Shown here piece by piece: positions 1 through 56,677 of a DNA stretch of 56,677 bases. Made by a program: the position numbers and the translations under genes. Source of the DNA: Desulfarculus sp. (GTDB taxonomy: Bacteria > Desulfobacterota > Desulfarculia > Desulfarculales > Desulfarculaceae); the NCBI GenBank assembly GCA_016208115.1, contig JACQYR010000072.1, forward strand, positions 1 to 56,677, given 5' to 3'. How positions within the stretch are numbered: the stretch's first letter is position 1; each line of letters begins with the position of its first letter. Under the pieces are notes generated by a model that was not told where the DNA came from, did not search any database, and saw only the letters and a program-made list of their open reading frames with translations.

Positions 1-67
1 CGGCGGGCCATCCATGGCCCGCATACCAATTTGCGTGCAAACTATGTGTTTGCACGCAAATTGGTAT
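1..67 (-). repeat. Edge-truncated copy A of the multi-hairpin repeat (hairpin 1 plus start of hairpin 2)
   Basis: Minus-strand reading ATACCAATTTGCGTGCAAAC-(5 nt)-GTTTGCACGCAAATTGGTAT then GCGGGCCATGGATGGCCCGCCG; same layout as copies at 46648 and 52663. Confidence 0.85.
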
Positions 68-1533
68 TACAGGATGAACTGCACCTGGCCGGCGAAGACG
101 CGGAACTGGCCCACCAGGTCAGGCGGTATCACGGCGTCCAGGCGGTTGCGGTCGCTGGCGTTGCGTTCCACCAAAAGGTCGGTCTTGAACTGGTCCAGGT
201 TCTCCACGATGCCGTTCTTCTCCATCTCGCGGAACAGGGCGATAAGCTCGTTGCGCATGTCCTTGGGCCGCACGATGGCCTGGCCCGCGCCCACGTTGGT
301 GGAGTCGTCGGCCAGCTTGTGGCGGGGGTAGCGGTTGGTCACCCGCGCCCGCACCTGGTCCTTGATGTAGGCCAGGGTGGCCATGGTGTTGATGTCCAGC
401 ATGCTGGGGTCGTCCACGCCCAGGGCGTTGGTCTGGTAGGTGGTGACATCGCGCTCGATGCGCACCAGGCCGCCGTCGTCCACCAGGTAGGTGCTGACGC
501 CGTCGTGCAGAAGGATGTTGCGCTCGCTGGTATCCAGGATGTCCGGCACGGCCGGCGGCAGGATGCCCGGCAGCACCAGGGTCTGGGTGGGGCGCGCGGG
601 GTCAATGTTCAGGTTGAAGGCCTCCACGGCCCCATACACCGCCGCCCATATTTCCACCGCCGAGGGGCTTAACCCCGCGCCCATGAGGCTGGTGTAAGGG
701 GCGTTGCGGCTGTTGCCCAGGGTGGAGAGCGTGGCCGCGCTGCCCCGTGCGGCCGTGAAGCCCAGGCCCTCCAGGTGCTTCAAGGGGTCCCAGCGCTCGG
801 CCAGCCAGGTCTCCAGGGCGGTCAGGTTGGCCGCGTCGCCGTAGGGGCTGACCACATAGTGAAAGCGCCGGTCGGCCAAGCTGGCCAGGGCCGGGTCAAG
901 GTCCGGGTTGGCGGTGCCGCCGGCCATGCCGGTGATGGCCAGGGTCAAGCCCTTGGGCAGGGCCTCGCCCTGGTAGTAGCTGTGGCGCAGGTCCAGGGAA
1001 TTGCCCACCTCGCCCTTGTGGCGGTGGGTGAGCGTCACCACGGCGGCATTGGCCACGGCGGTCACCGGCAGGCCGCCCAGGGCGTTGACAACGGCGACGG
1101 CATTGGTGGCCACCTGGGCCGGGGTGTCGCCCACGGCCACGCCCACGCGCACCCGCGTGCCGCCAATCAACAGCGACACCGTGCCGGCCGCCGTGGGCGC
1201 GCCGCCAAAGGTGAGGGTGCCGTGGGCCGCCACGCCGGCGGGGTCGTCGTCCAGGGCCACGGCCCAGGTTTCGGTGTAGCCGTTGGCGCTCTTGGCGGCG
1301 GTAAGCATATTGGCCAGCATGGAGCCGAAACCGAAGCGGCGCACGGCGTCCTTGGGCGAAACCACCAGCACCGGTTCCAGGGCCGGGGTCTCGCCGGTGG
1401 TCAAACGCTGGCCGATGATGAGCAGGCGCTGATGCAGGCCCAGCAAGCCCTGCAAGGCCCGGCTGGGGTCCACTTCCAGGTAGGTGCCGGGCGTGCGCAG
1501 GTCCAGGGGTATGGACAGGAAGCTGATGGACAT
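67..1533 (-). CDS. Phage contractile tail sheath protein (Mu gpL-like)
   Basis: 488 aa ORF, MSISFLSIPLDLRTPGTYLEVDPSRA start typical of Mu-type sheath; followed by DUF2635 and GpU-like genes. Confidence 0.88.
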   Translation of the reverse strand: MSISFLSIPLDLRTPGTYLEVDPSRALQGLLGLHQRLLIIGQRLTTGETPALEPVLVVSPKDAVRRFGFGSMLANMLTAAKSANGYTETWAVALDDDPAGVAAHGTLTFGGAPTAAGTVSLLIGGTRVRVGVAVGDTPAQVATNAVAVVNALGGLPVTAVANAAVVTLTHRHKGEVGNSLDLRHSYYQGEALPKGLTLAITGMAGGTANPDLDPALASLADRRFHYVVSPYGDAANLTALETWLAERWDPLKHLEGLGFTAARGSAATLSTLGNSRNAPYTSLMGAGLSPSAVEIWAAVYGAVEAFNLNIDPARPTQTLVLPGILPPAVPDILDTSERNILLHDGVSTYLVDDGGLVRIERDVTTYQTNALGVDDPSMLDINTMATLAYIKDQVRARVTNRYPRHKLADDSTNVGAGQAIVRPKDMRNELIALFREMEKNGIVENLDQFKTDLLVERNASDRNRLDAVIPPDLVGQFRVFAGQVQFIL

Positions 1534-1536
1534 GGC

Positions 1537-1779
1537 CTAGTCTCCTTTCCCCGCCCGGGGGCTCCCGGCCGGGGGAGCGTACGCCGCACTGACGGCCACA
1601 CCGGCCTTGGTAACATCAGCGGCCACGACATTGGCCAGGCTGACGTCACCGTCTTTCAGGCGGCGCAGCCAGTAGGTGGTCAGGGGTTTGGGGGCGCCCC
1701 CGGCGGGCAGGGGCTCCATGGTAAGGGGGTCGCGGACCAGCAGGCCCGGCTTGGGTAGCAAGATTTTCATTTCAGGCAT
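1537..1779 (-). CDS. DUF2635 family phage protein
   Basis: 80 aa, MKILLPKPGLLVRDPLTMEPLPAGG motif, next to sheath gene. Confidence 0.8.
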   Translation of the reverse strand: MPEMKILLPKPGLLVRDPLTMEPLPAGGAPKPLTTYWLRRLKDGDVSLANVVAADVTKAGVAVSAAYAPPAGSPRAGKGD

Positions 1780-2381
1780 CAGGGTTCCTCCGGGCCTGGC
1801 AGATGAACATCATCCGCCGTTTCTTTGGCCCCGTCCGGCGGGGCCAAATCGTAGTCGGCGTGGAAGAGCAGGAAGTCGTCTATGCTGCCGGCTTGCTCCC
1901 GGCTGGGCATGGCGTATTCGATCTCGAAGTCAAGCCATAGCCAGCCGAAGGGCCGCGCGCCGTCGGCGTCGCGGGTCTTCTCGGTGGCGCTGTAGCGCGA
2001 ATCCTGCGCCAGGCCGTTTTGGTAGGGGTCGGCCAACACCACGCGCTCCACGGCCAGGGCCAGCACGTCCAAAAGCAGGTCCAGGTCCTCGGCGCTGTCC
2101 GCCTCCACCTGGGCCTCCACGGTCAAAGTCAGCACCCGCTTGTCCACGTCCTGGTAGTACTCGCCGTCGGAACGTTCCTTGTCGTCATAGACCAAAAGCG
2201 CGGGCAGCAGCTCCACGTGGCTGGGCAGAACGCGGCCGGGGTAGACACGCGCCCCGGCCGGGGTGGCATACAGCGTTTCGCCGTTAACAACCCCGCTGGC
2301 TTTCAGGCGTTCCACGATGGCTTGGCGAATCAGGGTGCGCGGGTGGGTTTCGCTCATGGGCTCACCTTGTGCAGAGGGCAA
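1779..2381 (-). CDS. Phage tail terminator-like protein (GpU/Mu gp37-like)
   Basis: 200 aa ORF in tail cluster. Confidence 0.6.
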   Translation of the reverse strand: MPSAQGEPMSETHPRTLIRQAIVERLKASGVVNGETLYATPAGARVYPGRVLPSHVELLPALLVYDDKERSDGEYYQDVDKRVLTLTVEAQVEADSAEDLDLLLDVLALAVERVVLADPYQNGLAQDSRYSATEKTRDADGARPFGWLWLDFEIEYAMPSREQAGSIDDFLLFHADYDLAPPDGAKETADDVHLPGPEEP

Positions 2382-2718
2382 AGCACCTGCCCGCCGCCCA
2401 ATTCATGCAGGTCGGCTATCTTGAAACGCCCGGCGGGCAACTCGATCACCCCGCCGCGCGCCGGCCCGCCTTCGGGGAAGTGCGGCCGCAGCACCCTTAC
2501 CGCCGGCGCGGTGCTGGTGATGGCCACGCCGGCGCGGGTCTCTTTCACGAACTGGTGAACCTCGTGCCAGATGGCCAGGGCTTCGGGCGCCAGCGAAGCC
2601 GGCTCCGGGGACTCCGGCGGGCCAGCGAAGCCTGCTCCGGGGACTCCGGCGGGTAATAGACAAAAGGCACCCCCAGCCGCCGCACCACGGCGGCGGCGCA
2701 GATGGCCGCGTAGTCAGG
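2354..2718 (-). pseudogene. Phage head-tail joining-like protein, frameshifted by a 32-bp tandem duplication
   Basis: N-terminal frame MPDYAAICAAAVVRRLGVPFVYYPPESPE and C-terminal frame PASLAPEALAIWHEVHQFVKETRAGVA... join if one 32-bp unit (2589-2620 / 2621-2652) is removed. Confidence 0.7.
2589..2652. repeat. 32-bp tandem duplication, one mismatch
   Basis: GCCAGCGAAGCC[G/T]GCTCCGGGGACTCCGGCGG twice. Confidence 0.95.
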
Positions 2719-2735
2719 CATGGGTTTGCCTCTCA

Positions 2736-2749
2736 TTCGGCGCGCCGAA
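2736..2749. promoter_or_regulatory. Palindrome TTCGGCGCGCCGAA, candidate parS-like site 1
   Basis: Perfect 14-bp palindrome; prophage encodes ParA/ParB. Confidence 0.4.
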
Positions 2750-2777
2750 CGGCTGGGCCTTGTTGTTGGATTTCGTG

Positions 2778-2799
2778 GGGGCGGGGTTTATCCCCGCCC
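2778..2799. repeat. GGGCGGGGTTTATCCCCGCCC hairpin repeat
   Basis: Same inverted repeat occurs at 47193-47213 and 47352-47373. Confidence 0.7.
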
Positions 2800-2878
2800 G
2801 CAATTGGCAACGGATGAAACCCCGGGAGAGGATAAACCCCTCCCCTACATCAAGACAGGAGACCCAAACGCCTGGTCA

Positions 2879-2894
2879 GTTCGGCGCGCCGAAC
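2879..2894. promoter_or_regulatory. Palindrome GTTCGGCGCGCCGAAC, candidate parS-like site 2
   Basis: Perfect 16-bp palindrome. Confidence 0.4.
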
Positions 2895-2925
2895 GGCACC
2901 CGCCCTAACCCTTGTTGTGCGAGCT

Positions 2926-3948
2926 CTACTTGGTGCCCTTGACCAGCACGCTGGGGCGCAGGCAGATGGGCAGGACGTTGGACTGGGTGTGGATGCCCAC
3001 CCAACGTTGCAGTTCCAAATCGTAGTAGAGCTTGCTGTACATGGGCAGGCCCTCGGTGTTCACCGTTTCCAGGAAGTCAGCCGGGGCCACGTAGGTGGCG
3101 AAGGTATCGTGCGTGCCCATGGGGAAGAAGCGGGCGGTGCCGGCCGGGATGAACTCATGGGTGTTGCCCTGGGCGTCCTTGGCGTTGCCGGGGTAGACCT
3201 CGAAGAAGACATCCTGGTGCAAGACACCCCGGCTCATGTTGCTGCGCAGGGGGTTGTTGGCCGCCTGGTAATTCAGATAAGCCTGGCGGATGGAGGCGTG
3301 CCCCACGAGGTTGTCGAAGAAGTCGGCCGCGCAGAGGCAGTGCACATACTCGCAGATGTCGCTGAGCAGGACCGCGTCAATGTACCGCTGCACCTCGCGG
3401 ATTTTGGCATCAACGTTGGTGCCCTCGACGTCCAGGGCGAAGTCCACCACCTTCTCGGCGACGCCAAACTCGCCGAAGATGTTCAGGATGGTGGCGCCGC
3501 TGGCGTCCAGCACAAGGCCCTTGAGCGCGCCGTTGGCCAAGAACTCCCTGGTTAGGAAGTGCTTGGGGGCCATCTCCTGCTGCTTGCGGGCTACCAACTG
3601 GGCCTGGGTGATGGCCTGGTTGCTGGTGCCGAAGGCGCGCACCCGTTCCAGGTCCTCGGCCGTGATCTTGTCGTCCAGCGGGAAGTGAGGGATACGGAAG
3701 TAGCGCATCTGGCCCTTGCCGCTCTGGTGCTGGTTGGTCGGGCCGCCGCGCGGCTGCTGGGGGATGATGTTCAGCACACCGTTATTGATCTCCACCGCCA
3801 CCAGCGCGGCGGTGACCGGTTTGTTGGGGAAGAGGCCCAACTGGTTCAGCCGGCCATAGGTGTTGGGGATCATGCTGATGGACTGGGTGAGCGGCACGAG
3901 GCCGAAGGCGTCGTTGTTCACCATGTCGAGTATGAGGTTGTCAGGCAT
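2926..3948 (-). CDS. Major capsid protein (lambda gpE family)
   Basis: 340 aa, MPDNLILDMVNNDAFGLVPLTQSIS... characteristic of gpE family. Confidence 0.9.
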   Translation of the reverse strand: MPDNLILDMVNNDAFGLVPLTQSISMIPNTYGRLNQLGLFPNKPVTAALVAVEINNGVLNIIPQQPRGGPTNQHQSGKGQMRYFRIPHFPLDDKITAEDLERVRAFGTSNQAITQAQLVARKQQEMAPKHFLTREFLANGALKGLVLDASGATILNIFGEFGVAEKVVDFALDVEGTNVDAKIREVQRYIDAVLLSDICEYVHCLCAADFFDNLVGHASIRQAYLNYQAANNPLRSNMSRGVLHQDVFFEVYPGNAKDAQGNTHEFIPAGTARFFPMGTHDTFATYVAPADFLETVNTEGLPMYSKLYYDLELQRWVGIHTQSNVLPICLRPSVLVKGTK

Positions 3949-3951
3949 GGG

Positions 3952-4626
3952 CTAGGCCTCCTCCCGTGTGATGATGCCCAGGGCCTTGAGCTGGGCCAGG
4001 GCGGCGGTTTTCTGGTCGCTGGTGGCCCCGGCCGGCCAGGCCAGCTTGCTGGGCGCTATCACTGCGTCGCGCACGATGGCCACGCCGGTGGCGTCCACGC
4101 CGTCGGGCGCGGTCACCTTGGCGATCAACACGCCGGCGGCCTGCTGGCTGCCGTCCGTGGCCGCGAAGTCCACGGCCTTGGCCTTGCCGGCGCCACCGGC
4201 CACGGTCACCGTGAACTTGTCGCCCACCGCGAAGTCCGGCGCGCCGTCGCTGACGGTCAGGTTGATGTGGTCACCCACGTAGGCCTGGCCCACGGTGAGA
4301 TCATTGCCCAGGCGGATGCCGTCCGGGTCCACTACCTTGAACACGCCGCCGCCCGCCGCCGCCGTGATGCAGGTCAGGGTATAGGCGCCCAGCTTGGCCT
4401 TGGCGCCCAGGGTCACCGCGCCGGCGGCGCCGCCCCCGGTGTTGCCCGCCACGGCGGCGGCCGTGGCCGCGCCCTTGGTGATGCGCCCCAGCACGCTGCC
4501 GATCTCCAGCACGCGGGCTTGGCCGGCCCCCGCCAGGACGGTCACGGCCTCGCGGCTGTAGCGCCCCTGGGCCTCTTGCTTGACGATGTCCCCCAGGTGG
4601 TTGCCTTCGGTTGCCATGAGCGGCAT
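3952..4626 (-). CDS. Head decoration protein (lambda gpD family)
   Basis: 224 aa, directly upstream of capsid gene; EAQGRYSREAVTVLAGAGQARVLEIGSVLG. Confidence 0.75.
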   Translation of the reverse strand: MPLMATEGNHLGDIVKQEAQGRYSREAVTVLAGAGQARVLEIGSVLGRITKGAATAAAVAGNTGGGAAGAVTLGAKAKLGAYTLTCITAAAGGGVFKVVDPDGIRLGNDLTVGQAYVGDHINLTVSDGAPDFAVGDKFTVTVAGGAGKAKAVDFAATDGSQQAAGVLIAKVTAPDGVDATGVAIVRDAVIAPSKLAWPAGATSDQKTAALAQLKALGIITREEA

Positions 4627-4630
4627 GTGG

Positions 4631-6040
4631 TCACGCTCCCTTCTGGCCGGGGGTGATACCCAGCCGGTTGGCCATGACGGCGGTCATCAGGGCGCCCGCC
4701 GGGGCCTGGCCCCGGGGCGCGTCCGGCCCCACGCCGGGCTCGGGGATGCCGGCCATGGCCATGGCCAGGGGGTTGGGGCTCTGCTTGCTGGCCTTGGCCA
4801 GCACCCGGGCGGCGGCCTCGGCGTCCAGGTCGGACTCCAAGGCCAGGCCCAGGGCCACCGCCTCGCGGCCCTTGGCTTCGGGGTGATTCAGGATGGCCGC
4901 CAGGCGCGCCCGCTCGGCGCTGGCGCCGGCCTTCAGGCCCTCGGCCCTGGCCGCGTCCAAGGATGGGGCCTGCGCGGCGGGTTGGTCGCTGGCCGGCTGG
5001 GCCTGGGCCGTGCCGGCCGCCTGCTTGTCCTCGTCTGCCATAACGATTGCTCCCTTTTGGGGTTGGTGGTTGCGAGTGACGGCCGGTGTGGCCAGCCTGC
5101 CCGTGGATTGACTCTGCATGCTCTCGGCCAGCAGGGCGGCGGCCTTGGCCGCCAAGGTCTGCCCGGGGCCGGGGGCCTCCAGGATGGCATCGGCCAATCC
5201 GGCCTCCACGGCCGCCGGGCCGAACAACAGCCCGGCCTCGGTGCCGCGCACGGCTTCGGCGCTGATGCCCCGATTGCGGGCCACCAGGGCCACGAACTGC
5301 TCGCCCAGGCGGGCCGTCTCGGCCTGCGCCCAGGCCAGGGCCTCCGGGCTTATGGGGAAGTGGGGGTTGAAGTCGTTCTTGCGCGCCCCGTACTGGATTA
5401 CCGTGTATTGCAGGCCCAGGGCCTTGTCCTGGCGGGACATGTCCATGGCCTGCCAGATGACGCCCACCGAGCCCACTTGCCCGGCTTCGGTCAGCAGCAC
5501 CCGGCTGGCGGCGCAGGCCAGCGCGTAGGCCGCCGAGCAGGCGCTTTCGTCCACCAGCGCCCAGGTGGGCTTGGCCGCCCGCGAGTTGTAGATTTTGTCG
5601 GCCAGGATGAAACAGCCGGCGGCCTCGCCGCCCGGGCTGGCCCACACGGTCAGGATGCCCCGCACGCGGGGGTCGGCCTGGGCCGCGTCCAGGCGGCGCT
5701 CTATGTCCTCGTAGGACATCAAGCCCGAATCGGCGTCCACCCAGGAGGCGCGGTGCACCAGTTCACCGGTCACCGTGATTACCGCGATGCCCTCCGGGGT
5801 GATGTCGCCGTGCCAATCCTTGAAAGGCCTTTCGACCTCCATCTCGACGCCAAGGGTCGAGGCCTTTTCCTCGGGGGCCTGGGTGCGTTCCTCCAATTTG
5901 GCCAGGCGCCCCCCGGCCGTTACCTCCGGGGCCTGCCCCTGCATGCGCCCCAGCAAATAGCTGGTAATGGGCAGCAGATGGCTGGGCTCGATCAACAGCG
6001 GCCGGTTGAAGACCTGGGCCGCGATGCGCGCGTATTTCAT
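4631..6040 (-). CDS. Prophage S49 (ClpP-like) capsid maturation protease with scaffold-like C-terminus (lambda gpC/Nu3-like)
   Basis: 469 aa; TGELVHRASWVDADSGLMSYEDIERRLDAAQADPRVRGILTVWASPGGEAAG and ESACSAAYALACAASRV. Confidence 0.88.
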   Translation of the reverse strand: MKYARIAAQVFNRPLLIEPSHLLPITSYLLGRMQGQAPEVTAGGRLAKLEERTQAPEEKASTLGVEMEVERPFKDWHGDITPEGIAVITVTGELVHRASWVDADSGLMSYEDIERRLDAAQADPRVRGILTVWASPGGEAAGCFILADKIYNSRAAKPTWALVDESACSAAYALACAASRVLLTEAGQVGSVGVIWQAMDMSRQDKALGLQYTVIQYGARKNDFNPHFPISPEALAWAQAETARLGEQFVALVARNRGISAEAVRGTEAGLLFGPAAVEAGLADAILEAPGPGQTLAAKAAALLAESMQSQSTGRLATPAVTRNHQPQKGAIVMADEDKQAAGTAQAQPASDQPAAQAPSLDAARAEGLKAGASAERARLAAILNHPEAKGREAVALGLALESDLDAEAAARVLAKASKQSPNPLAMAMAGIPEPGVGPDAPRGQAPAGALMTAVMANRLGITPGQKGA

Positions 6041-6049
6041 GGCTGGCTC

Positions 6050-7738
6050 CTACTCGCCGTCGCTGTTGACCGTGCCGTCGCTGGCGTCGCCCGTGGTGGC
6101 GTCGGCGTTGTCGCCACTGGGGGCGCCGTTGCCGGTCAGCCAGGCGTTGTCGGGGATGGGCGCCAAGCCTGCCTCGGCTAGCAACCGTTGCTCGTACTGG
6201 CGCTGCTCCACCACCTCTTCCAGCACCAAGCCGCGCTTGGCCAGTTCATCCTCCAGGGTGGAGCGGTGGCCGGCCAGGCGCAGGGCCGCGCCTTGTTCCT
6301 CCTTCACCGGGTCTATGGAGCCCCGGCCGGCGCCGATCCACTTGGCGCGGCAATAGGCCTGGCGGTTCTCGTAGAACCCGGGCGCCTCCACCTCACCGCT
6401 GTTGACCGCTTCTTCCAGCCAGCACTCGTAGGCCGGTTGCGCCCAATCGCTGGCCAGCCATTCCCGCCGGCCCAGGAAATACCGCCAAGCCTCCAACAGG
6501 GCCGCGCGGGCGCTGCTGTAGTTGCTGCGTTGGAAGTTCTTCAAGAGCAGCTCGGGCGGCAGGTTGTAGCCCGTGCCTATCAGGCCGTATAAGGCCTCCA
6601 TCATGGGCGCGAAGGTGCCGCCCGGCCGGCCCGGTATGTGGCTTCTGGCCTGCTCGCCCGGTTGCAATGCGTAGATGCCGCCGGCCCGCAGGGCGGCGCG
6701 GGCAGCCTTGGTGCGGGCGTCCAGCAGGTCCAGGAGATTGGCGTCGCTGGTGCCGAAAAGCTCCATCAGGCCTTCTTGGCCCAGGGGCGTTTCGATAAAG
6801 AGCGCGATCATGGCGTTGACGATGGCCGATTGCAGCTCGGTCTGCATGAACTTGTCGAGCATGCGGAACTGCGGCATGATGGCGCTGGCGATGGGCACGC
6901 CCCGGTTCTGGCCGGCTCTAGCCTTATCGCGCACGTGGATAACCCGGCGCCGGCCCCAGGGGGTGCGCGCGGGTATGCGTTCCCACTGGCCGCTCAGCGA
7001 GCCGGAGCTGTCGAACATCACCGAGCCGTTCGCGCCGGTGGCCCGTCGGCGGTCCCACATGGCCCCCAGGCCCCAGCCGCCGCTTAAGCTGTCGTCGCCG
7101 GGGTGGGCCTTGCGAATGTGGTAAGCCACGGCCGCGCCGTAGGCGTCTATCTCGATGCCGCCACGCAGCCAGTCGCTGTCCGGCTGTCCGTCGGGATTGC
7201 TAAGGCGGTCGGCCTCGATCACCTGGAAGCAGGTAGCGTACTTGGGGTTGCGCCCTGGCAGCCACCGCACTATTACCAAGGCCTCGCCATTGCCCAGGGC
7301 GCCCCGAAGAACCTGGTTGGTCTGGCCGGCAAAGGCCAAATCCTGGGCCGCGTCGCAATAGATGCTCTCGGCAAAGTCCTGCCACTTGGCGGCGGTGCTT
7401 AAGCGCCAATCAATGGCCCACTCGTGGTCCTGACCCAACAGGCGGTAGTTGGGCTGGGGCACGCAGCGCAGGCCCTTGGGGCCTACGATGTTATCCACCA
7501 GGGTCTGGCTGGCCCCGTGGGCTATGGGGTGGTTGCGCTCCATGTCGCGGGAGCGCCGGCGCATGATGTCCAATTCGGGCAACAGATCGGCGTCGGCCGA
7601 GCCGCCGCGCGGCACCCAGGTGGCCATCTCCGGGCGCAACAGGTCCGCCGCCGCGTAGGCCCGCGCGCTGGGGCGATAGGGCTGCCCCGTGGCGTCCAGG
7701 ATCAAGCCCACGGGCTGATTGGTGCGAACGGGCAGCAT
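6050..7738 (-). CDS. Phage portal protein (lambda gpB family)
   Basis: 562 aa; DLLPELDIMRRRSRDMERNHPIAHGASQTLVDNIVG. Confidence 0.9.
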   Translation of the reverse strand: MLPVRTNQPVGLILDATGQPYRPSARAYAAADLLRPEMATWVPRGGSADADLLPELDIMRRRSRDMERNHPIAHGASQTLVDNIVGPKGLRCVPQPNYRLLGQDHEWAIDWRLSTAAKWQDFAESIYCDAAQDLAFAGQTNQVLRGALGNGEALVIVRWLPGRNPKYATCFQVIEADRLSNPDGQPDSDWLRGGIEIDAYGAAVAYHIRKAHPGDDSLSGGWGLGAMWDRRRATGANGSVMFDSSGSLSGQWERIPARTPWGRRRVIHVRDKARAGQNRGVPIASAIMPQFRMLDKFMQTELQSAIVNAMIALFIETPLGQEGLMELFGTSDANLLDLLDARTKAARAALRAGGIYALQPGEQARSHIPGRPGGTFAPMMEALYGLIGTGYNLPPELLLKNFQRSNYSSARAALLEAWRYFLGRREWLASDWAQPAYECWLEEAVNSGEVEAPGFYENRQAYCRAKWIGAGRGSIDPVKEEQGAALRLAGHRSTLEDELAKRGLVLEEVVEQRQYEQRLLAEAGLAPIPDNAWLTGNGAPSGDNADATTGDASDGTVNSDGE

Positions 7739-7968
7739 CAGAAATAAATCTCCAGGCGGCGGCAGCCGCCCCGGCCTAGGCCCTGGGCCGTGGCTATCTG
7801 GCGTTCCAGGTCGGTGATGTAGGCGCGCAGATCGGCCACGCTGGTGCGGCTGAACGTAACCTGGGTATCGCCGCTACCCACCGAGGCCTCCAGGGCACCG
7901 GTCAGCAAGCGGTGGTATGCCGCCTGGGCTTCCCCCAAGCGGGCCTGCAATTCGCTACGCTCGGGCAT
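7738..7968 (-). CDS. GpW-like head-tail joining protein
   Basis: 76 aa from MPERSELQARLGEAQAAYHRLLTG; lies in the 3' part of the long ORF 7738..9954 only because of the terminase frameshift. Confidence 0.7.
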   Translation of the reverse strand: MPERSELQARLGEAQAAYHRLLTGALEASVGSGDTQVTFSRTSVADLRAYITDLERQIATAQGLGRGGCRRLEIYF

Positions 7969-8015
7969 TAGTGCCACCTCAAAGCCAACAAAGTTTGTCG
8001 CGGCCTGGGCCGCTG

Positions 8016-9954
8016 TCACAAATAGGGGTCCGCCGGCAGGGTCACACCCGCTGGCGCGTGCGCGGGCACGTAGGATTGACGGGCCACCTCTAGGGGCGCG
8101 CCCTGGGAGATGACCGGCACCGCCGGCGCCTCCGGGGCTTGCCCCCGGGTCACCCGCCGGGCCTCGCGCTCCAAGTTCAGCCCCATGGCCTCCAGGCCGC
8201 ACAGCACCGCGTAGTTGTAGGCGAACAAGTCCAGGGCCTCGTTGCGCTGGCTGCTGCGTTTCTCCCACACCCGCACCGGGAAGCCGCGCTTGTAGCGGGT
8301 CACCAGGGTTTCGGCGCGGTACTGCTTGCAGAACTCCGCCGTGGTGCCCCTGGGGAAGGGGCAGAAGCCCGGGCCGGGCCTTCTTGGCCGCGTCTACGTT
8401 TACGTTCCAGAAGCGGTGGGCGTTCTTGCGGCTGTGGCTGAACTTCAAGGGCCACACCCGGTTGTGCAGGCCCTTGCTGTCGCCCTTCAAGGCCCAGACC
8501 CGCCGGCCCCAGCGGGCGCGGCAGAAGCGCAGCACCAGCTCGGTATGGTGCCCGCCGGAGTCCAGGCCCACGGCGCGCAGGGGCAAAAGCCGGCCGTCCT
8601 CGGTCTGCCAGGATTCAGCCAGCAGGGTGTCCAGGTCTTCCCAAAGCTCGGGGCGGCCGGGGTCGCCGGCCAGCACCAAATGCCGCACCTGCCAATTCTC
8701 ATAGCCCCGGCCCCAGCCGCGTATCTCCACCTCCAGGCGGTCGCCCTGCACGTCCACGCTGCCTATCAAGACCAAAACCCCGGCGGGCACCTCGCCCACC
8801 ACGTAAAGGGCGCGTTCGGCGCGCCGAACCAAGGCGTCGTCGTCCACCTGGGCGCCGGATTCCTCCCAGGTCTCGCCCAGCACCGTATTCACGAAAGTCC
8901 GCAGGCGGCCGGGCACGTCCCTAGCCGCCAGGAATTTCTTGACCAGGCGCGGCAAGGTCTGCCAGGGGCTATTCAGGGCGTTGAGCCAAAAGCCGGCCAC
9001 GCCGGCAAAGGGCCGCTCGGATCGCCAATGCCCGTTGGCTATGGCCGCCTGGCGCTGGGCCTCGCTCCACTGGCCGCCGCAATGCTGGCAGTAGTAGCGG
9101 GCCGTCTCGGGCAGGTGGAGGGCCTCGCCGTTTTCATCCAGCACCTCGTTGCCGTCGGCGTCCTGGGCGCTATCCCAGCGCACGTTGGCCCACATGAGGA
9201 TTTGATGCTCGCCGCAGTGGGGGCAAGGCACCCACCACTTCCGCCTGTCGCTGTCCTGATAGGCCGCTTCCACGCGGCTGGAGTCCTTGTCGCGGGGGCT
9301 GCTGAAATAGCCCACCTTGCGAAAGGCGAAGTTGGAGGTGCGGGCGTCCAGCAAATCCAGGGGGTCGCCCTCGCTGGTGGCCTCGTAGCGGTCCACCTCG
9401 TCGGCCAGGGCCACGCGGGCCGGCCGCGCCGAAAGATCGGCGGCGCTCTGGGCGCTGACGATATCCAGTTGCCCCCCGCGAAAGCCCTTGGAGAGCGTCG
9501 TGTTCTCACTGTCGCGCCCCTTGGGCTCGGCGATCAAGGCCGCCAGGGGGGCGCTGTCCTTTATCATGGGCGCCAGGCGCGCCCGCGAAAAGTAGCGCGC
9601 CAGGTTCAGCGTGGGCTGGGCGATAACTATTGGGCTGGGGTCAACGTCTATGAAGTAGCCGCACACGTTCAGGATGATCTCGGTCTTGGCCAGTTGGCTG
9701 GCCCACATGCACACCACCTTTTCTACCGCCGGGTCGGAGAAGGCGTCCATGACCTCGGCCGTGTAGGGCGCCCGCTCAGTGCGCCACTGGCCGGGCTCGC
9801 TGGCGGCCTTGCCGCTAAGCCAGCGGTGCAAGTCCGCCCATTGGCTGACCGTGGTGTCAGGGGGCGGGCTGATGGCCCGCGCCAGAATCTGGCCCAAGAT
9901 CGCCGAGACTTCGGAAGCGCTGAGATAGATCGTCGAGGATTGTTCTGACTTCAT
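8016..9954 (-). pseudogene. Phage terminase large subunit (lambda GpA family), frameshifted near 8370
   Basis: N-terminal and ATPase/zinc regions in one frame up to NVNVDAAKKARPG; C-terminus GFCPFPRGTTAEFCKQYRAETLVTRYKRGFPVRVWEKRSSQRNEALDLFAYNYAV in another frame. Confidence 0.85.
8814..8829. promoter_or_regulatory. Palindrome GTTCGGCGCGCCGAAC, candidate parS-like site 3
   Basis: Perfect 16-bp palindrome inside terminase gene. Confidence 0.35.
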
Positions 9955-10453
9955 TTTCCAAGAGCTTCCGGCAGGCTTCCTGACTGTCCAGGTTGGCCAG
10001 CCTGGGGGCCAGCTTGGAAGGCAGCACCCGCAGTTGGTCGCGGGTTAGCCGCATGGCCTGGAACACCGTGTCTTCCACGGCGGCCCGCTCCAGGACGGTG
10101 CCCCGCAGTTGATCCAGCCCGATCTTTTCCTTGAGCGCCCGGATGCCCTCGCGTTTGGACCTGGCCTCGTTAAGGGTTACGAGGGCGCGCGGCTGGTCGT
10201 CGTCGCGTTGCTCGCGGAACTTCTCCGGCCCCGACTCGCCGCGCTGCAAGGCCGGGTCGGTATTGCCGGCCCATTCGGCGTCGGCTTTGGTAGGGTCCAC
10301 CAGCACCTTGCCGTCCTGGCGGATCAAGGCCCCGGAACTCACGGTGAGCTGGCCGGCCTTGATCTTCTTGTTCACCGCCGCCGGGGTCTGGCCCTTCAGG
10401 CCTTGCTCGGCCCGGTGGCGGGCGTACTCGGCTTGGGTCAAGAGTGCGGCCAT
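9857..10453 (-). CDS. Phage terminase small subunit-like / DNA-packaging protein
   Basis: 198 aa, N-terminal helix-turn-helix-like region, upstream of terminase large. Confidence 0.6.
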   Translation of the reverse strand: MAALLTQAEYARHRAEQGLKGQTPAAVNKKIKAGQLTVSSGALIRQDGKVLVDPTKADAEWAGNTDPALQRGESGPEKFREQRDDDQPRALVTLNEARSKREGIRALKEKIGLDQLRGTVLERAAVEDTVFQAMRLTRDQLRVLPSKLAPRLANLDSQEACRKLLENEVRTILDDLSQRFRSLGDLGPDSGAGHQPAP

Positions 10454-10616
10454 GTTTGGCCCCTGCTAAAGGTAAATTATTTCTGCGCCAGTTTTGGCTC
10501 AGAGGGCTGATTAAGCAAGCATTCCGACCTTGACTTGGCAGATACTTTCATGATAATTGACAAATGATGCCAGCATGATGTTAATAAGCGCTAAATGGAT
10601 TTTTCTGGAGGGTACA

Positions 10617-11249
10617 ATGCCTTACCAATTACGAACAAAACCCATTGTAATTATTGGTATAATATTAACAATTATTACCTTCTCAGGCACCGCCATTTAC
10701 GCAGATAAATCTACCATTGAACCAGCGAAGAGGGCCATATTATCGGCGACAATAAATTATAAAGATGGCAGCACTGCGGAAGTTACTAATATTAAATTTA
10801 CACATAAAAATAGTAATTTCATGCCCGCACAAGTAACAATTATTAGCAGCTTAGTCTTTACAAAAACTACCAAAGATAAGGGTATAACGTTTACCAAAAA
10901 CCTGGAAATACCGCTGAATGCTATCAATATAATTAAGACTCACCCAGCTAAGCACTTTGACCGAATACTCCCAGAAATAGTGCTCTATCTTGAGGATGGA
11001 CGAAAAATTCCACTAGCTAATGATAATAGCGGTATCCTTGGATTTACAGACAAGATAGAACTCACTCCTGGCTTTGCCCCATCCTCTTTGCATGGCCAAA
11101 AGCATGGCACAACGTTTGAATATACAAGTGGCTTTTCTATAGAAGGTGACGTGACAGTCAAGGGCAAACAAGGACGCTTAGACCTTTCTGTATTCGGTAT
11201 TACCTTCAGAGACAATGGAATTGAAGCCATCACTTTCAATTACAAATAG
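10617..11249 (+). CDS. Hypothetical exported or membrane-anchored protein (prophage moron)
   Basis: AT-rich ORF opposite in strand to the structural operon; start at MPYQLRT preceded by GGAGG; hydrophobic IVIIGIILTIITFSGTAIYA. Confidence 0.7.
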   Translation: MPYQLRTKPIVIIGIILTIITFSGTAIYADKSTIEPAKRAILSATINYKDGSTAEVTNIKFTHKNSNFMPAQVTIISSLVFTKTTKDKGITFTKNLEIPLNAINIIKTHPAKHFDRILPEIVLYLEDGRKIPLANDNSGILGFTDKIELTPGFAPSSLHGQKHGTTFEYTSGFSIEGDVTVKGKQGRLDLSVFGITFRDNGIEAITFNYK

Positions 11250-11337
11250 TGCTGGCCATGCTCGCAGGCTTAACCTGTAGATTCTATTTATTACTACGGA
11301 TACTAGGCTCCACACTGTGGGCATTCCCCGGCATTAG

Positions 11338-12477
11338 TTAGCCATAGTAGCGGAAGCCCTGCACCGCCCGGAAGTGCCCGCCGAAACCCGTAGCCCCCAC
11401 CACCTGGTCGCTGGTGCTGGTGCGGGCTATGGAATCCCGGCTGCGCACTTTGTTGGCACCATAAAGGTTGCAGGAAATCTGCCGCCACTTGGGGTCGCGG
11501 CGGAAGGCGGCGGCCAGGCCCGGGTGCGAAGTGGTGGCCAGGGTGGTCACCTTGCGGCCCTGCAAGCGCCCCTTGCCTTCCAGTTGCATTTGACATACCG
11601 CGTTCATGAAGGCCAGGCCCACGCCGGCCCCTTGCCATTCGGGCATTACCACGAAGCGGCAGTTACGCGCCTCGGCCTTGCCCCGGCCCGTGGCCTTGGA
11701 GGTCATGGCCAGGTGCACCACCGGCTCGCCGTCCACCGTGCCCACGTAGCAGCACGAAGCCGGCGGCCGGGGCAATCTTAGATAGTGATGCGGCTCAAAC
11801 AGCGGCCAGTAACGCCAGTCCGTCTGCCAGATTTCAAGCTCGATGCGGGGTCGGCGCCAAAGGCCCCTCCCCGTGAACTTGCCGGTGGCCACGTCAAAGA
11901 CCCAGTCCGGCTCGGTCCACTCGATGATGTCGTAATGGCAGGACAGCAAGACGCACTGGTTGCCGCCCTTCTTGTGCAGGCGCTTCCAGGCCTTGGCGAA
12001 AGCAAATGCCCCCACCTTGGCTATTTGCCGGTCCACCACCGAGGTGAACTCGTCTATGACCACCCGGGCCGGGGCCTCGCAGATTACCCGCGCCAGGTTG
12101 GCCCGGAACTTCTCGCCGTTGCTAAGCACCGTGTAGGGCCGCAGCCAGGCCGGCACGTCGCCCAGGCCCACGCCGGCCAGGGCGGCGGTCACCGCGTTGA
12201 AGTCGCTGGTGGCCGCGATGGCGTCAATTATGGGCTGGTCGTGGGGCCAGTCCTCGGGCTCCCAGAAGGCTCCGGCGCCGAATATCTCGCGGCCCAGGCT
12301 GGTTTTCCCAGAGCCCGACGGCCCCACGATCAGGCCCACGCCCCAGGCGGGGTCTTCCACGGGCAGCTCCGCCGCCAAGTCGAAGCGGTAACCGGCCTCG
12401 CAGTTGAACAGCGATTTGACCCGGGCGGCGCGGTAGGAGTTAAAGTCTTCGCAAGTGTGGTGGATTTCTATTTTCAT
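11338..12477 (-). CDS. ABC-type ATPase fused to GNAT-like acetyltransferase domain (COG2401-like)
   Basis: Walker A GPSGSGKTS, signature-like LSNGEKFR, Walker B RVVIDEFTS, C-terminal VVMPEWQGAGVGLAFMNAV (GNAT motif A-like). Confidence 0.8.
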   Translation of the reverse strand: MKIEIHHTCEDFNSYRAARVKSLFNCEAGYRFDLAAELPVEDPAWGVGLIVGPSGSGKTSLGREIFGAGAFWEPEDWPHDQPIIDAIAATSDFNAVTAALAGVGLGDVPAWLRPYTVLSNGEKFRANLARVICEAPARVVIDEFTSVVDRQIAKVGAFAFAKAWKRLHKKGGNQCVLLSCHYDIIEWTEPDWVFDVATGKFTGRGLWRRPRIELEIWQTDWRYWPLFEPHHYLRLPRPPASCCYVGTVDGEPVVHLAMTSKATGRGKAEARNCRFVVMPEWQGAGVGLAFMNAVCQMQLEGKGRLQGRKVTTLATTSHPGLAAAFRRDPKWRQISCNLYGANKVRSRDSIARTSTSDQVVGATGFGGHFRAVQGFRYYG

Positions 12478-13049
12478 GTCACCACCACCCGGCACTTGTA
12501 ACCCTGGGCGGCCAGGGCCTCGTAAACCTCCTTCTGGTGCGCCTCGCCATCGCAAATGACGATTACGCCGTATTGCTCCTTGTAGCGGTTGTCGGCCGGC
12601 GGCGCCGGCGGGCTGTCGTCCAGCGGCCCCAGGCCTTCCAGGAGTTTGGCCATCTCCTTGGCCGTGAAGCCCAGGTCCTCGGCCGTGAAGTCCTGGGGCG
12701 CCAGGTCATGCACCTCGCGGGCCAGGGCCTCCAGGTCCCACTCGGCCCACTCCTGGCTTTTGTTCAGGGCCACCCGCAGGGCGCGCACCTGGGCCGGGCT
12801 CAGGCCGTCGCAGGGTATGACCGGGATGGTCTCCAGGCCCAGGCGGGCGCGCTCGGCCGGGGCCAGGGCGGCCACTTCGGCCAGGCGGTACTCGCCGTCT
12901 ATCACCTGGCCGTCGCTGGTGGCCAGGATAGGCACCCAGTAGCCATGTTTTTGGATAAGCCCCGCCAGGCGGCCAGATTGGCCGTGCCTGCGCAGGGCGC
13001 GGGTGTGGCAGTGCAGCCGCTCCAGCGGCCACTGTTCTATGCGTAGCAT
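12474..13049 (-). CDS. ParB/Srx-like nuclease-domain protein
   Basis: HGYWVPILATSDGQVIDGEYRLAEVAALA and PVIPCDGLSPAQVRALRVALNKSQEWAEWD; overlaps downstream gene by 4 nt. Confidence 0.75.
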   Translation of the reverse strand: MLRIEQWPLERLHCHTRALRRHGQSGRLAGLIQKHGYWVPILATSDGQVIDGEYRLAEVAALAPAERARLGLETIPVIPCDGLSPAQVRALRVALNKSQEWAEWDLEALAREVHDLAPQDFTAEDLGFTAKEMAKLLEGLGPLDDSPPAPPADNRYKEQYGVIVICDGEAHQKEVYEALAAQGYKCRVVVT

Positions 13050-13216
13050 TCCGACTTCCCGTGTTACACTACCCCCGCCTCGGCCGAGGCAGGAGGGTTG
13101 GGTGGTCACACCTGGTCGGATGCCTGATTCATCCGGTCGCCAGGCGGAGCTGCAACTCCGTCTGGTAACCCTCGTCTCCCCTAGTTTTCGTGGAAATTTA
13201 TGCGGATCGGCTGCGG

Positions 13217-13481
13217 ATTAACCGCAGAATGCACTTCATTAACCAAATTCGGTTAACTATTAACCCCGTTTTCAACCCTGCAACTGGAATTTTATCGGGG
13301 CTCGTTGCGACCCGTTGGGGGGTACCCCCCGGGTAAGTACCTTAAGCCTTGGGCCGAAGCATCAAGCCCCAGCCCAACCGCCTGCAATAGCTACCTTTTA
13401 CTGATGAGCCCTGCCGTGGCCACGCCGCGCCGGCCCATTATTAACCAGGCCCGCCGCGATCATTAACCGCCAGCGTTAACC
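13217..13481. repeat. Cluster of seven TTAACC-type heptamers in intergenic DNA
   Basis: ATTAACC at 13217, 13238, 13259, 13440, 13462; GTTAACC at 13475; inverted GGTTAAC at 13251. Confidence 0.6.
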
Positions 13482-13531
13482 TGGCGGGGCGTCGCCGGCC
13501 AGGCAAAATGCACCGGCCAGGGCCAGCCCTG

Positions 13532-14149
13532 TCAGGGCAGCAAGCCGGCTTGGCGCAGCACGTGCCGGGCCTCGTGCACCAGGCGCGCGTCCAGGCGCCG
13601 TTGGGCCTCGGGCACCACCCGCTCCCGCACGCCGGTGTTCTTCATCTGCGAAGCCACCGGGGGGCCGGTCATCTTGCGGATGGGCGTGCGCTGCTTGCCC
13701 TTGCGCTGGAAGATGCCCAGGCCCGTGTCCCCGCCGGTGCGGCTATTGCGCATGGGCGCCACGAAGGAATGCGGCAGATAGCCGCCCCGGTCCTTGCGCA
13801 CCCGCACGCGGATGCCCTTGGGCGGACGGGCCTTACCCGAGCCAGGCATTTCCTTGGGGCGCACACCCGCGAAGTGCATCAAGGACAGGCGCTGGTAGCC
13901 CTCCCGCCTGGGGTCGGTGCGCACCTCGTACACGCCGCGCCGGGCCGAGGCCTTGCTGGTGTACAAACGTTCCTTGATGGCCCGGGCCGTGGTGGTGTAC
14001 TGGGCGCGCACGCCCTGGGAGGTCAGCGCCGCCAGGCCCTGGCCGGTGCGGTTCAAGGCCCGCTCCAGGGCCTTGGGCATTGCCCCCGGCACCCGGACCA
14101 GCCGGGCTTCCAGGGGTTGCACCTGGCTCCAGTCGGCGACGATCTCCAC
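13532..14149 (-). CDS. Prophage minor tail protein Z (GpZ family)
   Basis: EIVADWSQVQPLEARLVRVPGAMPKALERALNRTGQG; GTG start assumed. Confidence 0.75.
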   Translation of the reverse strand: MEIVADWSQVQPLEARLVRVPGAMPKALERALNRTGQGLAALTSQGVRAQYTTTARAIKERLYTSKASARRGVYEVRTDPRREGYQRLSLMHFAGVRPKEMPGSGKARPPKGIRVRVRKDRGGYLPHSFVAPMRNSRTGGDTGLGIFQRKGKQRTPIRKMTGPPVASQMKNTGVRERVVPEAQRRLDARLVHEARHVLRQAGLLP

Positions 14150-14163
14150 TGCGCGCTCCTTGG

Positions 14164-14209
14164 CCAAAAAGAAAGACCCGCCCCCCACGGAGGAAGGGGG
14201 CGAGTCTTT
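14164..14209 (-). terminator. Intrinsic terminator
   Basis: Minus-strand AAAGACTCGCCCCC...GGGGGCGGGTCTTTCTTTTT stem followed by T tract. Confidence 0.65.
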
Positions 14210-14377
14210 GGGCAGGCTTGATGTCGCGGAATACTGATGTAAATTCTAAGGGCCGACCGGTTGCCCGGCGGCCCATTCTATCGCTTGCGCGCAAATCCGC
14301 AGTTTAGAAATTTATGGCCTTTTTCTAACCAAAACGCAATTGCAAGTTTCGTCATATTTCGTCATTTTTCGCCGGGC

Positions 14378-14596
14378 CTAATTTTTTTGGCCGGCAGCCC
14401 GGGCCGCCCGCTTGTCGGTCCACTCCTGCAAGGCGTCCGCGGAGGTCAGAATGCGGCGCCCTCGCACTTCGATGGGCATGGGCAGGGCGCTTTCCAGGTT
14501 ATCCCTATGCAAGGCCTTTAGGTCGCGGTAGCTTAAGCCCAGGGCCTCGGCCGCCTCGGCCCAGGTGGTGATTATGTCCACGCGCTTGCCGCTCAC
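14378..14596 (-). CDS. Small HTH DNA-binding protein, phage
   Basis: TTWAEAAEALGLSYRDLKALHRDNLESALPMPIEVRGRRILTSADALQEWTDKR. Confidence 0.55.
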   Translation of the reverse strand: MSGKRVDIITTWAEAAEALGLSYRDLKALHRDNLESALPMPIEVRGRRILTSADALQEWTDKRAARAAGQKN

Positions 14597-15030
14597 ACCA
14601 GGCGCCTGGCCCTCGCGAACGCCACCAAGGAACGTAAGGCGTCGTGCAGCAAGCTCTTGTACTGCCCGGGCGTTAGCTTCAACAAACATAAAAAATCCTG
14701 CCATTGCCTCCCCCTGGGCCAGGCGTCGCCCTGCATCTCCACCAGGGCTAGCACGTAGATTTGCTGGTCTTGCTCCAGGCCGGCGAAGGCCAGGTTGAAT
14801 TCCTCCACGCGGCTGGGGTCGCGCGGGGCCGTGGAAGGAATCAGGCAGAAGCCCGGGCCGGCCACGGTCACCGCCGCCCCGCCTTTGATTTCAAAGCGAA
14901 AGCCCGCCTCGGGTAGGCGCATGGATTTGGGCTGGCCCACGGTGCTGCGCCATTCGGCCCACAGGTTCAGCAATTCCCACAACCGCTCCGGCGCCCAGTC
15001 GGGCCACAGGTTCAGATGCGCCCGTCTCAC
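14593..15030 (-). CDS. Hypothetical phage protein, possible late-gene regulator-like
   Basis: 145 aa ORF, ATGA-type overlaps with neighbours. Confidence 0.5.
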   Translation of the reverse strand: MRRAHLNLWPDWAPERLWELLNLWAEWRSTVGQPKSMRLPEAGFRFEIKGGAAVTVAGPGFCLIPSTAPRDPSRVEEFNLAFAGLEQDQQIYVLALVEMQGDAWPRGRQWQDFLCLLKLTPGQYKSLLHDALRSLVAFARARRLV

Positions 15031-15860
15031 CAGCGTCCCTCCGCCTCGATCATGCGAAAGCTCTTGCCCTCCACCAAAACCCCGTCGGCCTTGATAAGCC
15101 GCGCGATGGTGCGGTCAAAGGGGTCCTTGAACACCTTGGCCAGTTCGGCCGGCGGCAGGTTGGTGGTAATCACCGTAGGCAACTTGTGGTCGGCGCGGTG
15201 GTTGACCAGCTTGAAGAAGCAATCGCGCTCGGCCTTGCGCGGCCGGTCCGCGCCCGGGCCGCCCACCTCGTCCAGCAAAAGCAGCCCAGCCGCCTTGGCC
15301 CGCGCCTCCAGTTCCCGGGCGGGGCCGCCGGCGCGGTAGGAGTCGGCCACCAGGTCGAACAACTCGGGCAGGGAAAGCCACAGCGGGAAGTTGCCGTCGC
15401 CTTCCAGGGCCTGGCGGGCCAGGCACCAGGAAAGCACCGTCTTGCCCGAACCCTCGGGGCCGAAGAGATACAACGTGCCCCGGGCCGCGTGCCAGTAGCG
15501 GCAGGCGCGAAAGGCCGCGTGCCACAGGGCGAAGTCGGCCGGGTCGCGCTTGACAGCCTCTGCGCGGGCCAGGGCCGTGTCAAAAGACCAGTCGCGGGCG
15601 GCGGCGGGCAGACCGGAGAGACGCCAGCGGCGGGCCTCCGGGTTTTCCTGGCCGCCGGGCAGCATGCGGGCCGCCTGGGCCGCCTCGCAGCTTGGGCAAA
15701 GGCCGGGCTGGAGCCAACGCCCATGGGGGTGATCGGGCCACCAGTCCAGCCACACCGCTTCAACCGCCTGGCCGCAGCCCTGGCAGATTTCCGGTTCCGG
15801 CTTTCCCGGCGGTGGCCCCGTCCGGGCCGCTGCCCCTGTTTCGTGGGTCGAGGTGTTCAT
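15027..15860 (-). CDS. DnaC-like replicative helicase loader ATPase
   Basis: LYLFGPEGSGKTVLSWCLA, GLLLLDEVGG, TVITTNLPPAEL; N-terminal CxxC...CxxC zinc motif. Confidence 0.85.
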   Translation of the reverse strand: MNTSTHETGAAARTGPPPGKPEPEICQGCGQAVEAVWLDWWPDHPHGRWLQPGLCPSCEAAQAARMLPGGQENPEARRWRLSGLPAAARDWSFDTALARAEAVKRDPADFALWHAAFRACRYWHAARGTLYLFGPEGSGKTVLSWCLARQALEGDGNFPLWLSLPELFDLVADSYRAGGPARELEARAKAAGLLLLDEVGGPGADRPRKAERDCFFKLVNHRADHKLPTVITTNLPPAELAKVFKDPFDRTIARLIKADGVLVEGKSFRMIEAEGRW

Positions 15861-16689
15861 ACCGGCTTGCTCCTTCCGCGTCGCCTTTGCCTTTGCTCCC
15901 TGCCGCCCCTGCCGTGGCCCCCGCCGTTTCGGGCGGGGGGGCTTTGGGGGGGTCTTTAGGCTCCGGATCCGGATCCGGAGCGCGCGCACGCCCGCGCGGG
16001 CACTCGCACGCGCGAGACCCCCTACCAACCCCCTCCGAACCCCCTGGCAACCCCCTGGCTACCCCCTTCGAAGCCCCTTCCGACCCCCTCCCGACCCCCT
16101 CGGCAGGGGGTACCAAGGGGCTATCAACCCCCTCGGCAGGGGGTTCCGAGGGGGTCGGTAGCCCATCGGCAGGGGGTTCGGAAGGGGTGGACAAAGCTTG
16201 GGGGCAAGGCCGCGCCAAGGCCGCGCGCCGGGCCAGCAACTCGGCCACCAGGTCGGGTAGGTCGCGCAGGGCTTCGCGGGCCTTGCCCCGGCCCTCGGCC
16301 TGGGCCGCCGCCAGAACATGCTCCAGGGCCGGCAACAACACCGGGGAATCGGGGAACTCCCGCAATACCGCCACGGCCCCGCGTACCTGGTTCAGGCCCT
16401 TCACCGGCGCGAAATCCAGGGCCATGGGGTTGAACAAAAGCCGGGCCTCCTCGTCATAGGCCACCAGCCCGGCGGCCACCAATTCGTCCAGGGCGGCCCG
16501 GGCCATGGCCTCGTCCCAATCCCGCACGCGGGGCACGGCGTCAGCGGGCACCCAGCGCATGACCCCCAGCATGGTGCGGCCCCGGCTGTACAGGGTCAGC
16601 ATGAACAGCCGATAGGCGTCGGAACTCAGGGCCTCCACGCGCCGGTCGTAGTCCAATACATCACCGCGTATGGTGCAGTAGCCTGGCAA
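15760..16689 (-). CDS. Phage replication initiator-like protein with repetitive linker
   Basis: 309 aa upstream of dnaC-like gene; 11-aa period STPSEPPADGLPTPSEPPAEGVDSPLVPPAEGV. Confidence 0.65.
   Translation of the reverse strand: MPGYCTIRGDVLDYDRRVEALSSDAYRLFMLTLYSRGRTMLGVMRWVPADAVPRVRDWDEAMARAALDELVAAGLVAYDEEARLLFNPMALDFAPVKGLNQVRGAVAVLREFPDSPVLLPALEHVLAAAQAEGRGKAREALRDLPDLVAELLARRAALARPCPQALSTPSEPPADGLPTPSEPPAEGVDSPLVPPAEGVGRGSEGASKGVARGLPGGSEGVGRGSRACECPRGRARAPDPDPEPKDPPKAPPPETAGATAGAAGSKGKGDAEGASRYEHLDPRNRGSGPDGATAGKAGTGNLPGLRPGG
16017..16192. repeat. 16 consecutive 11-bp iterons (ACCCCCT/AGGGGGT plus 4 nt)
   Basis: Units start at 16017, 16028, 16039, 16050, 16061, 16072, 16083, 16094 (C-rich), then 16105, 16116, 16127, 16138, 16149, 16160, 16171, 16182 (mostly G-rich). 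Confidence 0.9.
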
Positions 16690-16692
16690 GAT

Positions 16693-17379
16693 TCAAGCTC
16701 CGTGGTGGTGATCTCCGGGGGGCATCTGAAAGGCGATTGCCCACACCGGCCGGTTGGCTTCCCAACCCAAACCGCGCGGGCCGTTGACCGCGTCCCACAG
16801 GCTGGCAAAGCTGGTGCGGGCGAATTCGAAGTGCATGTCAGCCAGGTAGTTGCGGTATAGCCCCGACGGCAGGCGTTCCACGCCCTCGGCCAGGGCGTCT
16901 TCTTCGCTTATGTCCCACAACCACTGCGCCGCCGCCCGGGCTATTTCCAGGCTGATGCGGCTGCGCTGGCGGGGCCTGTGAATGGCCGGGCGCCACTTGC
17001 CGGGCGGCGCTGACGGCGGGCTGGCCCGGTAGTGCGTCAGGGCCGGGTTGTCGGCCCGGGGCGCCCAGGTTTCCTTCACCCAAATAAAATCGCCGGGCTG
17101 GTGGATGGAACAGACCCGGTGCCAGGTTTCGTCCCCGGGCTCCAACAAGCTGGGCACCTTGAAGTAAGGGCCGGCGCCAAAGATGGAACCGCCGGGGTCC
17201 ACCACGGCGCGGCCCCAGTCCAGGCTGTCCCATAGCGCGCGTCGCCGGCCCCGATAGCCCACGCCCGCCCCGTCCAGGGTGGAGTTGTGCCAGGTGACCA
17301 CCCGCCGGGTCTGGGTCTTGCGCCCGGCCAAGAGGGCCTGCACCATGGCCCCCTTGAACAGCAAGGGGTGTTCCCGCAT
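16693..17379 (-). CDS. Phage ASCH/PUA-like domain protein
   Basis: LLFKGAMVQALLAGRKTQTRRV ... GDFIWVKETWAP ... DALAEGVERL pattern of phage ASCH proteins. Confidence 0.65.
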   Translation of the reverse strand: MREHPLLFKGAMVQALLAGRKTQTRRVVTWHNSTLDGAGVGYRGRRRALWDSLDWGRAVVDPGGSIFGAGPYFKVPSLLEPGDETWHRVCSIHQPGDFIWVKETWAPRADNPALTHYRASPPSAPPGKWRPAIHRPRQRSRISLEIARAAAQWLWDISEEDALAEGVERLPSGLYRNYLADMHFEFARTSFASLWDAVNGPRGLGWEANRPVWAIAFQMPPGDHHHGA

Positions 17380-17386
17380 GGCCGGC

Positions 17387-17935
17387 TCAATCCGCCACGG
17401 CCCAGGGCTGGCTGTGGGCCAGGTGGGTCAGCCAGTTGTGGGCGTATTCCTGGGCGGCCTGGCGGGAGTTGACCGCCATAAGGTTCTCGGCGTTGCGGGC
17501 CTGGGCGCTGGCCGTCCAATTGAAGGAGCCGGCCAGCACGGTGCGCTGGTCTATGACCATCACCTTGTTGTGGGCGATGGCATGGGCCGCGTCCACGTAC
17601 ACCTGCACGCCGGCCTGGGCCAGGCGGCCGGCCTGGCCGCCCTTGGCCGCGCGCTGCCCCTTGTCCACGATAACCGCCACCAACACCCGGCGCTGGTGGG
17701 CGCGTATCAGGGCCTCAGCTCTGGGCTGGCTGGTGAAGCTGTAGGCCTGCACCAATACCGACCCCCGGGCCTTGTCCAGCCTGGCCACCACGGCGGCGGT
17801 CACGTCCTGGCCGGGCGTGAACAGGGGTTGCACCGTGGCGCGCGTGGCCCCGCCTTCTTGGCCATGGGCCGGCGCGGCGGGCAAAAACAGGCATAGGGCC
17901 AGGGCCAGGGCGGCCAGTCGTTTTGCAATGGTCAC
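17387..17935 (-). CDS. Exported phospholipase D-family endonuclease (Nuc-like)
   Basis: Signal peptide, single HKD motif IAHNKVMVIDQRTVLAGSFNWT; GTG start assumed. Confidence 0.8.
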   Translation of the reverse strand: MTIAKRLAALALALCLFLPAAPAHGQEGGATRATVQPLFTPGQDVTAAVVARLDKARGSVLVQAYSFTSQPRAEALIRAHQRRVLVAVIVDKGQRAAKGGQAGRLAQAGVQVYVDAAHAIAHNKVMVIDQRTVLAGSFNWTASAQARNAENLMAVNSRQAAQEYAHNWLTHLAHSQPWAVAD

Positions 17936-18282
17936 GGCAATTCCTCCCGGTGGTTGCAGGGCGCGGCGGGGCGGGAATTGCACCCGCCTGGGATACGTCC
18001 GGGGCTCATTCGTCCCTTTGTCCCGCTTGTTTCGGCCTTGGCCACAGACAGCGTGCGATGCATGAAGCGCCTGGAATGCTTGCGCCCGAGCTTCAACGGC
18101 CCCGACCCCGCTGGCAGGCCCGACCACCAGACCCGCCCACGCCTATGGCGTTTTCCAGCCTCTCGTTCGCGCCTTCCATGGTTATTGCGCCGCATCGGTT
18201 CTGTTCCCTCGCCGGCCTACTCCGTGGGGGCGTGTCACTGTCCACGCCGCCGCCGCGAAAACTCTTGCGTTCACCCTCTATA

Positions 18283-18564
18283 CTATACAAACGTATGCAG
18301 GCTGAAAAGGCCCGCGCCTGCCCGCCGGTTCTTCCACACGCCCCGGCCCCAAACCGCCACGTAGGCCAGGCTCAAGGCCAGCCAGCCCCATTGGCCGTTT
18401 TGCCAGGTGCCCCAAATCCAAAAGGGCTGGGAGGCCAGGCCCAGCAGGTTGCCCACAAAGGCGCGGCCCTGGTGGTGGCTCTGCGCCAGCACCAGGGCCG
18501 GTAGGCCCAACAAGGCCGCGCCCCATTGGGTCAGGTCCGGGGCCATCAGGCGCAGCCCTTGCAA
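18283..18564 (-). CDS. Small membrane protein
   Basis: 93 aa hydrophobic ORF in prophage early region. Confidence 0.45.
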   Translation of the reverse strand: MQGLRLMAPDLTQWGAALLGLPALVLAQSHHQGRAFVGNLLGLASQPFWIWGTWQNGQWGWLALSLAYVAVWGRGVWKNRRAGAGLFSLHTFV

Positions 18565-18896
18565 CCCAGGGCCATGATGATTGCAAGGCTTATGAGCAGC
18601 CGGCCCAGAAGGCGCAGGCCGCGCGCGGCCAGGGAGGCGGGGGCCGGGCCTGGTCCCTGGGGGGGAGGAACCAAGGCCACGGCCCCCGCCTTGGGGGGCT
18701 CGTATTGTGGGCAGGGGTTCACAAAGGGCCGCCAGGTCTCCGGCCGCAAGGGGTCCACGTTGGCGGGGTCAAAGCGCGGCGGTTGCTCGCCAGCTTCCAC
18801 CAGGAACACCCGGGGCAGGCCCGGGGCCGCGCTGACCAACTGGGGTGGCAGCGCGGGCCAAGCTTGGCCTTGTTGAATCGCGGGATCGGCCATCAC
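18546..18896 (-). CDS. Hypothetical proline-rich protein with C-terminal TM helix
   Basis: 116 aa, LLGRLLISLAIIMALGCKGCA C-terminus; overlaps parB start region. Confidence 0.45.
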   Translation of the reverse strand: MMADPAIQQGQAWPALPPQLVSAAPGLPRVFLVEAGEQPPRFDPANVDPLRPETWRPFVNPCPQYEPPKAGAVALVPPPQGPGPAPASLAARGLRLLGRLLISLAIIMALGCKGCA

Positions 18897-20080
18897 CCTT
18901 TACTCCCGGCTGGGGTGGGTTCATCAGGCGCCCACCCGACTCCCCCGCCCAGCCTTTCCAAGAGTTCAGCAAAAGCGCCAGGGTCGCCGGCCTGTCCGTC
19001 GGCGGCCTCCTGGCGGGCCAATACCAATTGCGCGGCCAACTCGCTGGGGTGCAAGGGTTGGCCATCGTCGTATAAATCGCGGCCCAGGGCCGCCCGCGCC
19101 TGGGCCATGCCTTCCCGGCGCACCAGGGCCAACAACCGCGCGCGCAACTCCGGCGTCCAACGCTGGGCGTCGGCGTGGGCGGCGCGCTTCAGGTGGTGAA
19201 ACAGCCGGTCCAAGGCGCGGGCCATGGGTTGCAGGCTGTGCCGGGCGTAGGCCCGCTGGCGATAATTCAGGCCGTCCAGGTCCAGGGCCGTCAATTCGCC
19301 CGCTAGTTGTTCGGCGCGCCGAAACAAGGCGTCTACCCGGGCCAGCCCGCTGTCGCCCTCGCGGGGTGGCTTAGGCTTGGCCGGCGCCTTGGCGGCGGGC
19401 AGGCGGCGCAAAGCCCGCAGATCATCGCTGTTCATCTGGCCGGCGGCCACGTTATTGGCCAATACCTCGATACGCCCTGGCCCCTGCTTGGCCAACTCCA
19501 CCAACACCCGCTGGGGGAACTTGTCGGGATTGGCCGCCACCAGTTCCTTGACCCCGGCCAGCTTGGCCAGGCTCAGGATTTCGGAAACCGTGCTCTTGGC
19601 CTTGCCCGCCACCTTGGCCAATTGCCCCAGGCTTAGCCCTCGTTCCTGTTGCAAGCGGGCATAAGCCTCGGCCTCTTCCAGCGGGGTCAGGTCGCGGCGG
19701 TGCAGGTTCTCGATCAAGGCCAATATGGCCGGGTCGCCGGCGGTGACCGTGCAAGGCACGCGGGTAAGCCCTGCCAGGCGGGCGGCGCGCAAGCGGCGCT
19801 CGCCGGCCACCAACACCACCTGGCCGCCTTCCACCCGCACCAACAAAGGCTCCAACAAACCATGCTCGCCTATGCTGGCGGCCAGGGCCTGCAAGGCTTC
19901 CTGGTCGAAGTGGCGGCGGGGCTGCTGGGGGTTGGCGGCTATGCGCGCCGGGTCAATCTCCAGGAAGCGCCCGGCCGCCGGCGCCGCCGTTGGCGCGCCC
20001 GGGCCAAGGCCCAGGCCGCTGGCCAGGCTGGTGGCCAGGCTTATGGGTTGCCCGGCCAGCTTGTCGGCTAGGCCGGCCAT
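18893..20080 (-). CDS. parB: ParB partition protein (prophage)
   Basis: [83 protein letters not shown]. Confidence 0.92.
19310..19323. promoter_or_regulatory. Palindrome TTCGGCGCGCCGAA, candidate parS-like site 4 (inside parB)
   Basis: Perfect 14-bp palindrome. Confidence 0.4.
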
Positions 20081-20826
20081 ATGCCCTCCACCTCGGCGGC
20101 CAAGGCCTGGAAGTCTTGCGCGCCCTGGCTGCGTGGCGAATAGAGGGCCACCGGCTTCTGCATGATGGCGGCTTGGTTGATGGGTTCGTTTTGGCGAATG
20201 CGGGTATTCAACATGGCCGCGCCGGCCTGGGCCAGTTGCCCGTTCAACCAGGCGGCCACGGCCCGGCGGGGGTTGTGCTTGTTGACCAGGAAGCGGTATT
20301 GCCCGGCAAAGCCCTGGCCCTGGGCCAACAGCCGCACCGTGCCCAGGATGGTGGCCAGGCCCTCCAGGGCGTAGCGGCCGGCCTCGATGGGCGCTATAAC
20401 CAAATCCGCCGCGCGCATGGCCCCCAGGGTCAGTTGCCCCAGGCTGGGGCGGCAGTCCACCACGGCGTAGTCATAGGCCAAGCCCTTCAAGGCCGCGCCC
20501 AGGGCCTCCAGGCCGTCCAGGCGTTCGTAAAGCCGGGCCTCGGTGGTTTCCATCACCACGCCGTCGCTGGGGGCCACGGCCAAGCCGGGCACCGCCGTGC
20601 CCCTTGCGGCCTTGGCCAGGGGCGCGCCGTAGAGCAGGGCGTCGGACAGGGGGTAATCACCAGCCGCGCCGGCCGCCAGCCCCAGGCCCTGGGCCAGGTT
20701 GCCTTGGGGGTCCAGGTCCAGGGCCAATACCTGGCGCCCCTTCAGGGCCAGGCAGGCGGCCAGGTTCAAGGCCACGGTGGTCTTGCCCACCCCGCCCTTT
20801 TGGTTGGCTATGGCGATAACCCGCAT
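20068..20826 (-). CDS. parA: ParA partition ATPase (prophage)
   Basis: [27 protein letters not shown] deviant Walker A. Confidence 0.92.
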
Positions 20827-20828
20827 GT

Positions 20829-21293
20829 TTACTTGCTCCCCGCGTGATTGGCCTTGGCCTCCAACAACACCGCCGCCCGCAGGCAAGCCAGGGCCTGGGC
20901 CGCCTCGTTGATTTCCTGTAGCGCCTGCTCGGGTTCATCAAGCTTGCCGTCGGCCAGGTCGCTGCAAAGCTGCTGCAACACGTCGGCGCATTCCCGGGCC
21001 GCCGTGGCCATGGATTGATGCAGGCGCCCCAAGCCGGCCGCGCGCGGCAACTCAAAGGCCACGCGCCCCAGGGCCGTCTCCATGTAGTCAAGCGCGGCAA
21101 AATCTTTGGAGCGCGCCGTGATGTACACCAGGGTGTCCAGGCCCAGCTTGGCGCCATGGTCGGTGGGGTACATCTCGCGGGAAAGCGTGGTGTAGCCCTT
21201 GCCGGCGGCTTCGGCCAATTCCTCCAACGGCACCCCGGAACGGGCGGGTATCCCGTGTATCAGTTTGCGTAGCGTGGCGGGCTGGAAAAGCAT
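20829..21293 (-). CDS. CII (CP76)-like phage regulatory protein
   Basis: 154 aa; [33 protein letters not shown]. Confidence 0.55.
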
Positions 21294-21356
21294 TGGATTC
21301 CCCCCGTGCCTATCTAATTGCCGCCTGGCGCGCGCGGGTGCAGGCTGGCCACATGG

Positions 21357-21566
21357 CTAGGCCTGGCCGCTTGCCTGGGCGGGGGCATCCGTAATACACT
21401 GTCCCACAGGCGGGCCAAGGACTTGCTGGGCGCGGTCCATGGCGGCCACGCGCAGGAAGCTGCTCAAGGTGCGGTCTTCCCGCTTGGCCGCGTGCTCTAT
21501 GCGCGCCCGCTGTTCCGGGCTCACCCGGAAGCTGATGGAAGCCTCGGTTTCCAGTTGCTTGGCCAT
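21357..21566 (-). CDS. Ribbon-helix-helix protein
   Basis: EASISFRVSPEQRARIEHAAKREDRTLSSFLRVAAMDRA. Confidence 0.6.
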   Translation of the reverse strand: MAKQLETEASISFRVSPEQRARIEHAAKREDRTLSSFLRVAAMDRAQQVLGPPVGQCITDAPAQASGQA

Positions 21567-21647
21567 GTGCTCACCTGTTCCCGTGGTACTTGGTTAGGCA
21601 GAGTATTACGCGCATGCGTGTTATGTGTCAACCAGAAAAATAGCGTC

Positions 21648-22127
21648 ATGAGTGTTTTTATTGACAAGGCTGGTTTTCTAGAACGGTTAGAAAGCGTTAG
21701 ACGCTCTGCTGGCCTGTCCAAGGGCGAGTTCGCCCAACGTGTCGGCGTGGCTCAAATTTTTTCGCGTTATTCCGAGCCCAAACCCGGCCAGAAAGAACGA
21801 AAGGTAAAGGCGCCCAGCGTAGAAACCCTCCTCGTTATCGCCGCAGAATTCCACACAAGCGTGGATTGGCTGCTAACTGGGCGCGCGCCGGAACAACACG
21901 CCACGGCTGGCAAAACGGGGGCAGTACCCCCCGCGCCCGCATGGATGCAAGATTTGATGCCCCGCCTGGCAAAGCTGGACCCAAAAGGCCAGTCTTTGGT
22001 GCGCGGCACCCTGGAGGGCCTGTTGAACAGCCTGGCCCCCCAGCAACCCACAGCCGATGCCCAGCCCCCTCCCGTTGAAGCCAAAACGGGGACGGGTGGG
22101 CGAAAGGCCAAGAGGGCGACCGGCTAG
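21648..22127 (+). CDS. XRE-family HTH repressor (CI-like)
   Basis: LERLESVRRSAGLSKGEFAQRVGVAQIFSRYSE...PSVETLLVIAAEFHTSVDWLLTG; divergent from early operon. Confidence 0.75.
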   Translation: MSVFIDKAGFLERLESVRRSAGLSKGEFAQRVGVAQIFSRYSEPKPGQKERKVKAPSVETLLVIAAEFHTSVDWLLTGRAPEQHATAGKTGAVPPAPAWMQDLMPRLAKLDPKGQSLVRGTLEGLLNSLAPQQPTADAQPPPVEAKTGTGGRKAKRATG

Positions 22128-22466
22128 GCGCCCATTGGGCCAACGGCGCCGGGGGCGCAAAGGGGTGGAAGGGCTTTGATGGGGGGTGCCCGGCCTCGGA
22201 AGGTGCGGAGGCCGGCGAAGGGCAAAAGCCCACGCCAGGCCGTAAGCCCCATCTTCGGGTACTCAATGGGGGGAAACCTAGCAAGCCATTGACGGAACAG
22301 TGAACCGCCCCGTGCCCGCCGGGGCGGCGGGAGGCGAACATATTTTGTTGCCGGAGGTTACTAAAGCCGGCATACTTGAAAAATACAACAGATTGTTTTT
22401 GCATGATGTTCCCGATGCCACCGCACGGGGATGGACCTGTTATTTGCAAGACTTTATGGAGGCCCC

Positions 22467-22679
22467 ATGAAGTTTCGAGTGTTGATGGAGCGTGATGAAG
22501 ACGGCGTGTTCGTTGCCACGGTGCCAGCCCTGCCCGGCTGCGTTTCCGACGGCCGAACCCTGGCCGAGGCCAAGGCGAATATCCAGGAGGCCATCAAGCT
22601 CTACTTGGAAAGCCTGGCCGCCCACGATGAACCCATACCGCCCCCCATCCCCGAGGAGTTGATAGAGGTCGCCCTGTGA
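22467..22679 (+). CDS. hicB: HicB-like antitoxin
   Basis: MKFRVLMERDEDGVFVATVPALPGCVSDGRTLAEAKANIQEAI. Confidence 0.85.
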   Translation: MKFRVLMERDEDGVFVATVPALPGCVSDGRTLAEAKANIQEAIKLYLESLAAHDEPIPPPIPEELIEVAL

Positions 22680-22906
22680 CCAAGCTTCCAGTGGTTTCAG
22701 GCCGGCGCTTGGTGGCGGCCTTGGCGGCCATGGGATACCGCCTGGATAGGCAACGGGGCAGCCACATGATGCTGCGCCAAGATGATCCCCCCTTCAGGCG
22801 TCTCACAGTCCCGGATCACGCCGAGTTGCCCAAGGGCACGCTTAGGGCCATACTCCGCGAGGCCGGACTCACAGTTGACGAGTTGCTTGGCCTGTTGCAA
22901 GGCTAG
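22676..22906 (+). CDS. hicA: HicA-like toxin
   Basis: LVAALAAMGYRLDRQRGSHMMLR...TVPDHAELPKGTLRAILREAGLT; overlaps hicB, GTG start. Confidence 0.85.
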   Translation: MTKLPVVSGRRLVAALAAMGYRLDRQRGSHMMLRQDDPPFRRLTVPDHAELPKGTLRAILREAGLTVDELLGLLQG

Positions 22907-23063
22907 GGGCTGCAAGGCTAGGGCTTGACACCCATGTCGGCCGGGGATAGCATGCATCCATCAGGCGCCCACCTGAACCCCCCGCCCAGCCCGGAGTTGC
23001 TCCGGGTTGGGCGATCTGCTTTCAGCGCATACGGCCAGCCAGTTTGCCGCCTGGGGGCTCTGC

Positions 23064-24278
23064 ATGCGGGGTAAGGTCATCGCCCGCCAGCGGTGCCCCG
23101 TGTGCGGCCAGGCGGGGCGCTATGCCGTTAGGGACTTTGGTCCCGGTCGGCAGGCCCTGGTTTGCCAGTGCGGTCAGCACATCTCCGACCGGCCCGAGAT
23201 AGAGCTAATCCATAAACGCAAACGCCTGCGCATCACCCATGGGCAGGACGGCCAGCGCTTCCGCCTGTACGAGCATGCCGCCAGGGCTCTGGGCGTAATT
23301 CGCGACCAGATTGAGCGCGGCGCCTTCTATGCCGAAAGCTGGCAGGGTACCCGCGCCAGCGGCTTGGTATGGGAGAACTATGTTTCCGCCTGGTTGGAAC
23401 GCCAGCGGATCAAAATGCCCGAAGGCACCTACAACACCACCGAGGACCGCTGCAAGCACCTTGCCTGGTTCAACGGGCTCAACGTCCGCGAGTTGCGCAA
23501 CGGGCACCTGGAAGATTTTGCCGTACACCTCAGCCAGGGTCGCCTCAAGCCCTCCACCCAGGGAGCGGTGATAGTCACCTTACGGGCCATCCTGAATGGG
23601 GCCTATCGGCGGGGCGACATAGAGAAGCCCCTAACAGTGCCCCTGCCCGCCCTGCCCCATCATCCTCGCAAGCACTTGACCGCCGAACAACAGGCCTTGG
23701 TCCTGAAACACATCCTGGAGGAAGACCAGCCCATCTTCTTGTTCCTCATGCAGTTCGGCTGCCGGGTGGGCGAGGCCTGCGCCCTGTGCTGGGACATGGT
23801 GGACCAGGCGCGGAGCCAGTTCCTGATTGCCCGCACGCACAGCGCCTGCCGTTGGCTTGACTCCACTAAAACCCGGAAAGACCGTCCCATGCCGATAATG
23901 GGGTGGTTCGAGGGGTGGCTATCGCGGCAGGAGCCGGCGGTGGGCAGAGTTCCAGTGTTCATCAACCCCGATGCCTGGACCAAGGAGCGTAACTACAACA
24001 ACACCTGCCTGGCCCGGCTATGGAAGCAGGCGCTTAGGGCCGCGGGCCTGGAGCACGTACCGCTTAAAAACGGAACCCGCCACAGCTTGGGCTTTGCCCT
24101 ACGCCATGCCGGGGCCGACATGGATGGAATAGCCCGCGTGCTGGGGCACTCCAATCCCAAGACCACCAGAGTCTATGTCGAGGATGATTTGGCGGCTACG
24201 GCGGAACTTTTAGGCAACGTGAACAGGGCGCGCGTGATTAGGCTTGCTGACCAGCGGATGACCAAGCCAAAAAACTGA
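23064..24278 (+). CDS. Tyrosine recombinase/phage integrase with N-terminal zinc-ribbon-like segment
   Basis: GCRVGEACALCWDMVD, NGTRHSLGFALRHAGADMDGIARVLGHSNPKTTRVYVE. Confidence 0.9.
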   Translation: MRGKVIARQRCPVCGQAGRYAVRDFGPGRQALVCQCGQHISDRPEIELIHKRKRLRITHGQDGQRFRLYEHAARALGVIRDQIERGAFYAESWQGTRASGLVWENYVSAWLERQRIKMPEGTYNTTEDRCKHLAWFNGLNVRELRNGHLEDFAVHLSQGRLKPSTQGAVIVTLRAILNGAYRRGDIEKPLTVPLPALPHHPRKHLTAEQQALVLKHILEEDQPIFLFLMQFGCRVGEACALCWDMVDQARSQFLIARTHSACRWLDSTKTRKDRPMPIMGWFEGWLSRQEPAVGRVPVFINPDAWTKERNYNNTCLARLWKQALRAAGLEHVPLKNGTRHSLGFALRHAGADMDGIARVLGHSNPKTTRVYVEDDLAATAELLGNVNRARVIRLADQRMTKPKN

Positions 24279-24297
24279 CAAATTTATTCATTCTATT

Positions 24298-24615
24298 TCA
24301 GCCATTTATCCTGGCGCCGCAATAGGGGCAATACTTAAAGTCTTGCCTTAGCTCTCCCCCGCAGAAGCGGCAGGCCGCCGGCCCGGGCTGGGGGGTTTCT
24401 TGGTTGCGAGGAGTGGCTGGCCGTGGCGCCGGGGCAGTGGTTTGGACTTGGCCGCCGCAGGCCTGGCCACAGCGGGTGCATTGCCAAAAGGGCTCGCCGC
24501 GCCTAATTGGAAAAAGGGGAATGAAGAACAGGCTCAGGTAGTAGTCCTGGCGCTGTTGCTGGCAGGTGTTGAGGCCGCAGGAGGGGCAGGGGCGCTTGGC
24601 GCCCTCCAGCTCCAC
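24298..24615 (-). CDS. Zinc-ribbon protein
   Basis: CPSCGLNTC...CTRCGQACGG...CRFCGGELRQDFKYCPYCGA. Confidence 0.7.
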   Translation of the reverse strand: MELEGAKRPCPSCGLNTCQQQRQDYYLSLFFIPLFPIRRGEPFWQCTRCGQACGGQVQTTAPAPRPATPRNQETPQPGPAACRFCGGELRQDFKYCPYCGARING

Positions 24616-24669
24616 GGTCTTGGGTTGCAGTCCGCCGATTAGGAAGAAGGCCGCACCTCGCCCTTTCTA

Positions 24670-25860
24670 TCAGAAGATCGCCGCCGCGAACTCCTGGGGG
24701 TCGAAGGGGCGTAGGTCGTCCAGGGACTCGCCCACGCCCACGAAGCAGATGGGTAGCCGCATGGCCTCGGCGATGGCCACCACCACCCCGCCCTTGGCGG
24801 TGCCGTCCAGCTTGGTCAGCACCAGGCCGGTCAAGGGCACGGCCTCGTGAAAGAGCCTGGCCTGGCTTAGCGCGTTCTGGCCGGTGGTGGCGTCCAGCAC
24901 CAGGAGCACCTCATGCGGGGCGCCTTCCAGGCGCTTGCCCAGCACGCGGTGAATCTTCTTCAGCTCCTCCATGAGGTTGACCTTGGTGTGCAGGCGGCCG
25001 GCGGTGTCTATGATGACCAGGTCGCGGCCCCGGTTCTGGGCCGCCTCCACGGCGTCATAGGCCACGGCCGAGGGGTCGGCCCCGTGCTTCTGGCGCACGA
25101 TGGGGCAGCCCACGCGCTCGGCCCATATCTCCAACTGCTCGGCGGCCGCGGCCCGAAAGGTGTCACTGGCCCCCAGGAGCACCTTGCGTCCCTGCTGTCC
25201 GAAGTAGTTAGCCAGCTTGCCGATGGTGGTGGTCTTGCCCACGCCGTTGACCCCCACCACCATGATGACGTGGGGGGCGTTGTCGCGGCTGGGCACCGGC
25301 GCCACGTTGGTCAGCACCCGCTCCATGCCGGCGCGCAGGGCGGCCTTGAGGGCCAGGGCGTCCTTGAGCTCCTGGCGGCGCACCTGGCCGCGTAGGCCCT
25401 CGATCAGCTCCAGGCTGGTCTTGACCCCCAGGTCGGCGGTGACCAGCACCTCCTCCAGCTCGTCAAGAAGCTCATCGTCTATCTTGCGCCCCAGGGTCAG
25501 GCGGTCTATGGAGCCGCTGATCTTCTCGCGGGTCTTGCCCAGGCGCTCGGCCAGGCGGGCCAAGAAACCCTTCTTCTTCTCGGACGGGGGCGGCCCCTGA
25601 TCCTCGGCCGGGGCCAGGGTTGTGTGCTCTTCGGGAGTTGGCTCGGCGGGCTCCTGGGCCAGGGGCTCTGCTGGGGCCCCGTAGGGTACTTCGGGTTGCC
25701 CCTCGGATGGCGCCTCGGGCTGGGGCTCAGGCTGGGATGGCGCCTGGCCCAGGTCTTGCCCAGGCTCCAGGGCCTGTTCCGGGGCCTCCTCGGAAGAAAC
25801 CGGGGGCGGGGCTTCTTCCGGGGGAGCCGGCTTCTTTTTCCAAAAATTTAATAGGCCCAT
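24670..25860 (-). CDS. ftsY: Signal recognition particle receptor FtsY
   Basis: MVVGVNGVGKTTTIGKLANYF, DTAGRLHTKVNLMEELKK, TKLDGTAKGG. Confidence 0.95.
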   Translation of the reverse strand: MGLLNFWKKKPAPPEEAPPPVSSEEAPEQALEPGQDLGQAPSQPEPQPEAPSEGQPEVPYGAPAEPLAQEPAEPTPEEHTTLAPAEDQGPPPSEKKKGFLARLAERLGKTREKISGSIDRLTLGRKIDDELLDELEEVLVTADLGVKTSLELIEGLRGQVRRQELKDALALKAALRAGMERVLTNVAPVPSRDNAPHVIMVVGVNGVGKTTTIGKLANYFGQQGRKVLLGASDTFRAAAAEQLEIWAERVGCPIVRQKHGADPSAVAYDAVEAAQNRGRDLVIIDTAGRLHTKVNLMEELKKIHRVLGKRLEGAPHEVLLVLDATTGQNALSQARLFHEAVPLTGLVLTKLDGTAKGGVVVAIAEAMRLPICFVGVGESLDDLRPFDPQEFAAAIF

Positions 25861-25945
25861 GGTCCTCGGGGGGTTGAAATGGCAACGGACGGTGCGCCGT
25901 CAGCGCGCCCCGTCCGTAGCATGGTATAGAGGGCGTTAAGCCGCG

Positions 25946-28900
25946 TCAAGCAGCCAAGGACTCGCCCTGGGCCAGGTTGACGGCCAGCATCTTGCTGACC
26001 CCGCGCTCCTCCATGGTCACGCCGTACAAGAGGTCCATGATCTCCATGGTGCGGCGGTTGTGGGTGACCATGAGTATCTGGGAGCGCCCGGACAGTTGCC
26101 TGAGCAGGTCGTGGAAACGGCCGGCATTGGCCTCGTCCAGGGGCGCGTCCACCTCGTCCAGGATGCAGAAAGGCGCGGGCCGGATGAGGAACAGGGCGAA
26201 CAGCACCGCCACCGCCGACAGGGCCTTCTCGCCGCCGGAGAGGGCCTCCAGGTTCTTGACCTTCTTGCCCGGCAGCTCGACCATCAGGTGCAGACCCGAC
26301 TCCAGGGGGTCCACATCCTGGTCCAACTCCAGGCGGGCCTGGCCGCCGCCGAAGAGCACCGGGAAGACCGCCTCCAGGCGCTGGTTGACCTCGGTCAGGG
26401 TCTCGGTGAAGCGGGTGCGGCTGGTCTTGTTGATCTTGCGGATGGCCGAGCGCAGGTCGTCCAGGGAGGCCTCCAGGTCGGCTTTCTGTTCGCTGAGGAA
26501 CTGGTGGCGCTCGCTCAAGGCCTCGAACTCGCTGATGGCCTCCATGTTCACCGGCCCCAGGCGCATGAGGCGCTGCCGGAGCTTGGCCAGACGCTCCTTG
26601 GCCTGGCCGGGCTGGAAGGGACCCTCGGGCAGGTGGGCCTGATACTCGGCGGCCAGTTCCACCCGGCAGCGCTCCCTGACCTGCTCGCACAGGTGTTGGC
26701 TGGCCAGGTCCAGTTCCTTGAGGCGCAGGCCAAGGGTCTGGCTCTCGGCCTCCACCCGGCGCTGGTCCAGGCGGCCCTGCTTCAGGCGGGATTCCAAATC
26801 GGCGGCCCGGGCCTGGGCCTGGCTCAAGACCTCGCGGGCCTGGCGGTAGGCCTCCTCCTGGCGGTCCATCTCGGCGTAGAGCCCGCCCAGACGGTTCTCC
26901 TCGGCCTTGCGCCGGGCCAGCACCGATTCCAGGGTGTCGCCCGCCCCCTGCGCGTCGGCGCTCAAGGCCAGCAGGCGTTCCTGGGCGGCCTCCATCTCCT
27001 GGCCCAGGCGCTTGGCTTCCCTGAGGGACTGCTCGGCGGCGTTTTGCAGGGAGGCCACGGCCAGGCGGGCCTCGCCCTCCTGGGCGCGGGCGCGCTCCAG
27101 ATCCTGGCGGCCTTGGCCGAGGCCCATCTGGGCGGCGGCCAGGCCCTGCTCCAGTTCGGCGCTTTTGCCTTCCAGGCCGGCCAGGGTTTCGCCCAGGCGC
27201 GCGCCCTCGGTTTCCAGGCGGTTGAGTTCCGACCATATCTCGCCGGCGTCGTACTCCAGCCCCTCCAATTGGCGTTCCTTGACGCCCGTGGCCTCGCGCA
27301 GACGGAAGAGCTCCTGCTCGCGGCGGCGCAGGTCGCGCTCCTGCTCCTGGTGGGAGCCCCGCCGCTGGCGGTGCTCCTCCTCCAGGCGGACTACCTCGGC
27401 CTCGGCGGCTTCGCGGGCCTCGGCCGCCTCGGCCTGGGCCTCCTCGGCCTGGGCCAGTTCCTCGCGGCGGCGCTTTAATTCGTTCTGGCGGGTGAGCACC
27501 GGCTCGGCCTTGCCCCGCCCCAGGCTGGCGGCGCCCGGGCGGTCCAAACGCTCGCCCAAGGCGCTGACCACCACCTGGCCGGGCTCCAAGGCAGCCGCGG
27601 CGCTCCAGGCCCCGGCCAGGTCCGGGCTGTGGCCGGTAGCCATCCATAGGGCGGCCAGGGCCTCGTGGCCCGGTTCGGGTTTGACCAGCCCGGCCAGGGG
27701 CTCGCTGCCCGCCGGGTGATCCAGGCGGCCGGTGAGCTCGTGCAGGGCCACCACCCGGAGGCGCCCCAGGTTCTCCTGGGCCACGTACTGGCCGAGCGCC
27801 AGGGCCGAAGGCCCGTCGGGCACGATCACCGCCTGCACATCCGGCCCCAGGGCCGCCTCCACCAGGGCCTCGGCCCCGGGCCGCACGGTGAGCTTCTCGG
27901 CCACCAGGCCCAGCACCGTCACCGGCAGCTTGCCGGCCTTGGCCTCGGCCATGACCCGTCGCACCCCCGCCTGGGCCCAGTCGTGGGAGCCCAGGGCGTC
28001 GCCCAGGGCCTTGACCGAGGCGTCCAGGCCGTGGCGGCGGCGGGTGGCCTCCTGCTCGGCCCGGCGCAGACCGATGAGCCGCTGCTGATACTCGTCGCGC
28101 TGGCGGGATAGCCGGGTCAAGCTGGCCTCGGACTCCTCCAGCTCGGCCCGCGCCAGGTCCAGGGACTCCTGGGCCTGCTGGCGGTCAGCCTCCACCCGGG
28201 AAAGCTCATCCTCCAGGGTCTGGCGGCGGCCGCTCAGGGACTCCTGGCGGCGTTGCAGTTCCGACTGCTGGCGCTCCATGTCGCCCAGGCGATTGCGCTG
28301 CTGGCTGATGGCGGACATATGGTCCACCAGGCCGTGCTTGGCCGCGTCCACCCGCTGCTCCAGGGTGGTGAGGGCCTCCTGGCGCTCGCACACCTCCTCG
28401 CTGATCCGCTGGGCGGCTTCCTGGCTGCCGGCCAGGCTGTCCTGGCTTTCGCGGGCCAGGCGGCGGGCCTTGTCCAGTTGGCGCTCCTGCTCGGCCAGGC
28501 GGGATTTAAGCTGGCGCCGCTCCTCCTCGTAGCGCTCCTTGAGGCGCCTTAGGTTCTCGGCCTCGCGGCCCAGCAGGGTCAGCTCGTTCTCGGCCTTCTG
28601 GATGGCCCCCTGGGCCTCCAGGCGGCGCGTGCCGGCCTGGCTGATCTCCTCCTCGGCGCTCAAAAGCCGCACCCGCACGGCCTCCAGCTCGGTCTCCAGG
28701 TTGGTGACCACCTGGTTGGCCAGCATGAGCTGGGCGGCCACGGCGTCGGCCTCGGCCTGGGCGGTGGCGGTGTCATCCCGTAGGCGGGCGAACTCAAAGC
28801 TGGACAGGTTGAGGTCCAGCTCGCGGATGCGCTCCCGCAGGTCGCGGTGGACCACGGCCTTTTGGGACTGACGCCGCAGCCGCTCCATCTGGGTATGGAC

Positions 28901-29500
28901 CTCGTGCAGGATGTCTTGCAGGCGGTCCAGGTTTTCCTTGGACGCCTCCATCTTGCGCAGGGAGATTTTCTTTTGGTTTTTGTAGCGGGTGATGCCCGCG
29001 GCCTCCTCCACCCACAGGCGGCGGTCCTCGGGCTTAGCCTCGATGAAGGCCGCCACCCGGCCCTGCTCGATGATGGCGTAGGAGCGGTTGCCCAGGCCGG
29101 TGTCCATGAACAGTTGCTGGATGTCCTTGAGGCGGCAGGCCACCTTGTTGATGAGGTACTCGCTGTCGCCGTTGCGGTACAGGCGGCGGGTGACCATGAT
29201 CTCGGGCAGGTCGGCGAACTGAGGGTTGGTAAGGCTGCCGGTGTTATCGAAGACCAGGGAAACCTCGGCCAGGCCGGTGGCCTTGCGCTTGTCCGAGCCG
29301 TTGAAGATGACGTCTTCCATGCTGTGGCCGCGCAGCACCTTGGCCGATTGCTCGCCCAGCACCCAGCGCACGGCGTCCACCACGTTGGACTTGCCGCAGC
29401 CGTTGGGACCCACCACCGCGCACAGGCCCTGGGGGAAGTCGGCCACCACGCGCTCGGCAAAGGATTTGAAGCCGTTTATCTCCAGCCGGCGAACCCGCAT
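25946..29500 (-). CDS. smc: Chromosome segregation protein SMC
   Basis: MRVRRLEINGFKSFAERVVADFPQGLCAVVGPNGCGKSNVVDAVRWVLGE ... LSGGEKALSAVAVLFALFLIRPAPFCILDEVDAPLDEAN. Confidence 0.95.
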   Translation of the reverse strand: MRVRRLEINGFKSFAERVVADFPQGLCAVVGPNGCGKSNVVDAVRWVLGEQSAKVLRGHSMEDVIFNGSDKRKATGLAEVSLVFDNTGSLTNPQFADLPEIMVTRRLYRNGDSEYLINKVACRLKDIQQLFMDTGLGNRSYAIIEQGRVAAFIEAKPEDRRLWVEEAAGITRYKNQKKISLRKMEASKENLDRLQDILHEVHTQMERLRRQSQKAVVHRDLRERIRELDLNLSSFEFARLRDDTATAQAEADAVAAQLMLANQVVTNLETELEAVRVRLLSAEEEISQAGTRRLEAQGAIQKAENELTLLGREAENLRRLKERYEEERRQLKSRLAEQERQLDKARRLARESQDSLAGSQEAAQRISEEVCERQEALTTLEQRVDAAKHGLVDHMSAISQQRNRLGDMERQQSELQRRQESLSGRRQTLEDELSRVEADRQQAQESLDLARAELEESEASLTRLSRQRDEYQQRLIGLRRAEQEATRRRHGLDASVKALGDALGSHDWAQAGVRRVMAEAKAGKLPVTVLGLVAEKLTVRPGAEALVEAALGPDVQAVIVPDGPSALALGQYVAQENLGRLRVVALHELTGRLDHPAGSEPLAGLVKPEPGHEALAALWMATGHSPDLAGAWSAAAALEPGQVVVSALGERLDRPGAASLGRGKAEPVLTRQNELKRRREELAQAEEAQAEAAEAREAAEAEVVRLEEEHRQRRGSHQEQERDLRRREQELFRLREATGVKERQLEGLEYDAGEIWSELNRLETEGARLGETLAGLEGKSAELEQGLAAAQMGLGQGRQDLERARAQEGEARLAVASLQNAAEQSLREAKRLGQEMEAAQERLLALSADAQGAGDTLESVLARRKAEENRLGGLYAEMDRQEEAYRQAREVLSQAQARAADLESRLKQGRLDQRRVEAESQTLGLRLKELDLASQHLCEQVRERCRVELAAEYQAHLPEGPFQPGQAKERLAKLRQRLMRLGPVNMEAISEFEALSERHQFLSEQKADLEASLDDLRSAIRKINKTSRTRFTETLTEVNQRLEAVFPVLFGGGQARLELDQDVDPLESGLHLMVELPGKKVKNLEALSGGEKALSAVAVLFALFLIRPAPFCILDEVDAPLDEANAGRFHDLLRQLSGRSQILMVTHNRRTMEIMDLLYGVTMEERGVSKMLAVNLAQGESLAA

Positions 29501-29907
29501 GCTCACTCCGCTCTTGGGTACACCCCTAGATAGCAAAACCTGGGGCTCAAGTCAAGGCCGAACACCATATTGGGTAGGAGGCGCCAAATTGGTTACTAGA
29601 TATGGTGTTCCAACGATTACCACTGCTTAGCCGCGCCCAGCCCGCCAGCCCCGCCCAGCCGCCCGCCCCGGCCCAGGGCACCAGCTGTCCGCGCCAAGGG
29701 CGGCCAGGGGCTTCTGGTGGCCTAACCAGTCGTAAAACATAGCAATTATTTCAATGGCCCCACCAAGGGCGGGCGAATGGCCGGGCCAATAAAATGTAAG
29801 GGGACCGGCGGCTGGCGCCGATCCCCTATATTACTACATTCAGGCGGGTCGTTGTCACCAACTATGCCCTGCCCTAGGGCCGCCGCCCCGGAAGCGGGGG
29901 CTGACGT

Positions 29908-31985
29908 TTAGGCCAACTGCAAGTGGGTGAACATGGCCAGCTTGCCGAACTCGCTGGCGATCTGGTTGAGGAGCGCCAGGCGGTTGTGGCGCACGGCTTG
30001 GTCCTCCACCATGACCATCACGTCGTCGAAGAACTTGTCTATGGGTCCCTTGAGGGCCGAGAGGCCCTGCAAGAAGGCCAAATACTCGCCAGCCGCGAAG
30101 CGGGCCTGGGCCTCGGCACGCAAAGCGGTGAAGGCCTCGAAGAGCTGGCGCTCGGCATCCTCGGCGAAGCGCGCCGGGTCGGGCGGAGTGGCGGGCACCT
30201 GGGCCGCCTCCTTGCGTAGAATGTTCATAACCCGCTTTAATCCCGCCGCCAAAGCCGCGAAATCCTGGGACTTCTTCATCTCGGCCAGGGCCAGGGCCCG
30301 GGCCTGGGTGGCGCCCAGGTCATCCAAGCCAGCGGCCAAGACTGCCTCGGCCACGTCGGTGGGCACCCCCTGCTCGGCCAGCATGCCGGCCAGGCGGGTG
30401 GCGAAGAACTCAGTGACCTCGCTTTTAACCTCGGCCGCCGGGCGGGCCAGCCAGGAGCCCAGGCCCGCGAGCGCCTGGTCCAGGCACCGCCCCAGGGAGA
30501 GCTTCAGCCCCTTCTCCATGACCAACCGGATGATGGCGATGGCCGCCCGGCGCAGGGCATAGGGATCAGCCGCGCCGGTGGGCGTCTGGCCCACGCCGAA
30601 CAGGCCGCAGATGGTGTCCAGGCGGTCGGCGATGCCCACGATGGTGCCGATCATACCCGTGGGCAGGTCCCCGCCGGCCCCGGTTGGCAGGTAGTGCTCC
30701 AGGATGGCCAGGGCCACGCCATCGTCCTCGCCATTGCGCTGGGCATAGTCGCGGCCCACCTGGCCTTGCAGGTCCGGGAACTCGCCCACCATCTGAGTGA
30801 CCAGGTCGCACTTGGCCAACTGGGCCGCCCGCCGCACCTTGTCCACCTCGGCGGGCAGCAACTTGCCGGCCAGCCACACCGCCAGGTTGGCGCAGCGCTC
30901 CACCTTGTCCAGGCTGGTGCCCAGCTTGGCGTGGTAGGTCACCTGCTTCAAGTCCTCCAGGCGGCTGATGAGGGGGCGCTTCATGTCCTCGTGCAAGAAA
31001 AAGCGGGCGTCGGAGAGCCGGGCGCGCAAGACCCGCTGGTGCCCCTGGGTCACCACCGCCGGGTCCACGGCCTTGGTGTTGTTCACGGCCACGAAGGCCG
31101 GCAGCAGCTCGCCGGCCGCGTCCTCCAGGGCGAAGTAGCGCTGGTGGGAGCGCATGGCGTTGATGATGACCGCCCGGGGCACCTCCAGGAACTCGCGGTC
31201 AAAGGTGCCGCAACAGGCCACGGGCAGCTCCACCAGGTCGGTGACCTCCTCGATGAGCCCCGGGTCGGGCAAGAGCCGCCCGCCGGCCTGGCCCGCCGCG
31301 GCCTGCACCTCCTGGATCACCTGGAGCTTGCGCTGCTCGCGCTGGGCCATGACCTGGCCGGCGGCCAGCTTTTGCAGATAGTCGGCCGCGTCCTTGACCA
31401 CCACGGCCCCCGGCGCGTGGAAGCGGTGGCCATAGGTCAGGTTGCCGCTCTGGATGTCGGTCAGCTCAAAAGGAATGACCGCCCCGTCCAAGAGGGCCAG
31501 CATCCAGTGGATGGGCCGGGCGTAGCGCAGCTTGTAGCCGCCCCAGCGCATGGTCTTGGGAAAGGGGATGGCCGTGACCAAGCGGGGCAAGAGCTCGCCC
31601 AAGACCTCGCCAGCGGCGCGCCCCGGTATGTGCCGCGTGAAGCCCAGGCGGGGGCCCTTGTCGGTCTCGATGTGCTCCAGTTGCCCCACCTCGATGCCCT
31701 GGCCCTTGGCAAAGCCCAGGGCCGCCTTGCTGGCCTGGCCCGAGGCGTCGTAGGCGGCCTTGACCGGCGGACCCAGGGCCACCTCCTGGCGGTCGGCCTG
31801 GCGCGGGGCCAGGCCCCTGACCACCAGGGCCAGGCGCCGGGGGGTGCCAAAGGTCTCCAGGCCCTCGAAGGCCAGGCCCTGGCGGGTAAGCTCCTGGCCG
31901 GCGATCTCGCTGAGAGCGGCCATGGCCGGCGCCACGAAGCGGGCCGGCATCTCCTCGCTGCCTATCTCGAATGGCAACTCCGCCA

Positions 31986-31986
<1 letters not shown>
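29908..31986 (-). CDS. glyS: Glycyl-tRNA synthetase beta subunit
   Basis: MAELPFEIGSEEMPARFVAPAMAAL...; overlaps glyQ stop. Confidence 0.95.
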
Positions 31987-32885
<899 letters not shown>

Positions 32886-33257
32886 GCGCCTCCCCCGTGG
32901 ATAATACTAGCGAATCATGCCGCTTGCGCGGCGGTCATGGGAAGTAGACATGCTAGCATCAGCCGCGGCCACGCGCAAGGGCCGGGTGCCCCCGGCAGGG
33001 CAGATACGGGTCGGGAGGGGTGTGGCGGGGCGAGGGCTGACGGCTACCGGTGAGAGGGGGCGTCGTGGTCGGGTTTTTGGTGTTGGGTAGCCTGGACAAC
33101 TCGTTGCCCAGGTCGCGTAGCGACAAGAGGATTAAGAATCAAGGAAAGGTGAAAAACCTCTTGTGCCTTCGGCACCCGGACAACAAGTTGTCCGGGCCAC
33201 CCGCAGAGGTGTGGGGGCTGGCAGATTCCGGTGGGATAGGATTATCAGGGAAATGTA

Positions 33258-33284
33258 GGGCGGGTTAGCGAAGCGTAACCCGCC
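33258..33284. repeat. GGGCGGGTTAGCGAAGCGTAACCCGCC repeat, left flank of low-GC islet
   Basis: Similar same-orientation copy at 34332-34359. Confidence 0.6.
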
Positions 33285-33370
33285 GCCCATGATTCATTCC
33301 CATGCCAGCGCCATATTCGGCTCATCTACCGCCCATCGAGCTAGGCCTCCATGCCAATATTTATACTTCA

Positions 33371-34323
33371 TCATTTGGCCTTGAGGGACACTTTCATTGT
33401 CTGCTCTATCTGCTTACCACAGTCATTGGCCATCTTATTGATATCTTTCAAGTCCATTTTATTAGAGACATAAATGTTCACCTCACGGAGAAGCAGTCCC
33501 ACGAGAAAAAATATTGTAGTAAGCATTTCTTTGTGGTGTTTAACCGCCTGATCCAGATTGCCAGGTATGAATCCGGGCTGATAAGCTCCTCCATGAAAAA
33601 TACACCCATAAATAGTCGCATGAAGCGCTTCGGAGCAGTCGTCATAGAAAGTATTCAATGATATCATTAAAATGGCAATATCAATCAGACCACGCTGATC
33701 TATAACTTTCAACTTTTCCTCAATAGAAGTTTTAGACCACCGCGTAATAGGTCTCCCTCTCTTACTTGAAAATTTTTCAATGGCTGCCCATAGCTCTGGG
33801 TACTGGGCTAAGTCAATTTCATCGCTATGCTTTAGGGAAAACCTCTTTTCATTGATAATAATTTCTCTGTTAAACAATCGGTATGACTTTTGGTGCGAGT
33901 AGTCCACATAATTTCCTATTTCATCCTGATCACATGCTTGAAGGTAATGAAAAGTAATAATACGCTCAACAAGTGATCGCAATACAGGGTAAATCTCATT
34001 CCCAAAATTATTTTGCGCTAATTTTATTATGGAACGTACATTTGATGATATCCCCTTTAGGAGCAAGACACCCAGCGCGATACGCGCATCTTTTCTGAAA
34101 ATGGTATTTGATCCATTATCAACGCTTGTTTACCCATCAAGAACGCAAATTTATCTATAGCCGCTACTGATCCAAAGGAAAAATCCTCAGCTTTTTCCTT
34201 TGGCATGTAGTCATGCCAATCAACCCAACCGTTGCTATTATCTTCCATTATTATCGCTAATTGCCTGGTTAACTCATTATATATTGGAAAATAAATGAGA
34301 AGGCTTGCCTTCCATGGTTTCAC
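33371..34323 (-). pseudogene. DUF5677-like protein, frameshifted near 34075-34105
   Basis: ORF 34057..34323 (…MDQIPFSEK) and ORF 33371..34066 (…RIALGVLLLKGISSNVRSIIK) become one protein with one added A in the GAAAAG run. Confidence 0.65.
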
Positions 34324-34683
34324 AGTTCGCAGGGCTGGTTAGCGTAGCGTACCCGCTGGTGACACCTCAGCACCCAATCCCAAGCCATAGAAACTGGTTA
34401 TAGGGGGGCTTTGTCGAGAATGCGCCGGCGCTTATTGCGGGAGAAAATCAGCAATAACGCTCGACCGTATCTGCGATGTACCCCCGCCCCCGCACGACCC
34501 ATCCTATTCCACCACCCCGTCCCAAGTCAAACCTCCTGTGCCTTCGGCACCTCGCCAACCATTTGCCAAACCGCCCAACCCCGCGCACTCGCGCCGGCCA
34601 TCTTCACCTTTCCCTGATATTCTTCCTGCTCCCCCTCTGAAAGCCCGCAGGGCCAGCCAGGACACTGCCTTGCCCGGCCCGCC

Positions 34684-35472
34684 CTACAGCGCTGGCACCT
34701 GCACCGGCTGCAAACCGTGCACTTGCTGGCCTGCCTTCTTGGGAAGACACAACATGTTCTTGGAGACGATCTCGCCGAAGACGTTTTCCGGGTCGCCGGC
34801 GAAGTTTTGGGGGTTGTACAGCGGCGGCATGTGCCAGTACATGCTGTAGCCCAGGCTGTCAATGAAGCGGATCAGGTCATTCGACTTTTCGGGGCGGTCG
34901 TTTTCCACGTACAGCACCGGTGACAGCGCCGCGATGGACCGCGCGGCACCTTGCAGCACCTCCTGCTCCATGCCCTCCACGTCTATTTTGAGGAAATGGC
35001 ACTTGGGCAGCCCCAGGTTGTCCACGGTCATCACGGGCATGGTTTCCCCGCTCTGGAAGCTGCCCAGGCCCAGCCCGCCAAAATTGTTGGCCTGAGAGTA
35101 ATCAAGGGGGGGCACCACGATATGACCCGGGGCCTTGCCGGCCGCGGCGTTGAAGCAAAGCACGTTGGTAATGCTGTTGAGCGCCAGGTTGGCGCAGAGG
35201 GTCTGGTAAACGATGCGCTGCGGCTCGAAGGCCAGCACCGCGCCGGTGGGGCCGGCCGCTTGCGCCAGCCAGACCGTGTGGGCGCCGATGTTGGCGCCGA
35301 CCTCGACGACTATCTGGCCCGGCTTGACCAACTGTTGGAACAGGTCAATTTCTCCCTGGGAAAACTCGCCGTATTTATCCAAGGAGCGGCCAATGTAGAG
35401 GTCATGGATGTTGTAGAGCATCATGCCGTGGCGGCATTGCTTCAGGCGATTGATTTGCGGAAATGAGGACAC
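34684..35472 (-). CDS. FkbM family methyltransferase
   Basis: VVEVGANIGAHTVWLAQAAGPTGAVLAFEPQ ... FLKIDVEGMEQEVLQGA. Confidence 0.88.
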   Translation of the reverse strand: MSSFPQINRLKQCRHGMMLYNIHDLYIGRSLDKYGEFSQGEIDLFQQLVKPGQIVVEVGANIGAHTVWLAQAAGPTGAVLAFEPQRIVYQTLCANLALNSITNVLCFNAAAGKAPGHIVVPPLDYSQANNFGGLGLGSFQSGETMPVMTVDNLGLPKCHFLKIDVEGMEQEVLQGAARSIAALSPVLYVENDRPEKSNDLIRFIDSLGYSMYWHMPPLYNPQNFAGDPENVFGEIVSKNMLCLPKKAGQQVHGLQPVQVPAL

Positions 35473-35761
35473 GGCATTGCTCCTGTCTGCGAGCCCTGAC
35501 CTTAAGATGGTGCTCCATGTCGCCTAACACACAGTTGGCTGATCCGCATGACACGCCTTTTGACGGCTTGGCGCAAGCAATTTATGGCCATCGCGTGAAA
35601 CATGTTCCCGCCGCTGAAATCACCCTTGGCGACGCAGTCCAACCGCTGGCGCCGGCCATGGTTGGCCCAAGGCTGCCCAGATCATCAGCCTGCCCAATTG
35701 ACCGCCCTTCCGCCGGCTCGCTATACTTGTTACTAGCAAACTCTACTCAGGAGGTCCCCCC

Positions 35762-36265
35762 ATGCTCAAAAAGTTCAACGTGATCGCGCTAGCCCTGCTC
35801 CTCACCCTCACCTTCCTGACCACGGCGGCGTTTGCCGCCAAGCCCGCCAAGGCCCCGGCCAAGTACGCGGCCCAGGAAAAGCAGATCAAGGCCCTGGTGG
35901 CCAAGGCGGCGGGGCTCATCAAGGCCAAGGGCGAGGCGGCCATGGCCGAGATCAACGCCAACAAGGATGGCCGCTGGGGCAAGGCGCCCACGGGCATCTT
36001 CGTCAGCGGCGCTGATGGCCTGGAGCTGGCCAACGCCGTGGAGCCGGCTTCGGTGGGCAAGAACCTGTGGGGCTACAAGGACCCTGACGGCAAGCTGGTG
36101 GTGCAGGAGCAGTGGAAGCTGGTCAAGGCCAAGGGCAAGGGCTGGTACGAGGGCAAGTGGGCCAAGCCGGGCACCGACAAGCCCGTGCCTTGCCGCAGCT
36201 ACGTGAAGGGCGTCAAGGCCAAGGGCAAGCAGTACCTGGTGGGCGCGGCCTACTACCCCGAGTAG
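35762..36265 (+). CDS. Secreted single Cache domain protein
   Basis: Signal peptide; KAKGEAAMAEINANKDGRWGKAPTGIFVSGADGLELANAVEPASVGKNLWGYKDPDGK. Confidence 0.7.
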   Translation: MLKKFNVIALALLLTLTFLTTAAFAAKPAKAPAKYAAQEKQIKALVAKAAGLIKAKGEAAMAEINANKDGRWGKAPTGIFVSGADGLELANAVEPASVGKNLWGYKDPDGKLVVQEQWKLVKAKGKGWYEGKWAKPGTDKPVPCRSYVKGVKAKGKQYLVGAAYYPE

Positions 36266-36346
36266 ACACCGCCGCGTCAGTGACCGGCCCCGGCGGCGGA
36301 TGGCCGTTGCCGGGGCCGTGGCTCCCCCTACCCTGCCCGTCCTCTC

Positions 36347-37177
36347 TCAGTCAGAGCTTGGCGGCCGCCACGGCGAATCGCTCAGGTAGCTCCGCACCAT
36401 GTTCTCGCCGCTGAAGTCCAGTTGGGTGAGGTAGTCTATCTGCTGGCGCCCGCCCAGGAGCTTCTTGCGGATGCGTTTCACCGGCCAGCCCTGACCGTGC
36501 AACTCCAGCACGCGCTGGCCTATCTCTTCCAGGTAGGCGATTTTGTCGGCTAGCTCCTGGGCGGGGTTATCCACCACGCTGCCCGAACCGCAGAACAGCC
36601 GCGCTATGTCCAGGGCCGCCATCTTCTTCATTGAGGCGATGATTCCCCACACGTCATAGCCGGCGCGCAGGCCCCGGTCGCGGCCACCCACGTAGGCGTC
36701 GCCGCAGAAGAGCCAGCCCTCATGGGGCTCGTGGAGGCAGACGTGGTCCGGCCAGTGGCCAGGGGTGTGCAGCACATCGAAGCGGTGATGCTCGGTCTCG
36801 ATGACCCCTGGCGCCTCCTGGGCCTGGCAGGTGGCGGGCCAGCCCCATAGCACCTTCTGGTAGGGCATGAGCGGCGGCCGGGGGGCCTCGCCCCGCAGGA
36901 TGGGCAGGGCCAGGGCGTGGGCGTACACCTTGGCCCCGCGCAGGCGCTGCAAGGGTTCGTTGCCGGCCACGTGGTCCTCGTGGCTGTGGGTGGCCACGAC
37001 GGTGTGTACCGGCAGGGGCTCCAGGGCGGCCAGCAGCTCGGGCACGGTGTGCTGGCAGCCGCTGTCCACCATCAGGCCGTCCACGTGGAAGCAGGCGGTG
37101 TAGTAGCGCCCTCGGCCCAGCAGGGTGCGGGCCAGGCGGAAGCCGGTGACGGGTCCGTGCTTTTTTATATGGATCAT
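36347..37177 (-). CDS. Metallo-beta-lactamase fold hydrolase
   Basis: VATHSHEDHVAGNEPLQRL, TPGHWPDHVCLHEP, FCGDAYVG. Confidence 0.85.
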   Translation of the reverse strand: MIHIKKHGPVTGFRLARTLLGRGRYYTACFHVDGLMVDSGCQHTVPELLAALEPLPVHTVVATHSHEDHVAGNEPLQRLRGAKVYAHALALPILRGEAPRPPLMPYQKVLWGWPATCQAQEAPGVIETEHHRFDVLHTPGHWPDHVCLHEPHEGWLFCGDAYVGGRDRGLRAGYDVWGIIASMKKMAALDIARLFCGSGSVVDNPAQELADKIAYLEEIGQRVLELHGQGWPVKRIRKKLLGGRQQIDYLTQLDFSGENMVRSYLSDSPWRPPSSD

Positions 37178-37327
37178 GGAATTGCCCCAGGGCTAGGAAG
37201 GCGTGCGGGCGGTGCCTACCAGCCATATCCTAGGGCTTAGCAGTGAATACGGTTCAAGGAAAGGGGAAAAATAACGGCCCTCCCTCGCCGCGAGGCCAGG
37301 GGGGCCGGGTCGCCAGCCAAACGATGG

Positions 37328-37507
37328 TTACTGGTCCAGGGCCTTGAGCCGGGCCTGGGCCTCCTTGAGGCGCTCCTCCAGGTCCTCCACGCGCTGCCAC
37401 TGCCAGGGGCGCACCGAGTGGGCCGGCAGGGCGGCCCGGGCCTCGGCCAACTCGGCGGCCAGGGCGGTTACCTGGGCCTCCAGTTCCTGGCGGGAGGCGC
37501 TGCTCAT
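37328..37507 (-). CDS. Small coiled-coil protein
   Basis: MSSASRQELEAQVTALAAELAEARAALPAHSVRPWQWQRVEDLEERLKEAQARLKALDQ; 4-nt overlap with flavodoxin gene. Confidence 0.5.
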   Translation of the reverse strand: MSSASRQELEAQVTALAAELAEARAALPAHSVRPWQWQRVEDLEERLKEAQARLKALDQ

Positions 37508-37935
37508 GCCTTGCTGGCCATGGTCTTGCCATAGCCTTGCGACATGGGGATGCCGCCCTCCAGGACGGCGGATTTGAGCCGCAGGCAGTCGCCGGCCATG
37601 TTCATGTTCAGCACGTGCTTCATGGTGTTGTAGGTGCGCTCCGAGCCCTCGCCCGACCAGCCGAAGGCCCCGAAGGCCCCGCCGCACTTGCCGGAGAGGC
37701 CGGCCTTCTCGGCCAGGAAGAGCAGTTGCTTCATGCTCTCCATCATCTCGCCGTGGTAGGTGGCCGAGCCGAAGGCGTAGGCGTCGTAGCCCGCCAGGTC
37801 CTCGGCCTTCTTGATCTCGGTGGCGCTTTTCACCTCGGCCTCCATGCCGCTCAGGCGCATGCCCTCGGCGATCAGTTCGGCGATCTTCTTGGTCTGTGCG
37901 GTGCGGCTGGCGTACACGATCAAGCCTTTAGCCAT
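37504..37935 (-). CDS. Flavodoxin-domain protein
   Basis: GLIVYASRTAQTKKIAELIAEGMRLSG...YDAYAFGSATYHGEMMESMKQL. Confidence 0.8.
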   Translation of the reverse strand: MAKGLIVYASRTAQTKKIAELIAEGMRLSGMEAEVKSATEIKKAEDLAGYDAYAFGSATYHGEMMESMKQLLFLAEKAGLSGKCGGAFGAFGWSGEGSERTYNTMKHVLNMNMAGDCLRLKSAVLEGGIPMSQGYGKTMASKA

Positions 37936-38075
37936 GTGGCTTCTGTCTCCTTGCCCGGTGCCCGGGCTGGCATAAACGGGCCGCTTGGCGTTAGCGCGTC
38001 AGCGACGCCGCCGGCTCCCGTTGGGGGGTTGGTGGGGCCAACAGAATCCTCTTCTCTGGGCGCCAGGGGTGAGGA

Positions 38076-38654
38076 TCACCCTTGGCCGCTGGCCACGGCC
38101 CGGCCCAGTTGGCGGGCCTCCTCCAGCACCTCGGGGTGGTCGCCCACGCTGCCTTTGCCCTCGATGCCCCGGTGCATCAGCCCGCCATGGTAGCTCATGT
38201 CCATGGCGTCGAAGAAATACTTGGCCGTCAGCTCCACGCCCTGGAAGAGGTTCTGGCCCTTGGTGGCGCCCACGGCGATGAGGTAGCCCCGGCCGCCCTC
38301 GTACTTGCCGCGCTCCTTGCCCTTCTTGAGCAGGCGCTTGGCCCAGCAGGCCTGGGTGCGGTCAATCAGGGCCTTGGCCTGGGCCGGCACGTTGTAAAAA
38401 AAGATGGGCGTGGCCAGGATGACCGCCTGGGCTTCCTCCAATAGGGGGTAGACCTTGTCCATGTCGTCGCCCACCACGCACTGGCCGGTCTCGTCGCAGC
38501 CGCCGCACTCCAGGCAGCCTGATATGTCCAGGTCACGCACGTACACGGTCTTGACCTCGGCCCCGGCCGCGCGGGCGGCCTCCAGGGCCTGGTCCAACAG
38601 GATATCGCTGTTGCCGCCCTGGCGGGGGCTGCCGTAGATTCCCAGCACTTTCAT
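38076..38654 (-). CDS. NAD(P)H-dependent FMN reductase / iron-sulfur flavoprotein family
   Basis: MKVLGIYGSPRQGGNSDILLDQAL...CLECGGCDETGQCVVGDDM. Confidence 0.88.
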   Translation of the reverse strand: MKVLGIYGSPRQGGNSDILLDQALEAARAAGAEVKTVYVRDLDISGCLECGGCDETGQCVVGDDMDKVYPLLEEAQAVILATPIFFYNVPAQAKALIDRTQACWAKRLLKKGKERGKYEGGRGYLIAVGATKGQNLFQGVELTAKYFFDAMDMSYHGGLMHRGIEGKGSVGDHPEVLEEARQLGRAVASGQG

Positions 38655-38721
38655 CTGGCGGTCCGTTTCTCAAGCACCGGGCCGGCCGCCCCTGGGGCGC
38701 CACGGGCGGCCGGCCAACGGT

Positions 38722-39072
38722 TCAGGCGAAGGTGATGATGTCAAAGCCCTGCTGAATGAAGGGGGCCATGCCGGCGTGGCCGGACATGTCGTCCAGGAGC
38801 GGCAGGCCCAGGCGCTCGGCCTCCTCCAGGGTGGCCGACTTGGCCGCGCAGGCCCGGCACAGGCCGGCCAGCAGCCCCGCCTGGCGCACCTGATCGAACA
38901 GGCCCCCGAAGGGGCCGTAGCCGGCGCCGAATTGGGAGGCCAGCTTGGTGGCCGTCCCCTCCACCACCAGCCTTACCTGGTGCCCCTGGCCATGCAGGTC
39001 CAGGGCATTGAGCAGGGCGTGGGCGAAACAGGCCATCTCACCATTGAAGGCGAACAGGGCCAAATTGCGCAC
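38722..39072 (-). CDS. DsrE-family protein
   Basis: 116 aa; ALFAFNGEMACFAHALLNALDLHGQGHQVRLVVEG. Confidence 0.65.
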   Translation of the reverse strand: MRNLALFAFNGEMACFAHALLNALDLHGQGHQVRLVVEGTATKLASQFGAGYGPFGGLFDQVRQAGLLAGLCRACAAKSATLEEAERLGLPLLDDMSGHAGMAPFIQQGFDIITFA

Positions 39073-39137
39073 GGCGTTCCTCCCGCTGCCTTGAGCAAAG
39101 ATGCCGCGTTCTGCGCGGAGCGCGCCGCCCGGCCGCC

Positions 39138-39311
39138 TTAGCCCAGGCGCTTATCCTGGCCGGTGCCGGTGCAGTCGGGGGTGTAGCAGCTAACGTCCAG
39201 GAACTCGCATTTTTCCTTGCAGGCGGGGCAGGTCTCGGGCGGCGGAGGGGTGGCGGTCAAGGTGTAGCCGCACTTGGAGCACTTCCAGGTATTCTGCGCG
39301 TTCTGCATCAT
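39138..39311 (-). CDS. Rubredoxin-like metal-binding protein
   Basis: [35 protein letters not shown]. Confidence 0.75.
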
Positions 39312-39352
39312 GTCTCCTCGGTTTATCTGGGTTGGGGACGTCCGGCCCAGGC

Positions 39353-39538
39353 CTAGCAGGCCGTGGTGCTGCCCGGGCCGGCCAGGGGACGGAACATCTT
39401 CCTGCTCGCGCCGCAGACCGGGCAGCAGTAGTCCTCGGGCATGTCCGTCCAGCAGGTGCCGGCGGGCACCTTGCGTTTCTTGCAACCCTTGTCGGGGTTG
39501 TAGATATAGCCGCAGTTGCTGGTCTGGCACTGGTACAT
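39353..39538 (-). CDS. Rubredoxin-family protein
   Basis: [49 protein letters not shown]. Confidence 0.8.
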
Positions 39539-39745
39539 CTCTTCGGGTTTGGCCACGACTGCCTCCCTGGTGTTGACCGGGTTTGCGCGCACATCCTTTT
39601 TTTAGTATGGCATAAGCGAGGGCGCGGTAAATACCATTTTATCGCCAACGATTACTATTACTATTAAATCGGCTTTTTCAATTCTGTCAACCAGGCCGGC
39701 AGGGACGTCTCCTGGCGGACGAGCCGACGCGGCAAAAAAGAACGT

Positions 39746-41446
39746 TCACGGCCTCGGCTGGGCCAGGCGCTCCAACTCTTCCCATTGGGCAAAGGCCTCT
39801 TCCATCTCCGACTCCAACTCGGCCAGGCGGGCGCTGATGGCCGTCACCTGCCTGCCGGCCTTGGCGTACAGGGCCGGGTCAGCCACCTTGTTGAGCAACA
39901 GGGCCTGTTCCCTCTCCATATCCTCGATGCGCCGGGGCAGGTCTTCCAGGTCGCGGCGCTGCTGAAAGCTGAGCCCCCGCTGCCCGGCCGGGGGCGGACT
40001 CTTGACCCGCTTGGCGGCCTTGGGCTTGACCGGGGCCTGTTCCTGCTGGGGCCGGCGCTGGGCCAGCCAGTCGTCGTAGCCGCCGGCGTACTCCCCCACC
40101 CGTCCGTGGCCCTCCATTACCAGGGTGCCCGCCGCCACGTTGTTGAGGAACTGCCGGTCGTGGCTGACCAAGAGCACCGTGCCCTCGAACTCCACCAAAA
40201 GGTTCTCCAGCAGCCCCAGGGTGTCCTGGTCCAGGTCGTTGGTGGGCTCGTCCAGCACCAGCAGGTTGGCCGGCTTGGCGAAAAGCTTGGCCAGCAGCAG
40301 GCGGTTGCGCTCTCCCCCCGAGACCGCCAGGTTTTCCTGCACGGTCTGGTCCAGGTCCAGCTCCTGGCGCATCTGATCGAAATAGGCCATCTCCAGGTTG
40401 GCCCCCTGGCGCACCTGGCCGGCCTGGGGGCTGAGCTGGCCCAGGAGAACCTTCAGCAGGGTGGTCTTGCCCGAGCCGTTGGGGCCGATGATGCTTATCT
40501 TGTCGCCCCGCAGGATGAGGGTGCTGAAATCGCGTATCACCGGCGCGGCCTCATAGGCGAAGGTCACCTCCTGGGCCTCGGCCACCACCTTGCCCGACAA
40601 CCCGGCCAACTGGGCGCGCAGCCTGGCCGAGCCCAGCACCTCCCGGCGTTTGGCCCGCTCGGCCCGCATGTCCATGAGCCGGCGTACCCGCCCCTCGTCC
40701 CGGGTGCGCCGCGCCTTCACCCCCCGGTGGAGCCATTCCTCCTCCTGGGCCATTTTCTTGTCGAACCTGGCCCGCTGCTCCTGCTCGGTCAGCAGGGCGT
40801 CCTCCCGGCGCTGCACGAACTGGTCATAGGGGCAGTTCCAGTCAAAGATCTGGCCCCGGTCCAGCTCCACCACCCGGGTGGCCAGGTTGCGGGCAAAGGC
40901 GCGATCGTGGCTGACGAAGACCATGGCCCCCGGGTAGCCGGATAGGTACTGCTCCAGCCAGACGATGGACTCGATGTCCAGGTGGTTGGTGGGCTCGTCC
41001 AGGAGCAGCAGCCCCGGCCCGGCGGCCAGGGCCTGGGCCAGGAGCACCCGGCGTTGCAGGCCCCCGGAGAGGGTCTCCACGCGGGCCTGGGGCTCCAGGC
41101 CCAGGCGGCTGAGCATGGCGCGCAATTGGTGCTCGGTCCGCCAGGCCTCCGGCTCCAGGCCTGGCCCGGCCTCCTGGCCGCCGGCGGCCACCTGTTGCAC
41201 CTGGCCCGCCAGGCCGCCGGGCACATCCTGGGACAGGTAGCTGGTTCTCAGGCCCAGGGCGCGGCTGACCTCGCCGGACTGGGGCGGCAGCAGACCGGCC
41301 AGGAGCTTGAGCAAGCTGGACTTGCCCGCGCCGTTGCGCCCCAAGAGGCACACCCGTTCACCGGGCTCCACCCGGAAGCTGACCCGGTCCAGAAGCAGGG
41401 GCCCGCCAAAGGCCAGGCTCACGTCAAAAAGATTTATCAGGGCCAT
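39746..41446 (-). CDS. ABC-F family ATPase (Uup-like)
   Basis: Two ABC domains: LLGRNGAGKSSLLKLLAGLL/LSGGLQRRVLLAQAL and IIGPNGSGKTTLLKVLLG/VSGGERNRLLLAKL. Confidence 0.9.
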   Translation of the reverse strand: MALINLFDVSLAFGGPLLLDRVSFRVEPGERVCLLGRNGAGKSSLLKLLAGLLPPQSGEVSRALGLRTSYLSQDVPGGLAGQVQQVAAGGQEAGPGLEPEAWRTEHQLRAMLSRLGLEPQARVETLSGGLQRRVLLAQALAAGPGLLLLDEPTNHLDIESIVWLEQYLSGYPGAMVFVSHDRAFARNLATRVVELDRGQIFDWNCPYDQFVQRREDALLTEQEQRARFDKKMAQEEEWLHRGVKARRTRDEGRVRRLMDMRAERAKRREVLGSARLRAQLAGLSGKVVAEAQEVTFAYEAAPVIRDFSTLILRGDKISIIGPNGSGKTTLLKVLLGQLSPQAGQVRQGANLEMAYFDQMRQELDLDQTVQENLAVSGGERNRLLLAKLFAKPANLLVLDEPTNDLDQDTLGLLENLLVEFEGTVLLVSHDRQFLNNVAAGTLVMEGHGRVGEYAGGYDDWLAQRRPQQEQAPVKPKAAKRVKSPPPAGQRGLSFQQRRDLEDLPRRIEDMEREQALLLNKVADPALYAKAGRQVTAISARLAELESEMEEAFAQWEELERLAQPRP

Positions 41447-41585
41447 GGCCGCTCTCCGCCGCGCAAGACAGATGCAAGGCTATTGGGTGTTGAATGCCTT
41501 GAATCATACCCTGCGCCGGCCGATGCTTCATTAAGGCCCTGGCGGGCGCGGAAGGTGCCGCCGCCGCTGGCCGGGAGAGAGGCCT

Positions 41586-41996
41586 TTAGCCCCTGGGAGG
41601 CGCCTCCCCTGGCTGGCCGGGCCGCCCTGCCGAGAGCCAGGCCTGGAACTGTTCCACCAGCGCCCAGAAGGTGGCCACCTCTTCCTGGCCGGCCTGTGTC
41701 AGCCGCGCCCCACCCCCCCCCCGGCCGCCAGCGCGCCGTTCCACCAGGGGCTGGCCGGCGGCCTGGTTCATCTCCCGCACCAGGCCCCAGGCGTGGCGGT
41801 AGCTCATGTCCATGGAGCGGGCCGCCGCCGCCACCGAGCCCGTCTGGCCGATGCGCTCCAGGAGCACCACCCGGCCCCAGGACAGGTAGGTCTGGCCGTC
41901 CCTCTCCAGCCAGATGCGCCCCTTGACCTGGAGGCCCTGGCCGGCCGGGGCCTGGGCCAGGGCGTTGTCGCCGGGCTGCTGGTGTCGGCGGGGCAT
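41586..41996 (-). CDS. ModE-like winged-HTH transcriptional regulator (N-terminal domain type)
   Basis: LLERIGQTGSVAAAARSMDMSYRHAWGLVREMNQAAGQPLVERRAGGRGGGGARLTQAG; divergent from modA. Confidence 0.85.
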   Translation of the reverse strand: MPRRHQQPGDNALAQAPAGQGLQVKGRIWLERDGQTYLSWGRVVLLERIGQTGSVAAAARSMDMSYRHAWGLVREMNQAAGQPLVERRAGGRGGGGARLTQAGQEEVATFWALVEQFQAWLSAGRPGQPGEAPPRG

Positions 41997-42048
41997 GGCG
42001 GACTCCTTGACGAGGGTGCAAAAAAAAGATTGGTCTATCGCGCGTCAT

Positions 42049-42074
42049 GCGATATGTTTTGCAAAACATATCGC
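42049..42074. promoter_or_regulatory. 26-bp perfect palindrome, candidate ModE operator
   Basis: GCGATATGTTTTG|CAAAACATATCGC between modE-like and modA. Confidence 0.7.
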
Positions 42075-42105
42075 AAGCCCGGCTTCCTGCGCAAGGAGGA
42101 AAGAC

Positions 42106-42891
42106 ATGCCACGCCTCAAGTCTTTGGCCGTGATGCTGGTTCTGTCCCTGGCCGCAGCCCTTGCGTTCCCCCCGCCGGCCCAGGCTGGGGAGTTTTTGGT
42201 CTCGGCCGCGGCCAGCCTGCGCGAGGCCTTGCAGGAGGCCGGCCAGGCCTTTCAGGCCCAGCACCCGGGCACCCGGGTGGCCTTCAACTTCGGGGCCTCA
42301 GGGGCCCTGGCCTCCCAGATAGAGCAGGGCGCGCCGGTGGACGTCTTCGCCTCGGCCAACCAGGAGCACATGGAGCGCCTTAACCGCCAGGGCCTGCTGC
42401 TGCCCCAGACCCGCCGCGACTTCACGGCCAACGCCCTGGTGCTCATACAGCCCGGCGACGGCGCGGCCCTGAGCCAGCCCCAGGACCTGCTGAGCCCCCA
42501 GGTGCGGCGCCTGGCCCTGGGCGACCCGGCCACGGTGCCGGCTGGTCAGTACGCCAAGCAGGCGCTGACCAGCCTGCAATTGTGGGAGGCCCTGCGGCCC
42601 AAGCTGGTGCTGGCCGCCGATGTGCGCCAGGTGCGCGAATACGTGCTGCGCGGCGAGGTGGAGGCTGGCCTGGTTTTTGCGTCTGACATGGCCAGGAAGC
42701 CGGGGGCCGAGCCCCCCCGGGCACGGGTGGCCCTGACCCTGGCCCCGGGCCTGCACGCCCCCATTCTCTACCCAGCAGCGGTGCTCAAGGGCTCCCGCCA
42801 GCCCCAAAAGGCCACGGCCTTCCTGGATTTCCTGGTTTCGCCGCCGGGCCAGGCCATCTTGGCGCGCTGGGGGTTCCAGGCCCCCCGTTAG
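42106..42891 (+). CDS. modA: Molybdate ABC transporter substrate-binding protein
   Basis: Signal peptide; LVSAAASLREALQEAGQAFQAQHPGTRVAFNFGASGALASQIEQGAPVDVFASANQ. Confidence 0.92.
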   Translation: MPRLKSLAVMLVLSLAAALAFPPPAQAGEFLVSAAASLREALQEAGQAFQAQHPGTRVAFNFGASGALASQIEQGAPVDVFASANQEHMERLNRQGLLLPQTRRDFTANALVLIQPGDGAALSQPQDLLSPQVRRLALGDPATVPAGQYAKQALTSLQLWEALRPKLVLAADVRQVREYVLRGEVEAGLVFASDMARKPGAEPPRARVALTLAPGLHAPILYPAAVLKGSRQPQKATAFLDFLVSPPGQAILARWGFQAPR

Positions 42892-42914
42892 GCCTTACAG
42901 CGCATGGTGTAATC

Positions 42915-43580
42915 ATGGACGAGGTGCTGTTCCCCCTGCGGCTGTCCTTGCAGGTCTCCTTGGTGGCCACCCTGCTGTTGACCGCCCTGACCCTGCCCCT
43001 GGCCCTGGTCTTCGCCCGCCGCCGCTTCCCGGGGCGCGGGCTCTTGGAGGTGGTTTTTTCCCTGCCCCTGGTGCTGCCGCCCACGGTGCTGGGTTATTAC
43101 CTGGTGGTGGTTTTCGGCCAACGGGGGATACTGGGCGGTTGGCTCCAGCAGGCCTTGGGCTGGACCCCCATGTTCAACTGGTGGGGCGCGGTGCTGGCCT
43201 CCATGGTGGTGGCCTTCCCGCTTTTGTTCCATAGCGCCCTGGCCGCCCTGAGCACCGTGGACCGCAACCTGGAACAGGCCGCCTACACCCTGGGGGCCTC
43301 GCCTTGGCGCACCTTCTGGCGAGTGACCCTGCCCCTGGCCCAACGCGGCATCATGGCCGGGGTGGTGCTGGCCTTTGCCCGCGCCCTGGGCGAGTTCGGC
43401 GCCACCCTGATGATCGCCGGCAATATCCCCGGCCGCACCAACACCATGCCGTTGGCCATCTACGGCGCCTTCATGGGTGGCGACCTCACGCAGGCCCACT
43501 GGCTGGTGCTGATCCAGACCCTCATCGCCCTGCTGGTGCTCCTGGTGGCCCGGCGAGGCCAGGGACGCTCATGGCGCTGA
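42915..43580 (+). CDS. modB: Molybdate ABC transporter permease
   Basis: LPLVLPPTVLGYYLVVVFGQRG ... ALGEFGATLMIAGNIPGRTNTMPLAIY. Confidence 0.93.
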   Translation: MDEVLFPLRLSLQVSLVATLLLTALTLPLALVFARRRFPGRGLLEVVFSLPLVLPPTVLGYYLVVVFGQRGILGGWLQQALGWTPMFNWWGAVLASMVVAFPLLFHSALAALSTVDRNLEQAAYTLGASPWRTFWRVTLPLAQRGIMAGVVLAFARALGEFGATLMIAGNIPGRTNTMPLAIYGAFMGGDLTQAHWLVLIQTLIALLVLLVARRGQGRSWR

Positions 43581-44308
43581 CAGCCCCCCCCACGCCGGTG
43601 CTGGAGCTTAGTCTGACCAAACGCCTGGGCGCCTTCTCCCTGGATGTCACCCTGACGGCCCACAGCCGGCGCCTGGTGATCTGGGGCCACTCCGGGGCGG
43701 GCAAGTCGCTGACGCTAAGGATGATCGCCGGCCTGGCCCAACCCGACGCCGGACGCCTGGCCGTGGAGGGCCGGGTGCTCCACGATTCCCAGGCCCAGGT
43801 CAGCTTAAGCCCCCAGACCCGGGGGGTGGGTCTGGTGTTCCAGGATTTCGCCCTGTTCCCCCACTACACCGTGGCCCAGAACCTGGCCTTTGGTCTGGGC
43901 CGCGCCCCAGAGGCGGCGGAGAAGGTCAAGGCCATGGCCCGACGCATGGAGGTGGAGCGCCTGCTTAATCAGCGGCCGGCCCAGCTCTCGGGCGGCCAGC
44001 GTCAGCGGGTGGCCCTGGGCCGCGCCCTCTTGGCCCAGCCCAGGCTGCTGCTCCTGGACGAGCCCTTCAGCTCCCTGGACAGCGGCCTGCGCGCAAGGTT
44101 GCGCCAGGAATTCGCCGACATGGTCAAGGGGCTGGACCTGCCCATCATCCTGGTCACCCACGACCCCGAGGACGTGCGCGCCCTGGCCCAGGGGGTGGCC
44201 ATCTTCCGCCAGGGCCGCTGCCAGGGGGCCAGCCCACTGCCCCGCGCCCTCCGCCTGAGCCCGCCGCCTCCCGATGACCTCCTGCCTTACCTGGAGCAGG
44301 CCAGTTAA
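43571..44308 (+). CDS. modC: Molybdate ABC transporter ATP-binding protein
   Basis: IWGHSGAGKSLTLRMIAGL, LSGGQRQRVALGRALLAQPRLLLLDEPFSSLD; overlaps modB; no C-terminal MOP domain. Confidence 0.9.
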   Translation: MALTAPPTPVLELSLTKRLGAFSLDVTLTAHSRRLVIWGHSGAGKSLTLRMIAGLAQPDAGRLAVEGRVLHDSQAQVSLSPQTRGVGLVFQDFALFPHYTVAQNLAFGLGRAPEAAEKVKAMARRMEVERLLNQRPAQLSGGQRQRVALGRALLAQPRLLLLDEPFSSLDSGLRARLRQEFADMVKGLDLPIILVTHDPEDVRALAQGVAIFRQGRCQGASPLPRALRLSPPPPDDLLPYLEQAS

Positions 44309-44634
44309 GCGGCCTGGCGGCCACTCCTAGCCCAATTTAAAGCCTCGTGGACTCGCGCGGTCCTCGCCGCGGCTAGGCGCCCGGCCGCCTATTTCCCCGC
44401 CACACATTTCCTATCAGTAATTAGGCCTTACAACTGCCCTTAATCAGGGGCAAAATACCTACCATCCAGATCATAATCATAATTACCTGGCATCACTGAT
44501 TTTTTATGAGACATGCACAATTTTGTCCTTGTCTTGTGCTTCGGCGCTGCTCCATACTTTTTCAGTAAGCATGTTGTGGCGGGCTGGCCGGCGGCGAGCG
44601 CGCGTGCGGCAATCCAAGCGAGGAGGGCGAATCT

Positions 44635-45102
44635 ATGGGACCCCCCCAGGCAACGGCAAGGCGAAAAACGCTTCTGCGCAACCTGCTGCTTCTGGCCTTG
44701 ATCGGCGGGGCGGCGGCCGGTTTCGTGAGTTTCGGGCCGCCAGGGCTCTACGCCAAGGCGGCCACCCCCGAGTTCTGCGCCGGCTGCCACGTCATGGAAA
44801 GCGAGTTCGAGAGCTGGTTCCACAACGGCGGGCACCGCGGCCAGCAATGCGTGGCCTGCCACCTGCCCAACGACAATCCCGTCAAGCACGCCGCCTGGAA
44901 GGGCCTGACGGGCATGCAGGACGTGTTCGCCTTCTACTCCGGCCGGGTGCCCGAAACCATCAAGATATCACCGAGCGGGGCGGCCATCGTGCTGGACAAC
45001 TGCAAGCGTTGCCACGCCGAGATGGTGTCGCGCCTCAGCGAGGACCGCCAGTGCTGGGACTGCCACCGCCGGCTTTCGCACCGCAACACCGGGGCCATGT
45101 GA
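44635..45102 (+). CDS. nrfH: NrfH-like tetraheme cytochrome c quinol dehydrogenase
   Basis: N-terminal TM and four CxxCH motifs (CAGCH, CVACH, CKRCH, CWDCH). Confidence 0.9.
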   Translation: MGPPQATARRKTLLRNLLLLALIGGAAAGFVSFGPPGLYAKAATPEFCAGCHVMESEFESWFHNGGHRGQQCVACHLPNDNPVKHAAWKGLTGMQDVFAFYSGRVPETIKISPSGAAIVLDNCKRCHAEMVSRLSEDRQCWDCHRRLSHRNTGAM

Positions 45103-45129
45103 TCCCCCCCTTAGTTAAAAAATGAGGAG

Positions 45130-46626
45130 ATGTCCATGAAACTGAGAAAACCCTTCATCGGCATCCTGGTCATGGCCCTGGCCCTGGGGGGGGCGATGTC
45201 CCTGGTGGCCTGCCAACCCCCCAAGGCCGAGCCCACCAAGACCTACAGCATCGCCGACGGTGACTTCGACCCCGCCAACTGGGGCAAGGCCTATCCCCAC
45301 CAGTACGATCTGTGGCTCAAGACCAAGGATCCCAAGCCTCCGGCCTTCAGCAAGTACAAGGCCGGCTTCGACCAGAAGAACTCCCACTACGACAAGCTCA
45401 GCGAGTTCCCCTACATGCCGCTGTTGTTCAACGGCTGGGGCTTCGGCGTGGAGTACAACGAGCCCCGGGGCCACTACTATATGGTCGTTGACCAGTTGGA
45501 GATTGACCCCTCGCGCCTCAAGGCCGGCGGCGCCTGCCTGACCTGCAAGAGCCCCTATGCCCCCAAGCTCATGCAGGAAATGGGCGAGAAGTACTTCGCC
45601 GACCCCTACCTGGAGGTCCACGCCAAGATACCCAAGGACTTCCAGCGCATGGGCGTGACCTGCGTTGACTGCCACAACAACAAGGACATGGGGCCCCAGC
45701 TCTCGCGCTGGACCCTGCAGAACGCCCTGAAGGACATCGGCAAGGACCCCAACAACCTGACCCGCCAGGAGTCGCGCAGCGCCGTCTGCGCCCAGTGCCA
45801 CGTCACCTACATCGTCAAGAAGAACACCGAGGGCAAGTCCACGTCCGTGTTCTTCCCCTGGCAGGGCAGCAAGCACGACAACATCACCATCGAGAACATC
45901 ATCAAGGTCATCAAGAGCGATCCCCTGCACGGCGAGTGGGTGCAGAGCGTCACCGGCTACAAGGTGGGCTTCATCCGCCACCCCGAGTATGAGTTCTTCA
46001 CCAACAACAGCGTGCACCACAAGGCCAACGTCTCCTGCGCCGACTGCCACATGCCCTACACCCGCGTGGGCGCCAACAAGGTCTCTGACCACAACGTGAC
46101 CAGCCCCCTGAAGGCCGGCATGAAGTCCTGCCAGCAGTGCCACAGCCAGTCGCCGGAGTGGCTGGCCGGCCAGGTGGTGGCCATCCAGGACCGCACCGTG
46201 TCCATGATGAACCGCGCCGGCTACGCCGTGGCCGTGACGGCCAAGACCATCGAGGCCGCCCACAAGGCCCAAAAGGAGGGCAAGACCATTGACAAGGCCC
46301 TCTACGACAAGGCCAAGGACCTCTACCTGGAGGCCCTGTACCGCGTGATCTACATCGGCGCCGAGAACTCCGTGGGCTTCCACAACCCCACCGAAGGCGG
46401 GCGCATCTGCACCGACGCCCTGGCCATGGCCAACAAGGCCGAGAGTCTCCTGCGCCAGGCCCTGACCAAGGCCGGCGTGGACGTGCCGGTGAACATGAAC
46501 CTGGAGATGGCCAAGTACCTGAACGACCGCGGCGTCAAGAAGCTCAAGTTCCGCCCGGAGCTGGAGTTCAAGGATCCCTTCGGCATCCAGGAGATGATTA
46601 CCCCCGCCGCCAGCCTGGGCAAGTAG
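45130..46626 (+). CDS. nrfA: Ammonia-forming cytochrome c nitrite reductase
   Basis: Lipoprotein-type signal, CLTCK active-site heme motif plus CVDCH, CAQCH, CADCH, CQQCH. Confidence 0.95.
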   Translation: MSMKLRKPFIGILVMALALGGAMSLVACQPPKAEPTKTYSIADGDFDPANWGKAYPHQYDLWLKTKDPKPPAFSKYKAGFDQKNSHYDKLSEFPYMPLLFNGWGFGVEYNEPRGHYYMVVDQLEIDPSRLKAGGACLTCKSPYAPKLMQEMGEKYFADPYLEVHAKIPKDFQRMGVTCVDCHNNKDMGPQLSRWTLQNALKDIGKDPNNLTRQESRSAVCAQCHVTYIVKKNTEGKSTSVFFPWQGSKHDNITIENIIKVIKSDPLHGEWVQSVTGYKVGFIRHPEYEFFTNNSVHHKANVSCADCHMPYTRVGANKVSDHNVTSPLKAGMKSCQQCHSQSPEWLAGQVVAIQDRTVSMMNRAGYAVAVTAKTIEAAHKAQKEGKTIDKALYDKAKDLYLEALYRVIYIGAENSVGFHNPTEGGRICTDALAMANKAESLLRQALTKAGVDVPVNMNLEMAKYLNDRGVKKLKFRPELEFKDPFGIQEMITPAASLGK

Positions 46627-46647
46627 TCCATGCCGGCCTGGCGCCTG

Positions 46648-46842
46648 ATACCAGCTCGCACTCAAACGCATAGTTCGGGTGCGAGCTGGCCTGCGGGCCA
46701 TGGACGGCCCGCCGGGCGCGCAAGCGCCCGGGAGGCCGGACAAAACCCGGGGTCCCCACAAAGCGCTAGCTTTGTGGGGTGGAGTCACGCTTTTGCCCGG
46801 CCGATGAGCAAGCAAAGCCATGGACGGCTTTGCTTGCTGGTA
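46648..46842 (+). repeat. Copy C of the multi-hairpin repeat
   Basis: ATACCAGCTCGCACTC...GGGTGCGAGCTGG; GCGGGCC/GGCCCGC; CGGGCGC-GCAA-GCGCCCG; CCCCACAAAGC-GCTA-GCTTTGTGGGG; AGCAAGCAAAGCC/GGCTTTGCTTGCT. Confidence 0.9.
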
Positions 46843-47184
46843 GTAGCCCTTATGGCCCTGGCCGGCCAGGCCCTGGCCCAGCCCGACCTGGCGGCCCAGG
46901 GCAAGGCGGTCTTCGAGGATAATTGCGCCGCCTGCCACCGGGTAAGCGGCGAGGGCCTGCCCCCCACCTTCCCGGCGCTTAAGGGCAGCGCCCTGGTGCT
47001 GGGCCAGCCCCCGCCCCTGATTGACACGGTGCTCAAGGGGCGCAAGGGCCTGGCCACCATGCCCTCCTGGCAGGGCACCCTGAGCCCGCCGGAGATCGCC
47101 GCCGCCCTGACCTACGTTCGCCAGGCCTGGGGCAACCAGGCCGGCCCCATCAGCCCCCAGCAGGTGGAAGCCCGCATACGTTAA
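46804..47184 (+). CDS. Exported class I c-type cytochrome
   Basis: MSKQSHGRLCLLVVALMALAGQALAQ signal peptide, GKAVFEDNCAACHRVSGEG, LATMPSWQGTLSPPEIAAALTYVRQAWGN. Confidence 0.8.
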   Translation: MSKQSHGRLCLLVVALMALAGQALAQPDLAAQGKAVFEDNCAACHRVSGEGLPPTFPALKGSALVLGQPPPLIDTVLKGRKGLATMPSWQGTLSPPEIAAALTYVRQAWGNQAGPISPQQVEARIR

Positions 47185-47192
47185 TACCTGAC

Positions 47193-47213
47193 GGGCGGGG
47201 ATAAACCCCGCCC
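47193..47213. repeat. GGGCGGGGATAAACCCCGCCC hairpin repeat
   Basis: Inverted repeat shared with 2778 and 47352. Confidence 0.7.
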
Positions 47214-47351
47214 CTACGAAAACCGAAGGCAACAAAAGGCCTTTTCTTCGTAGGGGCGGGGGTCGAGTGCCTCTACTCCCAATGCGGGTCGAGCGGCGCT
47301 CTCCCCTGACCAACCCCGTAGGCTCCCGTACAGACCTTGTGGAACATACAA

Positions 47352-47380
47352 GGGGCGGGGTTTATCCCCGCCCGGTTTTT
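47352..47380 (+). terminator. GGGGCGGGGTTTATCCCCGCCCGG hairpin followed by T tract
   Basis: Stem-loop then TTTTTTC; same hairpin family as 2778 and 47193. Confidence 0.55.
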
Positions 47381-47444
47381 TCTAGCCACAGCCTTTCCAC
47401 GGGAGCCGTCGGCCCTAGCCCCTGCCATGAAGTCGCCCGACCCG

Positions 47445-48236
47445 TTATTGGCCGTCCGGGCACCGGACCACCCGGGCCAGGGCCTCCACCACCTCCGCGT
47501 CCAGGCGGTGGGGGCATTGCTTGCGCAGGTTGGCCAGGGCCGTCTGTTGGTCCATGCCCTGCTGGTAGGGGCGGTCGGTGGTCATGGCGTCATAGCCGTC
47601 GGCCGCGGCGATGATGAGCGCGCCCCGGGGGATGTCCGGGGCCTTGAGGTGCCGGGGATAGCCTGACCCGTCCAGGCGCTCGTGGTGGCAGCGCACAAAG
47701 TCCAGGGCCGGCCCCAGGAAGTCCAAGCCGCGCAGGATGCCGTAGCCCACCTCGGGGTGCCGCAGGATGATCTTCACCAGCTCGGGCGGGTTCTTCTGGC
47801 CGTGGTCCTCGAAGAGCCGGTCGCTAAAGCCGATCTTGCCGATGTCGTGCAAGAGCCCGCCCAGGCGCACGGCCTGGGCTTCCTCCTCGACCAGGCCCAG
47901 CTCCCGGGCCGTGGCCCCGGCCAGCTCGCCCACCCGGCTGGCGTGCCCCTCGGTGTAGGCGTTGCGCGCGGCTAAAGCGTTGGCCATGGCCGAGACCGTG
48001 GCGATGGTGGCCTGGCGGATGCGCTGATTCAACTCCTCCAACTGCTCAATGAGCTGCCCAAGGCGATACTCCCGGGCCTCCACCTTGACCATCATCAGGC
48101 CCATGGCCTCGGCCACGGTGCGCAGGGGCTCGGGCACCTCGGGCCGGGTCAGCTCCATGATGCGGTCGGAGTAATGCCCCTCGGCGATCTCCCGTATCAC
48201 CTCCAGCAGGCGCTGGCCGGCCTGGCTTTGGTCCAT
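47445..48236 (-). CDS. HD-GYP domain protein (putative c-di-GMP phosphodiesterase)
   Basis: GHASRVGELAGATARELGL, LLHDIGKIGFSDRLFED, HHERLDGSGYPRHLKAPDIPRGALIIAAADGYDAMTTDRPY. Confidence 0.9.
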   Translation of the reverse strand: MDQSQAGQRLLEVIREIAEGHYSDRIMELTRPEVPEPLRTVAEAMGLMMVKVEAREYRLGQLIEQLEELNQRIRQATIATVSAMANALAARNAYTEGHASRVGELAGATARELGLVEEEAQAVRLGGLLHDIGKIGFSDRLFEDHGQKNPPELVKIILRHPEVGYGILRGLDFLGPALDFVRCHHERLDGSGYPRHLKAPDIPRGALIIAAADGYDAMTTDRPYQQGMDQQTALANLRKQCPHRLDAEVVEALARVVRCPDGQ

Positions 48237-48254
48237 TGCGCCTCCCTTGGCGGC

Positions 48255-49022
48255 CTAGCGCCCGGCCATGAAATCCAGCACCGCCTCGTTGAAGGCCGCC
48301 GGCTTCTCGATGTTGGCCATGTGCCCGGCCTTCTCGATGACGGTCAGGCCCGCGCCGGCAATGTTTTTGACCAGATACTGGCTGTACTTGAGCGGGGTGA
48401 GGTTGTCCTGGTCGCCGACGATGCACCAGGCGGGCAGGCGTATCTCCCCCAGGCGAAGGCTGATGTCGAAGTTGTCGCAGGCCGTGAAGTCGCCCCAGAT
48501 CACCTGGGGGTCGTTCTGGGCCATCTCCCGGGCGCCCTGCTCGATGAGCCCAGGGTCTGCCCCGGGGGCGTAGGCGTATTTCACGACCAGGCTCACCGTG
48601 GGCGCGAAGTTGTGCAGCAGGCCCTCCAGGATGGCAGGCAGCACCTTGAGCCGGCTGCCGGTGCCGGCCAGGATAAGGCCCCGCAGCAGATGGGGCCGTT
48701 CCAGGGCCAACTGCATGGCCACCGCCCCGCCCAGGGAGTGGCCCAGGAGCACCGGCCGCGCCGGCCCGGCGGCCAGGAAATCGCCCAGCCAGGCGGCGTA
48801 GTCCTCCACCACCTGGCAGCCCGGCCCCGGGGTCTGGCCATGGCCGGGCAGGTCAATGGCCGCCACGTTGACCTGGCCGGAGAGCCCGGCCAACTGGGGC
48901 AGGAAGTTCTCGGCCCGCCCGCCGGAGCCGTGCAGGCACAAGAGGCTGGGCCGCGCCGGGTCAAAGGCCTGGCGGCCCTGCCGTAGCCCGATGCTCTGTC
49001 CCTTGAGATGCTGGTCCCACAT
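48255..49022 (-). CDS. Alpha/beta hydrolase
   Basis: MWDQHLKGQSIGLRQG...LLCLHGSGGRAENFLPQL, VLLGHSLGGAVAMQLAL; long upstream ORF extension rejected. Confidence 0.88.
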   Translation of the reverse strand: MWDQHLKGQSIGLRQGRQAFDPARPSLLCLHGSGGRAENFLPQLAGLSGQVNVAAIDLPGHGQTPGPGCQVVEDYAAWLGDFLAAGPARPVLLGHSLGGAVAMQLALERPHLLRGLILAGTGSRLKVLPAILEGLLHNFAPTVSLVVKYAYAPGADPGLIEQGAREMAQNDPQVIWGDFTACDNFDISLRLGEIRLPAWCIVGDQDNLTPLKYSQYLVKNIAGAGLTVIEKAGHMANIEKPAAFNEAVLDFMAGR

Positions 49023-49069
49023 GGTGTGTCTCCTTTGACTGACGCCGCCGAACTGGGCCGGCCGCGCCG

Positions 49070-51301
49070 CTAGAATCCATAGCCAAAATAGAAGTAGAGA
49101 TTCAGCCGTCCGGCCTCGCCCAGGCCCACGGTCACCTCCGCCGGTCCCAGGGGGGTGTCGTAGGCCAGGCCGGCGCCACCGCCCCAGCGCAGGTCGTCCA
49201 GCTTGGCCAGGGAGTTCTCCACGCTGTCGCTGACCTTGCCGGCGTTGACCGCGGTCTGCCAGTACAGGCTGGGCGTGAGCTTGTAGCGGTGCAGCAGTTG
49301 GGCGCGCAAAAGCTCCTGGCCGAAGAACTCGTCGTTGGCATAGCCCCACAGGCCCGGATAACCGCCCAGGAACATCACCTGGGCCAGGGGGGCCCCGCTG
49401 TCCAGGGAGGTGCCCAGGCTCCAGTTGGGCACCAGGGTCTGGCGGTCGGTGAGGGCCAGGGCCACCTTGGCCTCCCAGGTCAGCCGCATGAAGTCCCGGG
49501 TGGAGTACAGGCTCTTCATGCTGCGGAAGGCCGTGATCTCGGAGCGGAAGCCCCGGGTGGCATAGGGGTCGCGGTCCAGGTTGTCCAGGCGCAGGCTCAG
49601 GCGGGGGCCGGCGGCGGTGTCGGTGCCCTCTGGCAGGGCGATGGTGGCCACCCGCGTCGAGATGGTTTCCACCTGATAGAGGTAGCCCAGGCGCAGTTCG
49701 CCCAGGGTGCCCAGGTATTGGCCCGCCTCCAGGGCCAGGCTGGTGGTCTGGCGCAGGTACTGGGCCTTGATGGACTGGTTGGCGTAGACGTCGTAGAGCC
49801 TGCTCAGGTAGCCAATCTCGGGGCTGAAGAACAGGCCCTCCCAGGGCTTGTTGGGCAGCATCAGGCGGCCGCCCACGCCGTAGACGCGGCCCATGTACAC
49901 GTCGGCCTCGCCATAGGCCCCGCCGTAGAACAGGTTGTTGCGCCGCAGGTTGAGGTGGGCCTCCAGGGCGTCGGCCCGCTCGCTGTTGACCCCCAGGCGC
50001 AGGCCCAGGCGGGTGACCATGTCGCCCAGGGGCTTTTCGCGCAGGTTGAAGCGCACCTCCGAGCGTCCCTCCTGGCCGGGGATGACCTCGTAGGCCACGT
50101 TCTCCAGGGTGCCCAGGCCGTAGAGCTTCTGCACCGCCTGGTCCAGGTCCTGGCTGCTGATCTTCTGCCCCGGCTGGAAGGGGGCCAGGCGCTTGACCTC
50201 GGCCTGGTAGACACGGGGGCCGATCATGCTCACCTTGCCGACCACGATGTCCCGCACCGGCTCCACCCCGGGACGCGGACGCTGGGCCAGTTGCACGCCC
50301 CGTCCGGTGGCCAGGGCCTGGAGCCGGGGCGCGGCCTGGCGGGCGGCCGCCAGGCCGATCTCGCTTATCTCCTGGCCCTTGGCGAAATCGGCGTTGCTGA
50401 TCTTGGTCAGGTCGGGGGCGATGACCAAGTCGGCCAGGCGGGCGTCCTCCAGGGTGGCCCGGATCATGTGCAGGCTCAAGGTCTGGTCCATGACGTCCAC
50501 GAAGTCGCGCAGGTGGGCGCGGTCCTTGAGGGGCGTGGAGACGTTGACCGCGATGACGATGTCGGCGCCCATGTCCCTGACCGTGCGCACCGGCAGGTTC
50601 TGCACCACCCCGCCGTCCACCAAGAGGCGCCCCTCCAACTCGTAGGCCGGGAAGACCGAGGGGATGGACATGGAGGCCCGCATGGCCTGGGCCAGGTTGC
50701 CCCGGGCCAGCACCACGGCCTCGCCGTTGGTCAGGTCGGTGGCCACGGCCCGGAAGGGAATGGGCAGGCGGTCGAAGTCGTCCACGTGGGCCACGGGCAG
50801 GCACAGGCGGGTTAAGAGGGCCGTGAGCTTGTAGCCGCTGATGAGGCCGGCGGGCAGGTGCACGGTGCCCTCGCCCAGGCCCACCTCGAACAGATATTTC
50901 CGGTTCTCGTCTTTCTGATCGAAGCGCAAGAGCCGGCGTTCGGGCTGGGAGGAAAAGGACTCCTTCCAGTCCACCTTGGCCACGATCTCCTCGATCTGGG
51001 CCGGGGTGTAGCCGGCGCAATAGAGCCCGCCCACGATGGAGCCCATGGAGGTGCCGGCCACCATGTCCACGGGGATGCCCAGTTCCTCGATGACCTTGAG
51101 CACCCCGATGTGGGCCAGGCCCCGGGCCCCGCCGCCGGAGAGCGCCAGCCCCACCTTGAGGCGCCCCGGCGCCGGGGGCGCGGCCTTCTGGCCCTCGCCC
51201 GCCTGGACATTGCCGGCGCCCAGGGCCAGGCCCAGGATGACCAAGCAGGCCATCAGCAGGGCCGGTGGCGGCGGATATTTCCGGCGCGGAAGACGTGGCA
51301 A
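49070..51301 (-). CDS. Patatin-like phospholipase with POTRA/Omp85-type C-terminus (PlpD-like, type Vd)
   Basis: GLALSGGGARGLAHIGVLKVIEELGIPVDMVAGTSMGSIVGGLYCAG, VDGGVVQNLPV, C-terminal beta-barrel ending LYFYFGYGF. Confidence 0.9.
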   Translation of the reverse strand: MPRLPRRKYPPPPALLMACLVILGLALGAGNVQAGEGQKAAPPAPGRLKVGLALSGGGARGLAHIGVLKVIEELGIPVDMVAGTSMGSIVGGLYCAGYTPAQIEEIVAKVDWKESFSSQPERRLLRFDQKDENRKYLFEVGLGEGTVHLPAGLISGYKLTALLTRLCLPVAHVDDFDRLPIPFRAVATDLTNGEAVVLARGNLAQAMRASMSIPSVFPAYELEGRLLVDGGVVQNLPVRTVRDMGADIVIAVNVSTPLKDRAHLRDFVDVMDQTLSLHMIRATLEDARLADLVIAPDLTKISNADFAKGQEISEIGLAAARQAAPRLQALATGRGVQLAQRPRPGVEPVRDIVVGKVSMIGPRVYQAEVKRLAPFQPGQKISSQDLDQAVQKLYGLGTLENVAYEVIPGQEGRSEVRFNLREKPLGDMVTRLGLRLGVNSERADALEAHLNLRRNNLFYGGAYGEADVYMGRVYGVGGRLMLPNKPWEGLFFSPEIGYLSRLYDVYANQSIKAQYLRQTTSLALEAGQYLGTLGELRLGYLYQVETISTRVATIALPEGTDTAAGPRLSLRLDNLDRDPYATRGFRSEITAFRSMKSLYSTRDFMRLTWEAKVALALTDRQTLVPNWSLGTSLDSGAPLAQVMFLGGYPGLWGYANDEFFGQELLRAQLLHRYKLTPSLYWQTAVNAGKVSDSVENSLAKLDDLRWGGGAGLAYDTPLGPAEVTVGLGEAGRLNLYFYFGYGF

Positions 51302-51524
51302 GCGGCGCGCTCCCTTGAAGGACCGTGGATGAGGGCGTTAAGCTGGTTATGGAGTGCTGGCCGCCAGAATAGCAAACCCCCCAAAACTTGCAAAGCGCTT
51401 ATGCCACCGCCCCGCGGCCCGCGACCAACCCATCCTCTGGCCCAAAAACCGCACCCCCAGGCCGGCGAAACCGTTGATAATAGGTATCAGCAAAACTTTT
51501 TCGCGCCAGGAGCGGAGAAACCCC

Positions 51525-52631
51525 ATGGAACTGCCGCCCAGCCTGCAAAATTCTCCCCATTTGCTGAGCCAGGTGCTGGGCGCGCTGACCCATGCCGTCA
51601 TCCTGGCCGACCTGGGCGGCACGGTGCTGTACCTCAACCCCCAGGCCGAGAGGCTCCTGGGCTGCCGGGCCGAGCAGGCCCAGGGCCAGGCCCTGTCACG
51701 CTTCTTCATGCCCGACGACCAGGACTTTCTCTACCCCAACCTGCTGCACCTGGCCGGCCAGGGCCAAACCTTCCGGGGCGAACTCTTGTTGCGCAACGGG
51801 CAGGGCCAGGGGTTCTTCGCCTTCCTGTCCCTGGACCAGGTGCCCCCGGCGCCGGGGCAAGAGCCCCTGATTCTCATGGGCCTGGAGGACATTGACCGCC
51901 AAAAAAAACTGGAGAAGATACTGGGCAAGGCCAACTACGGCGATCTCTTGACCATCGCCAACTCCATCGCCCACGAGCTGCGCAACCCCCTGACCGGCAT
52001 CGGCGGGTTCGTCAACCGCCTGTACAAGTCCTGCCGCATCTCCATGGACCATGACCAGTACTACAAATACATCATCAGCAACCTCAACCGCATCGAGCTG
52101 TTGGTGCGCAAGGTCAACGACCTGGTGGCCCTGCACGAACCCGCCCTGACCGAGGAGTCCATGGGCGCGGTGGTGGACGAGGCCTTAAGGGCGCGTGGCG
52201 AGGAGATCGCCCGGCGACAGATAACCGTGCATACCCAGGTGGAGGATCTGCGGCTGACCCTGGACAGACAGCAGATGCAGCGGGGCTTAAGTATCCTGAT
52301 TGACAACGCCTTGGAGTTCACGCCCCAGGGCGGGGTCATCCACATCGAGGCCCGCCAGGAGGACAACTGCTGCCGGCTGACCTTTAGCGACAGCGGCCGG
52401 GGCATCGCCCCCCAGGACCTGCCCTTCATCTTCAACCCCTTCTTCAGCACCAAGGCCGACGGCCTGGGCATTGACCTGGCGGTGCTCAAGCGGATCGTGC
52501 AGGCCCACGGAGGCAGCGTGCAGGCCCAGTCCCAGCCCGGCCAGGGGGCCACCTTCCTGCTGAAGCTGCCCCTGGAGCGACGCCGGGCCATCCGCACCAC
52601 CCTGTTGGCCGGGCAGGCCTCCGGCCAGTGA
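51525..52631 (+). CDS. PAS-domain sensor histidine kinase
   Basis: ADLGGTVLYLNPQAERLLGC, SIAHELRNPLTGIGGFVNRL, LIDNALEFTP, FSDSGRGIAPQDLPFIFNPFFSTKADGLGIDLAVLKRIV. Confidence 0.92.
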   Translation: MELPPSLQNSPHLLSQVLGALTHAVILADLGGTVLYLNPQAERLLGCRAEQAQGQALSRFFMPDDQDFLYPNLLHLAGQGQTFRGELLLRNGQGQGFFAFLSLDQVPPAPGQEPLILMGLEDIDRQKKLEKILGKANYGDLLTIANSIAHELRNPLTGIGGFVNRLYKSCRISMDHDQYYKYIISNLNRIELLVRKVNDLVALHEPALTEESMGAVVDEALRARGEEIARRQITVHTQVEDLRLTLDRQQMQRGLSILIDNALEFTPQGGVIHIEARQEDNCCRLTFSDSGRGIAPQDLPFIFNPFFSTKADGLGIDLAVLKRIVQAHGGSVQAQSQPGQGATFLLKLPLERRRAIRTTLLAGQASGQ

Positions 52632-52662
52632 ACCATGCCGCGCCGCCCGCCCCGGCCTGGTA

Positions 52663-52861
52663 ATACCAATAAGCGTTCAAAAACAATTTTGAACGCTTAT
52701 TGGTATGCGGGCCATGGATGGCCCGCCGGGCGCGCAAGCGCCCGCTCATCCGGGCAAAACCCGGGGTCCCCACAAAGCGAGAGCTTTGTGGGGTGGAGTC
52801 ACGCTTTTGCCCGGATGAGAAGCGATCAAAGCCATGGAAGGCTTTGATCGCAACTTGGTAT
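52663..52861 (+). repeat. Copy B of the multi-hairpin repeat (five hairpins)
   Basis: H1 ATACCAATAAGCGTTCAAAA/TTTTGAACGCTTATTGGTAT; H2 GCGGGCCATGGATGGCCCGC; H3 CGGGCGC-GCAA-GCGCCCG; H4 CTCATCCGGGCAAAA/TTTTGCCCGGATGAG enclosing CCCCACAAAGC-GAGA-GCTTTGTGGGG; H5 GCGATCAAAGCC/GGCTTTGATCGC; ends TTGGTAT. Confidence 0.92.
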
Positions 52862-52956
52862 AAAAGCAAACCCCTGGCCGGCCCGAAGGCCGTACCAGGG
52901 GCGCCCGCCGCGGGCGCGAGGCCGCGGACTTGGGTGGAGGCCCTAAAGGGCGGGGT

Positions 52957-53199
52957 TTACTCCGCCTCGGCCTCGCTCTTGATCTTCTTGTACTTGGCCG
53001 TCTCCGAGATTTTCTTCTGGGCCGCCTCGCAGGCATCCTCAACGGTGAGGTGGATCTCGCCGCACTCGGGGCAGGTCATCTCCACCTCGTCGCCAATGGT
53101 GCGGCCCTTGATCTCGTCGGCGGTCATGTGGCCGATGGAACCGCACTTGGTGTCCACGCGCTCCGCCCTCACCTTGGAGCGCTCCTTGCTGTCGGGCAT
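52957..53199 (-). CDS. Small zinc-ribbon protein
   Basis: EMTCPECGEIHLTVEDACEAAQKKI. Confidence 0.55.
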   Translation of the reverse strand: MPDSKERSKVRAERVDTKCGSIGHMTADEIKGRTIGDEVEMTCPECGEIHLTVEDACEAAQKKISETAKYKKIKSEAEAE

Positions 53200-53277
53200 A
53201 TCCCCCTCCTGGTCGTTTGCTGCTCTGCGCCGGGGGCGCGGCTTTCACTGTATGTCACTTGCCGGCCGGGGCCGGTG

Positions 53278-54786
53278 TCAGTCTTGCTTGCGTCCCTGAC
53301 CCAGCAGGTTGCCCCGGGCGTCCAGGACCTCGATCTCCACGATGCGGCCGCCATCCAGGCGGTGAGTGGCGCAGCTCAGTCACGGGTCGTAGGCGCGCAC
53401 CGCCATCTCCACCTTGTTCAGGGCCTCCTCGCTGACCTGGCCGGCCTTGATGACGTCCTGGGCGGCCTTTTTTACGCTCATGTTCATGGGCGCGATGTTG
53501 TGGGTGGTGCCCACGATGAGGTTGGCCTTGGCGATCAGACCGTTGGTATCGGTGGTGTAGTCGTGAATCAGGCTGCCCCGGGGGGCCTCCACGCAGCCCA
53601 CGCCGCGGCCGGCCTTGGGGGTCACGGCATCGCGCACCTTGGGGTCGGTGATGCCGGGGTCGTTTAAAAGCTCCACCACGCGCTCGCAGGCATAGACCAA
53701 CTCGATCAGCCTGGCCCAGTGGTAGAGCATGGTGGACTGGGCCGGCCGGCCGAACTTCTGGCGGAACTCCTCCAGTTCAGCTTGGGCCAGCGGCGTATTG
53801 ATCTTATCGCAAACATTGAGCCTGGCCAAGGTGTTGACGCGGTAAATCCCCTTGGGGGCCTTCAGGTCCATGGAGAAGCCCTCGCCCCAGGAGCGGGCGT
53901 AGGGGAACTTGCCGTAGGACCAGGGCTCGATGTGCTCGCCCAGGTGGTCGGCGTACTCCTGGTAGGTGAAGTCCTGGAAGGAGCCGTCGGGCTTCATCAG
54001 GCGCAAGCTGCCGTCGTAGAGGTTGAGCGAGCCGTCCTTGGGGTCCACGGTGCCCAAGAAGCCGGTGGTGATGCCGCCCAGGTTCAAGGTGTCCTGGTCC
54101 AGCTTGGCGAAGACGTTCTCCTTGGCGAAGCTCATGCAGAACTTGGCGAACTCCAGTTGCTCCTGGCACTGGGCCAGAAGCTCCTGGCGCTCGGCCTCGC
54201 TCATGGGCTTAGAGAAACCGCCGGTGACCATGGCGATGGGGTGGATGACCTTGCCGGCGAACTTCTCGATCATCATCTGGCCGGCCTGGCGCATCTTGAC
54301 CACCCTGGCGGCCAGCTCCGGGGCGGCGCCCACGATGCCGATGACGTTGCGCACCCCGTACTCGGCCCCCGGCCCCAGCACGAAGTCCGGGGCGGCCAGG
54401 AAGAAGAAGTGCAGAATTTTGTCGTTGATGTGGGCCATGATCTGCATCAGCTCGCGCAGCTTTTGGCCGGCCGGGGGCACCGTGGCCCCGAAGCAGCCAT
54501 CCACGGCCTTGTTGCTGGCGGTGTGGTGCATCCAGGGGCAGATGCCGCAGATGCGGCTGACGATGCGCGGCACCTCCTCGGCCGGGCGGCCCTCGATGAA
54601 CTTCTCGAAGCCGCGCATGGCCATGATGTGCAACTTGCTGTCGGCCACCTCGCCGGCCTCGTCCAGTTGGATGGCGATGCGGGCGTGGCCCTCGATGCGG
54701 GTCACGGGCTGTATGTTAAGCAGGCGGCCGGCGGCTCCATGGGAGAAGTCCTTGGCCGCATCCTTGATCTCTATGGTCTGGGACAT
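53278..54786 (-). CDS. mvhA: [NiFeSe] F420-non-reducing (Mvh/Vhu-type) hydrogenase large subunit, Sec at UGA 53380-53382
   Basis: RICGICPWMHH N-terminal motif; C-terminus read through UGA: VRAYDP-U-LSCATHRLDGGRIVEIEVLDARGNLLGQGRKQD*, i.e. DP(C/U)xxCxxH. Confidence 0.93.
53348..53362 (-). promoter_or_regulatory. SECIS-like hairpin of mvhA
   Basis: CCGCC-UGGAU-GGCGG, 17 nt after the UGA. Confidence 0.6.
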
Positions 54787-54799
54787 GTGTCTATCCCCC

Positions 54800-55756
54800 C
54801 TACTTCTGGCAGGCGCTTACGCGCCGGCTGGGGTTCATGAGGCGTCCGTGGCCGCCACTGAAGCGCAGCAGGCCAGGGCGGTCAACGACGCCCTTGATGT
54901 CTATGCCGTTGCTGGCCAGAGCGTTGAGCATGTCCAGCAGTTGGTTGCCGTCGTGCTTGACCGGCCCGTAGCATCCCCGGCAGGGCACGCGGGCGCTCAG
55001 GCAGCGGGGAGCCTCGTCGCCGGCCCCGGAGCAGCCGGCCCTGGTCACTGGCCCCATGCAAAGAAGCCCCTGCTCCAACAGGCAGCGCATGTCGCTCAAG
55101 GGCTTCTTGGGGTCGAACTGGGGGGGTTGCAGGAAGCGGCGCACCTGCTTGACCGCGCCCTTGCCCTCGCGCTTGGTGGGGCAGGTGTCGCAGACGCTCT
55201 TGCTGGGCAACTGGGGCGCGCGGCCTTCCAACAGAGCCGTGATGGCCTCGGCGATCTGGTCGGGATGGGGCGGGCAACCCGGGAGGTACAGGTCCACCTT
55301 GACCTTCTCGTCCAGGGCGAAGGTGCGCTCCAGCATCCTGGGCAGCGCCGGGTCGTCGGGGTCGGGGCCGGGGTCGGTGGTCTCGCAGCCCCGGTAGTAG
55401 CGCTCGAAAAGCTCGGCGTCGCTGTAGCTGTTGATGAGCGCCGGGATGCCGCCGTGGGTGGCGCAGGTGCCGAGCGCGATCAGCACGTCGCAGCTTGCGC
55501 GCATGGCCAAGGCCACCTCCAGGTGCTCCTGGTTGCGGATGTTGCCGCTGATGATGCCCACCGTGGCCGGGGGTATCTCCAGGTGATGGAGATCGCCCTG
55601 GCCGGTCTGGCCGTAGTACTTGTGGTCCATGAGCACGGGGATGTGCACGAACTCAAGCTGGGGCAGCACGGCCAGCAAGGTCTCGCCCAGGTTGAGTATG
55701 GATATCTCGCAGCCGGAGCAGGAGCCCAGCCACTCTTCCGCCACCTTTACAGGCAT
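54800..55756 (-). CDS. mvhG: F420-non-reducing hydrogenase small subunit
   Basis: [56 protein letters not shown]. Confidence 0.92.
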   Translation of the reverse strand: MPVKVAEEWLGSCSGCEISILNLGETLLAVLPQLEFVHIPVLMDHKYYGQTGQGDLHHLEIPPATVGIISGNIRNQEHLEVALAMRASCDVLIALGTCATHGGIPALINSYSDAELFERYYRGCETTDPGPDPDDPALPRMLERTFALDEKVKVDLYLPGCPPHPDQIAEAITALLEGRAPQLPSKSVCDTCPTKREGKGAVKQVRRFLQPPQFDPKKPLSDMRCLLEQGLLCMGPVTRAGCSGAGDEAPRCLSARVPCRGCYGPVKHDGNQLLDMLNALASNGIDIKGVVDRPGLLRFSGGHGRLMNPSRRVSACQK

Positions 55757-56205
55757 GCCGCCACCTCCGCTTCCGGCGCCAGCGCCTGGGCGCGGGCGTT
55801 GTACATGGAGGGGCCAAGCGCCCTCACGGTCTCGGTCATCTCGCGCACGCTGCTGGCGAAGCGCTCGGCCTCGGCCGAGGAGCACCACACCAGGCGGAAG
55901 CGCTCCCGCTCCAGGCCCAGCATCTCCAACATGGCCTCCACCACCGCCAACCTGCTCTCGGCCTTCTTATTACCATCCAGGTAATGACATTCGCCGAGGT
56001 GTCAGCCCATGACCATGACGCCATCGGCGCCCTTTTGGAAGGCATCCACCACCAGGTTGGGGTGCACCATGCCCGAGCACATCACGCGCACGATACGCAA
56101 GTTGGCCGGGTACTGCATGCGGTTGGTGCCGGCCAGGTCGGCCGCCGCGTAGGAGCACCAGTTACAGTTGAACGACAGAATCTTGGGTTCAAAGGACATG
56201 GTCAT
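55747..56205 (-). CDS. mvhD: Hydrogenase iron-sulfur subunit MvhD, Sec at UGA 56002-56004
   Basis: [109 protein letters not shown]. Confidence 0.93.
55969..55985 (-). promoter_or_regulatory. SECIS-like hairpin of mvhD
   Basis: AUUACC-UGGAU-GGUAAU, 16 nt after the UGA. Confidence 0.6.
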
Positions 56206-56271
56206 AAACCTCCATGCCTGGGGCCTGGCCCCTTCGGCGGCCGTCAGGGCCGCCGAAGGGGCGCAAACCGC

Positions 56272-56677
56272 CTATGCTAAAGCCGCCGCGATCTGGGCGG
56301 CGAGTTGGTCGTAACCGAAGCCGGCCACGTTGACCCCGTTCTTGGGGCAGGTGGCCTGGCAGCATCCGCAGCCCTTGCACTGGGCCGAGTTGATGACTAC
56401 GTGGCGCTTGATGCCCTCGCCCAACTCCTCCAGGGTGATGGCGTGGTAAGGACAGACGTCCAGGCACAGAGCGCAGCCGTCGCAGGCCTTCTCGTCCACC
56501 ACGGCCTTGATGGAGTCCAGGTCAATGCGGGTCTTGCTGAGCACGGTCACCGCCCGGGAGACGGCGGCCTTGGCCTGGGAGATGGTCTCCTCCATGGGCT
56601 TGGGATAGTGGGCCAGACCGGCAAGGAACAGGCCGTCGGTGGAAAAATCCACCGGCCGCAGCTTGACGTGGGCCTCC
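56272..56677 (-). CDS. hdrA: Heterodisulfide reductase subunit A-like protein, C-terminal part (truncated by window edge)
   Basis: STDGLFLAGLAHYPKPMEETISQAKAAVSRAVTVLSK; two ferredoxin clusters CDGCALCLDVCP, CKGCGCCQATCP. Confidence 0.85.
   Translation of the reverse strand, partial: EAHVKLRPVDFSTDGLFLAGLAHYPKPMEETISQAKAAVSRAVTVLSKTRIDLDSIKAVVDEKACDGCALCLDVCPYHAITLEELGEGIKRHVVINSAQCKGCGCCQATCPKNGVNVAGFGYDQLAAQIAAALA

Follow-up and report, generated by a model that had tools for sequence, protein, structure and literature searches.

The window, a 56,677-nt stretch of Desulfarculus sp. DNA, raises the question of why a gene for a putative phage replication protein should contain a long run of short repeats at a constant 11-bp pitch, and whether this run could be a replication origin. 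The gene (15760-16689, minus strand) starts with TTG and encodes 309 aa, arranged as an N-terminal domain (approximately residues 1-160), a linker encoded by the repeats and a short C-terminal part. Its first 145 residues matched phrog_25711 (1.6e-8) and phrog_1701, a DnaD-like helicase loader (2e-5), with modest scores, and searches of the protein against Pfam and NCBIfam gave no match. AlphaFold2 modeled the N-terminal domain confidently (pLDDT 82.5). A winged-helix-like fold is tentatively predicted for this domain, as its Foldseek hits were mostly winged-helix regulators, none of them below E = 0.001. Judged by its profile matches, the product is a DnaD-like phage replication protein, referred to below as the initiator.

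The 3' end of the initiator gene is overlapped by a 277-codon frame with a putative start (15027-15860, minus strand), which matched phrog_50 (7e-28), phrog_3277 (1.5e-16) and IstB_IS21 (6e-11), in agreement with the original prediction of a DnaC-like gene directly downstream. By these matches, the gene encodes a DnaC-like AAA+ helicase loader. A DnaC-like loader is also found downstream of the initiator gene in a relative, L054, and in another, L037 (1498-3333), initiator and loader appear as a single open frame of 611 aa. The contig additionally carries genes for a terminase, a CII-like regulator, ParA/ParB and an integrase-like protein (23007-24278), a gene content as expected of a prophage. 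The terminase frame (7738-9954, 738 aa) matched the GpA ATPase and nuclease domains, with gpW near its end, which suggests a fusion or a frameshift of two genes. Two small adjacent genes at 22431-22906 resemble a HicB/HicA toxin-antitoxin pair on reading of the sequence.

The repeat array occupies positions 16017-16192 within the initiator gene (minus strand) and consists of sixteen contiguous 11-bp units with the core ACCCCCT or its inverse AGGGGGT. Every 11-bp slot from 16017 onward carries the motif, as had been predicted. Exact cores are present in 12 of the 16 units and the other four are degenerate, at 16072, 16116 and 16182 (one mismatch each) and at 16160 (two mismatches); the original prediction counted three, having overlooked 16116. 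On the plus strand, units 1-8 are all C-rich, and units 9-16 read G, G, C, G, G, C (degenerate), G, G, which fits the earlier description of the last eight as mostly G-rich. The coding strand presents a simpler order: the array starts with three triplets of 33 bp, each made of two C-rich units and then a G-rich one (16192 to 16094), and continues with seven tandem G-rich units (16093 to 16017) in one orientation, C-rich on the plus strand. Tandem Repeats Finder reported the 33-bp period across 16094-16188 with an 82% match. A duplication step of 33 bp, the smallest length divisible by both 11 and 3, leaves the phase of the units and the reading frame intact. The pattern ACCCCCTNNNNACCCCCT, allowing up to two mismatches, had 11 matches compared to 1.35 expected, and exact double units occurred nowhere in the 3.99-Mb assembly except in this array. 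Chance is excluded as the source of the array.

The location of the units inside a coding sequence calls for a distinction between selection on DNA and selection on the encoded peptide. To make it, codons of the initiator gene were exchanged among synonymous positions, leaving the protein identical, and the number of exact cores in the best phase was scored. In 20,000 such protein-fixed shuffles the score did not rise above 7, compared to 12 in the real gene. The units occupy all three codon phases in both orientations and thus encode different tripeptides, among them TPS, EPP, EGV, RGS and PGG. The gap between real and shuffled scores shows that the pattern belongs to the DNA and does not simply follow from the linker peptide, as had been suggested from the period, and a peptide-level explanation of the array was rejected. 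If the DNA period had no function, the array would be a tandem repeat evolving neutrally or a product of peptide selection in the linker. This would be in keeping with the low complexity of the linker and with the past duplication to which the 33-bp repeats point. We regard this explanation as very improbable, given that the observed score was never approached by the shuffles and that slippage produces neither inverted units nor a joint change of both orientations from phage to phage.

Such joint changes were seen among the relatives of the initiator. Whole-genome searches identified few close relatives, namely six related genes (31-42% identity) in four genomes (G012, G015, G016, G019) of the same bacterial family; L036 and L041 are near duplicates, and the L054 gene is the same as that of L038. 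In every one of the six, the DNA of the corresponding linker carries units at 11-bp spacing. The core is ACCCCCT in L036 and L041, TACCCCC in L037, AGCCCCT in L038, TACCCCA in L039 and AACCCCT in L042; it is shared by forward and inverted copies within each phage and varies between phages. The 11-bp pitch is retained while the core, the array length and the linker peptide diverge. This is the reverse of the outcome that the original prediction had named as its refutation, a conserved linker peptide with loss of the DNA period. A binding protein shared by both orientations would explain the paired change of forward and inverted cores, whereas slippage or peptide selection would not. With the strict-phase score, the window gene, L036 and L038 lay above all protein-fixed shuffles. 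The scores of L037, L039 and L042 (three of the six) did not exceed those of synonymous shuffles because their arrays are short and interrupted, and the evidence in these genes consists of the shared spacing and core. L037 uses a different reading frame for the DNA that codes for a DPEPEP-type motif in its relatives, which fits a weakly constrained linker peptide.

Similar arrays were found well beyond this family. An actinophage contig, L016, was identified by the DNA pattern alone, and its array proved to lie inside a replication initiation gene of the phrog_3171 type. Relatives of L016 have 11-bp arrays with the cores ACCCCCT, ACCCCGT or ACCCCAT, and in more distant initiators, from phages of Gordonia, Mycobacterium and Thermobifida, the same linker contains arrays with a pitch of 11 or 12 bp, often with units in both orientations. 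In the genes tested, the actinophage arrays scored above protein-fixed shuffles. The same scan gave no clear array in Walrus, Taptic and Squirty, and the feature, though common, is thus not present in all. The phrog_3171-type initiators resemble the window initiator in that a related N-terminal domain is followed by the same linker, with arrays of a core consisting of A, a C run and T. They differ from it in the sequence of this domain (∼17-18% identity), in their smaller number of units and, often, in a less G+C-rich segment directly after the array. Protein searches of the viral contigs with the window domain or its DnaC, and with L039 or L042 as single queries, gave no match. L048 matched phrog_1701, phrog_25711 and phrog_3171, and by these profiles links the DnaD-like and actinophage initiator groups.

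The 12-bp arrays of actinophage initiators (L085, 1657-1815; L086, 1714-1851; L090, 1994-2160) contain in-frame units that yield a peptide repeat, unlike the 11-bp arrays. Because the 12-bp arrays can be explained at the peptide level too, they count for less than the 11-bp arrays. In the viral contigs with three exact units (n = 28), the array was inside a recognised initiator gene in one case and beside a primase/helicase gene in two. These two are L001 (914-1000) and L013 (3123-3198), whose AGGGGGT-type 11-bp arrays adjoin primase/helicase-like genes and are possibly further origins. Tandem TTGCAAGGGGG 11-bp arrays in L010 (12430-12470), L011 (15-66) and L024 (6269-6320) are located outside any ORF of at least 60 aa, and the nearby ORFs tested at these three arrays had no PHROG match.

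The array might act not as a set of protein-binding sites but through DNA or RNA secondary structure, as hairpins, G-quadruplexes, a single-strand origin or a transcript signal. The neighboring C-rich and G-rich units at 16094-16192 form inverted repeats with 4-bp spacers that can pair, and this part was predicted to fold as a single strand (minus strand, z = -4.88). However, the one-orientation run was unfolded on the plus strand, the sole strand tested (16017-16101, z = -0.02). The arrays of L066, L075 and P1312 have nearly all units in one orientation, and the cores of L082 contain only two or three C. Moreover, folding does not need a single-turn pitch, and no Rfam match was found within 14000-19000. 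These observations make a purely structural role improbable, though slightly less so than a neutral repeat.

No AT-rich unwinding region adjoining the array was seen in the window. The lowest-GC 50-bp stretch of the initiator gene is at the gene start (58% GC), and the least G+C-rich stretch within 900 bp is near or upstream of this start. The original prediction had read the orientation switch as a possible strand-opening signal. Orientations on the plus strand do change, but on the minus strand the change is really one from three 33-bp C-C-G triplets to a G-rich run, and a role in strand opening is unsupported because no AT-rich segment adjoins the array. Cumulative GC skew had no clear turning point at the array. 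A CG-alternating segment is located directly 3' of the array (15980-16014, minus strand). By sequence comparison a similar segment follows the array in most relatives (L036, L037, L038, L039) and in some actinophages, but the segment is statistically weak in the window phage and exceeded synonymous shuffles in only 4 of 18 genes tested.

The main rival explanation is regulatory: the array would be an operator or titration site through which the initiator, or some other regulator, controls expression or copy number, and replication would start elsewhere. Plasmid iteron arrays often have such control roles, and the missing unwinding element, together with the position of the least G+C-rich DNA near or upstream of the gene start, would suit this explanation. 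On the other hand, the array lies ∼500 bp past the start of the gene and inside it, an unusual place for an operator, and the position of the arrays in the linker is constant across distant initiators. Several actinophages, furthermore, have their lowest-G+C segment immediately 3' of the array. The same is true of lambda, where a stretch of 26% GC directly follows the iterons. On balance, a purely regulatory site is unlikely, but it deserves more credit than either of the preceding alternatives.

Since some plasmid centromeres are short iteron arrays, the array was also considered as the partition site of a nearby ParA/ParB pair. ParB and ParA-like genes are present at 18893-20886, only 2.7 kb from the array; a second, weaker ParB match is on contig C263. 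However, G012, G015, G016 and G019 each contain a single ParB match, which is on a contig other than that of the array, and for this reason a centromere is unlikely. The array travels with the initiator and loader genes and not with parAB. As co-occurrence of array and parAB was not found in the genomes of the four relatives, the centromere was rejected, and we give it as little chance as a neutral repeat.

In lambda, the initiator-binding iterons are located inside gene O, the same layout as described in the literature (PMC7466680, PMC6022878). The two loci share iterons in the middle of the initiator gene, a helicase loader gene next to it, and inverted C-run/G-run half-sites one helical turn apart; the four annotated lambda iterons contain inverted TCCCT/AGGGA half-sites spaced by 12 bp. 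In lambda, four palindromic iterons of 18 bp adjoin an AT-rich segment, whereas the window has sixteen 11-bp units of mixed orientation without an AT-rich segment, and its loader is of the DnaC-like AAA+ type. Compared with lambda-type inverted-repeat iterons of 18-19 bp, the window units are 11 bp long, and only some neighboring pairs are inverted. The window protein had no Pfam match to Phage_rep_O (PF04492), compared to 5.7e-36 for lambda O itself, and family profiles searched against lambda O gave no match, so that no homology to lambda O was detected. The half-sites, location and loader are alike, but the length, number and orientation of the units and the protein family differ, and on present evidence the array would thus work like the lambda origin while being a candidate origin outside the lambda O family.

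Phage SPP1 offers a second parallel, as oriL lies inside gene 38 (PMC6316719). Its gp38, likened here by description, is an origin-binding protein whose repeats likewise lie within the gene encoding it, and helicase loading is the task of a separate protein (PMC6316719); oriL differs in having direct repeats and an AT-rich unwinding element. The origins of the mycobacterial prophages Miko, Rachaly and Jeeves were mapped experimentally to the RepA initiator gene and a short upstream region (PMC7157519). RepA-type origins were rejected as support: Lokk RepA and its homologues in Miko, Rachaly and Jeeves belong to another protein family, unrelated to the window initiator, and the Lokk gene has no array, so these origins lend the window array no direct support. 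An origin inside the initiator gene is a known kind, of which the window array would be a new version with more and shorter sites than lambda. A lambda/SPP1-type origin inside the initiator gene is the best reading.

Taken together, the sequence comparisons make it likely that the initiator binds within its own gene, at the array (16017-16192), and that the array is hence the core of the prophage replication origin. Each 11-bp unit would provide one half-site for the N-terminal DNA-binding domain of the initiator, and with one site per helical turn the bound proteins would be aligned on one face of the DNA. They would assemble into a structure like the O-some of lambda, next to the DnaC-like loader, which would bring in the replicative helicase. 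We infer four steps: that the gene's own product binds the array, that a nucleoprotein complex forms, that the DNA melts and that the helicase is loaded. A broader proposal, which we offer tentatively and consider rather doubtful, is that a widespread class of phage origins consists of half-sites that each span a single helical turn (11 or 12 bp) within the gene of the initiator. In such origins, the way in which the half-sites are ordered and oriented would direct the assembly of an initiator filament on one face of the DNA, and G+C-rich phages would open their DNA with no need of an AT-rich element, perhaps at the CG-alternating stretch next to the array.

To our knowledge, no origin has been described for this phage group, although the literature covered consisted of open-licence papers, so that arrays of this kind may have been reported before. 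The group thereby gains a precise origin prediction, and the sequence rule behind it, a core repeated at an 11- or 12-bp pitch in the initiator linker, also picks out many of the actinophage initiators found here. As the cores change in step within each phage, initiator/array pairs could be swapped to learn how these proteins read DNA, and with no AT-rich segment beside the array, how such origins open becomes a clear question.
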